From Rhodamnia argentea (Eukaryota > Streptophyta > Magnoliopsida > Myrtales > Myrtaceae), in the NCBI RefSeq assembly GCF_020921035.1, contig NC_063152.1:34206494-34270493 (forward strand): a DNA stretch of 64,000 nucleotides, written 5' to 3'. The notes below the pieces were generated by a model. That model searched no databases, had not been told where the DNA came from, and saw nothing but the letters and a program-made list of their open reading frames with translations. The translations under genes and the position numbers were made by a program. The stretch's first letter is position 1. The number at the start of each line of letters is the position of its first letter. Positions 1 to 64,000 of this stretch are shown here, one piece after another.

Positions 1-19
1 AAAAGCATAAATTCATGTC

Positions 20-1680
20 GTTTTCATCTTAAACCGATCCGGGACCCGTACGATCCGGGCCGAGCGCTAGTGAGGTGTAGGTCGAGTCAACTCGACCTGG
101 TCCGGATGATTCATTTTTTAATAAAAAATCCTAAAATAATAATAAAAATCATACAATGATTAAAAATCCAAACAAATTAGAAAATTCATAGAAATTTCTA
201 AACAAAATCGGAAAAAATAAAAAATATGCCAAAAATTCTGAAAAATCTCAAAAATTAGCAAATAGGTCATTTCAACTGGCCAATCCTATTTTTGACGATT
301 TTGGCTTCTCTTTCTTTTTAAAATGACAATTTTACCCCTTATGGGCAAATTGTCTCGAAAAATTCCAAAAATTCTGAAAAATCTCAAAAATTAGGAAATT
401 GATCATTTTGACTGACTAATCCTATTTTTGATAATTTTTCCTTTTGATTCTTTTTAAAATAATGATTTTTCCCCTCATGGGCAAATCGTTCCAAGAAATT
501 CAGAAAAATCGCAAAAAATCTCATAAATTAGGAAACGGGCACATTCAACTGGTTAATCCTCTCTCTGATGATTCTGATTTCAAATCTTTTTCAAAATAAT
601 AATTTTGCCCCTCATGGGCAAATTGTCTCTAAATATTTCCAAACTTCTTCCAAACTCCAAATACCCTTTTCTAAGCTATTAGGGCTTTACTAGGGACGCC
701 ATGTATTGCTTTCATGTGTTTAATCCGCATGATTTGGATCCTTGATTCTACACTTATTTTCACTATTTGTGATTTTTAGGCTAGATACTCCTATCTGCGA
801 ACTCAAGGTTCTGGACCTTTCTTCATCCCAAATCATATGCATCAAATCTATGGTTAGGAAAATTATTCAATTTAGGTACCGAAAGGCCGTTAATGGTAAC
901 ATTGACGTAGCTAATTCGCCATTCCCAAATCTTTGGCTCTGTATGAGTCGTGCGACTTTTTCTACCACCCAATGAGGTTTCCAATCTATCTTTCCCAAAG
1001 ATTGGTGGCGACTTTGAAGCATGTACACTTACGCACATGTCACCTAACCGTGCACCAAAGGTCAAAATCGCTCTAAATACCTCCATCGCCAAGCCCATCG
1101 CAACCCTCATCCAAATTTTGGGGATGGATGTAGAGTTTAGGGGTGATTACCAATTCCCAAGGATTTGTGGTGATCCGTAAGTCGGGTTGGACTCTCCCAA
1201 ATCCACCATCGGATTGAGTTTCTATTATATAATATTTTATTTCAACAAATTTTTTTTTGTTTCATCAAAAATAGGATTCCCCACTCAAAATGACTCATTT
1301 TTCAATTTTTGAGATTTTTCATAATTTTTGGGATTCTTCGAGACAATTTGCTCGAAAGGAGCAAAATCGCCATTTTCGAAAGAACGAGAAGGCAAAATCA
1401 TCAAAAATAGGATTGGCCACTTGAAATGTCTCATTTGACAATTTTTGAGAATTTTCAAAATCTTGGAATTTTGTTTTTTTCCAATTTTTTTTAGAATTTT
1501 CTATGAATTTTATATTTTTTTATTTTTAATCATTCTCTGATTTTTTTACTTTCTGATTTTTTATTGAATAAAATTAATTATCTAGATTAGGTCGGGTTGA
1601 CCCAACCCATGCCTTGCGGGCGCTCAACCTAGACCATACGGGTTCCATGTCAATCTAAGATCAAAATAATGTGATTTTTG
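20..1680. repeat. Large imperfect inverted repeat, arms about 20-500 and 1262-1680
   Basis: Reading 1262-1680 on the minus strand gives the same order of motifs as 20-500: a GC-rich stretch with 'gtcaacccgacct', then 'aataaaaaatc', 'gattaaaaat', 'aaattcatagaaa', then the units ending 'gggcaaattgtctcgaa' and 'ccaatcctatttttgatga'. The left arm may extend past the window edge. The 600-bp spacer (640-1261) has 'taccgaaaggccgttaatgg' and 'ggtggcgactttg', motifs I associate with plant Gypsy LTR ends. Most likely two oppositely inserted fragments of one LTR family. No intact reading frame was found here. Confidence 0.65.
228..638. repeat. Three tandem units of about 136 bp
   Basis: Units at about 228-364, 365-500 and 501-638 each run from 'ccaaaaattctgaaaaatct' through 'ccaatcctatttttgacgat' to 'cccctcatgggcaaattgtc'. 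Similarity drops in the third unit. Related units lie inverted at about 1262-1475. Tandem arrays like this are common in LTRs or in the untranslated leader of large Gypsy elements. No coding potential. Confidence 0.7.
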
Positions 1681-1689
1681 TGCTTTTTA

Positions 1690-2561
1690 TTTGAAAATTT
1701 TCAATTTTTATTCTTTTTTATTTTCTTGCCTATTTTAATTTGATGCTCCATAAAGTGCCACGTGGCAGATCTTGACTATCCGATCGAATATTGAATTTTT
1801 AATTTTTAGAACAGGTAATGGACTGTTAAGATTGTGACGCGTGGCCAAACCCGGGCCACACGATCACAAAATATTTTTTTATTTTCAGAAAGTCAGATTT
1901 AATTTAGAAAATTAATTTTTTATTCTTGAAAATCCACGATTGCGCCATGTGGCCAAATCGTGGCCTTTCAATTGGGCTTTATTTTTAGTTTATTTTTAAA
2001 AGTTGTTCTAACCGGGCGGGCCGACGTGGCACAAGTCAAGATTAACTGGGTCAACAGATGTTGACCTAGTCAACCCTAGCCGGAGAAGACGACCGGATAC
2101 CTTGCAACTCTGGCCAAAGTTACCGGAGGCTCGCCGACAAGCTCAAATCGACGTCAAAATCTTGCCGTTTCTTCTCGATTTTGATGCCAAACTACTCCTC
2201 AGGATCCCCTCATCACTATACGTCAACTTCATGGCAAGAACAGACCTAAAACTATCCACCCTAGCTTCGGCCGAAGCTAGCCTCCGGCGAAGTTTCTTTC
2301 TAGCCAATTGTAGCGCGAAACCTATAAACTAAAGCGTCAAATAGCATCAAAAGAAGTTAGGGATACTTACCCGATTGATCGAGAGCTTCGATTTTGCGTG
2401 AAACAAGTATATGAGCTCGAGGGGAGTTCGGTGGTTCGGGGTAGACTCGGGTATTTTTATGCAATGAAAATGCAAAAAAAAAAAACATATATCAAGGATT
2501 AGTAAGAACTTGCGAACAAAATGAACTAAAAATCGTGAAGAAGGACAGGCTGGGTCAAGGG
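1690..2561. other. Decayed repeat-derived DNA, no gene
   Basis: This stretch has short GC-rich islands in AT-rich DNA, including the recurring phrase 'cgtggccaaa' (about 1843 and 1948), a style typical of untranslated regions of large Gypsy elements. The frame open from 2102 to 2332 has no recognisable domain. I see no supported gene. Confidence 0.4.
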
Positions 2562-5500
2562 TGTTGACACCTAAATTTTGATTTTTAGAAAATCATTCAT
2601 AAAAATGAGAGTTATTCATAATTCTCACAAAAAATAAATTTTCATGCATTGCATATTTAATTTTCGTCATGTCAGGTAGGTCCAAAGATGAGTCAATTGA
2701 GCATGATTCCAATGGACGACCGAGTTAAAATCGACCCGAAAGTTATTAGGAAGGGTGCGGAATTTTTTTACTATGATTTTGGACTCAAAACAGCCCGTTT
2801 GAGATCTTAAAATTGCAAAAATGCCTTAATTAATTACCCATTTTATTAGTTAAGGTCTAGGTGAGTCCGGAATCACAAAACGAGCCCATAAAACATGGAA
2901 AAATAGCCCATTTCTCCCTCCTCATTCATTTGGCCGAAAATTGTAAGAGTCTAAGTCCAATAGGACTCCTCAAGCTCAGAACTTTCGATCTAACGATCGA
3001 CATCTAATTGGAGCTTGCAATCTAACGGTTTAAATAAACCCTGCAACTCAAAGCCCTACTCTTCTATATAAATACATCTTGATGCCTAGGGTTAAGGGGG
3101 TCGGCAATTTTTCTGCTCAGAAAAAGCATTCACGTGAGAAAAGAGAGAGGGAGGGAGCTCGGTAGCTCATCGTTTGCGCCACCCCATTGCTGCGCTATCT
3201 GTTCTTCATTCAACCGAAGTGTCGTCCATCATCCTTGCCACATCTTGGTGCCACGAAGAGCTGCTGTTTCCTCGTCTTTGAAGGATTTGCGAGCTGCTGC
3301 AAATAATCAAGACAAGAATCCCGTCTTTTGCACCATTGTTCCAGCCTCAAATTGAGGTCGATCAATCCCTCTTTCACCAATTTTTGAAGGTCTAACTTGG
3401 TTCCTACTTGTGTTAGGCTATTTCGAGTATTTGGCCGCGAATCAAGGCAAGAAGAGACTATCTTAAGGTGAAATTCCAGCTTTGACAGTTGCAGGATTTT
3501 GAGAGCAAAACGAGGTAATTTCAATACACTTTTTAGGTTAAATTGATGTTGAAAAAACATGCTGTTTTGATGCTGTTTATATGCTATTGGTGTGCTGTTT
3601 TATCCGAATCAAGGCCCCTTTTTCATGTTTTATGAGATCTAACCATGCAGAATTTTGCGAAGGCATTAGGGTAAGTTATTACTGCGTTTTTTAATGCTGT
3701 TTCGCATGGATTCGTGCTGTTTTGCTTGCTGATTTTGGGCGTGAATCATTGTTTTTTCTGAAAATTCGTGCTTGCATTAAAACCCTATTCTGTCATGATT
3801 TTCGAAATTTTGGATTATCTTGCATATTCTAAAATTGATTAGATAAAAGCGAATTTTGGCAAGATAAGTTAGTGATATTCAATTGAGATTTGGTGGGTCA
3901 TTCATGGATAATGATTGATCTTTGCATATCGAATTTGAATTTTTCCGCATATCTTTTGGCTTGTGGATGTTTATGCATATCTTGAGCATATTTTCGGATT
4001 CTTTAGGGAAAAAATAATTGGTGTATCTTATGGATAATCTTCGAATGGTTTGATCAGAATTTTTTCGAAAATCTGAATATTTTGGATAAGATCGCATCCC
4101 GATTGAAAATTTCAAACATATCTTTAAAATCTGGGAAATTATCTAAAAAATTCCTCTCAAATCTCAAGAGATAATCTTTCCTATTTTAAAAGATATGAAA
4201 TCCTTTGTGGATAGGAGGTTATCTCCTTGAAAATTTCAGAATCCCTTAAGGGTTTTAAAAATTCAATAAATATTTGCACATCTTTAAACAAAACCGCCTA
4301 TAACGTATGCTCCCCGGTGCCTAGTCCCCGAAAAATTAAATCACACGCCTTAGCCACGATCTCGTGGAATGGGATGGTGATTTAAATATAGAAATTCGTA
4401 TTCTGCCCTTTGGCGAGAAGGGATGTTGTATTTCTATATATTATCCGCATACTAGCTCGAATCTTCGAGGATGTAGCGGATAAAATCTCGCTCCGGCCCG
4501 GATCTTCGGGAATGAGAAGATTTATCGGAAAATCGGATTTAAAGGTATATTATGGGCATTTTTTTTTAATTGTGTTCAAATTCATCTGTTTCAATTCAAA
4601 AATTCAAAAAAATTAAAAAATGGAAAATCCAAAAAAATAAAAAAAAATGGAAAATCCGAAAATTAAAAAAGAAAGGAAATCAAAATCACAAATCATCAAT
4701 CAGGAAAAGGCATTTTCATGAAATTTGGTACCGAAAGGGTGTTAATTAAGAATTAACATAATCAAATCCCCGAACCCTAAATCTCTGGTTAGCAGAAAAT
4801 AAAGTATTCTCCCGTACTTTATTTAGGTATCTAATCTACCTACCAAAAAAGATTAGTGGCGGCTCCTAAATTAAAAATCAAACCTAAGTTGCGAATTGGT
4901 AGGGCTTGGGAGAGTCTGTATTAGGTTAGTTAATTCATCTAATTAACCTAATAATCCATTAACCTAAATTAATTTTTAGGTCGCGACAAAGGGATGCCAT
5001 TAATGAAAACTTGAACGAACCGAGCCTGTGCTTACCTCTTTTGGGACTATTGACGAAGATGGTGGGGTTATACATGTTCCATGAACCAAGATAAAGCTTT
5101 TGAGACCGTTGGTAGCATTCGATGTCGTCTAGATTGGCCAAAAATCAAGCTCGAAACTCTTGGGTCTTCCTGCAACAATGGTGGACCATACCAGTTTCCC
5201 GAGAACTCTCTTCTCTCTAATCCTTCTCTCTAAATCTCTCACTGAATATGTTTTCGTGTGTAACCGAATGGGGATCTCCCTCTCTATATCTAAAACCGCC
5301 CTAGGTTTGTTATACCCGAATCTGGAAAAATTCGAGCACACCGGGGGGTTTTAGCTATTCAAACGCACGTAACCAATGCGTGCCCAATGGATATTTCATG
5401 TTAGAGATCAAAGGCAAGTCAACCGAACTCCTTTCGGCTTTGGTCGAGCTCGAAATAGTCATTCAAATGGGACTTTTTCTTCTAGCTCTTTCCCGAGTGT

Positions 5501-6534
5501 GGCCGAGGTGAAGATCGAATTGGTCGTCCCAGTTCTGGCGGTTTCGAAGCGTGTAAATTAGCTTAGCGGAAGTGGAAAAGTGTGGCCTTCAAAGCCCACC
5601 CTAAGGCATGACCAATTGTCAACAAATTAATGGTCAATTTCGAGCTTGACTTTCGGTCCTCCATGGTTGCACCTGCGCATGAAACAGCCAAAGGAAGGAG
5701 AAGGTACAAACTAGGGTCTTGTCAATCAGCAGAGTCAAAGGGTTGATTGGGTCATTTTTTTTAGCCTAGTTGACCCGAATGCCCAAAAAATGTTCAATTG
5801 ACCCATCTCTTGTCCAAATTCCACAAAATTAAAGTCAAAAATTGAATTTTAATACCCCCAAAGTTTGGCTTTGACCCAATTATCCTAATCATGCAATTGA
5901 GGTTCAAAATGTCAAAATTAGACTAAACCAACCCCACCATCGTGTTCGGGATGTCTAGAAACCTAGGGTAGTGGTTTAGATTTGAATGAAGATCTCTTAA
6001 AAAAGACTAATTGCACTTAGAATGAAATTGATGGACTAAATTGAAAAAATAAAAGTGCGATTAGGTCCTTTTGGCCAAAATTGAGCAATTTCCCAAACAA
6101 TTAGATGAAAATGCAATACGAGGCATTAGAGGCAAATGTCATGACTTGAGACGTGTAAAAAGAAAATAAAAAGACTCAAAAACGTAATTTTTTGGCTCAA
6201 TTCGGGTTTATGCTTGTGAAGACTTGTCTAAACCTAAATTGAATTTTTCAAGTTTTAAATGGCCAAAATGAAAAGGGAATTAAAAGAAAAAATATTGGCT
6301 ATTTTTCCACAATTTTTTCGGCCACAAATGCTTTTTTTTAAAAATAATTTTTGGGTATTTTCATAATATATGAAAAATATTAAAAAATGCGAAAAATTCC
6401 AAGAAATATTTTTTGTTCAAAATTGGTTCCTTAGGCTTGGCCAAAGCTTCCAAAGTCAATTTTCAATTTTATGAATTTTTATAAATTTTTATTGATTTTC
6501 TAAAGAAGAATTAATTAAAAATCAGGTGTTAACA
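2562..6534. mobile_element. Decayed LTR-retrotransposon-like block with matching ends
   Basis: The block begins TGTTGACACCTAAATTTTG (2562) and ends with 'aaaatcaggtgttaaca' (6534), whose complement TGTTAACACCTGATTTTT resembles the left end. TGTTGACACC is a frequent start of plant Gypsy LTRs. A TATA-like 'tatataaata' at 3065-3074 precedes a pyrimidine-rich leader, as in LTR promoters, and 'ggtaccgaaagggtgttaat' near 4727 recurs in degenerate form near 878. No gag or pol reading frame survives. Either one element, or two LTR fragments of opposite orientation facing each other. No clear target duplication was found at the ends. Confidence 0.4.
6228..6534 (-). repeat. LTR-like fragment, inverted partner of 9434-9740
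   Basis: Read on the minus strand it starts TGTTAACACCTGATTTTTAA. It shares with 9434-9740 the phrases 'ttggaagctttggcc', 'aaccaattttgaacaaaaaa' and 'ccttttcattttgg'. Both begin with TGTTRACAC and run in opposite directions. It overlaps the right part of the 2562-6534 block, which is an argument for that block being composite. Confidence 0.6.
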
Positions 6535-7117
6535 AGAACCGATCATTCTTTATAATCCTAGTGAGCTAGTGAGCGATCAATCCCAAGGAAGGCTTGGCTT
6601 AGGCAACTCATCGATCCAAAAAAGCCTTAAGTCGCCACACGGTCTTGATTCCGAGCACCGGCTCACTACACTAACACCTAGTGATATTCTAAGGCACAAA
6701 TACAATCCCACGACTTCGATTATGTTTTCCTTTTTGAAAATGATTCTCGCACTTTATTTTGCTGGAGGATATAGAATACCTATGAAGATCTTCTTTTAAG
6801 GTGCAAGAATTCTCCCACTTTAAAAGATGCTTCTAATTGCATCTTAAAAGAGTTAATTTCCAAACTAACAAGGTTTTAAGCAATATCTATAGCTTCTTCT
6901 GATGATGAGATTATAGATCTAAACACCTCAAACCATTATTTCCAACTCTAAAGATGATGAGTTCACGAAAATTATTGCCGACCTGATAGAAGGATTATGC
7001 CTAAAGAACCATTCGTGGTAAGAAAACATGCTTAGAGTGGTGAAACCAGACAAGCGTATAGGGATTTAGGAAGAGCATCGTCGAATTGTGCCCCTAAAGA
7101 ATCCAAGAGAGCTCTTA

Positions 7118-7462
7118 AGGGAAAAGTATACTAGAAATGCCATAACTTTTATACGGCGTTCACTTAAGTGCCATAACTTTCAAAATGTTCACTTAAGTGC
7201 CATAACTTTCAAAAATCGTTCACTTGAGTGCCATGTTGACATGAACGCTGGAAAAGCTGACGTGAGACACCGGAAAGCTGATGTGGCTCGCCGAAAAGAT
7301 GACGTGGCATGCGGGAAAGCTAACGTGGCACGCCGAAAAAGTTGATGTAGTACTCAAGTAAATGATTTTGCTCCGACGTAACATTTAAGTAAACAATTTT
7401 TGAAAGTTATGGCACCTAAGTGAACATTTTAAAAGTTATGGCACTCATGATGTACTTATCCC
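7118..7462. mobile_element. Hairpin mini-transposon (MULE-like MITE) with 9-bp target duplication
   Basis: Inverted ends: the left starts AGGGAAAAGTATACTAGAAA and the right, reversed, reads GGGATAAGTACATCATGAG. Both continue into 'gccataac' and then the repeated phrase 'gttcacttaagtgccataac'. It is flanked by GAGCTCTTA (7109-7117) and GAGCTCTTG (7463-7471), an 8-of-9 match. Nine-base duplications are the signature of Mutator-type (MULE) insertion. It has no coding frame, so it is non-autonomous. A sister copy lies at 43,506-43,876. Confidence 0.75.
7250..7355. repeat. Five 21-22 bp tandem units inside the hairpin element
   Basis: Units begin at 7250, 7272, 7293, 7314 and 7335 and follow the pattern 'ggaaagctgacgtggcacgc' with substitutions. 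They form the loop between the two hairpin arms. The sister element at 43.5 kb has only one degenerate unit, so the array expanded in this copy. Confidence 0.7.
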
Positions 7463-7851
7463 GAGCTCTTGATTTTGATGCAAGGGTGCTGACGCGAGTC
7501 GTGACGAGCATGCATGGACGAGTTTCACCTAAATGGCATCGAAGAGAGTCGAACACAGACTTTCCGCATGCGTCACCCATCCGTACTTTGTTCCTCAAGT
7601 TGTAGTCTAATCATTATCTGTTAGCCATTGAACCTATTGCTCCCTTGCCTCTCCAATGCCCACCAATCCATCGTTATTCCCCTCAGAAAAGGTGATTGGA
7701 TGATGACTGATGGCAAGCCGTGCCGGAATTGGCATGATCAATGGATAATTGAGGTGAATTGTCCAGAGCAACGGTTATATCCAATATAGTTTGTATTGGA
7801 AACCAAAGTTCGGCAGTTGTAGTGTCGGGAAATATAGGAGCCAAGACCTTC

Positions 7852-8050
7852 CTACTTGCAGTTCGATTTACGTCGCATGAAGTCATCGATGGCGTCTTGA
7901 CAGTCATACAGAAGCTTCCAAACTTGCGTCAGGGACGCTCTGAGCTTCTCATTGATGACCTCCTCTGACTTGGCTTCCTTGAGGAAGTGGCCACTTGCGT
8001 CAATCTAAGTCTTTGAGTAACTCTAAATCCGTTTTGGCATGACGCCATTG
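7852..8050 (-). pseudogene. Possible relic of an NLR coiled-coil (Rx-N-like) domain
   Basis: A minus-strand frame from 8001 down to a stop at 7852 reads about 50 codons and includes the peptide QVWKLLYDCQDAIDDFMRRK. This resembles the EDVID-motif helix of plant CC-NLR proteins (usual form 'ayDaEDviDeF'). A neighbouring frame just upstream (8050-8005) reads WRHAKTDLELLKDLD, so one frameshift would join two parts of such a domain. No NB-ARC or LRR sequence follows. This rests on motif resemblance alone. It could also be an unrelated charged helix. Confidence 0.35.
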
Positions 8051-8149
8051 AAGGAGATGTTGCCAATGTCTCAAACATTATTTCATACAAAGAGAGAATG
8101 ATTGGATGCAAATGCTTGCTCTTCATTTGTTGTATTATTATTTTCATTC

Positions 8150-9100
8150 CACGTCAAAATAATTTAGACAAATATGATCTTGTCGAGTTGACGCAGAATT
8201 ATCACAACTGCATCTCAAATTATCCTTTTAATGGAAGGACTAACCGGAAAGAATACAAGTAATTTGGTTTACAAAAACAAATTGAGGAAACAGTTTGAAC
8301 ATGTTATAATAGTTCAAACTCCATATACCTATGATGCTTTATCCAATTAAAACATTATTCTTATTAATTTACCCAATTCACACACACACTCTGTCAAATT
8401 ATCCATGTTAAATAATGAACCACAATCTTTAATTCTTGCAATGGTGGAAACCCCTAGCTCTAGTATGGTTCACATAAATCATGAAAGATGAGGCTTTCAT
8501 AGGGAAGAAATATAAGTGGTTGGTGGGTGCATCACAACGCATACAACGATTTAAATGCGGCTAAAACCCTAAAAAAAAAATCCAAACTTTAAGGTCGGTT
8601 CTACAGTGAAATTTTTTTCTGGTCTGAAAAAACCCTAAGCAGGACTTGAATGTCGACCAGAGCCAAAACCCATTCAACAAAGACAATCAGAATGAACATA
8701 GAATGGCACAACGACCCTATCCATTGGGCGGACTGAGGCTCGCCAGCCTCGGTCCAACGAGCCAAGCAAATTAGACAGAGGCTCTCAGCGGAGGCTTACC
8801 TAGTCTCAGACAAGTCGCAGCAGATAATCATCGACCGTGGCTCATATGAGAAACGTCTAGAAGGTATCATAGACGAGAATCTTTCCCGCGAGGGGCGCTA
8901 TTGCTAGGCTTTGGGATTTGAAGAAGTTGGAGCAGAGGCAAAAATGGAGTTGAAATGTCTTCCTGGGTCTAGAGAGCGAGCTCATCTTCTTTTTTCATGC
9001 TCTCACTCCCAAGTGGAAAAGAGCATGGTCCGAGGTGGTCCGATTCTATCAAGAACCGGAGACCGGAGGTCGCTAGAACCATAACGACAAAGGAACTAGT
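8150..9100. other. No recognisable gene
   Basis: AT-rich to mixed-composition DNA. I found no convincing reading frame, RNA gene or repeat boundary. Confidence 0.4.
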
Positions 9101-9151
9101 GAACATGGACGTGTGCCGGCAAAGATGACAAATGCCCATAGTCTGAGAATT

Positions 9152-10527
9152 TTTAGGTTACGTATGGTAACTCTTAAGAAAAAGTGTTTTTGTTCCCAAA
9201 GTGTTATCGGAACACTTTGGAAACAAAAAACATTATGGTTAAAAATAGTGTTTCTAAAGTATTTCGAAAACACTTTTGAGAAACAGAAACACTTTTGGAG
9301 CAAGTAAACAAGAAAAAAAAACTTGCTTTTGTGTTCCTAGAGCACTTTTTAGAAACACATTTAGAACATTTTTTTAAAAAAATTGGAAACAATTTTGTTT
9401 TTTAACACTCTCTTTTCTTTTGTTTTTGCATGATGTTGACACTTGATTTTTTATTATTTTATTTTAAAAAATTAATTAAAAATACCAAAAAAATTCATAA
9501 AATTACAAAATCAACCTTGGAAGCTTTGGCCTAGCCTTAGGAACCAATTTTGAACAAAAAATATTTTTCGTAATTTTTGACATTTTTCGGATTTATTTTA
9601 ATTATAAAAATAGCCGAAAAATAAGGAAAAATAGTATTCAAGGTCAAAAAAAATGCACAAAAAATAGTCCATATTTTTATTTTAATTCCCTTTTCATTTT
9701 GGACTCTTAAATTTTTAAAAATTCAGTTTGGGACCACATGCCTCTTCATTGAACATAATCCTAAATTGACTAAAAAATTTCATTTTAAATCACTTTAGCC
9801 AAAAGATTTTTACTTTTAGAGTCATGACATGAGAATTTGATACCCTACATCTCATTTCAATCCTCATGTTTGGAAAAATTGCATAATTGGACTAAAATGA
9901 CCTAAATGCACAAATATTTTTCATTTTAGTCCCCGGTTTCACTCGAAATGCAATTAATATTTTTCTAGGGGTCCCCGTTTAAAGGTAATCATATTTTTAA
10001 CTACTTGGGAACATTTATGCGTGACTTATAATTGTAATTTTTCCTATCTATAGAAAACATATTTGATGTTCTTGTTGTCCAATTCTAATTCGTCTTCTCT
10101 TTTAGTTATTTTTTTATAGTTGATCTCATCCATATTGTAATTTGATAAATTTTGCATAAATTACTTATACTTATATTGGTCTAATTTGATTTAGTAAATT
10201 GAACAAATAAGATTTAATTTGATTTAGTAAATTAAAAAGATAAAGACATTTTAAATAGTCCCCTTAATTACATGGAAAAATTAGGAATAATTTTTTTGCG
10301 CTTACCAAATGCAATTCTTTTCCTTTTTTTTTTTGTTTCGGGAACAAAAACTTTATGCAGTTATCAAACGTGGTTTTGTTCTTTTTTTTTGTTCCAAGAA
10401 CAAATTGTTTTTGCATTTACCAAACGCGTTTCTGTTCCCAAAAATCGTTGCAAGGAACAAAAATAGAAAAAAGTGTTTCTATTCTAAAAGTTGTTCCCGA
10501 AACGTAAACGTTACTAAACGCAGCCTT
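9152..10527. mobile_element. Probable MITE split by an LTR-type insertion
   Basis: The left part (9152-9420) starts 'taggttacgtatggtaact' and is rich in 'gtgtttctgttcc'-like words. The right part (about 10,275-10,527) is rich in the complementary words and ends 'acgttactaaacgcagcctt', roughly complementary to the left start. Such 'gttaccaaacgc' ends are common in plant hAT and Harbinger MITEs. Between them, from 9434, lies DNA starting TGTTGACAC that matches the LTR-like fragment at 6228-6534 in inverse orientation. I read this as a MITE interrupted by a later LTR-element piece. The boundaries are approximate. Confidence 0.4.
9434..9740 (+). repeat. LTR-like fragment, inverted partner of 6228-6534
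   Basis: Starts TGTTGACACTTGATTTTTTA and carries 'ccttggaagctttggcctag' and 'ggaaccaattttgaacaaaa', all found complemented in 6228-6534. The similar material probably continues to about 9,960 with lower confidence. Confidence 0.6.
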
Positions 10528-10529
10528 AT

Positions 10530-11760
10530 TGTATTTGAGCTCCAACGCCAAGCTGAGTGTTCTCTAAGGACGTTTCAATCAGCTCAGTAGCAGCAAATGC
10601 TCATGTGATTCTCGGACAAGAAAATGTAGTTCCAAGATTAATTAGCACATTATTGAATAGGGTCTTTGTTTTTTCAACACATACTGTTCATAAGCTACTT
10701 TGGGGGGAAATTGTGGAATGAAAGCCCTATTGTTTCTTGAACTCATGAAGCTAACGAGAGAGAGAAAGAAAATCGGAACTTGTTGAGTCGAGCTTGAGCG
10801 GGTGAGAGGCTGAGAGCGAGGCGGGAGAGCTGAGAAGGGTCGAGCTGGAGTTGAGGTGTGACCGAGGCATGATAATTTGTTGCCGAAAGAGCCGGAGTTG
10901 AACATCAATTGCTGATTAGGGTATCGAAGTTGTGCGACGCTCAGCCTGAGATTGCGATTGAGAGAGAGTGTGTGAGACCCCGACGACATACGTGACGGCA
11001 AGAGGCCGGGAAAGACAACGTCTGAAGTGAGAGGGTGGAGAGTCGGAGATGAGACTGAGAGGGCAAGTTAGGATTCTAGGGCCTTTGGGGTTTGGATGAT
11101 CGGGATTCTAATAAAGCATTGAAGGCTGAAGCAAGGGGCCCTTTGGTCTACATTTTGGACTTTAAAATATGCTCATTCTTTTTAAGATTTTTTTTTGCCG
11201 GAACTAGGTTTCGTATTTAAAAAATAAAAAAACTAATTGGTCCAATTCCCCTTAGAACTGGATAACCGGATAGTCCGGATACTTGTTCCACTTTTAGGAG
11301 CTAGGAACAAATCGATGCTCTCCGAAATCGGACCGGTTTGAGAGGTCCATAATACTCATCCCTAAGATAGTGTTCACGTGCTTTTTATCATGATTCACCT
11401 TAAATAGGGTTACGTCCAGTAGATAATTTCACTATAATAGCGGCCCCTACCTATCTTTACATCACTAAATTATAAGTAAAAATAGTATATTTAGTAATAG
11501 ATATCCATGGGTACAAGCCCAAGTTACTAATGAACTATGAGCTCAAATCATAAAAGTCATCTAGTGTCTAGGGGGTCTTATCCCTTGAGATCCCATTAGA
11601 TCACCAAGGATTGGGACCCTCGTATTTTCCTATCGATGAAGAGTATGAACCATGCCTAAATAGGGAATGGATCGAGAAATTTGTATTACGCAAAACGTAT
11701 TAATGGGTCTATTTAGATTGGGTCATTTATGACCTAACTCAACCCCACCCATTTGATAGA
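10530..11760. other. No supported gene
   Basis: 10,640-11,110 contains a purine-rich stretch with many 'gagag' words and a 119-codon open frame on the minus strand. Its serine-rich, repetitive content and lack of any domain suggest chance. 11,160-11,760 shows no coding signal. Confidence 0.4.
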
Positions 11761-11793
11761 TCTAGCTGTTATCAAACGAATTTCTATTCCGGT

Positions 11794-13656
11794 TGTTAAA
11801 TATATTGTATATATTATACTAGGGTTTTCCTTTTATTGTTTGTATTTTACGTTTATACTCTTGACGATTCTCTCCCATCGCCCCATCGGTGGAATCCTCT
11901 AAAGGATTACCATCCTCCGGCTAGGTATGTGGCGGCCATGAGTTATTCTGATGAGTTTGGTTTCTTTATGGCTGCTGTCCACACTTTGCAAGAACCATTA
12001 CATTATTGTTTGGCGGTACAACATGCCGAGTGGCGTGATGCTATGTTTGAGGAGTTGTTTGCTCTTGAGCGCACCGGTACATGGGATCTTGTGCCTCTTC
12101 CACTAGGGAAGTCCTTGATATCTTGTCGTTAGATTTACAAAATCAAGACTCACTCTAATGGTAGCATTGAGCTCTATAAAGCGCGTCTCATAGCACATGG
12201 TTTTGATTAGGATTATGAGATTGATTATGAGGAGATCTTTACTCCTATTGCCAAAATGACTTCCATTCACACTCTTCTTGTAGTAGTCTATGTTTGTAAT
12301 TGGCCTTTTTTTCAACTTAATGTGAAGAATGCTTTTCTTCATGGGGCCATTCATGAGGAACTCTATATGCAACCACCTTTTGATCCGGCTCATTCTCTTG
12401 GTTAGGTTTGCCATCTTCGTTGAGCCCTTTATGGTCTTAAACAAGCTCATCGAGCTTGGTTTGAGCGTTTTGTTGATGTTGTTTGGTTAGCTGGTTTTGT
12501 TCGGATTGAGAATGATAATGCTATGTTCACTCAAACCTCTCTTGTAGGTTGTATTATTTTGCTACTCTATATTGATGATATGATTATTACCGGGGATGAC
12601 TCTGCTCATATTGCTTATACCAAGTAACATCTTCATCGTCATTTTGCTATGAAGGATCTGGATTTCTTACGCTATTTTCTTCGTATTGAGGTTGCTCGTA
12701 GTCGACGTGGTTCTCTCTCTCCTAGCAGTAGTATATTGCCGACATTCTAGCTTGTGCTAAGTTATCTAATACTTGAACTGCGGTTACTCTTGTTGAACTT
12801 CATTTACGGCTTCGTCCGAATGATGATGAGCCTCTATCTGATGTCACTTGCTACCGAGCTCTCGTTGGCAATCTTGTCTATCTTACAACCACTCATCTTG
12901 ATATCACATATGTTGTTCATCTTGTCATTTAGTTTGTAGAGGCTCATTGTACAATTCATTATGCTGCTGTGTTTCGGATTCTGCGATAACTTCATGGTAC
13001 TTTGACACGTTCTATTTTTTTCCCATGGACTTCCTCACTTGCTCTTCGTGCTTGCCATGATGCTGATTGGGCGGTGGATGTTGCTGACCGCAAGTCCATT
13101 ATAGGATTTTGTGTATTTCTGGGTGAATCTCTGATTTCTTAGCATGCCAAGAAGCATCCTATCGTGTCTCGCTCTTCCACTAAATCTAAGTATCGTGCTA
13201 TGGCAAACACTACGCTTGAGATTATTTGGCTTCGTCGTCTCCTTATTGATTTGGGTGTTGCCTCCTCTGCTCCCATAAATCTTTATTATCATAACAAGAG
13301 TGCTATTCACATTGCTACAAATCCGATCTTTCATGAGCGTATCAAGCACATTGACATTGATTGTCACATCACGCATCATCAGCTCCAAAGCATGCATCAT
13401 TTGTCTTCCCTTTGTGGCCTCTACAATCCAGCTTGTCGATTTATTTACCAAATCTCTCACATCACAATGATTTGCTTCTCTTCTTTCCAAACTCTTATTG
13501 ATTGAGGGGGTGTTAGATATATTGTATATATTAGATTAAAGTTTTTCCTTTATTATATGTATTTTACATTTATACCCTTTCTTGTATGTATACTTATATC
13601 GGCCCCGTGCATAATTGTAATTAAGCATTCTATCATCTATCTCTCTGAATCTATCA
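11794..13656 (+). mobile_element. Internally deleted Copia LTR retrotransposon with intact 5-bp target duplication
   Basis: CCGGT at 11,789-11,793 and 13,657-13,661 flanks the element exactly. The 3' LTR is 13,511-13,656 (146 bp, TGTTAGATAT to CTATCA), preceded by a polypurine tract 'gattgaggggg'. The 5' end carries only about the first 70 bp of LTR (11,794-11,863, TGTTAAATAT onward) and then jumps straight into pol, so the rest of the 5' LTR, primer site, gag, protease and integrase are missing. The two LTR stretches differ at several bases, so the copy is not recent. The host site on both sides ('gttatcaaacg', 'ttatcaaacgtg') looks like an older MITE. Confidence 0.85.
11866..13505 (+). pseudogene. 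Copia reverse transcriptase-RNase H remnant
   Basis: Reading through stops gives WRDAMFEELFALERTGTWDL, then LYKARLIAHGF, 'QLNVKNAFLHG', the catalytic motif YIDDM near 12,570, and an RNase H part with ADWAVDVADRKS and SRSSTKSKYRAM (about 13,065-13,210). These are the standard Copia pol landmarks in the normal order. In-frame stops occur near 12,130, 12,208, 12,403, 12,421 and 12,625, and at least one frameshift separates the RT and RNase H parts, so it cannot make a working protein. The reading frame ends at the polypurine tract just before the 3' LTR. Confidence 0.85.
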
Positions 13657-13661
13657 CCGGT

Positions 13662-14100
13662 AATAGAAATTTTGTGCCGTTATCAAACGTGTTTTTCTAC
13701 TCAGAAACTTATTCAGGGAATTGAAATAGATTGGCCATGAATTGTTTTTGGAAACATAATGGTTATCACCCTTAAGAGCCACATCGACCAAACTTCATTT
13801 TGTTCTCTTTTCCAAAATGGATGTCCGAGGAGACTCCAAAATGTGCAATGTCCATAGACGATCCAAACGCGGCCTTTTTTTCTTACTACAAAAATTGAGT
13901 AGCCCAAAAATCTAATTTATGAGATTGAAAAAGTAGTTTTATTTAGTCAATCTCAAATTTTGACTATTTCAATTGCATGAAAAAATAAAAATTAAAGACG
14001 TTGGGCGATAACTACAACTTAGTCCGCATAGACATTGTTGAATTTAAAAGTTCTTAATAAGACGAATTCTAATCACGACCAATTTTACGTTTTTTTTTCT
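13662..14100. other. MITE-like flank and upstream region of the SH3P gene
   Basis: 13,662-13,880 continues the host sequence into which the Copia element inserted, ending near 'gatccaaacgcggcc', a phrase typical of MITE ends. After that there is AT-rich DNA leading to the SH3P promoter. No gene. Confidence 0.35.
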
Positions 14101-14146
14101 CTTCTTAACTTCCTCGAAGAAGAGCCCGACCGAACAATCCGGAGGC

Positions 14147-14152
14147 CACGTG
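14147..14152. promoter_or_regulatory. G-box core CACGTG upstream of the SH3P gene
   Basis: The palindrome CACGTG lies about 400 bp before the start codon at 14,545, in a GC-richer stretch that looks like a promoter. G-boxes bind bHLH and bZIP factors. A six-base match can occur by chance. Confidence 0.25.
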
Positions 14153-14288
14153 CGCCCCCTCGAGCGATGAATGAAGTCAAGACGCTTTCTCCAAAATTCT
14201 TCTTCCTCACCTTTCCCTGTCGGTTCTCGCTTTTTCACTTCCTTTTTCCGTTTTCTTTTTAACGCCACCTTTTCAATCATGCCACCAT

Positions 14289-14298
<10 letters not shown>

Positions 14299-14322
<24 letters not shown>

Positions 14323-14331
14323 TCTGTTGTT
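14299..14331. repeat. (CT)n microsatellite in the probable 5' leader of the SH3P gene
   Basis: A C-run followed by uninterrupted CT dinucleotides. Pyrimidine tracts of this kind are common in plant 5' leaders near the transcription start, which fits the start codon 215 bp downstream. Confidence 0.7.
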
Positions 14332-14544
14332 ACCTGTAAACAGTGTGAAGATAACCGCAAAAGGCCACCTCCTTTCTGCGCCCCCGATCATCTCCACCTG
14401 TCCCCCTTCGCCTTCTCCAGCCCCCGATTGGCCCGCCCCTCTGCTTCCGGCGGTTTCTGCGATCTGGGTTTTGCCTCGGTGGTCGCAATCCCGAGCGGCG
14501 AATCGGGTGGGCGAATCTTGCTTTCGCCCGAGCACAATCGGAAC

Positions 14545-17500
14545 ATGGAAGCCATAAAGAGGCAAGCCAGCAAGCTGCGAGAGCAAGTCGCCAAGCAGCA
14601 GCAGGTGATTTCGATTGTTTTTCAGACTGAGCTCCGGCGGGCATTGGTTTTGCTGCTTTGGCGAATCGTTTGATGTTTGAGTTTTTCATGCGGGTTCTTG
14701 TTGTTGGTGGTGGTGGTTGTGGTGGTCCTGTTTTGCTTGTTTAGGTAGTTGTGTCTTAGCTACGCGCATAGTTTGCTTGGGATGAGCCGGATTTATTTGA
14801 GTTGTGGACTTGGAAATGTTCTATTCGTGTTCATTGATTTATTATGCTGTAGAAATTTGGCTTAGTATGCCATATAACTGGCATGGAAATGCTAGTTTTG
14901 CTCATAAATGGAGATAATGCAGTTATCTGAAGTTACTCACTGAGCTTCATCTCCTCCTCAATTGTGTTGAATGCTTTTCAGTATATATTTGCAGCAGCGA
15001 ACATGTGTGGTGTCAGTGGGACTACGAATTGATAAATCTGCTCTAAGAGCCATTAGACTTCATCTGTCGGAGAATTAGTAGGAGAGGCATTAATCAGTCT
15101 CTTTGTCGAGTTAAGTAAACCTAAGATTGTATCGCAATTGAGGATACCTTCAATATTGTGTTCTTCTTGTTTCGGTAGGCAATACTGAAACAACTGGGGC
15201 ATTTTGATGCTGATGCACTTATGGTGGATGAAGACGAGCTTCGGTGTTACCGGCAACTCCAGAATCTATACAATTCTACCAGGGTAGCCAAGGTAAAATG
15301 ATCAAGTGTCTTTGACCTTTCTCAGGTCTTCCATCGGCATGTATTTTCTCTCTAAGAGTGGACTTTCAGATGTGATGCAAGCAATATGGAGATGATGATT
15401 TTGCTTGAGAAAAGTCTAAAACTATGTTATCTTGTACAGCATCTACAGAGGAACATTGTTCGTGGCGTTGAAGGTTTCATATCCATGAGCTCAAAGCAAA
15501 TGGAGATAGGTGAAGATAGATTTTCTTTCTCATTCTCCATGCCCTTTTCAGTGCTGACGTCTGTATTTTGTTTCTATGTGGTAGTAAGAAAGTTGGCTGA
15601 TGACTGCTGCAATTATGGAGTTGAGAACCAGGGCCCCAGTTCTGCTCTTGCGAGAGCTGCTCTTTCATTCGGTACATCGCATAATTCTATGGAAAGCGAG
15701 CGAGAGAACTTGCTTGGAACCCTAGGTCATCAGGTAATTCTGTTCACGTCTTTCATCCTTTGTGATGATAAATGGTCCTTTACACTAATTGCTGCTAGAA
15801 AGTCTTAATCGAGATTAACCAGCTGTTTTAGCAATTTTAGGTTCCATCTAATCATGTTACAGATATTATTAATAGGTTTCCGAGCCTCTACGGGCAGTTA
15901 TAAATGGAGCTCCTTTGGAAGATGCACGCCACTTGACTCGCCGCTATGACAAGCTCCGGCAAGAGGTGGAAAACCAGGTAATCATTTTGGTCACACCTTC
16001 GTCAAGATGGTGTTAGAGGTATATTAAATGTGTGGTAAAATTGTTTTTTCCCCTCTCAGGCAGCTGAAGTTCTGAGAAGGCGATCAAGATCTAGAGATTC
16101 GGCTCAATCTGCAGAAAGTACCCTGAAGCTTAAAAGCGCAGAAGCAAGATTGACTGAGCTTAAATCAGCTATGATGGCACTTGGTAGAGAAGCAACTGAT
16201 GCTATGTTATCAGTTGAGGATCAACAGCAGCAGATCACTTTCCAGCGTCTCCTTAAAATGGTAGTCTGCATATTTTTTAGTGGATCCTATTATTTTTATT
16301 GTTCTAGAGATTATGATTAGCAGTTTTCTGGTTTGTGCTCTTTACATGCCTGTTTCCCTAAGTCATGAGTATGCAGTTGAGTATGTACACTGAATAGTGA
16401 AACTCTAAAAGGATGAGGAGGTTGTTCAACAATTGGCAGACAGGATTTTGGTGATATTGGGACTATTTTAGTGTCAGTGCACATTACCATGTTGCAATTT
16501 TCGGCGTTATCACTTTTGCCGAACTGGTTTTATTGGGTTGGCTTCTAGTTTTGTGTTGCGTATTATGAAAAAATTAGCAATGCTGCTTTCCTCCTAATGC
16601 GAGTCTATTTCACAGATCCCTTTATGCCATTGCATATCTCTTACTTGTGAGTTTGATAAAGCTCAAACAAATTTGCTAGCTACTGTCTGAACATACTTTA
16701 GTATTTAGCTGACTTAGATTGCCTGATCAGGGATTTTTTTCCGGGTAGTTTTTGTTGTGGAGGTATGAATGGTAGTAACTTTATATCCTTTAGGTCCATA
16801 CTAAATTTTCCGGCTAAATTATGAAGTCAAGCAAAATTGTCGACTAAAAATCTGGAAGATTATGGCGATGACTTTATGCCAATACAATTCTCTCAGTTAG
16901 TGATAGTAAAGTTGGCTATGTAATGTAGCTTTAGGTGCGGTTTATTGTAGCGAGTTTGAAGTATGCCTTAGTTTCCACAGTTCATGAAATTACAAATCCT
17001 CGGAATTACAGTTGCAACTTCTTTTGGGTACTTGGCATACTCTTCTGTGTTATCATTTGATGAAGATTAATGCAACACTTATGTCCCATTCAACCAACTA
17101 TAAAAAATTTGGCCAAAACAGAAAACCAACCATAGCAAATTAGCAAATCAACCTTAGTAGAGGAATTTCAATATGTGGCGTATTCTATGGCGGATTGTGC
17201 AAATGCAACTTCTTTTAGGTTGGTTGTAGGATTGCATTTTCCCTCTGCCATTTGTTTGCGGTAGTTGTTGAATCAGTAGTGAACTTTTTTTGCAGGTGGA
17301 TGCAGAGAGAGATTACCATCGAAGAGTTGTTGCCATCTTAGAGAAGTTACACTCTGAGGTAGGTAGCTCGTCATCCTGCTTTCTCATGCTCTCAGAAAAC
17401 CCTCTTTAGACTTCTTCCCAGAATCCTACATTTGACTGATAGCTCTTTTATGCTATTTCATGTTATATTGAGTCGTTGCTGCTCCTATAGCGTGGCTAAA

Positions 17501-18514
17501 TATGTTGTCTCTTGGAGTAGATGATAGAGGAAGAGCAATCAAGTGAGCCTTCAGTGACATCAACGATGATGCAGCCAGATGGGGAAGTTCCACTTGCTCA
17601 TGAAGATGCCAAATCGAGTATATCGGATGATCATGGACACATTGATCCGTGCGAGAGCTACTTCATCGCAAAAGTAAGGTCTCCGAGCTGTACAGTTACA
17701 GGATTTAGAATTAAGCTGGTCATAAACCTTTTCAGTTTCTCTTCTCAGTCCTCACATACTTTCATGTGATCGCATTGTTTTTCCCTTCATGCACCATCAT
17801 TTGCATTTCAGATTAGACTTGGCTTTAACCAGAGTACTTTGTGCATAATAAGTCCATTGCCGACACCACTGTTTTTTCTCCGGACTATTTAATTTGCGTT
17901 TCTCTTATTACATTGGCTGCCCTTTTTCACTTATCTTCTCTTTCTTTGTTTTACTTTTCAAGCTAATAGCCTAGCGCTTCACGTTTCAGGCCGTACACCC
18001 ATTTGATGCTCAGGCAGAAGGAGAGTTGAATCTATCTGTAGATGATTATGTCATCGTTCGGCAGGTACTTCTCTTTTCGTCGCTGCAACTTCTGCTTGCT
18101 ACCAATCAACAGCTACATTGGAACAAGTTTGCTCATTTCTGATGAAATGGGTTTACCATCTTATAATGTTGGCACTGCTATTAAACCGAGTGACATGTTC
18201 TTTTCCTCGGAACAATCTCGGTCCGCCGGTCCTGTCTTTCGTTGTGGATATGAGGTGGAAAAAGAAAAAAGAATCTGGGTTCTCAATCTATTAACGGCAA
18301 CTACACCTTTTCGTTCCCACCGTAATTTTACTACTCACGTTTTGTTCTTCACTGAGGACGGTCTCTTTTCTGGGGTTTTCTCAAGGTCGCGCCCAACGGA
18401 TGGTCGGAAGGCGAATGCAATGGGAATGCCGGATGGTTTCCTTCTGCTTACGTACAACGCCAAGAGAGGGCGCCAGCTAAAAAGGTACTGGAAACGACGA
18501 GCTCAAGAATCTGA
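14545..18514 (+). CDS. SH3P1: SH3 domain-containing protein, SH3P1-like (BAR + SH3), 10 exons
   Basis: Exons: 14545-14604, 15179-15292, 15440-15509, 15585-15733, 15876-15977, 16060-16260, 17296-17358, 17521-17673, 17990-18064, 18386-18514. All junctions are GT-AG and keep frame, giving 371 residues. The start MEAIKRQASKLREQVAKQQQ matches the Arabidopsis SH3P N-terminus. Residues about 1-250 form the charged helical BAR-like region (RNIVRGVEGF, PLEDARHL, SVEDQQQQ), a variable acidic linker follows (254-300), and the C-terminal SH3 (about 301-358) shows AVHPFDA, WSEGE and WFPSAYV. Family members bind membranes and act with clathrin and auxilin-like proteins in vesicle traffic and autophagy. The linker is shorter than in Arabidopsis SH3P1 as I recall it. 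The SH3P1 assignment over SH3P2/3 rests on 'FDADALMVDEDEL' and the SH3 sequence, and is fairly sure. Confidence 0.93.
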
Positions 18515-19752
18515 TGCAAAATCAATCTTGTGAATTAGAATCTGGAGCAAGATCTGTTCATGCCGTTTTACTTTGTATCATACGGTGGCTCATTATCGTC
18601 CGACAATAATCTGTTCTTTCTTTTTGTAAATTAATTTATTGGGGAATAAATCTGCCCTTCTCCTCGTACCCTGTCTGTTCGAACTATTGAAGGAAAGCAA
18701 ATTGCATCCGATAAAACATAAGTGGATCAGAAAAATGTTTTTTGGGGTATGCCGCTTTGCATCTCTTTGTCTGAAAATATTTGATATTTCCCAACGGTCT
18801 ATCGTGAAAGTGTGCTTGTTGTCCTTGTTAGTGGCACGAGGGATACGCATTGGGCATATTGTCTTTCAATCTCGCGAACAAAAGTATTCAAATACGTGAC
18901 ATTTTTTGGGTTAACGTCACGGAAAATGTTAGATTAATACATATGTGATAAGTTTACCCTCAATTTTTTTGTAATAACACCAAAAATTTCAAAGTGACGA
19001 ATTTATCTCAAATTAATATTTTGACCACCGAAAAATCCAAATTGGTATGCTTATAATAAAATTACTCTTCTGTTAGTTTTCATTAGATTGGGATATTATT
19101 ACAAAAAAATCCAAATTGATATCGATACGTCCGTTCAATTGCCACTTGTCATTTAACTCATCAAATTAAAAGTAAAATTTAATGGAAATTAATGGAGAAT
19201 AAATTTGTCATAGATATATCGGTTTGAGGATTTTGATGGTAAAAAAAAAAAAAAGCAATTCGAAGTAAATGTGCCATATATGTACTAATTTAGGACCCAT
19301 TAGCTTCTACTACATCAAAATTTGTTTTTGATCTCATTTCCCTAAAATTAGAAATCTGTCTTGACTAAGCTTCTTTCGATTGGTGAAGTGAGGCAAATTT
19401 CCGAATCGAGGAAACTATTTTCTTGAAAAATAACTTTTCCGAAAAAACATTTGCAGTTATCGTAAAATTTTAGCTAATCAAAATGAAAACCAAATCCCAG
19501 TAGCAAGTCAATTTGGTACGGCAGGTGTCAGCAGCACAAGTATTTATCCATATTATTTTTTTAAGGATCTATAAGGCTCTTCTTGCTCTAAGCAAGAAAG
19601 CAAGAACATACAAAAAAAAAAAAAGTACTTTCGTTAATTATACGACCAAAAAAAAAAAAAAAATAAAATAAAAATCTCTCTCTAGCCGGAAGGACGCGTG
19701 AGGCATTCCAGTTCCCCCCAGCCCGCTCTCTTTTTCTCGCTCGCTCTGAACG
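18515..19752. other. Intergenic region, AT-rich repeat remnant
   Basis: 18,900-19,260 is AT-rich with words such as 'aaattaatggagaataaattt' related to 26,340-26,600, probably degenerate copies of one repeat. Poly-A runs lie near 19,240, 19,610 and 19,648. From about 19,680 the base composition becomes GC-rich and pyrimidine-rich, marking the leader of the next gene. Confidence 0.4.
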
Positions 19753-22700
19753 ATGAGCTCGTCTTCTCTCTCGTTCCGTTTCGCGGTTCCATCACTGGGC
19801 TCGCGTCCAGCTCCGAAGAACAGACCTCTCAGCCTTCCTCGGCTTCGCCATCGCCTCGGCCTGCAAGGGCGCCGTCGTTCGGCGCGGTCTCTCTGCTCAC
19901 GCCACCGCTCTCTCGGCCTCCGACCGGAGTCTCCGCGTCCCAATGCGTTCGAATCGCTCGGCTGTGCCGCTGTCTTCTTGGCTCTCGGCTTCGGCTTCGG
20001 CTTCGCCTCCGTCGCTCTCTCGCTTCCTCCCGTCGCACTTGCCTCCGATTCCCACACTTCCACCTCAGTTCACCAAGAGGAAAGCCAAACTCCAGGTCTT
20101 TTTTTTTTTGGTTGAAGTTATGATAATTGTCGTTTCTTGCTTATGTGGTGCTGTGCATTTTGTTCGTTGAGGGATGCTGATTTTGTTGTTTGAGCATGAA
20201 TTAGGAGTAAACTGATTTTTGTTCGCTTGCTGGATTGCTGGATCATTGATTGGTTGATTGCGACTTTGCGAGTAATTTGTTGCTTATGCTTGAAAATGTG
20301 AGCGCAGATGGTGCTGGCGACGAGGAACAAGAGCGTGGAAGGAAAGTTGTAGCAAAAGAAGAGGAAGATAAGGAGTTGGAGGAAGCGTTTGAGAGATGGA
20401 AGTCCAAGTCGTACGCTTTGACTGTTCCGCTGAGGGTCGTTGCTCTTCGCGGCTCCGTGCCGCCTCCTTGGGTTAAGGTCTGCTATTTTGGATTTTATCT
20501 TTCAAATCTGGGGTCCAAATTTGGAGAAATGGAAATGGATGCTGTGCTCTTGCTGATGGCCTGGTTTGAATTTGCCTGATTTGTTTAATGTTGTGAAAAT
20601 TTTTTGGTTGATGTATAGGAATTTATGCAGTCCCAAGGAAAGAGAGCAAGGCTACAACTTAAGCTGCGGGAGAGTCTTGACGCCATATTTTCAGACGTGT
20701 CAACTGCTTTTGCCAAAGGCAATGTCAAGCCCACATCTACTGCTGCTGCTGATGTTGTCACTATTGGTGACTCATGGCTTGATCTAGCTATAAAGACGGG
20801 CTTGATCGAGCCTATAGAAGGGGCAGAAGACCAGGATTGGTTTTCTGGCTTAAATGAAAAAATGGAAGGTACGCCATGAAATGGTAGATGCAGCCAATCA
20901 CACACAGCAGTCTTTTTTCACAAATATTGTACGACAAGTTCATTCTACTGCCTCTATGTGCATGTCTATGTAATCTTGCACCTGAATAAGTAAACTTTGG
21001 AGGCTTGTCTTCTTAGTTGTGAGAGCAGAATCCTGATTGACAAGTTTTAAGACAATGCATTTGTCCTTTAAGTCCATTGTTTTGATTTTAAACCACTTGG
21101 ATTGGTGAATCTTTGAATTTCCAAAGATTTAGATGAAGACTGGGCATGTCATTTGATTAATGTAGGAGCAAGTGAATGGGGACATCTCATTACCAGGAGC
21201 ATGTTGTCTGTTTGCTCGGATGTTTGTTGCTCTCAACCAGATAGGCAGTTTGGTTTATTGTGGAGAAGGTTGGACGATTTTGATTGTTAAGGAAGTTTAA
21301 AGTTCTATAGGATGATGGGCGGCATTCTTGGGCTTGGAAATATCACACATTTGTGAAAAAGTGCTAATTTGCATTAATTACGAGCTAGTAAAGCTTAGGA
21401 AATGTGTTATTAAAGTCTGATGATGGTGTAATTAATACAACTGCTTGCTGAATCTCTGTTTGTGATTTGTCTTTGATCTGATAATTGCGCTTGCTTTGAT
21501 TTGATGTATTTGTAGTTATTTTTTTTTTAATAATTTTCATTTTCACTGAAAAGATCTCAGGTACACTTGTGCAGGAATTGTGGGGGGGCTACTGATGCTG
21601 GTGGTAAAGTATGGGCAGCTCCCTATCGCTGGGGAAGCATGGTGATAGCTTACAAAAAAAGCAAATTCAAAAGGCTCAATATGGCTCCTATAGAGGTAAC
21701 TTCTTGCAGCTTGATAAAGATTTTTCTAAAAGATTCTGTAAATCATGGAATGGTCCTGATCACTTTGCAATCAAGTATGTCATAAATAGCTTGGCAATGG
21801 TAACTGCTACCGCAATATTTAAGCTGCAACTGTGGTCCAGGCCCTCTGAAGCTTACATATACACAACATCATGAAGTCCTCTTCTACCTAATGCTTGTGG
21901 TTGATAATAGCATTGAATGTGAAAAGATACGCAAGTGTCCAGAGTTTGGTGAAACATGGGCTTGAAGTTTGATGTGAATGAAGTGCATATCTGTATCAGC
22001 ATTTGCTCTGTAAAAATTAAGAGTGGCATTCTTTCAGGATGCACTCTCAGTGCCTTGCACAGCTGTGCAGTATAAGATAATATCATCTGTGCTTGTAGTA
22101 ACGTGAACAGTGAGTGATATGAGGATTGATAGTAAGTTCATGGGCAGCCCAGTTTGCAGAGCTCCCACAATGCGGGGGGGTATGGGGAAGGGTCAAACCA
22201 CTTTGGGTCTGTATGCAGCCTTACCTTGCAATGTTTCCTAAAGGCTGTTTCCTTGGCTTGAAACCATTACCTTCAGGTCACATGGCGACAGCAAATTATT
22301 GTGCCAAGGCCCTCCTTATGGAAACTAAGTTCATGGAGAACTCAAAAATCATAGATGTGATTTTCCTATTAAAAATTTATCTTCAAACTTTCTGGTGGTT
22401 TCAGAGAGCCATTTGTTTCTAGTATTCGGCTTGATGCCCTACCTTGATCTCCTTCTTGAGTGTATTGGACGTGGAACAAGTCCTACAATATCAGTCCTAT
22501 TTATATTAGGTTTTAAATTTGTGCTTAGCGAGGATCATAAGTAGAAGCCAATAACAAGATGGTGGTGAAGATCTTTAAAGCATGTGCACAATAAGACGTG
22601 AGCCCATTTTTTAATAGTACCAAGCTCATGTTCAAACCCTTGGTGGAGGAGAGCAAAGTGCTGGCCCGATTTATATAGTACGGACGAAAATTTTATACTT

Positions 22701-25073
22701 ATTGTCTTAAATTGCTTGCAATGAAGTAGATCAAGCTTGTCTTCTCAAAATCTAGACAGACAATGACTTGGTTAGTCCCAATAGGAAGAACAAGCCTGCC
22801 CAAACTATAAAAGGTTGCTCTTGCTCCTCATGAATCAAATTTAGAAGTGGTTTTATATGGTATGTGATCTGTGACAAATTCATTTCAAACTGGAAACAAA
22901 AAATATGGTTTTCTTCCATGTAAGTTGGTTTGTTTCCTTTTGACCCAAAAAAAAAAAAAAATGGTTTATTCCCTGTACATGGGCAAAAACCAAAAAGACA
23001 ACTTTGGATGAAGCTTGCTGGTTCCAGTGTATAAATTGGAAATTCTCATAAAGGATATAATATAATTTATGATTGTTGTTGTATTAATTAACTGCCTTAA
23101 GCATCTTTCAACTCATAATACCGAGCAACCAATTGAATAGAGAATGCAATGTAGGAAACACCATAGGACATAGGACAACTCACTAGCAACCCTGAACAGG
23201 ATATGAATGCTATCTATCTCTCCAGCTCATGTTTAAATAAATATATACTCCTTCAGATTCAACACCCTGCGGCTCCCCTTTCATATCTGTGCTTCATGGG
23301 ACTGTCGATTTATGAGAAGAAAGTAAACAGAGGAAAATTTTTAGTGGAAAAACAAAGGCTTTTCATAGATTACTTCTCCATTTTTTCCGTAGGTGAAGGA
23401 TTTCCTACCTAGCATGTATCTTTTTAGTCAGAAGTTCCTTCAATTTCATGAAAGCAGAATACTGTAAAACTGTTCTCTTTCAAGCAAACTGCTGAATACT
23501 TGGACATATCATGTTCTTAAGATTTGAGAGCATTCCTTGACTCCCCAAAGAACCAAGCAGGTCAAACTAGCTTGCATTTTGCTCAACTTGAAGTGGCATG
23601 AGTTAGATAATCATATAAGATACTTTGAATTGTCATGATCTATGAACTTTTTGCCTACATTAATTGCATACAGTAATTTTAGCTTTCAAGTAAGATTTTA
23701 GGATTAACAGTTTTTGCATACATTAATTGCATACAGTAATTTTAGCTTTCACGTGAGATTGTAAGATTTACAGTTATTGCTGTATTGCAGGACTGGAAGG
23801 ATTTGTGGAGGCCTGAGCTTGCTGGGAGAATTTCAATGGTTGATAGTCCTAGAGAGGTTATTGGTACTGTTTTGAAGTACATGGGGGCATCATACAACAC
23901 AAATGACATTGACTCAAAAGTAGTTGGTGGAAAGAATGCTGTCAGGCAAAATCTGGCGTCACTTGTAAAGCAGGTGTAGTAGAGTGCAGTTAGAACACCC
24001 ATTCCCTCATAATGAGCCACCTTGATCTTTTAAGAAACTATAACGTGAGAACTCAACCTGATTTCCAAAACTAGAGTGGTAGTTGTTCAATTGCTTGTGT
24101 AAATGGGGTGGCTTGTTAGTTTCTCGAAGGTGGTCAGAATCATATGATGTTTCCATGGCCATGAATGAATCTTCCAACATTTATTAAAAGCATTTGACCT
24201 TTTAATTTTTTTCATGTGGGAAAGGGAACAGCTTATTGCATCTTGTATATTTCAAAAGCTAAAGGCTGGGGTCTTACTTCCTGCAGGTTCGACTCTTTGA
24301 CAGTACTCACTATTTAAAAGCTTTTGGGGTGGAAGATGTATGGGTGGCTGTTGGGTGGAGCAGTGATGTCCTTCCTGTTGCCAAAAAGATGCGCAATGTT
24401 GCTGTCATTGTGCCAAAATCTGGAGCAAGCTTATGGGCAGATCTGTGGGTATGTATTTGTGAAACCTTGTCTCTTCTTTATATTCATGTGATTCCATCTG
24501 TTAGTGACTGCTCACTAGCAATGTAAGGAAGCTAGTGTACTAGAAAGAGTATTACATTGTTGAACGGAGCTCTTGGATCTTTCTCCGTCACCATCAATAT
24601 CATGTCCTGATGGTATTTTCTCATGATAGGCTGTCCCTGCTGCCTCGAAGATAGGCACTAACCAAATCGGAGGTCGCATTAGAGGCCCATCTCCATTAAT
24701 CCATCAATGGATTGAATTCTGCTTGCAATCTGGAAGAGCACTACCTTTCCAACAGGGAGTACTTCCAGGTGCTGTTCCTCTGGCCATTAATAGCCCAGTC
24801 ATTGAAACGCCAAAAGAGTTCGCCAATGTTAATAGGCCAAAGCTAGATACGAACCTTGTGGCTGGAGTACCTCCTCCGCACATACTTAACAGGTGCGAGT
24901 TTTTGGAACCACTGCCTGAGGCTATGGTCTCTGATTATGAGTGGCTGATTAGAAGTATGCAGACATCTGGCCCTGGTTTTATTGAGCGTTTGCAGCATAA
25001 GATGTCTATGGTGATACGGGTCCTTCAGCTCAAGCTTCATGCCAAGATAAGTCGAAACAACGCTGAGTCATGA
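19753..25073 (+). CDS. Chloroplast-targeted PotD-like (spermidine/putrescine-binding) solute-binding protein; one frameshift
   Basis: Exons: 19753-20095, 20308-20477, 20619-20868, 21561-21695, 23791-23973, 24287-24448, 24630-25073, about 560 residues. The N-terminal 110 residues are Ser/Arg/Leu-rich with a hydrophobic stretch near residue 75-95, as expected for a plastid transit peptide plus thylakoid or membrane signal. The rest matches the bacterial extracellular solute-binding fold: VTIGDSWLDLAIKTGLIEP, VWAAPYRWGSMVIAYKK, DLWRPELAGRISMVDSPREV, VWVAVGWSSDVLPVAKK, VAVIVPKSGASLWADLW, PSPLIHQWIEFCLQ. The Arabidopsis relative is the At1g31410 'putrescine-binding protein-related' gene. Its ligand in plants is not known to me. 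Odd: exon 3 ends out of phase with exon 4 by one base. The run of six A at 20857-20862 should be five to read NEKWKVHL. Sequencing error or a real lesion; everything else is intact. Confidence 0.88.
23651..23775. repeat. Two tandem 63-bp units in an intron next to a splice acceptor
   Basis: Units 23651-23713 and 23714-23775 both contain 'acattaattgcatacagtaa' and 'ttttagctttca', differing at about ten positions. The second ends 15 bp before the acceptor of exon 5 of the solute-binding gene. The duplication doubled the pyrimidine and branch-site environment, but exon 5 keeps its normal acceptor. Confidence 0.75.
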
Positions 25074-25476
25074 GGTGCCAAACTTAATTAGCTGATCGGC
25101 GGAGTAGTTTTCTCTTCCTTTGACTTAAAAGGACACGAGCACAAATTTATTTAGAAATGCGAAGGGCACTCGAAGGAAATGGAAATTGATTCTCTGGAAA
25201 ATGCAATAGATAATCTTTTGTCAAATTTAGTCATATGCGTCAGAAAAGGCTTCTTTTTGGATTCGAACTTCGTTGTCATGCAGATACTTATCGGGGCAAT
25301 ACCATGTGTACGGGATACAGTAAATGTTATGAAATGACATGTTTGTAATTGGGCTACTCCTGTAACAGCAGTTGTGAAAGATTCATTAGGAAGAGGGGAA
25401 AGCTTGTTGTATATCTTGTCAATGTCTTCTCTGTTATGGTTTTTCGCCCTCAGGTTATTGCTTGAACGGTGACTAA
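25074..25476. other. 3' flank of the solute-binding gene
   Basis: Probably contains the 3' untranslated region and polyadenylation area. The minus-strand open frame 25151-25561 has no domain and runs into a transposon, so I do not call it. Confidence 0.35.
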
Positions 25477-25870
25477 GGGCGCGCATGATAACATTTCGTA
25501 AAAAAATTTCTGCTTCAGAAGTGCTTCTGAAGCTGAAATCCGTTTGGTAAAGACACTTCAAAAGTGCTTCTGAAATTGAAATCCGTTTGGTAAAAATATT
25601 GACTTCGAGTAGGAATTTCTACTTCTGAAAGAGATTTCTACTTCTGGTTGGATTTTTGGCCAACTTTGAGAAATAAAAGTTTGTGCTTCTGGCGCCGGTA
25701 TTTGATTAAAAGTAGAAATTTTAGAAGTAGAAATTTTATCAAACGTCTTTTTTTTTTATCATAAATCAACTTTTGATGGAGAAGTTGAAAAATCAACTTC
25801 TCCTTTTGATGGAGAAGTTGAAAATCAACTTCTGCTTCTGATGGTTTTGCAAAGTGTTGCCATGGCGCCC
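25477..25870. mobile_element. PIF/Harbinger-type MITE, 394 bp, TAA target duplication
   Basis: The left end GGGCGCGCATGATAACA (25,477) and the reversed right end GGGCGCCATGGCAACACTTT form inverted repeats. TAA flanks both sides (25,474-25,476 and 25,871-25,873), matching the TWA preference of PIF/Harbinger transposases. The interior has 'ccgtttggtaaa' twice and repeated 'gaagttgaaaatcaacttct' hairpins. No coding frame. A hAT origin is less likely because the duplication is 3 bp. Confidence 0.7.
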
Positions 25871-26317
25871 TAATACTCTCAATTTTGGTGTTGCTGGTTA
25901 GTATCTTTGTATTGTACTATCATGTTATCTTCATTAAGCCAAGAATTTGTGCTGAATTTACGAAAATCCTACTGAAAAGGAAAGAAAAGAAACATCTCTC
26001 GTTCTCGTGACTCTGAGTGACTACAATGAATCTTGGAATGCACACGTGCATGTCTACCGGAAACTATAATTAAATTAGCCCAGTCAACAAAATGTATTCT
26101 TAAAAGTAAGACGTGCAACCTACCAATTGATGAAAATTGTAGGATTGACATTTGCAATCATCATCAGCTTGTTTTTCCTATGAAATTGACCATACACGTG
26201 GAAGATTAGTCAAGTAAAGTACTAGATGCAATTTCCAAGTGCAGATATGTGGGGGTGTACCGAGATCATGTTAGCCAAGACGCTAAAAGGAGCAAATCAC
26301 TGGAGATGAATTCAGAT

Positions 26318-26319
<2 letters not shown>

Positions 26320-26349
<30 letters not shown>
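26320..26349. repeat. (AT)n microsatellite
   Basis: About 14 uninterrupted TA/AT dinucleotides. The following 250 bp is AT-rich repeat-like DNA related to 18,900-19,260. Confidence 0.85.
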
Positions 26350-26352
<3 letters not shown>

Positions 26353-26750
26353 TTATTGTTCGTTGATTTTCGTTAAATTAAATTATTTTTACAAAAATTT
26401 TGAAATTGATATATTTGTAAAAAAAATTTCAAACTGAAATACTTGTTCGCTATCGCATGTCATGTAACTTAATAATTTAATATTAATTTGAGAAAACTAA
26501 CAAAGAGCAAATTTATCGTAGGTGTATTAGTTTGAGATTTTTTATAATGAAAAATGGATTTTAATAAATTTATTAGAGGTGTATCAACTTAAAATTTTTC
26601 GCGATGTTAACCTTATGGGAAGAAAAAACAACCAATGAAGGGGGACCCACCCCCTCCACACTCTTACTTGCACCATACGCGGACACAGTAGACCCAATTG
26701 CAAAGTTCGTTTTGCTAATCGTCCTCTTTCTTGTTTGTTCGTTTTGCTCT

Positions 26751-26751
<1 letters not shown>

Positions 26752-26777
<26 letters not shown>
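26752..26777. repeat. (GA)n microsatellite directly before a start codon
   Basis: GA dinucleotides run straight into the ATG at 26,778. On the sense strand this forms the last part of the 5' leader. GA-rich leaders are common in plants and recruit GAGA-binding BBR/BPC factors. Confidence 0.75.
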
Positions 26778-26782
<5 letters not shown>

Positions 26783-28965
26783 GAGGGGAAAGCAGAAGAT
26801 CGAAGCGCAGAGAAAGAACGCCGAGAGGAACCAGAAGGCCAAGGGGTCTCAGCTCGAGGCCAGAGTCGTCGGCCTCAAAGTCACCTGCCCCATTTGCAAG
26901 GTTTCTCTTTGCCCTTCTCTTTTTCCGCCTTTAAAAAATTTCTCTGCACGCGTGGAACAGATCTTTGATTTGATCGAATCGGCGATGGGGCGTCGCTTTT
27001 ATCGCATCGTCGATCCGGGTTTCATTTACCCATTTGTTCCCTTTCTCAAAGGTTTCAGCTTTATTATGGCTATGAATCATTTCGTTAAATTGGAAGCATT
27101 TGAGCTGCGAGTACGAATGGGGTTTGCTGTGCGCATTTCGATGAGAAAACCAAAATCATTTGTTGCCGTCGTTGACTTATGTGGTGGTTAAATTACAGTT
27201 AAGAGTGGTGCGTATGTGAGTGAGTGTTTGGAAAGTTTCTTCTGGAGAGGATATCCGTGCCTGATCTTGGTGATATGAGGAGCTGAAGTTTTTAACTGTG
27301 GTGGGATACCTCCTTTTGCCTCGCTAACGAGGTGGCGTGAGAATCTTTGGCATCCTCACCGAAGAACTCCAATTGAAGCTTGCTGAACGTCTTTAAACTG
27401 CAAGGATAACGAACTCGATGTATTGAAGGACTTTTAGTGGTTATATGTTGTGGCACAATTGGGCAGTAGCTGAGGAATGCACAATTATATTGCTGCTTCA
27501 GAAATGCGATTTGGGGTTGTTCTCGCAGCAGTAGATGGACACTCCATTTGGATGGCATAAAGATTCTCTCTTAGGCGTTATAGTTCTGCTGCTTTTTGGT
27601 AAAAATGACAGCTTTTTTCAGAGATGAAACAGTTCTAAGTATGCACCTAGTATAGTTTTCCTTATTTCTTTGTCCTGATTATTGACCTTGATAGTTGGCT
27701 TTTTATTCTTGCATCATTTTGACGTATTTTGAGGTACACTTAGGATATGTATTGACCATGTCCAATGTCCTTTTGCTGGCGTTGTGAAGATTAATTACTC
27801 TTCTATATCATATTCGATGCTTCAGTTGCTGGAATTTTGAATTTTGCTCAAAATTCCTGGGGAGTTTTACATTTGGGTATTGATAAGACTATTCACTATT
27901 TCTTGAAGCTCCATCTCTCCCCCAGAGGAAGAATGCGATGCTGTGGTAGGATGAGGGGAAGGTCAAATCTTAGGTGGACCAAACGTTGGAGTGAACTGAG
28001 TGAAATGTTAAAGAGAACTTGTGGCGGCATGCCAGTCAAAAAGGAATAGGTGACATGAGAAGACTTGACGCAGCGGATTTCATGAGGACCCTGAAATATA
28101 TGGATCTCGCAATGTCATGACACTTTCCCCGTATTCAAACCCAGTGAATGACAGAACAAAAGGCTTCACCTACTGGGACTCGGTTTCATGGATTCAAGGG
28201 GCCCCTAGCAGCAAAAGACTTCCAAGTTCTGTCTTTCATACAACTTTTTCTTTGACGAACGTTGTTTTCATCCTAGTGCAACTGTTTGAAGTGAAATAAG
28301 CAGTTAGCTGGATATGTTGGCCTAGATGCTGGCATAATATGAGGAAAAGGAATACTCTAGTTTAGGGTTATTCCATATGTGAATAGTGCTAGGGTTATTA
28401 GCCAAATTGGAGGATGGGTTTCTAAACATGGGGAAGTTGACACTGATCCGTTGGAATATCTGGTTGTAATTCAGATTTGTGGCATGTCTACTAGAGGATA
28501 TGGTATTGATGCATCTTATGTAGTTTATTACTGCTGCTAGGATAAGTTTTCACTAACTTTATGTAGGCAGGATCCTTTATTGGACAAGGATCAGATATTA
28601 GCTTTTTCTGCATGAAAGTTCTCTCTCGATCTCTCAATCTTGAGCGCACTCCTTTCCTTTGAAGATTTTATGTGTATGTCCGTTGTCTCACATGTTTTTT
28701 TTATCAATGATATGCCAAGTCAAGCATTTTTTATTCCCCAAGTTCCTTTGTTTGTTTTCCATTGCGCACCTCTTCTTGTACCTTTTTGTTTAGCTAGTGT
28801 CAGCTAACACGTTCAGTCTTATGGCAATGATTAACTACATTGATGCAATGCAGTTCATTGTTCTTTTTGTCTCTTTACCAGGTGCAACTAGCAAATCAGA
28901 ATCAAATTGGTGATCATTATGCTTCCAAACATCCAAAGGAAAAGCCACCTACTGACTCGAGCTGA
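26778..28965 (+). CDS. Small ZNF706/4F5-like C2H2 zinc-finger protein, 68 aa, 2 exons
   Basis: Exon 1 is 26778-26900 and exon 2 is 28882-28965, joined across a 1,981-bp GT-AG intron. The protein begins MTRGKQKIEAQRKNAERNQK, a basic helix typical of the 4F5/SERF N-terminus and of animal ZNF706 (MARGQQKIQSQ). A single zinc finger follows: C37-P-I-C40 at the end of exon 1, then H-Y-A-S-K-H in exon 2 (C-x2-C-x11-H-x4-H), ending SKHPKEKPPTDSS. In the family the finger ends in the same 'SKHPK'. The molecular role in plants is unclear to me. The intron contains no other convincing gene. Too short for most gene finders because the finger is split by the intron. Confidence 0.88.
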
Positions 28966-30225
28966 CGGCACATTTCATTTGCTGAAAAATCTGGAAACCG
29001 TGGAGAAAACATTGATCCACATGTAACAAGGGTCTATGTGAAGCACAATAATTTGACTCGTATAATATGATGCTGCTTCTGCAAGTCTGTACTGCAACTG
29101 CATTTGAACTCTCGCACTGTTGCTTCTTCCTGGTTGCTTGGAGTCAGTATTCGTATCATCTACAATGGTAATTCCGTATCTCTGGAGAAACTCTAGGTAT
29201 CTTTGATCTCAACAATTTCTCTGCTGCTCAAGTACCTCGTTATTAGGACATGAGGTGTAGTCAACCGGATTGATTTCAAACCCTCTTCCTGAATATGAGC
29301 ACTCGTCATGAGAGCTCTTGCTTAAGGCTATCCTTGAAAGGTTGGAGTGGGAACCGGTATAGTTGATATGATCGCTAATGGTGACCTTGGCATACCGTGT
29401 AACGTAACCACTGTACGTAACCGCTGTAAGTGACAAATACGATAAAAACTCTTTATCCTGGTTGAGTTTGCTGGGCGCATGACATTAGACCATAGATAAC
29501 TTGTCGAGTGCATCAACAGACATGCGGACGAAATTAAGATCCATAAAAAAGACGCTCATCATTTTCAATTTGTTGAGATCTGAGAATGATGGTTGCTGCG
29601 TAAGTGAAGTGTTATGGTGCGTGGTACTGCCGTAAACATGGGTAGGATAAATGTTGATGTCTACAATGATGGAAGCTAATTCTGGTATAAGCAGAACTCT
29701 CGGTTACAATGGAATAAGAAAGTAAATGAACACTGAATAAAATCAATCGCCACGGTTAAGCTTGTTTCGTTTCAACAGAATTCCCTCGATATATAGAGAC
29801 GAGTGAAGAGCATAAACTGGATCAGAAGGATAAGGCCATCCACCATAGACATCCTGCAAACCAAATCTTGAACTAATGGTGCTACTACCGCGACTCTTCA
29901 CCGCTCGTAGTAACTGAGCTTGTATTACATTTCAACCAGAATATGCAGGACAAAAGAAAAAAGCATTTGAAGAAATGTATAGCAAATACATACAATTACA
30001 AATATTACAAAGTAATAAAGGAAAAACCTTTTCTCTCTACACAAAGACCAAGACTTAAGAGAAGATTCCTACATGAAATTTTGCTCAAAATGTTTCAGTC
30101 ATATGTGCAAGACGTACCTCCAAATCAATAAGACCCTTTAGTAATCTCTCTGGCCTATCCACAGTATAGATGGGAACCACCGTCATCAACAAAATTAGGT
30201 CAGTAAAGCTATCCCTTTAGCCACT
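28966..30225. other. Intergenic region between convergent genes
   Basis: Probably holds 3' untranslated regions of the zinc-finger gene (+) and the trihelix gene (-). Minus-strand frames at 29,209-29,436 and 29,328-29,516 have balanced composition but no domain I recognise. I see no RNA gene. Confidence 0.35.
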
Positions 30226-31739
30226 TCATAAGTCGGTCTCATGAAGAAGCTTGTTCAAGAGGGTGTTTAACAGAGCATCCCTTCTTTCGGCTCGGTTCTC
30301 TTCCCGTAACCTCCTCTGCTCTTCCTGCTCCCTCCAAGCCTGCTCAACCATCAGCCTCTCCCTCTCGAGCTTCTCCATCGACTGTCTCCATTCCTGCTCG
30401 TACAGAAGGCGCTCATGGGCACGCCTCTCCATCATATTCCTCCACTGCATCTCCATCACCTGTTGCTGCTTGAAGAATTCCTTGAGCATTTCCAAAGTAT
30501 CAGCACCGCTGCTCCCACCAGAAACTCTGCTGGTCCCACCTGATTGCTTGTTGGTCACGACCTTTTTGGCCTTCCTCTTACGAGAACCGACTTTCAAAGG
30601 CCTCTCCTCGTCGCTATCATCCTCATCTTCGTCATCAGCCTCAAAGAGCTCATCAGAAGATTGATAGCCGCCGTATCTTTTCAACCTTTTCTTTGCTTGG
30701 ACAGAAGTCCCTTCAGATTCAAGATGAAGCCGCTGCATGTTCTTCGCTCTTTCGGTGAATACCGCGTGCAGTTCCTCGAAAAAAGGACATTTCCGTCCGT
30801 TCTCAGGGTCCGATGTCTCCTTCCCCTGAAATCACAGCGAAGCAGGCACTCATTATAATGAGCTGAAAAATCTATCCAAAAGTGCAACTTACTCATTCAA
30901 TGGCCTTCAACAGATTAATAACTAATTCAAACCTGCATACAGAGGATCGCCTAAAAGCAGAGAGCAAGACAAGAACTTGAGAACAGGGGCGACACAGAAA
31001 CAATGCAGAGGAGGCCATACAAAGTTAGGACCCGCTTAGCTTAGCTGACAAAGCCATTTTCCAAGATCAAAGAGGTTTCTTAAAGCTTGATAAATCAGTT
31101 TCAGTTCTAAAGCGCCGCTTGATTAACCGATATTGCGGAATAATCAGACCGAAACCAGGGGAACATCTCGCAAAGACAGCCAATTTCTCAGACTCAAAAC
31201 CAGAGATACATTACAGGAAGCTGAGAAACGCAAAACATGGAAAGGAGAACGCCACGCATAGCTAAACAAGAAGATATGGATTCATTCCAGAGGTACAAGA
31301 AAGAAAAATTCTCGTTCTCATTCGCCTATTGAACCCGCACATCATTGAAGTCTGTTCAACAGATTCAGCTGAATATAGGCCACACCTCCACAACCACAAA
31401 CAACATGCGAAAAGCTACCTTGTAGCGGTTCAACAGATTCTTCCACTTGCACTTGCACTGCTCCGGCGTCCTCCGGTAGCCCATCTCCTTCATCCGCGCG
31501 CTCACGATCTCCCACAGATTCTTGTTCCGCTTCGCCGCCGTGAAATCCCTCTCCAGCTCCGCTCGTATCCTTATGAACTCCCTCGTCTCCTCCTGGCTCC
31601 ACTGCGGCTGATGCTGCTGCTGCTGCGGCTGCGGCTGCGGCTGTGGCTGCTGGGGTGGCGCCGCCGGACTCAGGAGCGACGACGCCATCATGCCGATCCG
31701 GCCGAGGGACTCGCCGTCGTCGTCCTCGCCGGCGAACAT
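30226..31739 (-). CDS. Trihelix transcription factor, GT-3a/GT-3b type, 306 aa, 2 exons
   Basis: Exon 1 is 31739-31419 (107 residues) and exon 2 is 30825-30226 (199 residues plus stop), GT-AG intron, phase 0. The single trihelix domain (about 44-107) has the three spaced tryptophans W47, W76 and W99 (QWSQEETREFI, NKNLWEIV, CKCKWKNLLNRYK), followed by the fourth helix PFFEELHAVFTER (about 121-133). Next come an acidic run (167-182), a basic nuclear-localisation-like stretch GSRKRKAKK (187-195) and a long C-terminal coiled coil (about 217-306) ending in DALLNTLLNKLLHE, which in GT factors mediates dimerisation. An in-frame stop lies about 30 codons upstream, so 31739 is the first usable ATG. 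The N-terminus is Gln/Pro-rich (30-46). GT-3 factors bind GT-1 boxes (GAAAAA) in promoters. The assignment is solid; target genes are unknown. Confidence 0.93.
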
Positions 31740-31887
31740 CGCCGTGAAATCGGAGCTCGACGCCGCCGTCGTTGATCCGCGGGTTCTTAGGGTTTCTCAG
31801 GCGACGGGTTTTCGCGGATTCCGGTGGAATCCCCGTTGGTGCGAGTGGAGAGCGCAATTTGTCGGAAAGCCCAGGCGCTTTCGCGCG

Positions 31888-31897
31888 TATTTATAGT
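31888..31897 (-). promoter_or_regulatory. TATA box of the trihelix gene
   Basis: On the minus strand this reads CTATAAATAC, a near-consensus plant TATA box, 149 bp upstream of the start codon. It would place transcription start near 31,860 and give a leader of about 120 bp. Confidence 0.6.
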
Positions 31898-32280
31898 TAT
31901 GCCACTGGGCGTTTTTAATTGCTCTCTCTCCGCTCCGCCTGCGGAGGCGACGGCCTGTCGTTTTGAGGGGCGACGGTGGAGGTCGAAACGACATGAGGCG
32001 GGGACAAAATGGTAAATGCCGGTGGGGAGGGACGGGGAGATCGGGAGCCTCAAGGTCAAAGAGGTCGGTAGGGGGTTGACTCTTTGGGGCCGTGGCAAAT
32101 GGTTCAACGAGTTGGACTTTTGCTTTGGCGCTCCCTTCCCTCCTACCCTTTGGAAGAGATCGACAACACGTGCAAAATGAAGAAAATTGTAAAAAAAAAG
32201 TTAAATTTTTATTATACTTTTATCAATTCTATTCTAAATCTTTTAATTTTATCAATTAAGTCTTAAATATTTTCACTTTT

Positions 32281-32575
32281 TATCAATTGAGGTCATACGA
32301 CCAATGATAGCTGGAAATCGGCGACGTGAATATCGGACATCCTACATGACACGTCCCCGACGTCCACATCGATATGCGATTAGACAAATTTCAAAAATTT
32401 TAATATTTTCAAAGTTTTATTTTTACTTTTATCAATTGAGTTCATACGACTAATGATAGTTGGAAATCGTTGACGTGAACATCGGACATCTTACATGACA
32501 CGTCCTCGACGTCCACGTCAGATATCGATTGGACAAATTTCAAATATTTGAATATTTTGAAAGTTTTATTTATTT
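32281..32575. repeat. Two tandem units of about 149 bp
   Basis: Units 32281-32429 and 32430-32575 both contain 'tatcaattgag', 'catacgac', 'aatgatag', 'tggaaatcg' and 'catgacacgtcc', diverged at many positions. Copy B (near 43,180) has one unit of this type. Confidence 0.7.
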
Positions 32576-32810
32576 TTTTTTTTTTTTTTTAAATCATCAT
32601 ACGTGCATATTTCTTCAGCTATCTGATGGACGAAGTGACTAAGCCATATACGATTTACAACATAATGCCCCAAACTTCTAGGGATAAAAATCAATACCTG
32701 ATAAGTAACTCATCTACCCATTGTCATTTCAACATGCAAACTTGCGGACGTACACCCCAAACAACCAATTATGTGTTAATCTGAAAATAGAGTACACTTG
32801 TTTAACAGAA

Positions 32811-34228
32811 AAATTACCAAAAAAATTTTAAACTTATTATATATATGTTAATTCAGCCATAAATCTCTCAATTATGCCAACTCAGCTCTAAATCTTTTGA
32901 CAATTTATCAATTTAATTATAAACCTTTCAATTGTGTTAATTTAGCTCTAAACACTTTGTTGATTTATCACTTTAGTCCAATTTTAGCCATAAATGGCTA
33001 ATGTGGCGGTCTGTCGGCTAGGGGTGAACAGTTTCGGGTTTCAGGTAGGTTCCATCTAAAACCTAAAACCTACGCGCTAGTACAAGTTCCTCATTTTTTG
33101 GAACCTAGAACCTACCCCGCATACTTTGGAACCCGAAACCCACCTTATTACGGGTTCCGGGTCCCGTTCTAGGGTATTCGAGAACCTGCCAATATAACTC
33201 TCAAGTCAAAGTAACGGAGCAAAAATGCGCCTCGAAGTAACAAAGCTCAAAACCAATGAGTACCCTATCAACCTTTAAAAAACGCTACATGCTAGGGTAA
33301 CATTATGTGCAATCTAATGACGAGGCATGTCTTCAGATGATCTAGCAAGAGGAATAACAGGAACAAACATATCCACACACATCATCAGAGTATGACCTTT
33401 GCGTTTTGGAGAAGTGTACATGACATTAAAAATCAGCCCTATAGAGAATATAGACATACCTATTATAGAACCCGGAACCGGACCGGGAACCACAAGTTCG
33501 GTTCTTCCGTTTCCTATTCTATCCTAGAACCATGCTCACCCCTACTATCAATGTCGGTCATCCTACATTGTATGATCGACGTTAACGTGGACAAATTTTA
33601 GATGATTTTCTGAAATTTTTATAAAATGTTTCTTTTTTATTTTTCTTTTCTTTTACTCCCTTCATCCTATAATCGGTAGCTAGGCCTCGGCAATGACTAT
33701 CAAGGCCAACCTCCCCCTGGCCATGGTGAGGTCGAGCCTCACCAAATTCGGCAAGGCTAGAGGTTGGGCGAGGATCAAACTCGCCAAATACGATGAGGTC
33801 AAGCCTCGCTAGTCATGGTGAGGCCGACCTAACCTAGTGAAGGCGAGGTCAACCTCGCCGCTCCTCGCCTCTAGCTAGTCTTGACCATCACCGAGGTCCG
33901 ACGACCATTTAGAGGAAGAAGGGAAAAAAATCAAAAAAATTATAATCATTTTAGAAAATATTAAAAAAATTAAAAATTATCCACGTTGACACCAGTCATG
34001 CCATGTAGGACGGTCAAGACCGACTAGATCGTCAAGTTAGTGATTTTGACCAAAACTAGCTAAAATGACTAAATTAGCAATTCGTTAAAAAGTTTACAAT
34101 TAAATTGTTGCAATTGTAAGATTTAGCACTAATTACAAAATATTTAGGACTAAATTGGCACAATTAAAAGGTTTATAACTGAATTAGCACATATACAATA
34201 AGTTTAGGACTATTTTGGTAATTTTCTC
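32811..34228. mobile_element. Long-hairpin (foldback) repeat interrupted by another insertion
   Basis: The left arm (from 'aaaattaccaaaaaaatttt', about 32,811-33,000) is complementary to the right arm (about 34,030-34,228, ending 'ggactattttggtaattttc'). Both arms consist of 30-40 bp sub-repeats of the type 'ctaaattggcacaattg'. The middle carries a GC-rich block with 'gcctcaccaaattcggcaag' (about 33,690-33,900). No protein-coding frame. The same family recurs at 37,613-38,388, 43,941-45,260, 46,460-46,660 and 63,530-64,000. Confidence 0.6.
33020..33543. mobile_element. MITE with AGGGGTGAxCA inverted ends inside the hairpin repeat
   Basis: The left end AGGGGTGAACAGTTTCGGG and the reversed right end AGGGGTGAGCATGGTTC form short inverted repeats. 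The interior has 'ggaacccgaaaccc' words in both orientations. The corresponding place in copy B (about 44,155-44,170, 'catcggctcctatcatgg') lacks it, so it inserted after the A/B duplication or was lost from B. The transposase class is uncertain. Confidence 0.6.
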
Positions 34229-36242
34229 CAAAGTTTCCTTCTATTGATCTAAAACTACTTATAGAAACAATCATTTTTTATGATTATGAGAAAGGAAATT
34301 TTTCTTCCTTCAAGATAATTGATAGGTTATTCTTTTTTACGCAATTACCGATTTTATTTGCAGGCATGCAAACGGTGTTTTCATCTGATAACTATTCTTT
34401 TTTTTTTTCTTTTAGAAACAAAAACCTAAATATAACATTACCAACGGGCTCTAAATGACCCCGAAGACTTTAAGTTTCTTTCATTCATTTCGAGACCGAA
34501 AGATCTCACTTTTTTGTGATAACAAATATCAATGCATTGTTTTTCTCTTCGATATTTGTAGCAACAACAAAAATTAAAAGTTGAGATTAGATCATTCAAT
34601 TGTAATACTTTAAATAAAATTTCACGTTTTGAAACTTTCCTCATTTGAATTTCAACATCATATAAGTAACATGGTTAAACAAAGTTTACAGTTGTTACCG
34701 GAAAATTCCAGATGAAGGTCTCAAGTGCCATCAATTTGACAAAAGAGGATCCAAAATAGATCTTGTTTCAAATAAGGACCTAAAGTGACCATGTCAGTCT
34801 CATACAAGGGTCTAACCTCGTCGGCCGACCAAATCTTCCCGCTGGTTATGGAAATTTTCGTCCAAAGATACGTATTATTTTTAGGGATATGTTCACTAGA
34901 AGTCCTAAAACTTGTCACAAAAGTACAATTGAGTCCTAAATTATGCAAAAAATGAAATTGAATCTTTCCATTAATTCCATCCAATTGGCTAACGGAAATG
35001 CTAGCATAGCTTTTTTAATACTTTCTCTCTCCAAAATGGCGATGACGTGGCTAAAACGACATCATTTTGATCCAAATATGATTTTTAACATAATTTTTAT
35101 TTAAATTAATATACAATATGGTAAAATTAAAAAAATAAATAAACATTCTCGAGCTCGAGCCCAAGCCCAAGCCCAAGTCCAGTTGCGAGTGAGAGTGCCT
35201 AGTGAGGGTTACGACCCTTGCCGTTGCTAGTGAGGATTTACGGCCCTTTCACCAGTAGCCGGTGGTCTCTTGCAAACCCAATAAAAAAAACATAAAAAAT
35301 TGATTAAACATTCAAAAAAATATTAAAACATTATAAGAAATTGTTCGGGTCATCGCCAGCCTTCAAAATGAACTAAGTTGGCACAATTATAAAAGGTTCA
35401 TGATTCAACCGACAAAAAAAAAATATTAGTACTGAATTGACACAATTGTATAGATTTAGAGTTTTTTTTTTTTTTTTATAATTTTCCCTGCATTCATGTG
35501 TGTACAAATATAAGTATAAACATCCTCAATTAGGCAATCTTGCCGGAGAATCCAGATTTTCCTTTTTATGAAAAAGGACTAAAATCGTACACAAAAACTT
35601 TAGTGTCGTGGATTAACCATTTCTGCTTTATCACATAATAAAACATGAAATAATTCTTTAGGATGCAATGAAAAGTACACAACTTATCAAAGGCTTATCG
35701 ATTGAATATTAGCAAGCCAATCAACAAGAGATCTCTTTCCGAAAAGTTATGTTGCACTTTGAATTTTAAGTGAGAGTCCAACGGTCTTATGATATATTTG
35801 AATTATTATAACTCCACACGCTAATCTAGAAGAATATATATACACACATATGTATCATTTATTTTTATCTGAATATATAAAAATAAATATTTTCTTAGAG
35901 GCAATCTTATCAAAGCATCCGGCTTTATTAGGGCATTATTTGGATTTCTGGTAATTCTGGCCGTAGATAGGTTGATTTGGCAATCTTATTGGAGAATTTT
36001 GTATTAATTTGGACATGCTTTGGATTTATGGTAATTAAATTTGCAGGCAGGTGATTAGGCAGTCTTATCAGACTTGCCTCTTCGAGAAGATTGCCTAATC
36101 GACGCTGTCGACTAAATATGGGTTAGGCACAATACCATATATGAAATTGTGTCAATGTATCAGATGACCAGTCCTTCCTGTACTAATACGCTGTCTTCAT
36201 AAGAAAGTTAAAACAAAAATCTACATCTCCGTGACAAGAAAA

Positions 36243-37201
36243 ATGAATCGTGCATTCTCAATCTCTTCCCTATTCCTGATCCATTTCGTCGTAATCTTCC
36301 ACGGTGTCCGATCCGCGAGCGATATATCGTTCGGGACACCTGCAAGAAGATTGCAGCCATTGAAGTAGAGTTGAACTTCGACTTCTGCGTGAAGTCCGTT
36401 GGGTCAGACCCGCATAGCCATGAGGTGGATCTCGAAGGACTGGGGCTGATTGGGCTCAAGCCGTTACAAGCCAACATTACAGGCACGACCGAGTACATTA
36501 AGCAACTGCTGAAGCAAAAATTGGAACCGCGCATAGTCGAAGATCTCTCAGACTGCTTGAACCTTTACGCCCCTTTGGGGGGAATTCGTAAATTGTGTTG
36601 AATTTATCGGCCAACACAAGTAAAACAGTCGTGGGATTAGGCACGAAGCTGACTAAAGACCGACCGAGTTCGGCCCGACTAAGATAGGATGAAACAATAT
36701 GTACCCATCACCTAGTTTTTGTGATCACAATCCCTGTGATGCCATAGAGTGCGGTGAATGGACTTGGTCTGCTCTACTCTAGGATCGAATGAATCCCTTC
36801 TCTTAGTGTTTCTTCGGCGTTGTTTTTTTGTTCAGCACTATTGAACCCACAAGAAATGGGAATGTAAAAAGTTTGACAATATTGCTTAGGTCATAACGTT
36901 TATTGGACCAATTTAGTTCTAAATTTTTTCATTTTGGTACTAATTTAACCAAGCCGGCCAATTTAGACTAGGAATCTCTAGCATGAATGATGGTCGCTTA
37001 CATGACCCCGATTACAAGGCGAAGTATTATTCAGCTGTGAATGGTTGGATGTCTGCAGTTTTAAGTAGCGAAGATATGTGCGATACTCAATTTTTGCGGA
37101 AGAAAGGCATGGTTCCACCTTTGACAAAGCCTAATGCTGAGGTTTATCAATTGTGCGTCATAGTACTTGTTATTGAGAATGTTTTGGATGGGACAGCGTA
37201 A
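36243..37201 (+). pseudogene. Broken PMEI-domain gene (putative invertase/pectinesterase inhibitor), copy A
   Basis: It starts MNRAFSISSLFLIHFVVIF like copies B and C, a signal peptide. Near 36,321-36,335 the DNA has two extra bases ('gatatatcgttcgg' against 'gatctcattcagg' in B), which shifts the frame right after the signal peptide. Beyond it the correct frame resumes with NFDFCVKSVGSDPHSHEVDL to about 36,580. Then roughly 420 bp of foreign DNA (about 36,583-37,000) interrupts the gene, and the last part returns as DPDYKAKYYSAV to KKGMVPPLTKPNAE and a stop at 37,199. Two independent lesions mean no functional product. The insert contains a piece of the long-hairpin repeat family at its right end. 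Confidence 0.85.
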
Positions 37202-37612
37202 TAGATGTACTGAAGTGTGGTAGCCAATAAATTAGTGCATGGCCGATGAACCTCCATGGTAATCTGAGTCCTCTTTCCTTTTATTCCGTACACGCCCTAT
37301 TTCTCGCAAATGGATTCTTATGGATGGAGATCCTTTACTGGTGGACAAATCTTAACTATTCGACTGAATCCTTAAATCAAAATCAACAAATTTCATTATC
37401 AGCTCGTCAATAGCTCAATTAGAATCGTTCACGTCGACTTCATCTCAACTTGAATCTTTCACGCATACCTTATCTCAAAAAAAAAAACTTGAATATCCAA
37501 TACCCAATTGTTTGTGCCCCTTAATATCCACGTCCAGTTCCGGGTTCTCTCATGCGATGTCTCTGACTTAGCCTTATTGTTAGTCATGGAAGACGGCATA
37601 AACAAAAAAAGA

Positions 37613-38388
37613 AATTATTCAATTTTCGTTTTATTATGACTAGCCTTTTTAGCTACAGCTACATTCTCATTTTTGTGATTTGATTAATATGTATATGTGT
37701 GGAAAATTATCAAAAAATTCATACATTTATTGCACTTTTACCAATTGAGTCCTAAACCTTTTCATTTTTTGCTAATTCAATCTTTTTAGCACAACCGGTA
37801 CTGACGTAGATAATTTTTTTTATAATATGTTAATATATTTTTAAACTACATATCAATTTTCCTTTTTTTTTTTTTTCCTTTTTTCTTCTTGTTTACTTGT
37901 TCGACGACCGATGAGGATTGATGGGGCAAGGTTGGCCTCGGTCTTGGCTGCGTTGGCCTCACTCAAATCTAGGCATGATTGGGTGAGGCGTCGCGGCCCT
38001 CGCTGACTACTGGCGAGGGCCAAGCAATCCCAGCCTAGTGGCTAGCAAAGAAGAAAATCTAAGGAAAAAATGAAAAAAAATTATAAAAAATTAAAAAGTA
38101 TATTAAATATTATTAAAAATTATCCGTGTTAGCATCGATCGTGTCACATAGGATGATCGGCATCTACATCAGCGATTCCCGGTCAATAGGACTAAATTGG
38201 CAAAAAGCGAAAACGTTTAGGTCTCAATTAGTAAACTTTAAAGGTTTATGATTGAATTAGTAAAAATGCAATAGATTTATGATTTTTATGACAATTTTCC
38301 CCCACACTTGCATATTAATCAAATCACAGAAGTGAGAATGTAGCTGTAGCTAAAAAGGCCAGTCATAATTTAACGAAAGTTGAATAAC
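37613..38388. mobile_element. Complete long-hairpin (foldback) repeat
   Basis: The left end from 'attattcaattttcgttt' and the right end up to 'cgaaagttgaataactc' are complementary over roughly 150 bp or more, including 'cctttttagctacagctaca' and 'gtgatttgattaatatg'. The interior is GC-rich ('gcgttggcctcactcaaatc') and unstable between copies. In copies B and C only the left half remains, joined to different DNA at the same breakpoint. No coding frame. Confidence 0.7.
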
Positions 38389-38390
38389 TC

Positions 38391-40682
38391 TTTTCTTTTT
38401 TTGACATTATTGACCTATTTTTCCTCTATGTGTGTTGCGCTTAATACACTATTCAATTTTGACAAGTGCTGCCATTTTCTTTATGGGTTAACGCCAAACT
38501 ATCCCTTGGAAGTGGACTGGAAAGAAAAACACAACTCAAAGTGGCCTTAAACACTATTAGTTTCAATTATGACCCTTCACTTAAATGCCACCACTGTCTC
38601 CAACACCAATACGTTAGTGAGCAATTTGGACTATATTGTCATGGTACGTTTTTCGTGATTCCTCGATGCCAACAAGTTAAATATAAACTATAACAAGAGA
38701 GTATTTGACAAACAGAACATAAAAACAACTCAAACTACTTAGGTTAGAGAATCAGTTCAAACAAAAACCACTCAGCATCGCATCTGTTATCCTCATTTGT
38801 TATGGAAATTTTCCTAATTTTTTTTCTATTTAACTTGAGATTGAATGTGTGGACCAAATACAAGCACGAATCTTAGTTGTCGAAACTCCGATGACACTTT
38901 TTCTTGGCTAATTCTCTCTTTATTGGCATTGAAGAATCAGGAGAGATACCTATTCAAACGAGTGCAAGAAGACGATTTATGAGAGAGATTACATGGACCT
39001 TTTTTTTTTAAATAAGAAAGGGCGCAAAGCCCAAGCATTACGTTAATCCCTGCCTAACAAAGTTTAAACCAGCCTGATCTCCTATCAATAGGGAATTAAA
39101 TCTAGACTGCATTTGATTAACTGGATTAGGATCGATGTAAGAAAGGATAAGACGGTATTAGAGATCTCTCGAATATCCTCTGCATAGTGAAAAATCTCAT
39201 CATAGGGTTGGTGCAATCTAGGATAGAATTGAAAATCTTAAAAAATGCTCCGTCGTATTAAACTGTTTCGGTCATAGTTGCACTAGGTTGAGCCAAAGAT
39301 AAAGCCGCAAACAAGATTTTATGAGATGCAAAAAATTCGTCTTTTTTCCACCGCAGCCATTTCAGCAAACGCTGTTAGGGCGTGACAACCAATTTCCTCC
39401 ATTGATAGCGATGGACAAAATAAAGATGCCAATGTAAATTCCGAAACATAACAATGTCATCTCTCCTGAATCAAGCATGACTGATTGTGGGTGACTAATG
39501 CTCTTCCTCTTCCAGGAGCCTCCTTCGACATCTCCCAGATAACTACAAATTGATACATCAAGCAGGCAAAATCTAATTGAGAAATAAATGGCTGAGGGTT
39601 GCACGTGTTGAGAAATTATATTAGCTTTTGAAGGAAACAAAACTGCTATAATATCTTGAAAAGACTTTGTGAAATACTATGAGGATGCTTTATGAATATA
39701 TCATTACGCTTTATATATTTAATCTGCTAAACGTTTATTTTCTTATTGAAGCAGGTTTCGTGGATAGAAGTAGACTCACTCGAGTTATTTGTGGTGAGAT
39801 ATAGTCTGGATCATTAATCAATCCTCATTCTTGTTATAAACTTACTCTTGATTGTTTATTTGGAAAAATATACCTATGATCTGGTTAGGTATTTCGTTCC
39901 TAAGTTATATTGATTGGCCATCAATCTAAAAGATATTCTCACGACTTTCTATATGAGGAATCATGATTGATTGGTAATTACCCTGCAGATAATTTTTCTT
40001 TATTATAAGCTTAATTTGTGGATTCAAGGATTTGATTGTATAGGTAAACAAATTCTTTCAAATCTCTAGTCTTTCAACCTCGATGGCTATGTGATCTTAC
40101 GTTTGACAATCTATCAATGGCTAGTTTGACGATTAATCATCGGTGTGGTTCTATCCAGTAGGGAAGCTTGGGTGATGAGGAGCAAATAATGAGCACAAGG
40201 ATTGAAGAGAAAATAAAAAGATCAAGAGTTCATCACCCACATTTTGAGAGAGCTACACTTACTCTAAATTATCTTATTGAGCTTATCATTGAGATCTTTT
40301 GAGAGGTGTTATACATAGTTCATAAGTGTTAGAGTGAGATACCTTTGAACAGAAGTAGCATTCGCTTCTGTTGAAGTACTTGTGTTCAAGTCATTACATA
40401 TTTTTGTAATTTCTCATTTAATTAATTAGTGGAATCCAACCAGTAAGTTGTTAGTGTAAAAGAGTAGATGTAGGCTTAAACAAAATCTGAACCACTATAA
40501 ACTGTCGTCCATTGCCTTTTATTCTTTCACTCGCATCTACTTATTGTCGGATACAAGCATTGTACAATTCTGTTCTCTATATCCGCTCCTATCAAATTTG
40601 AAGTTTTTATTTCCACATTATTTTATCAAGTTTAATTAAATTCACCTATTCACTCCCTCCAGGTATAGTGTTAGCAAACAAC
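38391..40682. other. Spacer between duplication A and the Copia element, includes the probable Copia 5' LTR
   Basis: 39,000-39,110 begins with a T-run followed by 'aaataagaaagggcgcaaag', which read on the minus strand looks like the poly-A end of a LINE (low confidence). From roughly 39,640 to 40,682 the DNA leads without interruption into the Copia primer-binding site, so much of it should be the 5' LTR. Its left boundary could not be fixed. No host gene seen. Confidence 0.4.
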
Positions 40683-43137
40683 AATTGGTATTAGAGCCTA
40701 AAGCTTGTTATTTGAAGTTTTTACTTCTAAGTTAACGATCTTCAATGGCTAGCACTCTTAGAGCAAGAATTAAAGAAGGTTAAAGTAACAGTAGGCCTGC
40801 ATACTTCGATGGAAAGGACTAAGGCAACTAGAAGAATTGAATGAAAGATTTCATCAGATCAACTAATCCTTTGATGTGGGATGTCGTGTAAAAAAGGAGT
40901 AAATCTAGTAGCCTCAACATCAAAGAAAGAAGTTGCAAAAGAGCAGCAATCTCAAACAATTAGTCTCACAGACTTGACTAAGAGAGAAGCTTCAGATGGA
41001 AAAGCACTTTGCTTTTTTTATTATGCATTTTCACTTGCTCAATATAACCATGTGTCTTCGTATAAAACAACAAAGGAGATATGGGATAGACTCCAAGTCA
41101 CTTACGAGGGAACTGATAAGAGTCAAAGAAACAAAAACAAATATCTTACTTAGAAAATATGAATCTTTCAAGATGAAATTTGCTGAATCTGTTACTGATA
41201 TGATTAATAGGTTCAGTGATATTGTTGACGGTTTGGCATATCAAGGAAAGAAAATCTCTTCAGCGGAAAAAGTGAACAAAATCCTTAGGGGACTTACTAA
41301 AGAGTGGAACAACATCGAGACATCAATTCGAGAAACCCAAAGGATAGCGCCTCTATTAGTTGATGAGCTTGTTGGAACATTGATGTCTTGTGAATTTGAA
41401 CGCCTGAATGATGAGGATGATTGCAAAGGTAAAAAGACAAATGCTTTAAAATCAAGTATACATGACTCACGTTAATATTCCGAAGAAGATGAAGATGATA
41501 AAGAATCAGCCTTGATGGTGAGGAAGTTTAGAAGGATGGCTAGAAAAAGAAGGAACTTCAAAGGAAGACGACAATTCAAGCAATTTGAGAAATCCTTTCC
41601 GGATAAAGAAGAAGTAAAGGATATAATTTTCTTTTAGTGCAGGAAAGAGGCCATATCAAACCCAACTATCCACTTCTCTAGAAGAACAAAGGAAAATTTG
41701 AGCAGAAAAAGAAACGCCTTCAGGTAGAAACCTGGAGCAACACAAAGTATGAAGAAAGTGATGAGGTAGATTACGCCAACATGTGCTTAATGGAAAAATC
41801 AGACTCTTAGAATGAGAATGAGGTAAGTTTACCTGAAATCTAGATGAAATATTTGATTATATTTGATGAGTTATGTTTGGGATATAAGTCCACTCTTAAG
41901 AAAATCTCTAAGTTGAAAAGGCTGAATTCGAGATTAGAGCAACTGGATCTTTCCAAAAAATTAAACTATTAATTTCTTTCAAAAGGAGTTTCTAGAAACT
42001 CGAGAAAATCGTGATTCTCTCTTAAAGAAAATGAATCTTACAAAACTGAAATACAACGGTTTGTAAAAATATTTCTCTCGGTTCGAAAACTTTGGAACAT
42101 ATTCTCTCTATACTAATTCCTTACTATAACAAGTGTGGTATTGGTCTTGAAAAGGAAACATCTTTACAAAATGATTTTCCAAAAGTAAGAGAAAAGATTA
42201 AGACAAAGGCCTTCAAAAGCTTCTTACAAAAATCATTTTGCGAAAACAATTTATGAAACCTATTGGCCATGAATTCTTCAAGCGTTAAAACTGTGGTACA
42301 AAAATCATTTCAAAAATGATTGTTCCAAAAGTTTGGAGACCAACCGAAGGGATTATTTGAACAATGGGAGAATCATCTAACACTAAAGGACCTAAGCAAA
42401 TTTGGCCACCAAAGAAAGCGTAAATCTACTTATTCTCTATAGGAACTAAAGGAAAAGAAGAACAAGTGATACCTAGACAGTGGTTGTTCTAGACACATGA
42501 TAGGAGATTAAAGTGTAAGCGATGACAACTCACAAATTTATATGGGTATATTCTCTTGCACGTAAAAATGAAGCTTTTATTTTTTTCTCAAATCTTAGAA
42601 AACTAGTTCAGAATGAAAAAGGTTACAGTATTTATTGCATAAAAACAAATCATAGGAGGGAATTTGAAAATCAAAGCTTTTCAGATTTCTGCATTAAAAA
42701 TGGTTTTCAACATAATATTTGGACTCCCTATACTTCTGAATAAAACAAAGTTGTTGAGAGGAAAAATACTTCTTTAAAAGAAATGACAAGAACATTATTG
42801 ATTGAGAGTAAAGTTCCCTCATACTTTTGGGCAGAAGCAGTATCTCCTGCTTGTTATCTCATCAATTGTGTGTTTCTTAGACCTATTCTTTAGAAAACTC
42901 TCGACGGGCCTTATAAAGGTAGGATACCAAACTTTTCATACTTCAAAATCTTTGGCTGCAAATGTTTTGTTCTAAAAAATGCAAATGATTATCTTGACAT
43001 GTTTGATGAGAGATCAGATGATGCAATATATCTTTGCTATTCTGCTTCAAATAAAAACTCTCGCACTCTGGAAGAGTCAATGAACGTGAAGTTTGATGAA
43101 AACAATATAATCTATTGTGCTTCTCTCTTACTTCTCT
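40683..43137 (+). mobile_element. Truncated Copia retrotransposon (gag-protease-integrase)
   Basis: TGGTATTAGAGCC at 40,686-40,698 matches the initiator-methionine tRNA primer site of Copia elements (usual TGGTATCAGAGC). Gag, protease and integrase follow in Copia order. The element stops abruptly at about 43,137, exactly where duplicated block B begins, so reverse transcriptase, RNase H and the 3' LTR are absent. This is a different family from the element at 11.8 kb. Confidence 0.85.
40745..43120 (+). pseudogene. Copia gag-protease-integrase polyprotein remnant
   Basis: Gag starts MASTLRARIKEG and shows YKTTKEIWDRLQVTYEGTDK and FAESVTDMINRFSDIVDGL (about 41,050-41,240), the usual Copia gag signature, spread over two frames. 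A zinc knuckle near 41,635 is degenerate (one cysteine changed and a base lost). The protease motif YLDSGCSRHMIGD lies at about 42,472-42,510, and the integrase core has SDFCIKNGFQHNIWTPYTSE and VERKNTSLKEMTRTLLIESK (about 42,680-42,820), ending near YFKIFGCKCFVLKN. Several in-frame stops and frameshifts exclude activity. Confidence 0.85.
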
Positions 43138-43505
43138 CTTAAAAAAAAAATGAATCTTACCAATAAAATCCTAAACATTTTTACCTTTTACCAATTGAGC
43201 CCATTCGATAATTGATGGTCGAAAATCGATGACGTGAATGTCGACCATTCTATGTGATATGGCAAGTACTATGTGGATAAATTTTAATATTACTTAAATA
43301 TTTTTCGAACATTTTTAATTTTTTTTTTTAAGTTTTTAATTTTAATTTTTTTAATTATCACATGTTCGTATTTCTTTAGTTGTCTGACGCAGGAAGTGAT
43401 TAAGCCATCTACGGTTTACAACTTACTGCCCCAAACTAGTAGGGATAAAAATCAATACCTAATCAGTAACTCATCTACCCATTTCCAATTCAATATGCAA
43501 ACTTA

Positions 43506-43876
43506 GGGATAGGCACAATGCAAGTGCCATAACTTTCGTATGATGCTCACTTGAGTGTTGTAACTTTTTTTTTCGACTACTTAAGTGCCATAAGTTTCTA
43601 AAAAATGTTCGTTTGAATGCCATAACTTTCAATCGATCTTGTAAGTGCCAATTTTATTTTTAAAACATTCATTCAAGTGCCGAAAATCCAACATGGCATA
43701 GCACTTGTGGTGAATTTTTTTTAAAAGTTATGACACTCAAGTGATCGAGTGAAAAGTTGTGTGGCACTCAAGTGAACAGAAAAAAGTTATGATATTTAAG
43801 TGAGCGTTGTACATAAGTTATGACACTCAAGTAAGCAACGTACTAAAGTTATTGCATTGATGGTGTCCTTATTCCT
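43506..43876. mobile_element. Hairpin mini-transposon (MULE-like MITE), perfect 9-bp target duplication
   Basis: GCAAACTTA occurs at 43,497-43,505 and again at 43,877-43,885, directly bordering the element. Ends: GGGATAGGCACAATGCAAGT on the left and, reversed, AGGAATAAGGACACCATCAA on the right, both continuing into 'cataactttcgta' and 'cacttgagtg'. Copy A near 32,736 shows the uninterrupted site ('gcaaacttgcggacgtacac'), confirming insertion. The nine-base duplication points to a Mutator-type transposase. It is the same family as 7,118-7,462. Confidence 0.85.
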
Positions 43877-44076
43877 GCAAACTTACACCCCAAACAACCT
43901 ATTATATATTAATCCAAAAATAGAGTACACTAGCTCAATGGGAAAATTATCAAAAAAAAATCATAAACTTATTGCATAATGCTAATTCAGTCCGAAACCT
44001 TTTAATGGTGTCAATTCAATTCTAAGCATTTTGACAATTTAGTTATAAACCTTTCGATCGTGCTAATTTAGTCCTA

Positions 44077-45006
44077 AATATTTTGATGATTTACCAATTT
44101 AATTCTAAATATTCTAACAATTTACCAATTTTGGTCGGAAATCATTGACGTGGTAGGCCATCGGCTCCTATCATGGACAAATCTTAAATTATTTTTTTGA
44201 AATTTTTATATTTTTTTCTTTTTTCTATTTTCTTTTCTTCCCATCTTTCTCTAACTGGTCCCCAAGCCTAGGAAAGAATCGCCGAGGTCAGCCTCCCCAT
44301 GGCCATGGCAAGGTTGAGCCTTGCTAAATTCAACAAGGCTGGAAACTAGGCAAGGCTCAAAATCCCCAGCCATGGCAAGGCCGACCTCTCCCAGTGAAAG
44401 CCAAGGTGAACTTGTCGGCCTTTACCTTTGGTTGATCGTCGGCCATCAACGAGGTCCAACGACCCAGTTAGAAGAACAAAAAAAAAATTATAAAAATTCC
44501 ATAAAATATTTAAAAAAAAACTCAAAAATTATCCACGTCAAAAATATTTTGATGATTTGCCAATTTAATCCTAAATATTCTAACAATTTACCAATTTTGG
44601 CTAGAAATCACTAACGTGGTAGGCCATTTAGCTCCTAATGTTGACAAATCTTAAATTATTTTTTTGAAATTTTTATAATTTTTTCTTTTTTCTTTTTTCT
44701 TTTTTTTTTCTTCCCTTTTTTCTCTAACTGGTCACCGGGCCTAAGAAAGAACCGCCGAGGTCGGCCTCCCCATGGCCATGGCAAGGTTGAGCCTCGCTAA
44801 ATTCAGCAAGGCTGGAAAATGGGCAAGGCTCAAAATCGCCAGCCATGGCAAGGCCAACCTCTCCCAATGAAGCCCAAGTCAAACTCGTCGGCCTTTGCCT
44901 TTGGCTGATCGTCGGCCATCATCGAGGTCCAACGACTAGTTAGAAGGAAAAAAACTTTATAAAAATTTCATAAAATATTAAAAAAAATTCAAAAATTATC
45001 CACGTC
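44077..45006. repeat. Two tandem 465-bp units within a hairpin repeat
   Basis: Units 44077-44541 and 44542-45006 both run from 'aaatattttgatgatttacc' through 'ggtaggcca', 'ccatggccatggcaaggttg' and 'gcctttgcctttggctgatc' to 'ttcaaaaattatccacgtca'. Copy A has one unit, so this duplication is specific to copy B. Confidence 0.8.
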
Positions 45007-47396
45007 AGAACCAACAATGCCACATAGAACGGCTGTCACTAACTAAACCGTCATGTTAGTGATTTTCAACCAAAATCATCTAGAACAACTAAATTGGCAA
45101 ATCGTTAAAATGTTTAGAACTAAATTGGCACAATTATAAGATTTAGCACTAAATTGGTAAGTTTTCCAAAACTTTAGAACTAAACTTGCATAATTGAAAG
45201 GTTTATGACATAATTGGCGCACGTACAAAATAAGTTTAGGACTATTTTGGTAATTTCCGCCAAAATTTCCTTCTATTGATCTAAAATTATAGATAGAAAC
45301 AATCCTTTTTATCATTATGTGAAACGAAATTTTCTTCCTTCAAGATAATGGATTGCTTCTTCTTTTTTACTCAATTACCAATTTTATTTGCATGTATCCA
45401 AACGTTGTTTTCATCAGAATTTAAAAAAAAAAAAAAACCTAAATATAAAAAGGATATGCTTCCTTGACATTCTAATAAGACTGTCAGTTATTTCTAACTG
45501 TAAATCTACACACCATCACCGCGTGTTTTGCATAAAACACTTATTAATTGAAAAATCGTTGGGTCAGAATAATGACAATACTATCAGACTATCGGGATAG
45601 CATGTCCCAAAATAATTGTAACCAATGGGCTCCAAATGACCCCTAAGACTTTAAGTTTCTTTCGTTCATTTCGAAATGAAAAAATCTCAGTTTGTTGTGA
45701 TAACAAATATCACTACAATGTTTTTCTCTTAGATATTGTAGCAACAACAAAAAATAAAATTTGAGATTAGATCTTTCAATTGTAATACTTTAATTTTTCA
45801 AGTAACATGGTTAAATAAAATTTATAATTGTTACTTAAAAAATTCCTAATAAGGGTCTCAAATGCTGTCAATTTCTCAAAAGAGGACCAAAAAGAGATTT
45901 TATTTCGAACAAGGGTAGGAAGTGGCCATATTAGTCTAAAAAAAAGCTCTAACTTTGTCTATGACCAAATATTCCGATTGGTTGAGGGAATTTTCATCCA
46001 AAGATACATATTCTTTTTATTTTCTTTCTTTTCTTCCATGTTCATCTTCTTCTTCTCGGAGCCAACCAACAGATTTGTCAATGCAATCCAACTTTAAGTT
46101 CTAGTTGACCGCGAGGAACCAGAGATTCTTGAACTGGTACAACATCTGCGACCAACATGAAAACACGGCCCGACATAAGGGTGAGCTTGTCGAGGGAGGA
46201 TAGCCGGCCGATCGCTAGGTCAATGCGGCCAGTCATGCTTGGAGAGCGGGCTCTGGATTGCTAAGGCTGGAGGCAATCACCGGCGGCCTCCTACTGGCCC
46301 TCGCTCGAGCCCTTGCCCAATTGCAAGTGAGAGTTGAGAGCCCATGCCTAGTGGCTAGTGAAGGCCAGGACCCTCGCTATGGATGGGGAGGGCCCGCAGG
46401 CCCTCACGGAAGTACCCAGTAACCTCCTGCTGGCCCAAATAAATAAAAGGGCAATTTTAAAAAAAATATTAAAAATATAAAAAAAAATATTAAAATATTA
46501 TTTTAAATTGTCAACGTCATGGCCGGTCGGCTGGCCAAATGGACTGAATTAGCACTATTGCAAAAGGTTTAGGACTCAATTGGTAAAAAAAAAATGTTTA
46601 AGACTGAATTGGCACAATTGCATAGGTTTTGGACTTTTTTGGCAATTTTCCCTACATATGTGTGTGTATATATAAGTATAAACATTCTCCATTAAGCAAT
46701 CTTGTGTCGGAGAATCCTAGGCTAAAATCGGATACAAAAACTTTAGCATCTTGGATCTACCATTCCAATTTTATCACATAATAAAACATGAAATAATTCT
46801 CTAGGAGGCAATCAAAAGAACATAGTGTTCAAGGACTTATCGACTCAATATTAGCAAGCCAATCAACAAGATATTTCTTTCCGAAAAGTTATGTAGCACT
46901 TTGAATTATAAGTGAGAGCTCAACAGTCTTATGATATATTTAAACTATTATAGCTGCACCCGATAATCTAGAAGAATATACATGTATATATAATTTATTT
47001 TCAGACAACCTATAAGAATAAGTACTCTCGAAGAGGCAATCTTACCAAAACAACCGGCTTTATTAGGACATTGTATGGATTTCTGGTAATTATGGCTGTA
47101 GGCAGGTCGATTTGGCAATCTAATTGGAGAAGCTGGTATTAATTTGGACATGATTTGGATTTATGGTAATTATGGCTGAAGGCAGGTGATTAGGCAACCT
47201 TATCAGACTTGCCTCTTCGAGAAGATTGCCTGCTTCTTGGATGATATTTATCCTTACAACTGTCTACTATATTTGGTTTGGCATAATACCATATTTGAAA
47301 TTGTGTTCATGTATAACATGACCCGTCCTTTCAGTACTAATAGGCTATCTTCATAAGAAAGTTTAAACGAAAATATCCATCTCCGTGATAAGAAAA
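45007..47396. other. Duplicated non-coding DNA upstream of PMEI gene B
   Basis: 45,007-45,260 is the right arm of a hairpin repeat. 46,250-46,660 is another half-hairpin with a GC-rich block (matching 63,530-64,000 inverted). 46,680-47,390 is the conserved upstream region of all three PMEI copies and likely contains the promoter, with repeated phrases such as 'ggatttatggtaattatggc'. No further gene found. Confidence 0.5.
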
Positions 47397-47942
47397 ATGA
47401 ATGGCGCATTCTCAATTTCTTCCCTATTCTTGATCCATTTCCTCATAATCTTCTGTGGTGTCCAATCCGCGAGCGATCTCATTCAGGACACCTGCAAGAA
47501 GATTGCAGCGATTGAGGTAGAGGTGAACTTCGACTTCTGCGTGAAGTCTCTCGGATCAGACCCGCATAGCCATGAGGTGGATCTCGAGGGACTAGGGCTA
47601 ATTGCGGTCAAGCTGTCACAAGCCAACATTACAAGCACGATCGAGTACACTAAGCAACTACTTAAGCAAAAGTTGGATCCGCGCCTACTCAAATATATCT
47701 CGTTTTGCTGGACAGTGTACGCCCCATTTGAAGGCAAAGACGTGATCCCATTTTACAAGGCGAAGGATTACAAAACCGTGGGTAGTTGGGCAACTGTACT
47801 TGGAGGTAACGAAGATATGTGCGACTCTCAACTAACGCAGAAGAAAGGCATGGTTCCACCTTTGACAAAGCGTAATGCTGAGATTTCTCAATTGAGCGCC
47901 ATAGTAGTTGATATTATGCATTTTTTGGGGTGGAAAGCGTAA
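47397..47942 (+). CDS. Secreted PMEI-domain protein, putative invertase/pectinesterase inhibitor, copy B (181 aa)
   Basis: A single exon of 181 residues. The start ATG at 47,397 aligns with those of copies A and C. The first 24 residues (ending GVQSA) form a signal peptide, so the product should enter the cell wall or the vacuolar route. The mature part has the four conserved cysteines of the PMEI fold (Pfam PF04043): QDTCKK, FDFCVKS, ISFCWT and EDMCDS, which pair 1-2 and 3-4. It also has SDPHSHEVDLEGLGLIAVKL and the C-terminal GMVPPLTKRNAEISQLSAIV typical of Pla a 1-like 'putative invertase inhibitors'. Members of the family block either cell-wall invertase or pectin methylesterase, and sequence alone does not tell which. 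Intact and probably functional. Confidence 0.88.
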   Translation: MNGAFSISSLFLIHFLIIFCGVQSASDLIQDTCKKIAAIEVEVNFDFCVKSLGSDPHSHEVDLEGLGLIAVKLSQANITSTIEYTKQLLKQKLDPRLLKYISFCWTVYAPFEGKDVIPFYKAKDYKTVGSWATVLGGNEDMCDSQLTQKKGMVPPLTKRNAEISQLSAIVVDIMHFLGWKA

Positions 47943-48383
47943 TGGATGTAATGAAGTGTTGTAACCAATAAATTAATGCATAGTCTATGAATCTCCATGG
48001 TAATCTGAGTCTTCTTCTTTTTCAATTTTTTTTTCCTATACGCTCTATTTCTAGCAAATGCATTCCTATGGATGGAGATCCTTTCCCCATAGATAAATGC
48101 CAACTATTGGAATGAATCTATAAATCAAAATCAACGTTTGAAAATTTCATTATGTCGAAGAGAAAGCCCTTTTGCGGCCCGTCAATATCTCAATTTGAAT
48201 CTCCCATGCCCACTTTTACCCCGTTTATTTGCTATTTTAGTCAAATATCCACGTCCAGTTTTGGGTTCTCTCACGCGATTTCTCTAACTTAGCCTTATTG
48301 TGTTAGTCATGAAAAGAGTTATTCAATTTTCGTTAAATTATGTCTTGCCTTTTTAGCTACTTTAACATTCTCACTTCTGTGAT

Positions 48384-49034
48384 TTTTTTTTTTTTATCGA
48401 AATGAAGCTGATATCATTCATTCAGTGGAAATGAACTTACACAAACTAGATTTTGTAGGATCAAAAGATAATAAATCCCATAAAGGTTGGGGTCGTTTGG
48501 CAATCTAGTTCGCCAGTCCGCCGCTTCATTAGCCTCGGGGGGGTATAATCCACGGTCACCACCTTGAGCTAGGCCGAAATAGAGTTGCACTCGTGAAACA
48601 AAGATCTGAAAGCCCATGGGCCATCTTCAGGATTGACCAGGAAGGATAAGATAGATTCATTATCAGTGAGTATCTTATCACCCTGAACTTCTTGTACGGT
48701 TGATTTACTTTCCCCACTTGCGGATCTGATTTCCCGATGCTTCTCTCTCTCTTTTTGCAAGTTTCGTAGCGCCTGTAGTACTCCCAAGGTTTCCATCTTA
48801 AGCACAGATCCGACCTTCTCCTTGCTCGCGAAGCCGATAATTGTACTTCTTCGCGCATCTTGGCAGATTCCTGCCACGGATCCTTCCTTCTCTCCTTAGA
48901 TCTATGAGCCGTCTATGTTGAAGCTCCAATGTCCCTGTTTCGGGATGCTTCCAAATTGCAGATAAAGTTTGTACCTTTTCACTTCGATTCTGATTCTCTA
49001 GCGAGATACGCTTGAAATTAATTTACCTCTATGG
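48384..49034 (-). mobile_element. 5'-truncated LINE fragment with poly-A tail and target duplication
   Basis: On the minus strand it ends in a poly-A tract (the T run at 48,384-48,395). The site is flanked by 'cattctcacttctgtgat' (48,366-48,383) and 'catcattacttttgtgat' (49,035-49,052), an 18-bp target duplication with four mismatches. Copy A (37,660) and copy C (about 61,795) keep the uninterrupted site, so the insertion is specific to B. About 650 bp of the 3' end remain, covering the RNase H-like domain. Confidence 0.85.
48410..48960 (-). pseudogene. LINE RNase H-like domain remnant
   Basis: The minus strand reads HWSFNIDGS then a stop, followed by GSVAGICQDARRSTIIGF, METLGVLQALRNL, ILTDNESILSFLVNPEDGPW and, after a frameshift, PPEANEAADWRTRLPN. 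These are the order and spacing of the RVT_3 RNase H domain at the C-terminus of plant LINE ORF2 (DG, an acidic residue in the ALR helix, TDNES, N-x2-AD). The stop and the frameshift make it inactive. Confidence 0.75.
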
Positions 49035-49052
49035 CATCATTACTTTTGTGAT

Positions 49053-50900
49053 TTGATTAATACGTATATGTGGGGAAATTTTATCAAAATAGTTATAAAT
49101 CTATTGCACTTTTGGCAATTCAATCATACACCTTTTAAATTTATCAATTGAGTCCTAAAACATTTTCACTTTTTGCTAATTCGATCCTATTGGCGGTAAA
49201 TCATTGATGTGGACGTTGGTCATCATGGCACACCCGGCACCGATATGTACAATTTTTTTTATAATATGTTAATATATTTTTCAAACTTTATATTAATTTT
49301 TTTTTTTTTTTTTCCTTTTTTCTTCTTATTTACTTCTTCGACGTTTGGCGAGGATTGCCGGTGGTGAGGTCGTCTCGGTCGTGGCCGTGTTGGCCTCACC
49401 CAAAGCTAGGCTAGGCCGAATGCAAATTGTGTATATTAAATTGTAATAAAAAGTTCATTGTAAAGCAACTTTGGGTAAAATGGTGTTTGAAAAAAATATT
49501 TTTGCAAAAGACTTTTTTTGTTTTTTATTAAAAAAAAAACTCAAACCTTTCGCCAGAGCCAAGGGGCGGGCTTAGGCCACCGGTGACCAAGATCCGGTGC
49601 CAATGGCTGTCGTATGATGTCACACGACAACATCAACAAGCCTAGGTGAACATCGTAGACTGCCTTCACGTAGAGAAGATGAACAATTACAATGAGGGCA
49701 AAATCGAAAAATAAAGGATTAGGGACAAACATGCCGACAAAAGATGAAAGTCTAAGACACACCAAGAATTGCCTTGGCTTTCAACTTTTTCAAAGCTCAC
49801 TTTTCTTCAAGGCCATTTAAAAAAAAAATTTAACACCCAAAATTTGGCCCAAAGAGGTTTTGGATGCTCAAAGCCCCTTGAAAAAGCCTTTCGCAAACGA
49901 AGTAAGATTATCGTGGTTGTAGTTGGATGACTCTAGGTGACACTCACGGATCTTTGGTGCGGCCCGTCAATATCTCTCTTTCTAAAAAAAAAAAAGGACC
50001 GCTCGACAGTCGATCTGTCTGAGGTCGCACACGTCTAACTGGAGTTTGTTGTGCTCAAGAGGCATTTGGGGGTAAAAGTCATAATTGTATAAAGTTTCTG
50101 AGGGCAAAAATGTGAACTGATAATTTTCATTAATTCTTGAACAAAATTTTCTGAAAATGTTGCAAAGCTAAAAGTTGAAGTTGCTTTCTTAAGCCGTGCC
50201 AAATGCCATCCAAAGACAAACTTTCTTCTGGTCACCTTTACTGCTCTTTCGCTCAATCAAATCGAAGACCATTGTGAGTCCTTGTGCAATCATGACCACG
50301 TTTATATAGGCAAAATCGATCAACGGAACCGGCTGACGAGGCGATACTGCAGACTAGGTGAATGTTGTCCACCTTTGTCTCTTTAATTAAATTATCCATC
50401 TTAATTACCCGACGTGTGTGGTCTTAACATTCCAACCAATGCCAATTACCTACATCCAAATGTCCATCCCATGCATCCGATCTCAAACCTAATTGAATTT
50501 ATAATAACGAGCCTTCTATGCCCATTTATTGCGAAAAAGTCTTCAACCACTAAAAGCTATGTGACCCTCCAATTTCTTGACCCAAAAAAAATAAAGAATT
50601 CAATAAATTGCATTTAATCAGAAAATACTAGCTTTGAACTACTGCTGTATAGTGTCGGACAAAAAAAAAAAAAAAAAGAACTACTTCGGCACAGTGGTCC
50701 ATGTCTAGCTACTTCTTCACATTCAGTTTTTTTTTAATCTTTTCTTTTTAATTTCCCTTTTGTGCTTCAAATTTTAAAACAACTCCTACTTGAAGGGCTC
50801 TTTTTCTCTCATTTTATTCGACATTTTGTTGTACATGTTCTTAATTACATATATCAGGGGTGTAGGAAAACACAAGTAAAAACAACTCTAGCGAGGAAGA
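49053..50900. other. Non-coding duplicated DNA to the right of PMEI gene B
   Basis: 49,053-49,430 is the left half of a hairpin repeat cut at 'aggccgaatgcaaattgtg'. From there on it matches 60,000-61,400 inverted. Open frames such as 49,541-49,765 (-) and 50,035-50,256 (-) have degenerate partners in the other arm and no domain, so they are not called. Confidence 0.45.
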
Positions 50901-50911
50901 AGTAAAAATTA

Positions 50912-51150
50912 GGCTCCGTTTGTTTCGTGAAAAATGAATAGTTTGAATAATGTTTTCTTGAAAATAATCATTTGTATCGCTAGAAATAATTAGTTGATAA
51001 AAAAATTTCATTATCTATAATAATTTATGTTTAAATAGCTTCATGGACGATAAAAATATTTTCCATCCAATCGTTTTTGTAAGAGATCGTTTTTAGGAAA
51101 ATATTTGCTAGATCATTCATTTTTGACAAAACAAACGAAACATTAAAGAG
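50912..51150. mobile_element. Short hairpin MITE with 'ccgtttgtttcg' ends
   Basis: The left 'ctccgtttgtttcgtgaaaa' and the reversed right 'aatgtttcgtttgttttgtc' form inverted ends, both followed by 'aaaatgaat'. A copy at the same place in the other inverted arm (about 59,700-59,945) shows it was present before the inverted duplication. Class uncertain (hAT or Harbinger). Confidence 0.55.
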
Positions 51151-52269
51151 AGTTTCTTTCATAAAAAAGGGATAATTTTTAAAAGTATTTCTTAAGGTGG
51201 GCAAATCAACCAACTGAAGGCTGCTTTTCAAGTCATAAGTTACTGGCAACTCAATCATGTAACTAATTTAAATTTAGCAGTAATTTATCATCTTGTTTCA
51301 TATTTACCATTCGAAACAAAACCTTACAAGACAAATTAGTAATTTAGAAAAAAACCTTACCAATTCATAGTCAATTGACGACATGCATTCAAGCATACTA
51401 ATGCTATGTTCCCAGCAATGTATGGTATTTACCAAGGAGAAAATGATTTTACCATTTTCAAATTTCCTAGTATGTTATTTATCATTTATAAAGTTTAGGT
51501 TTAAGGACAATCCCAACTTTTAAGTTTATTCTTTTGACATTTTGGACCTCTAAGTTTTCTTATAGCGCAATCTCTAGCTTTCTCAATTTGTGCAATGAAG
51601 TCCTTTCATCAATGATTGTTAGTAACACCATCAAATTGCTAACATGGCGTCACACCGACATGGCACAACATGGACCTATGGTGTTTATGAGGCACCAAAT
51701 AAGCTCCACTTCGAGCAAACACAAGCAACAAAATATTCTGAATTTTCCAACACGCAATCAACTCACTAAGGTTTGTCAAAAGCATGTCAAATTCATATGA
51801 TTGGAGAGAGATAGGAATCGAGATCGGTCTGTGGTTCCACATCCAGGTACAGGGCGCACAATGATGTTCGAATTGAGTGGTGAATCTTCGAATAAAGCAA
51901 GGAAACGTGAAGTACATATGAAAATGAGATCGCATAGAATTGCAAGAAAATCAAAACAAAATTACTTGAAAATGTAAAGTGTGGCAATTGAAGTGGCATG
52001 AAAAAGCAAAAGATAATCATATTCATTTTTTCAACTCGTTGATGTAATATCATGAGTTTATTTTGATAGATCAACAAAATTACGCTCATGTCTTACATTA
52101 GTCGCCCATTACAACGACATGTAAATATAGGGGATCTTCCACTTTCTTTGACCACAATACATGTCGAAACAATGGAAAAGAAAGAATATCTTGTACCTTC
52201 TTGCATACGTGCTCCTCCGGAAGCACACACTAGAATTTGCTATCCTTTGATAATCTTGCCGCTCCAACC

Positions 52270-52377
52270 TTACGTACAGTAGCCAGAGCTACCCAACAAT
52301 CTTAGGAACAACGAAGAGCTGTGTTACGTACAGTATCCTGAGCTACCCAACAATCTTAGGAACAACGAAGAGCTGTG
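52270..52377. repeat. Two tandem 54-bp units
   Basis: Units 52270-52323 and 52324-52377 both contain 'ttacgtacagta' and 'gctacccaacaatcttagga', with only about three differences, so this is a recent duplication. Confidence 0.85.
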
Positions 52378-52469
52378 TCGTGTTGGGACGGGACAGTTTT
52401 AGCATGTGAATGTCATGCACTGGCTTCGTTTTTAGGTTATTTTTTTCCTTTGAGATGATGGTGAGTGCA

Positions 52470-53118
52470 TCATAAGTCCTAAAAACTTATTGCAAAATTG
52501 CAATCAAGTTCTAGGACTTTAAAAAAGTACAATCAAATCTTAAAACTTTCAAATTGATGCAATAAAGTATTTTGTTAACACTGTCAATTTGCTTAACGAA
52601 AAATGCTGACTTGTCATTTTCAATTAATTTGTCTATCTTGCATGGCATCTTTTATTATATATTTTCTTGTCAATCCTTATTTAAATCAAATTTTTAAAAA
52701 AAGGATAGGGTAGGGCTTGGACGATGAGGCACGGCCACCGCAGCCCATTGTCTAGCCACCCTCACCTAGGGCTTGCGACCTCCGACATGCCTCCGGTGAT
52801 GGGCTGCGACAATGGCCGCGCTGCTTGCCCCGCCCTGCCCTACCTTTATTTTTTCTACTTTTCTGTTTTAGTTTTTTAAACTTAATATTTCAATATTTTT
52901 TGGCTTTTTAATTGGATTTATAAATTATTTGAAAAATAAAATAATAAAAAATTCCATGTAGGATGGATAAATTAATTTAGAAATGCCACGTCAGCATTTT
53001 TTTTTATATAAATTAATGGTGTTAACGGAAGGATTCCATTACACCAATTTAACAAAGTTTTAGGATTTCATTGAATATTTTTTAGGACTCAAATCACACT
53101 TTCGCGATAAGTTTTAGA
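52470..53118. mobile_element. Hairpin (foldback) repeat with long inverted arms
   Basis: Left arm from 'taagtcctaaaaacttattg' to 'gaaaaatgctgacttg' and right arm from 'tgccacgtcagcattttttt' to 'cgcgataagttttaga' are complementary over about 150 bp. The interior is GC-rich ('gcccattgtctagccaccct'). Half copies lie near 34,880-35,100 and 51,480-51,700. No coding frame. Confidence 0.6.
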
Positions 53119-55848
53119 TAAATGCAAGAGCCACCGTCTTCATGGCCTCCATCCCTGCTGTCTTTACTTTCAGCTCCAGCTCGACCTCCTTGGAGCAATC
53201 CACGGTCGGTTTGCACGACGGACGGAAAAATCGAAAAGGGCAAAAAAGCTTTCCTTATGGAAAACTCTTCCATTAGAAGATAAAGTGCTAAAGAATAGCA
53301 TGCTGATAGGTCACAAATAACTGATTATTCTTTTCGATTTGAGTTCTCTTGTGAATAGGTTGTACCTACAAGATGAGAAATTTTTTTTGGCCATGAGCTT
53401 CAATAATAACATCGTCGGCACACACATGAAGCACTGGCGAGAATTTTTTGGATTCATTGGAATTCATCCTGAAATCCTCCCCAACCACGTCAGCATTTAC
53501 AGTCGCTTAGATCCGTCAAACGAGTAAGGTGGGTTGGATTTAATTTGGATTGAGTCAAAAATGGTCCAATCGATCCATATTGACCTATTTAACCCGTTTT
53601 GATCCATTTTTATTTGTAGTGACGCCACACCGGACCTAATCGGCTAAAACACTTCAATATTAAATCTCATTTGTAAAAACTTGTTGTTCAAATACTGTGG
53701 ACAATTTTTTTTTTATAATTTTTTTAAGAAAACTCTGATTTTTTTTTTTCATTTTTCCATTTTTTTCTTTTTTTTTCCCTTCTACGTCCGTCAAGAGTCA
53801 TCGGCAACTTGATACCTACGATCGGCGACGACTGGCCATATCCTGGTGAGCTCAAGGCTCGCCAGACGCTTCACAGGTTACACATATTTTGGACTCAAGT
53901 TAAATGGATTGAACATGAATTTGCATCCAACCCATATTTGACCCCTACAAGTTTAAGCTTTAACATTTCTTTCAACCCACTTTCAAAATTTTAAGTGACG
54001 CATATTTAATCCGAGTCCACTAAAACTGAATTAATAAATGGTTTTTCTGATTCATATTGCCACCTCTACGGTAGCCGCCGTTATTGAATCATCCTCCACT
54101 TCTCATCCCACTAGCAACATTAATCTCTTGTCCGTATTCATCTAATCGTCCGCTGCATCACGTTTGAACCATAAGCGTCATTGACAGCGAAGCCGCGTCC
54201 GAGAATGCATCGAGGTCATACACGTTTCGTAGATATAGTGATGACTTCTATCGACTCAAGCCAACTTAGCGTGTTCACGTTCTCCTGCTTAAGCTATTAA
54301 GTATTACTTTTACAAATTTTTCCAGTTAAAAGTAGCAAATTATTCAAAGTCGTCAATCAAATTGTATAAGATGAAACTGCTGTTTTTCTAAATTTAAGCA
54401 AATGTGCTTGGTATTGGTAATAATAATGTGATCCGCAACTTATTGATAAGATGCCGATGACGTTAAAGAATATGCCTATCCTAATTTAGTTGTAAGAATA
54501 TTGCTAAAAATGGTGTTCTAATTGGGTGTCCCACCAAAGCATCTTGGATGAGTGGGATAAGGTCCTGAATTGCTCTTTTGCATCTTCTCTAACACGCTCT
54601 TATAGCACAGTGGGAACACGGATGATGCATTTGTGCAGATTTGTCGTAATATGCATTCTCTCTATCTATTATAATTAATTTGATTTTGCATTAATGTATG
54701 TTTTTGCATGGTTTGGGAAGTTAAACAGTCACATACTATCTTAGCTGATTTATGTAATAAGCCCTTTTCATTATCTTCGCTGGCTCATTCTCACTTGGCC
54801 ATGCACGTTCCTTGAATAGAAATCCCTAATAAATGAGACGGCTAAAGGGTTCGGCCATGTTTGGGCGAATCTCATGGTCAGAAACCTCCGAGAGAGGGAG
54901 AGAGAGAGTACGAGGAATCTTCAGGTTTGACCTTGGGGTTTATCATGTTATGTTTTACAAGTGTATCATGAGTATGTGTAGTGTGTTTGTCGCACATAGT
55001 GTAGCCAGAAATGGAAAATATTCTCCCTTCGAGTCTCAAAAACTTGTTGCATGTTCAAATGAAGAAAATATTGTTCAACCTTGAGTCAGTTCGTGAGCTA
55101 TAAATTCGACGCGAATGACTTAGTTTATTCTCAACCCTTTACCTCAACCGTGTGGCCAACTGAGCTCCCCTAGCCCATCGCCTTCGTCGCCATCACCAGT
55201 CACATCCCGTTACCCCCCACCAAGCCATTCGCCAAGCCTCGCTCCTGCACTAGGTAAGATCATCATCTTCATTTCCCCTTTACGTTTCTCGGCATCCTGT
55301 TTCCATTACATAGAGAATCAATAATCGAGATGCTTCTGGTGTTTGCTTAAGAGCGGTGAATAAGTATGGACCATTCATTTATTGGGTTTTTTGGAGTCTT
55401 GTTGGCCTAATTCCATTAGGATTTTCATTTGTCTAACGTAAATTTGTTTATTGTGGATGAAATTGGTGCATAGGGATCATTTTATGAGCGATAATGAACC
55501 TTCGCTATGTTGATGCCGTGATGGAACGCAAGAATTTTGGACCTAGTTTTATATGGAGGAGTTGTTTCGAAGGATTGCATGGGGTTATAGGAAACGTTCA
55601 TTGTTTCGTCTAATATTTTGGCAAACGTACTTTTAGAAAATGGCTTGGTTGTGGTCTGGCGACCAGAAGTTGTGGTCGATGGGTGCGTTTATTCCCGGTT
55701 AGAGGTAGTTCACACCAGAGTATATAGGTATTGACCCCCCAAAAAAAAAAAAAAAGAGTATATAGACAAAAAAAAGGGTTGAAGCTTTAATTGCTTTCTA
55801 TGTCATCCCTTTCAAATTATTATCTTCTCCTTTTAAGTACAGTTCCAA

Positions 55849-55874
55849 TCTCTCTCTCTCTCTCTCTCTCTCTC
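55849..55874. repeat. (CT)n microsatellite
   Basis: Uninterrupted CT dinucleotides followed by pyrimidine-rich DNA. It resembles a plant 5' leader, and an ATG with a 31-codon frame follows at about 56,030, but no longer coding region can be built from it. Confidence 0.8.
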
Positions 55875-57878
55875 CAGTCTTGCAATCGTTCTCGCTCTCC
55901 AGTTTGATTGTGCCAGAGCTTTCTGAAGCTTAATGTCATCTTCGTGAATTCGAGGGACTTGAGTTTTTAAGCAGATTTTTGTCGAGTGTTTACCGTTTGG
56001 AGAAGTGTAGTTTGCCGCGAGAGACGGCGATGGCGAACGGAATTTCATTGGGTGTCCGTCTTTTAACGGAGAAAGCCAATCTGAAGAGTGGCGTCGGTGG
56101 AATTGGGTTCTGCGTAAAAACATGAATAGGGTTGTCTGGGACTCCACCATTGACTTTTCTCGGTTTGAATTCCGAAATAGCCTCACTCTTACCCGTCGCC
56201 ATCAATTTGTTCACACTCTTCTCTGTTTCAATAGCTGTATATTGAAGGGCTACTCAAAATGGGAGACGTAGTCGGATTAAGAACGACCATTTATCGAAAA
56301 CTTAGTGCAAGCTCGCGTTCCGATCTCCACTTGTTATAACCATGCAGCAAAGAGAATTCAACCTTCATTCCAGGGTTCGATTTATTCTACAGATAAAAAA
56401 ATCGAATTTATTACAGGATTTCATTAACCATTCTCAGTCCACTGATTCAAAGCATGCCCTTGTTAAAATGCATGTTCTTCAAGATCCAAGCTGTTGGGAT
56501 CCTTCAAAATAGTATCTTTGTGATGTGGCACTTCTTTTTTCTGTTCGATCATCCTTGTCTAGAGGTTATTTCACTGCGGCATCTTTAAGTAAGGCTAGAG
56601 TCCGCACAGTAATCAAGGGTTTTCCATTTTAAACCCTTCAGTGAACTTTTTTTTTTTTTGGCCCGAAATGGTATATCCTACAAATTTATTCTTCACTATG
56701 GATATGTCATGTTTATTATAATTTTATTTTTCCAAGTAAACCTTTTTTGGTCAAATTATCCCTTGACATGCGACAATCAAAACAATGATTTCGAGTAGCT
56801 ATTATGAAAGTCGGTGTGCTCCTCGCCTTTCGGAACAAACATCCATATTACATAATGAGATCGTTCGTCTTGTCGTTTTCTTCTTCTTCACAATCTTTTC
56901 ATAACACTTCATCCGAAAATACCGTATCCGAAGATCACGTGAGACTTAAAATGTTTATTTGCCGTAGCTTGCGCTCTTCTATTTCACTCACTTCTCTTAT
57001 GGAAAACTTCGTTTGTCTGTTAATCCAAGTTCCCTCACTTTTCAGATTATTAATCCTTTGAATATGGATTTCCTCTTTGAGAACATGCTTCAGTACAGTG
57101 ACGTGAGCCCGCTGGGTCGTATTGCGATACCAAAGGTCTGTATCTTTCATTAGGGTTTGGAATACATTATCTCTGGCAGAACACAAGCGATCTACCTCAT
57201 CCGTTCCATACTTGCATGAGATTTTTGCTTCAATTATATGCATTCAGACTTTTTTTTCTAGTAAATATCACCCATTGTAAGAAGGAAAAAAAAAACAATA
57301 ATTTAGTTCGAGCATAACGCAGATGTGTAGGGAATAAATCCATTGGTATAAGCCCGCATGGAACTTATGATTAGTAGAGCACTTTTGAGTCAAAATGCGG
57401 ACTTAAATTTACTCTAAATCTGAAAATGAGGTCATCTGTCCCGGTCTATATTGTGTTAATCATCAAGTTTAGTACCTGGTCTAGTTTATACTGATTAAAT
57501 CAACCAATGACATCAAGCTGACGTATTTCTTTTCTTAAAGCTGGACAGTACTCTAATTTTTGGGGGATTTCTGGGTATAGAGAAAAGATGATACTCTAAA
57601 GTGGAAAAATGAAATTAATATTTTTCTTATTTATCTCCGTATATTAAAGTGATATAAATAAGAAAAATATTAATGGAAAACAGAAAAATGACATTTTTAG
57701 TTCTCAGATCGTGAAAAATGATTGATTATAAAAAGTAGCAGTATGACAATTGATAAACGATTAACAGCAATCTGGGACCGTTTTGGTATTAGCTTAATTT
57801 CGGTTTTCGTTTTTCATTCAGTTTCTGAATTCAAGAGCAACATTAGCTAGTTTGCCTCTGGCGATTGTTCTTATATTT

Positions 57879-58972
57879 ATGGCCTCGAGCGGGGCCCATT
57901 CTGTAATGATCGGCACCACTGTCGTGGTGAGCCGGGACGGCACCGGAAACTATACGACCATCCAAGACGCGGTCCAAAAGGCTCCCAATGATACCGATGG
58001 CACGAAAGGGTATTTTCAAATACACGTGACCGCGGGTAACTATGAGGAGTATGTAAACATTCCAGAATACAAAAGATATCTGATGATGACCGGAGACGGT
58101 ATTAACCGGACGGTCATCACCGGCAATCGTAGCGACCATGATGGGTGGGCCATTAATGTTGGCGCAACATTCAGTAAGACTTCTTCACTGTAGTAAAGAT
58201 TAATGTTAGGATTTAATCCAATATCTAAAAATTAATGTCACCAATTCATTGACCTTATCGCAGTCGTGACAGCACCAAATTTTTTTGGCGAAGGACATCA
58301 CCTTCCGGAACACGGCCGGGCCACAGAAGGGCCAGGCCGTAGCTGTCCTAACTAGAGGCAACTTTTCGGTGTTTTACCGTTGTAGCTTTGAAGCCTACCA
58401 AGACACACTATGGACGCAAAGTGTCAACCCACTCTATTATATCTACCATTTCTATCGAGAGTGTGACATCTACGGCACAGTCGACTTTATCTTTGGCGAC
58501 TCATCCGTAGTATTCCAGAACTGCAACCTTTACCCCCGCCTCCCATTTCCAGCCGGGGCCAACACGATCACCGCCCAGAGCCGTTCGAAAGGGATGGCCC
58601 ACGGGCATGTCTTTTCAAAATTGCACCATCAAGGCGGCCGCCGACCCGGCCTCAAGCAAGACCCCCGTGCTGACATATCTAGGGAGGCCATGGAGGGAGT
58701 ACGCGAGGGTCGTGTTCATGCAGAGTTTCATGGACAACCTTATCGGTCCTGCCGGGTGGGACAAATGGGATAATAATACTCGGCTGGACTTACTGTACTA
58801 TGCGGAGTTTCAAAATAGAGGACCCGGAGCGAACACGAAGGACCGAGTCCAGTGGCCTGGGTACCACGTGATTGGTGCAAAGGACGCCGAAAGCTTCACC
58901 GTTGCAAACTTCATAAATGGGGACTCCTGGCTACCTCAAACAGGCGTGCCATACACGAGGGGGTTGATATAG
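57879..58972 (+). pseudogene. Pectin methylesterase gene with two frameshifts and no pro-region
   Basis: Exon 1 is 57879-58173 and exon 2 is 58264-58972, separated by a 90-bp intron at the position usual for plant PMEs (after ...GATF). The protein demethylates cell-wall pectin. Landmarks: [45 protein letters not shown] (catalytic Asp), YLGRPWREY and DSWLPQTGVPY. The frame breaks at about 58,281-58,288 (after ...APNFF, one extra base in 'ttttttgg') and again at about 58,593-58,606 (before GMSFQNC). Translation from the only in-frame ATG (57,879) lacks a proper signal peptide and the PMEI-like pro-region of type-I PMEs, and the hydrophobic stretch just upstream has no ATG. All catalytic motifs survive, so it is either a young pseudogene or suffers from sequence errors. 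Confidence 0.85.
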
Positions 58973-59663
58973 TGTTACTTGGAGATTTGTATGTGAGCAC
59001 TCTCGACTGATTAATCCTCCTATGCAGGAGCTTGCAGATTAGCAAATGAGTAAAAACGAATAAAATAAGTTTGTATGAAATGAACTTTGTCACTAGTAAC
59101 TATTTGGAAGATTGGTCTTGAGGTTTGGATCTCCTACTTATTTTCTGCCTTATCGAAGCAGTTTGCGCTATACTAGAAAATAAATGTAATCTCCGCCCCG
59201 TGCCTCTTTTCTTGGTAAATCTAGAAGGTAATGCATGCCTAGAGTTGCTGATCCCACAGGAACTATTGAATGTCCACAGGTTTAGTGATCTATCTAAATA
59301 TAATAGGATTTTGATGGAAATATGAAAGGAAAGCTGAGATAGCACTTGATAAACAAAGTGTAGTTGCAAATTCGGATTAAGATGAATTGCAGCATGAAAT
59401 GTGTGCTTTAATTTGATCTTTTTGGTGAAATCTCATCTAGGTCTCACAGTTCTTGGACGTATGATACGTAAATTGGTGGATCTTGTAGAATTAGTCTGGA
59501 TCGACACTTCTGTTTCCCGAATATATTGAACTTGGCTTTTTCACTGCCAAATATGGTTCTAAGGGAAGGAATTGACCCACCTTCGAAGACGTATGGGGCA
59601 TCCATGTGGCCTGGCTTCTACTATGAGTTTACAAAATCACTTTTGCTATCTTCTCTTTCCTAC
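58973..59663. other. 3' flank of the pectinesterase gene
   Basis: No coding signal. Probably contains the former 3' untranslated region. The inverted arm starts at 59,664. Confidence 0.4.
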
Positions 59664-62265
59664 TTTTAAAAATTACCCCTTTTTTAGGAGAGAAACTCTC
59701 TTTAATGTTTCATTTGTTTCGCGAAAAAACGAATGATCTAGAAAATATTTTCCTAAAAAAGGTCACTTACAAAAACGGGTGGATGGAAAACATTTTTATC
59801 GTCCACGAAGCTATTTAAACATAGATTATTATAGATAGTGAAATGTTTTTATTAATTAATTATTTCAAGGGAGACAAAGGATCATTTTCAAGAAAATATT
59901 TTTCAAATTATTCATTTTTTGCGAAATAAACGAAGCCTAATTTTTACTTCTTTTTCGCTGGAGTTGTTTTTTACCTGTGTTTTCCTACACCCCTGATATG
60001 TGTAATTAAGAACATGTTTAAAATGTCGAGCAAAATGAGAGAAAAAGAGCCCTTCGAGTAGGAGTTGTTTTAAAATTCGAAGCACAAAAAGGAAATTAAA
60101 AAGAAAAGGGAAAAAAAAGCTGAATGTGAAGAAGTGGCTAGGCATGGACCACTATGCCGAAGTAGTTCAAAGCTAGTATTTTCTGATTAAGTGCAATTCA
60201 TTGAATTCTTTTTTTGTTCCCCCTTTGGGTCAAGAAATTGGAGGGTCACATAGCAATTTAGTGGTTGGAGACTTTTCCGCAATAAATGGGCATAGATTGT
60301 TCGTTATTATAAATTCAATTAAGTTCGATATCGGATGCATGGGATCGTTATTATAAATTCAATTAAGTTTGATATCGGATGTATGGGATGGAAAATTGGA
60401 TGTAGGTAATTGGCATTGGTTGGAATGTTAAGACCACGCATGCCGGGTAATTAAGACGGATAATTTAATCAAAGCAACAAAGGTAGACAACATCCACCTA
60501 TTATGTCGTATTGCTCCGTCAGCCGGTTCCGTTGATCGATTTTGCCTATAGAAATGTGGTCATGATTGCACAAGTACTCGCGATGGTCTTCGATTTGAGC
60601 GGCGAAAGAGCAATCGAGGTGACTAGAAGAAAGTTGTTTTTGGATGGCATTTGGCACGGCTTAACAAAGCAACTTTAACGTTCCGTGAGTGAAAGTTGTG
60701 AGATAAATATCTTTTGGGTTACTTCGAGTAAAAGATAGCGTTGACAAAGATCACGGTAGGTCAGTCCCTAGATTTAGCTTTGCAACATTTTCGGAAAATT
60801 TTGCTCAAGAATTAATGAAAATTATCAGTTCATATTTTCGCCCTCACAAACTTTATACAAATTATGACTCTTACCCCCAAATGCCCCTTTTGTTCAAGAA
60901 ATAATGATAATTTTGCTTCATTTGGGAAAGGCTTTTTCAAAGGGTTTTAAGCGTCCAATCCTTTGGGCCAAATTTTGAGTGTTAAATTTTTTTTATTTAA
61001 ATGACTTTGAAGAAAAGTGAGCTTTGAAAAAGTTGAAAGCCTAAGCCAAGTCTTGGTGTGCTTTAGACTTTCACGTTTGTCAGCATGTTTGTCCCTAGGG
61101 TTAGTAAATTTTTTTCTTCCAAAACTATCGTTTGTTTTCCGACTTTGCCCTCATTATAATTGTTCATCTTCTTTGCGTGAAGGTTGTCTACGACGTCACC
61201 TAGGCTTGCTTGATGTCGTGTGACCTTAGATGACAGCCGTTGGCACCAGATCTTGGTCACCGGTAGCCTGAGCCCTTCGCTAGCCCTGGCGAAAGGTTTG
61301 ATTTTTTTTAATAAAAAAGAAAAGAAAAATCTTTTGAAAAAATAATTTTTTTCAAACATTATTTTAGCTGAAGTTGCTTTACAATGAACTTTTTATTACA
61401 ATTTAATAAACACAATTTGCATTCGGCCTAGCCTAGATATTGGTGAGGCCAACACGACCACAACCAAGGGCAGCCTCACCCTTGCAATCCTCGCCGTCGA
61501 GGAAGAAGAATACAAGAAGAAAAAAAGGAAAAATAAAATAAATATAAATATAAAGTTTGAAAAATATATTAACATATTATAAAAAATTATACACGTCGGG
61601 GCCGGTTGTGCCACGTAGGATGACCGGCATCCACATCAATCATTTACTGCCAATAGGACTGAATTAGAAAAAAGTGAAAAGGTTTAGAACTCAAACAATA
61701 AATTTAAGAGATGTATGCTTGAATTGGCACAAGTGTAATAGATTTATAACTTTTTTAATAATTTTTTCCCACGTAAGCATATTAGTCAAATCCCAGAAGT
61801 GAGAATGTTGTTATAGCTAAAAAGGCAAGTCATAATTTAACGAAAATTGAATAACTATTTTCATGGCTAACACAATAAGGCTAAGGCAGAGAAATCGCGA
61901 GAGAGAACACAGAACTGGGCGTGGATATTTGACTAAAATAGCAAATAAATGGCACAAATAAGCAGGAATTGGATATTCGAGTTAAGATGAAGGTGGGCAT
62001 GGAAGATTCAAGTTGAGATATTGACAAGCCGCAAATGAGCTTTCTCTTTGACATAATGAAATTTTCAAACGTTGATTTTGATTTATAGATTCATTCCAAT
62101 AGTTGGCATTTATCTACGGGGATGGGATCTCCATCCACAGGAATGCATTTGCAAGAAATAGAGCGTATAGGGGAAAAAAAAAATGAGAAGGAAGAAGACT
62201 CAGATTACCGTGGAGATTCATAGACCATGCATTAATTTATTGGTTGCCACACTTCATTACATCCA

Positions 62266-62841
62266 TTACGCTCTCCACCCCAAAAAATGCATAATATCAA
62301 CTACTATGGCGCTCAATTGAAAAATCTCAGCATTACGCTTTGTCAAAGGTGGAACCATGCCTTTCTTCTGCGTTAGTTGAGAGTCGCACAAAACTTCGTT
62401 ATCTCCAAATACACCTGCAAAACCAGCCACAGATGAGTAATCCTTCGCCTTGTAAAATGGGATCACGTCTTTGCCTTCAAATGGGGCGTACAGTCTCCAG
62501 CAAAACGAGAGACGTTTGAGTAGGCGCGGATCCAACTTTTGCTTCAGTAGTTGCTTAGTGTACTCGATCGTGCCTGTAATGTTGGCTTGTAACAGCTTGA
62601 CCGCAATTAGCCCTAGTCCCCCGAGATCCACCTCATGGCTATGCGGGTCTGACCCGAGAGACTGAACGCAGAAGTTGAAGTTCACCTCTACCTCAGTCGC
62701 TGCAATCTTCTTGCAGGTGTCCTGAATGAGATCGCTCGCGGATTGGACACCACAGAAGATTATGAGGAAATGGATCAAGAATAGGGAAGAAATTTTGAAT
62801 GCGCGATTCATTTTTCTTATCACGGAGATGGATATTTTCAT
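62266..62841 (-). CDS. Secreted PMEI-domain protein, putative invertase/pectinesterase inhibitor, copy C (191 or 181 aa)
   Basis: A single exon. The first in-frame ATG is at 62,841 and adds ten residues (MKISISVIRK) before the start shared with A and B at 62,811. In A and B the matching codon is not ATG, so the shorter 181-residue form is the safer family start. It has a signal peptide ending GVQSA and the four PMEI cysteines QDTCKK, FNFCVQS, LSFCWR and EVLCDS. It shares 157 of 181 positions with copy B by my count. Of 24 differences, 14 fall in two blocks, around the third cysteine and just before the fourth. As for B, the target may be an invertase or a pectin methylesterase. Intact, on the strand opposite to B, inside the right arm of the inverted duplication. 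Confidence 0.88.
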   Translation of the reverse strand: MKISISVIRKMNRAFKISSLFLIHFLIIFCGVQSASDLIQDTCKKIAATEVEVNFNFCVQSLGSDPHSHEVDLGGLGLIAVKLLQANITGTIEYTKQLLKQKLDPRLLKRLSFCWRLYAPFEGKDVIPFYKAKDYSSVAGFAGVFGDNEVLCDSQLTQKKGMVPPLTKRNAEIFQLSAIVVDIMHFLGWRA

Positions 62842-63529
62842 TTAAACTTTCTTATGAAGATAGCCTATTAGTACTGAACACAATTTCAAATATGGTATTA
62901 TGCCAAACCAAATATAGTAGACAGTTGTAAGGATAAATATCATCCAAGAAGCAAGCAATCTTCTCGAAGAGACAAGTCTGATAAGGTTGCCTAATCACCT
63001 GCCTTCAGCCATAATTACCAAAAATCCAAATCATGTCCAAATTAATACCAGATTCTCCAATTAGATTTCCAAATCGACCTGCCTACAGCCATAATTACCA
63101 GAAATCCATACAATTTCCTAATAGAGCCGGTTGTTTTGGTAAGATTGCCTCTTCGAGAGTACTTATTCTTGTAGGTTGTCTGAAAATAAATTATATATAC
63201 ATGTATATTCTTCTAGATTATTGGGTGCAGCTATAATAGTTTAAATATATCATAAGACTGTTGAGCTCTCACTTATAATTCAAAGTGCTACACAACTTTT
63301 CGGAAAGAAATATCTTGTTGATTGGCTTGCTAATATTGAGTCGATAAGCCCATGAACACTACGTTTTTTTGATTGCCTCCTAGAGAATTATTACATGTTT
63401 TATTATGTGATAAAATTGGAATGGTAGATCCACGGCGTTAAAGTTTTTGTATCCAATTTTAGCCCAGGATTGTCCAACACAAGATTGCCTAATGGAGAAT
63501 GTTTATACTTATATATACACACATGTAGG
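62842..63529. other. Upstream region of PMEI gene C
   Basis: Matches 46,680-47,380 inverted over its whole length, including the repeated 'ccataattaccaaaaatcca' phrases. It likely holds the promoter of copy C. No separate gene. Confidence 0.5.
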
Positions 63530-64000
63530 GAAAATTGCCAAAAAAGTCTAAAACCTATGCAATTGTGTTAATTCAGTCCTAAATTTTTTTTTTTTTTGGT
63601 CAGTTGAGTCCTAAACCTTTTGCAATTGTGCCAATTCAATCCATTTGGCAAGTCGGGCGGCCATGACATTGACAATTTGCAATAATATTTTAATATTTTT
63701 TATTTTTTTAAAAAAATTATCCTTTTATTTGTTTGGGCCGGCAAGAGGTCGCCGGCTATTGCCTCGAGGACCTGTGAGCCCTCCCCAACCGTAGCGAAGG
63801 TCTTGGCCCTCACCAGCCACTAGGCAAGGGCTCTCAAGTCTCACTTGTAGTTGGGCAAGGGCTCAAGCGAGGGCCAGTAAGAGGCTGCTGCCAAGGCTCT
63901 AGGCCTTTGCCAACTACTAGCAAAGGCTCGCAACCTTCACCCAGTGGCTGGAGAGGGTGCCTCGCAGCCCTTGACGAGTGTCCTCTTGCTGGCCCTAACC

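Follow-up and report, generated by a model that had tools for sequence, protein, structure and literature searches.

A short, fast-changing helix segment in two duplicated PMEI-family genes of Rhodamnia argentea: probable diversifying selection within DNA homogenised by gene conversion

Two neighbouring genes of the pectin methylesterase inhibitor (PMEI)/invertase-inhibitor superfamily in Rhodamnia argentea, here called copies B and C, resemble each other closely along most of their length and in the DNA beside them, but differ sharply in two short blocks, one around the third conserved cysteine (block 1) and one before the fourth (block 2). What made these blocks diverge, and what has kept them apart? 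A first-pass annotation of the locus offered two answers, diversifying selection on the surface that meets the target enzyme or a patch imported by gene conversion from an unseen paralogue. Working from one genome, we compare the two copies with each other, with a broken relative next to them and with the other PMEI loci of the assembly, and ask which history the blocks fit best.

The genes, their setting and their predicted structure

The window, by which we mean the whole stretch of 64,000 nucleotides analysed, is C3:34206494-34270493 of a 346.7-Mb assembly, and positions without a prefix are counted from its first letter (Table 1). Copies B and C score 46.6 and 36.7 bits respectively against the Pfam model PF04043, above its gathering score of 29, which places both in the superfamily; C would be 191 residues long if an upstream in-frame ATG were used. 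They lie in the two arms, each about 7 kb long, of an older inverted duplication (44.0-51.2 kb for B and 59.7-67.6 kb for C). Besides copy A, the comparisons use the paralogue L011 (C3:25623483-25624019), which is open for 177 residues and has 57% identity to B. By our own reading, only three of the 18 close loci, B, C and L011, keep a whole PMEI domain in one frame. Inside the B arm, at 44206-44936, there is also a direct repeat of 258 nt whose copies are 87% identical and 473 nt apart.

Table 1. Features of the locus in window coordinates, with strand and basis
Feature	Position	Strand	Basis and remarks
Copy A, broken relative of B and C, third sequence in comparisons	36243..37201	+	Insertion of 2 nt near codon 28 and ~435 nt of added DNA at 36577-37011
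B arm of older B/C inverted duplication	44000..51187	+	blastn pieces 80-90% identical
Best B-C conversion fragment, B and C sharing sites against A	46844..47510	+	GENECONV-like permutation p = 0.0002 (0/5,000)
Copy B, PMEI/invertase-inhibitor-family gene, intact, single open frame, 181 aa, hydrophobic leader	47397..47942	+	ORF, Pfam PF04043, AlphaFold2
Block 1 in B, in the helix around Cys3 (codons 99-108)	47691..47720	+	Five differences from C in 4 codons, all of them nonsynonymous
Block 2 in B, first part of helix alpha-6 as far as Cys4 (codons 126-141)	47772..47819	+	14/48 nt differ from C
PME gene remnant between B and C	57852..58972	+	PF01095 matches at C3:34264414-34265417 (window 57921-58924)
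C arm of inverted duplication, extending ~3.6 kb past window end	59661..64000	-	blastn and loci L059/L060
Copy C, PMEI-family gene, intact, 181 aa from ATG matching that of B	62266..62811	-	ORF, Pfam PF04043
Block 2 in C	62389..62436	-	Alignment; genome C3:34268882-34268929
Block 1 in C	62488..62517	-	Alignment with B

The gene between B and C encodes a pectin methylesterase (PME) and looks broken: its catalytic domain is split over different frames, stops fall in two of the three PF01095 matches, and no PMEI pro-domain is listed beside it among the PMEI matches of the genome. Proximity to PME genes is common in this clade, with 14 of 18 B-clade PMEI loci lying within 15 kb of a PME match as against one of 30 other free-standing PMEI loci of our choosing. 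This count, made with all 145 PME matches genome-wide (a partial set gave a like result), is not one of independent events, whole PMEI-PME units having been duplicated. The linkage leads us to favour PME as the likely target of B and C. Elsewhere on C3, two PMEI-PME neighbourhoods 8 Mb apart, C3:16662266-16671548 and C3:24791174-24803826 (holding L012, L013, L028 and L031), resemble near-copies, with PME matches of 370.0 bits each, and the PME pair at C3:12812224 and C3:22722495 has equal scores of 309.7 bits; such neighbourhoods look like either large segmental duplication or duplication in the assembly.

An AlphaFold2 model, made for B and not for C, has a mean pLDDT of 92.6 and forms a four-helix bundle with an N-terminal hairpin. 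Its closest solved structures, by Foldseek and VIA-align, are those of Nt-CIF and kiwi PMEI; identity to solved PMEI/CIF chains is 16-27%, and the four conserved cysteine columns are present in both B and C. Block 1 lies within the modelled helix at codons 95-111 around Cys3 and block 2 forms the start of the helix at codons 125-146, before Cys4; available descriptions of the family have its second disulfide linking these two bundle helices. Two fingerprints have been used to tell the branches of the family apart, an SAA in alpha-6 together with a conserved Thr before Cys4 for PMEIs (in passages of PMC8990755 and PMC4512722) and PKF-AE at the start of alpha-6 for invertase inhibitors, with PKF missing in AtC/VIF2 (in a passage of PMC8990755). 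Both SAA and PKF-AE fall on block 2, except for the P, which stands one residue before it, and the mapping onto structure proposed in the first-pass annotation thus puts block 2 on the helix that carries the specificity fingerprints of the family. Neither fingerprint is present in B or C. SAA aligns to TVL in B and GVF in C, the Thr to Met and Leu, and PKF-AE to YKTVG and YSSVA (codons 125-129), so the target of the two proteins cannot be named from their sequence.

For contacts with the enzyme we took the interface residues from PMC4512722, of which one part describes Asn101, Asp109 and Thr113 of kiwi PMEI as hydrogen-bonded to PME. With numbering set by residue identity, these align gap-free to codons 129, 137 and 141, and B and C have different residues at each of them (G/A, G/D and M/L). 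There is no excess of change at these positions over the rest of block 2, since all three would be expected to differ at a probability of 0.21 given the block, and they were dropped as extra evidence; nor do the changed positions gather significantly on one face of the helix (helical-wheel test, p = 0.22). We infer from the homologues that blocks 1 and 2 probably contact the target enzyme.

Clustered differences in a converted gene

Over their 546 nt, copies B and C are separated by 33 substitutions and no indel. Block 2, with the sequence KTVGSWATVLGGNEDM in B and SSVAGFAGVFGDNEVL in C, bears out what had been noticed at first sight: ten of its 16 codons differ and every one of them changes the residue. 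A path count gives 13 nonsynonymous steps and one synonymous step (ACC/TCT) over 36.5 nonsynonymous and 11.5 synonymous sites, the synonymous step belonging to codon 127, so that neither here nor in block 1 is any codon changed silently only. The same pattern had been claimed around Cys3 and is indeed found in block 1. The coordinates first given for block 2 were correct in B and one base off in C (62390-62437 for 62389-62436). By comparison, the other 155 codons hold 11 nonsynonymous and 3 synonymous differences (pN 0.031, pS 0.029), and the 54 nt between the two blocks hold none. The further claim that the surroundings are far more alike applies to the rest of the gene and to the near flanks, which differ by 25/712 (3.5%) over 46661-47396 and 36/435 (8.3%) over 47943-48377, but not to the distal flank, where divergence reaches 95/542 (17.5%) over 49047-49600. 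About 670 nt of the B arm, 48378-49046, are missing from both C and A between matching DNA and represent an insertion in B.

The concentration of differences in block 2 is far from random. The best 48-nt window holds 14 differences, a number that none of 20,000 permutations reached (maxima 13 within the coding sequence and 12 within a 1,436-nt core). Clustering is weaker in a 90-nt scan (p = 0.011) and persists when the differences are collapsed to changed codons (p = 0.00065); the next-best 48-nt window outside block 2 is not significantly clustered (p = 0.075). The make-up of the differences says less. A one-sided Fisher test of nonsynonymous against synonymous changes gives p = 0.02 for both blocks pooled, a set chosen post hoc, and p = 0.09 for the whole gene; the all-nonsynonymous make-up is weak evidence alone, and the B-C pair by itself would not prove selection.

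Gene conversion between B and C has homogenised the DNA around the blocks. Beyond the best fragment (Table 1), low B-C divergence runs on to about 47.95 kb, the blocks excepted, with windows mostly at 1.3-5.3%; over the inner arm as a whole (about 46.85-47.95 kb), windows without the blocks are 1-5% diverged, as against arm pieces that are 80-90% identical. Because A is about equally far from both copies in the core (15.3% from B, 16.4% from C), this low divergence reflects recency and not constraint. Of the sites at which A, B and C are not all alike, B and C agree at 133 of 158 in the core and at 56 of 133 in the distal arm (p = 4e-14), limits for core and distal arm having been fixed after the divergence data were inspected. 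The same count is 9 of 23 in block 2 (p = 1e-5 against the core, p = 0.82 against the distal arm) and 8 of 13 in block 1 (p = 0.054 against the core). Block 2 looks like unconverted DNA within a converted gene. The test for gene conversion that had been proposed at the outset does find conversion, but as a process homogenising the surroundings and not as one importing the patch. At 49251-49345, unlike in the core, A is nearer to B (6.6%) than to C (15.4%), which may reflect a possible A-B conversion there.

Rates of protein change in the two blocks

The blocks were originally picked by eye from the B-C comparison, and the dN/dS scan was hence run with that contrast excluded, in 16-codon windows at steps of 3 on the triples B, A, L011 and C, A, L011. 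The top window is codons 124-139 in both triples, and the scan maxima of 17.3 (with B) and 24.8 (with C) are reached in none of 200 neutral simulations (95% points 9.6 and 9.2). In these triples block 2 has an omega of 2.69 and 3.78 respectively, as against 0.76 and 0.85 for the rest; with both blocks pooled the values are 2.40 and 3.05 against 0.69 and 0.77. The best window that does not overlap the top one, codons 97-112, lies on block 1, with 2dlnL of 7.1 and 9.0, both below the scan's 95% points. The sliding-window analysis suggested in the first-pass annotation thus ranks block 2 first, and the diversifying selection proposed there is supported for block 2 by a dN/dS above 1 obtained without the B-C contrast and by a site on the fingerprint-bearing helix; for block 1 it finds partial backing, as the next separate peak that yet stays under the threshold.

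Codon models of all four sequences (B, C, A and L011) agree with the scan. The two blocks together have an omega of 3.67 against 0.78 elsewhere (2dlnL 32.2 relative to omega = 1), and when B and C are given separate branch lengths in the blocks, which allows for older islands, omega is still 2.66 (2dlnL 16.1, p = 6e-5). On the outer branches only, with the B and C tips excluded, omega is 2.57 for block 2 (p = 0.005) and 2.40 for block 1 (p = 0.027), and dropping the broken copy A leaves block 2 at 3.84 (p = 1e-4). Pairwise fits over the blocks give 7.76 for B-C (p = 0.01), 3.71 for C-A (p = 0.028) and a non-significant 1.96 for B-A (p = 0.26). Several codons of block 2 differ at two positions, and multi-nucleotide mutation could inflate the omega of this block and mimic positive selection. 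In the rest of the gene dN/dS does not fall significantly below 1 (B-L011 0.75, p = 0.25; C-L011 0.83, p = 0.44; B-C 1.34, p = 0.64), so any present function of B and C is putative.

Could the blocks simply be unconstrained, the outcome that had been named as refuting selection? Several paralogues do carry indels in block 2, which agrees in part with that outcome, but nearly all of them are broken copies. Against L011, block 2 has a pN of 0.69 for C and 0.51 for B where the rest of the gene has 0.20, while its pS is 0.25 against 0.26 in the rest for C and 0.37 against 0.27 for B, on only about 11 silent sites. Copy A is 35-43% diverged from B and from C within the blocks, but 12-20% diverged in the non-coding DNA nearby (46691-47396 and 47943-48150). 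Unconstrained sequence should not outpace both silent sites and non-coding DNA, and block 2 is therefore not merely unconstrained.

Three other PMEI clusters of the genome served as controls, with 5 of 9 sequences from C1, 8 of 9 from C9 and 4 of 4 from C6 after partial or distant ones were dropped. The dN/dS scan gave no significant window in any of them. In C1 the second-best window lies on block 2 (omega 1.2, 2dlnL 0.2), where pairwise pN is also raised, and C6 shows constraint over the block 2 codons (omega 0.35). A strong alpha-6 peak is thus seen only in the B clade, and a mild alpha-6 tendency may extend more widely across PMEIs. In C9 (L065-L068 and L085-L088) the best of 163 windows falls on the alpha-6 segment, codons 122-137 in B numbering, with an omega of 1.7 and a 2dlnL of 5.5, below the value of about 9 required in the B-clade scan and so not significant, but a hint of a wider hot spot at this helix.

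Competing histories and comparable systems

The explanation that we consider probable, though by no means secure, is that the alpha-6 patch is under diversifying selection on the target-binding surface and is held against gene conversion. It builds on the intact frames, on the clustering, on a dN/dS above 1 in block 2 that is independent of B versus C, on the homogenised core and on a search of the assembly that found no donor, and it is selection as the cause of the islands' persistence that we infer. On this explanation B and C would be secreted four-helix-bundle inhibitors in which the Cys3 segment and the start of alpha-6, joined by the Cys3-Cys4 disulfide, form or flank the enzyme-gripping surface as in solved relatives. 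Duplications would have produced A, B and C, after which ectopic gene conversion would have re-homogenised the inner B and C arms; conversion of the patches would have been selected against, or overtaken by fresh substitutions, so that the divergence peaks remain. Diversifying selection on the patch would be recurrent in the B subfamily and would most likely serve to keep pace with a group of target enzymes or to partition it. Our confidence in selection is lowered slightly by block 1, which falls short of the scan's 95% points, and by the mixed outcome of the controls.

A neutral history is unlikely in our judgement, but has real points in its favour. B and C might be relaxed or dying genes in which conversion, acting in several tracts, missed two stretches by chance and left old neutral divergence in place; block 2 does share its pattern of B, C and A agreement with the unconverted distal arm, the four-sequence fit improves once the branches to B and C may be longer in the blocks (lnL from -1555.8 to -1550.0), and dN/dS elsewhere is not significantly below 1. 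Such a mosaic predicts an omega of at most 1 in the blocks, however, and the value stays well above 1 both with free branch lengths and, for block 2, when the B and C tips are set aside; A differs from B and C far more in the blocks than in near non-coding DNA, and conversion would also have had to cover the 54 identical nucleotides between the blocks.

That the divergence was brought in from outside, B or C (or each) having taken its block by conversion from a distant paralogue that has since been lost or is missing from the assembly, is very unlikely. The genome does hold many broken relatives that might have served, and block 2 is rich in transversions (9/14, as against 20/61 in the flanks), as expected of an older patch, but the assembly contains no other match to either 48-nt patch at three or fewer mismatches, and the nearest paralogue patch, that of L013 with 42 comparable nt, is 29% from B and 38% from C, so that the import suggested at first is not supported. 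A single import would in any case be insufficient, since both B (4 sites) and C (6 sites) carry private changes relative to A, and a neutral imported patch should carry silent changes, whereas only one of the 14 steps is synonymous. We give as little credence to a purely mutational origin, whether a local hot spot or multi-nucleotide mutations in clusters, without selection on the protein. Four codons of block 2 (126, 127, 131 and 133) differ at two positions, and the indels of its relatives would also fit; its silent sites, on the other hand, are not clearly faster than those of the rest while its pN is more than doubled, and the cluster survives collapse to changed codons. Selection on the alpha-6 patch accordingly remains our preferred reading. 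A larger version of it, which we think improbable, would cast the PME-linked inhibitor subfamily as a partner in a system of recognition or conflict (between pollen and pistil, or with a pathogen PME), with B and C of different specificities side by side, the specificity helix repeatedly rewritten by positive selection and conversion recycling all but the recognition patch, as in receptor or incompatibility loci.

If selection on the patch is real, a helix that likely faces the enzyme is outpacing silent sites within conversion-homogenised DNA beside PME genes, which would point to an arms race between cell-wall enzymes and their inhibitors, and B and C would offer a natural 16-residue swap bearing on target choice in the superfamily. 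The nearest solved relatives, kiwi PMEI (1XG2), Nt-CIF (1RJ1, 2CJ4-8, 2XQR) and AtPMEI1 (1X8Z), differ from B and C in that the latter are without either fingerprint. A whole-gene survey of PMEIs reports, in passages of PMC9354821, that purifying selection prevails and that only a small number of sites are under positive selection, and our literature search returned no paper on PMEIs that brings in both gene conversion and positive selection. The maize cross-incompatibility loci Ga1, Ga2 and Tcb1 are loosely similar, in that members of the pectin methylesterase system act there as determinants at a single locus; the maize determinants are PMEs without a PMEI domain, according to a passage of PMC9010485, whereas the fast gene here encodes a free-standing inhibitor and stands beside a PME gene that looks broken. 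Closer parallels come from duplicates in which divergence peaks are kept by selection despite conversion, as described in parts of PMC3924837 for the red/green opsins and of PMC3728101 for GOT1, with the RH factor also mentioned. The peak in B and C differs from these in being known from one species, and the inhibitor function of the two genes is putative. As in the opsin and GOT1 duplicates of those sources, a short stretch of protein-altering divergence sits at a probable functional site against a homogenised background; in B and C that background includes a significant conversion tract, and dN/dS exceeds 1 in block 2 and, more weakly, in block 1.
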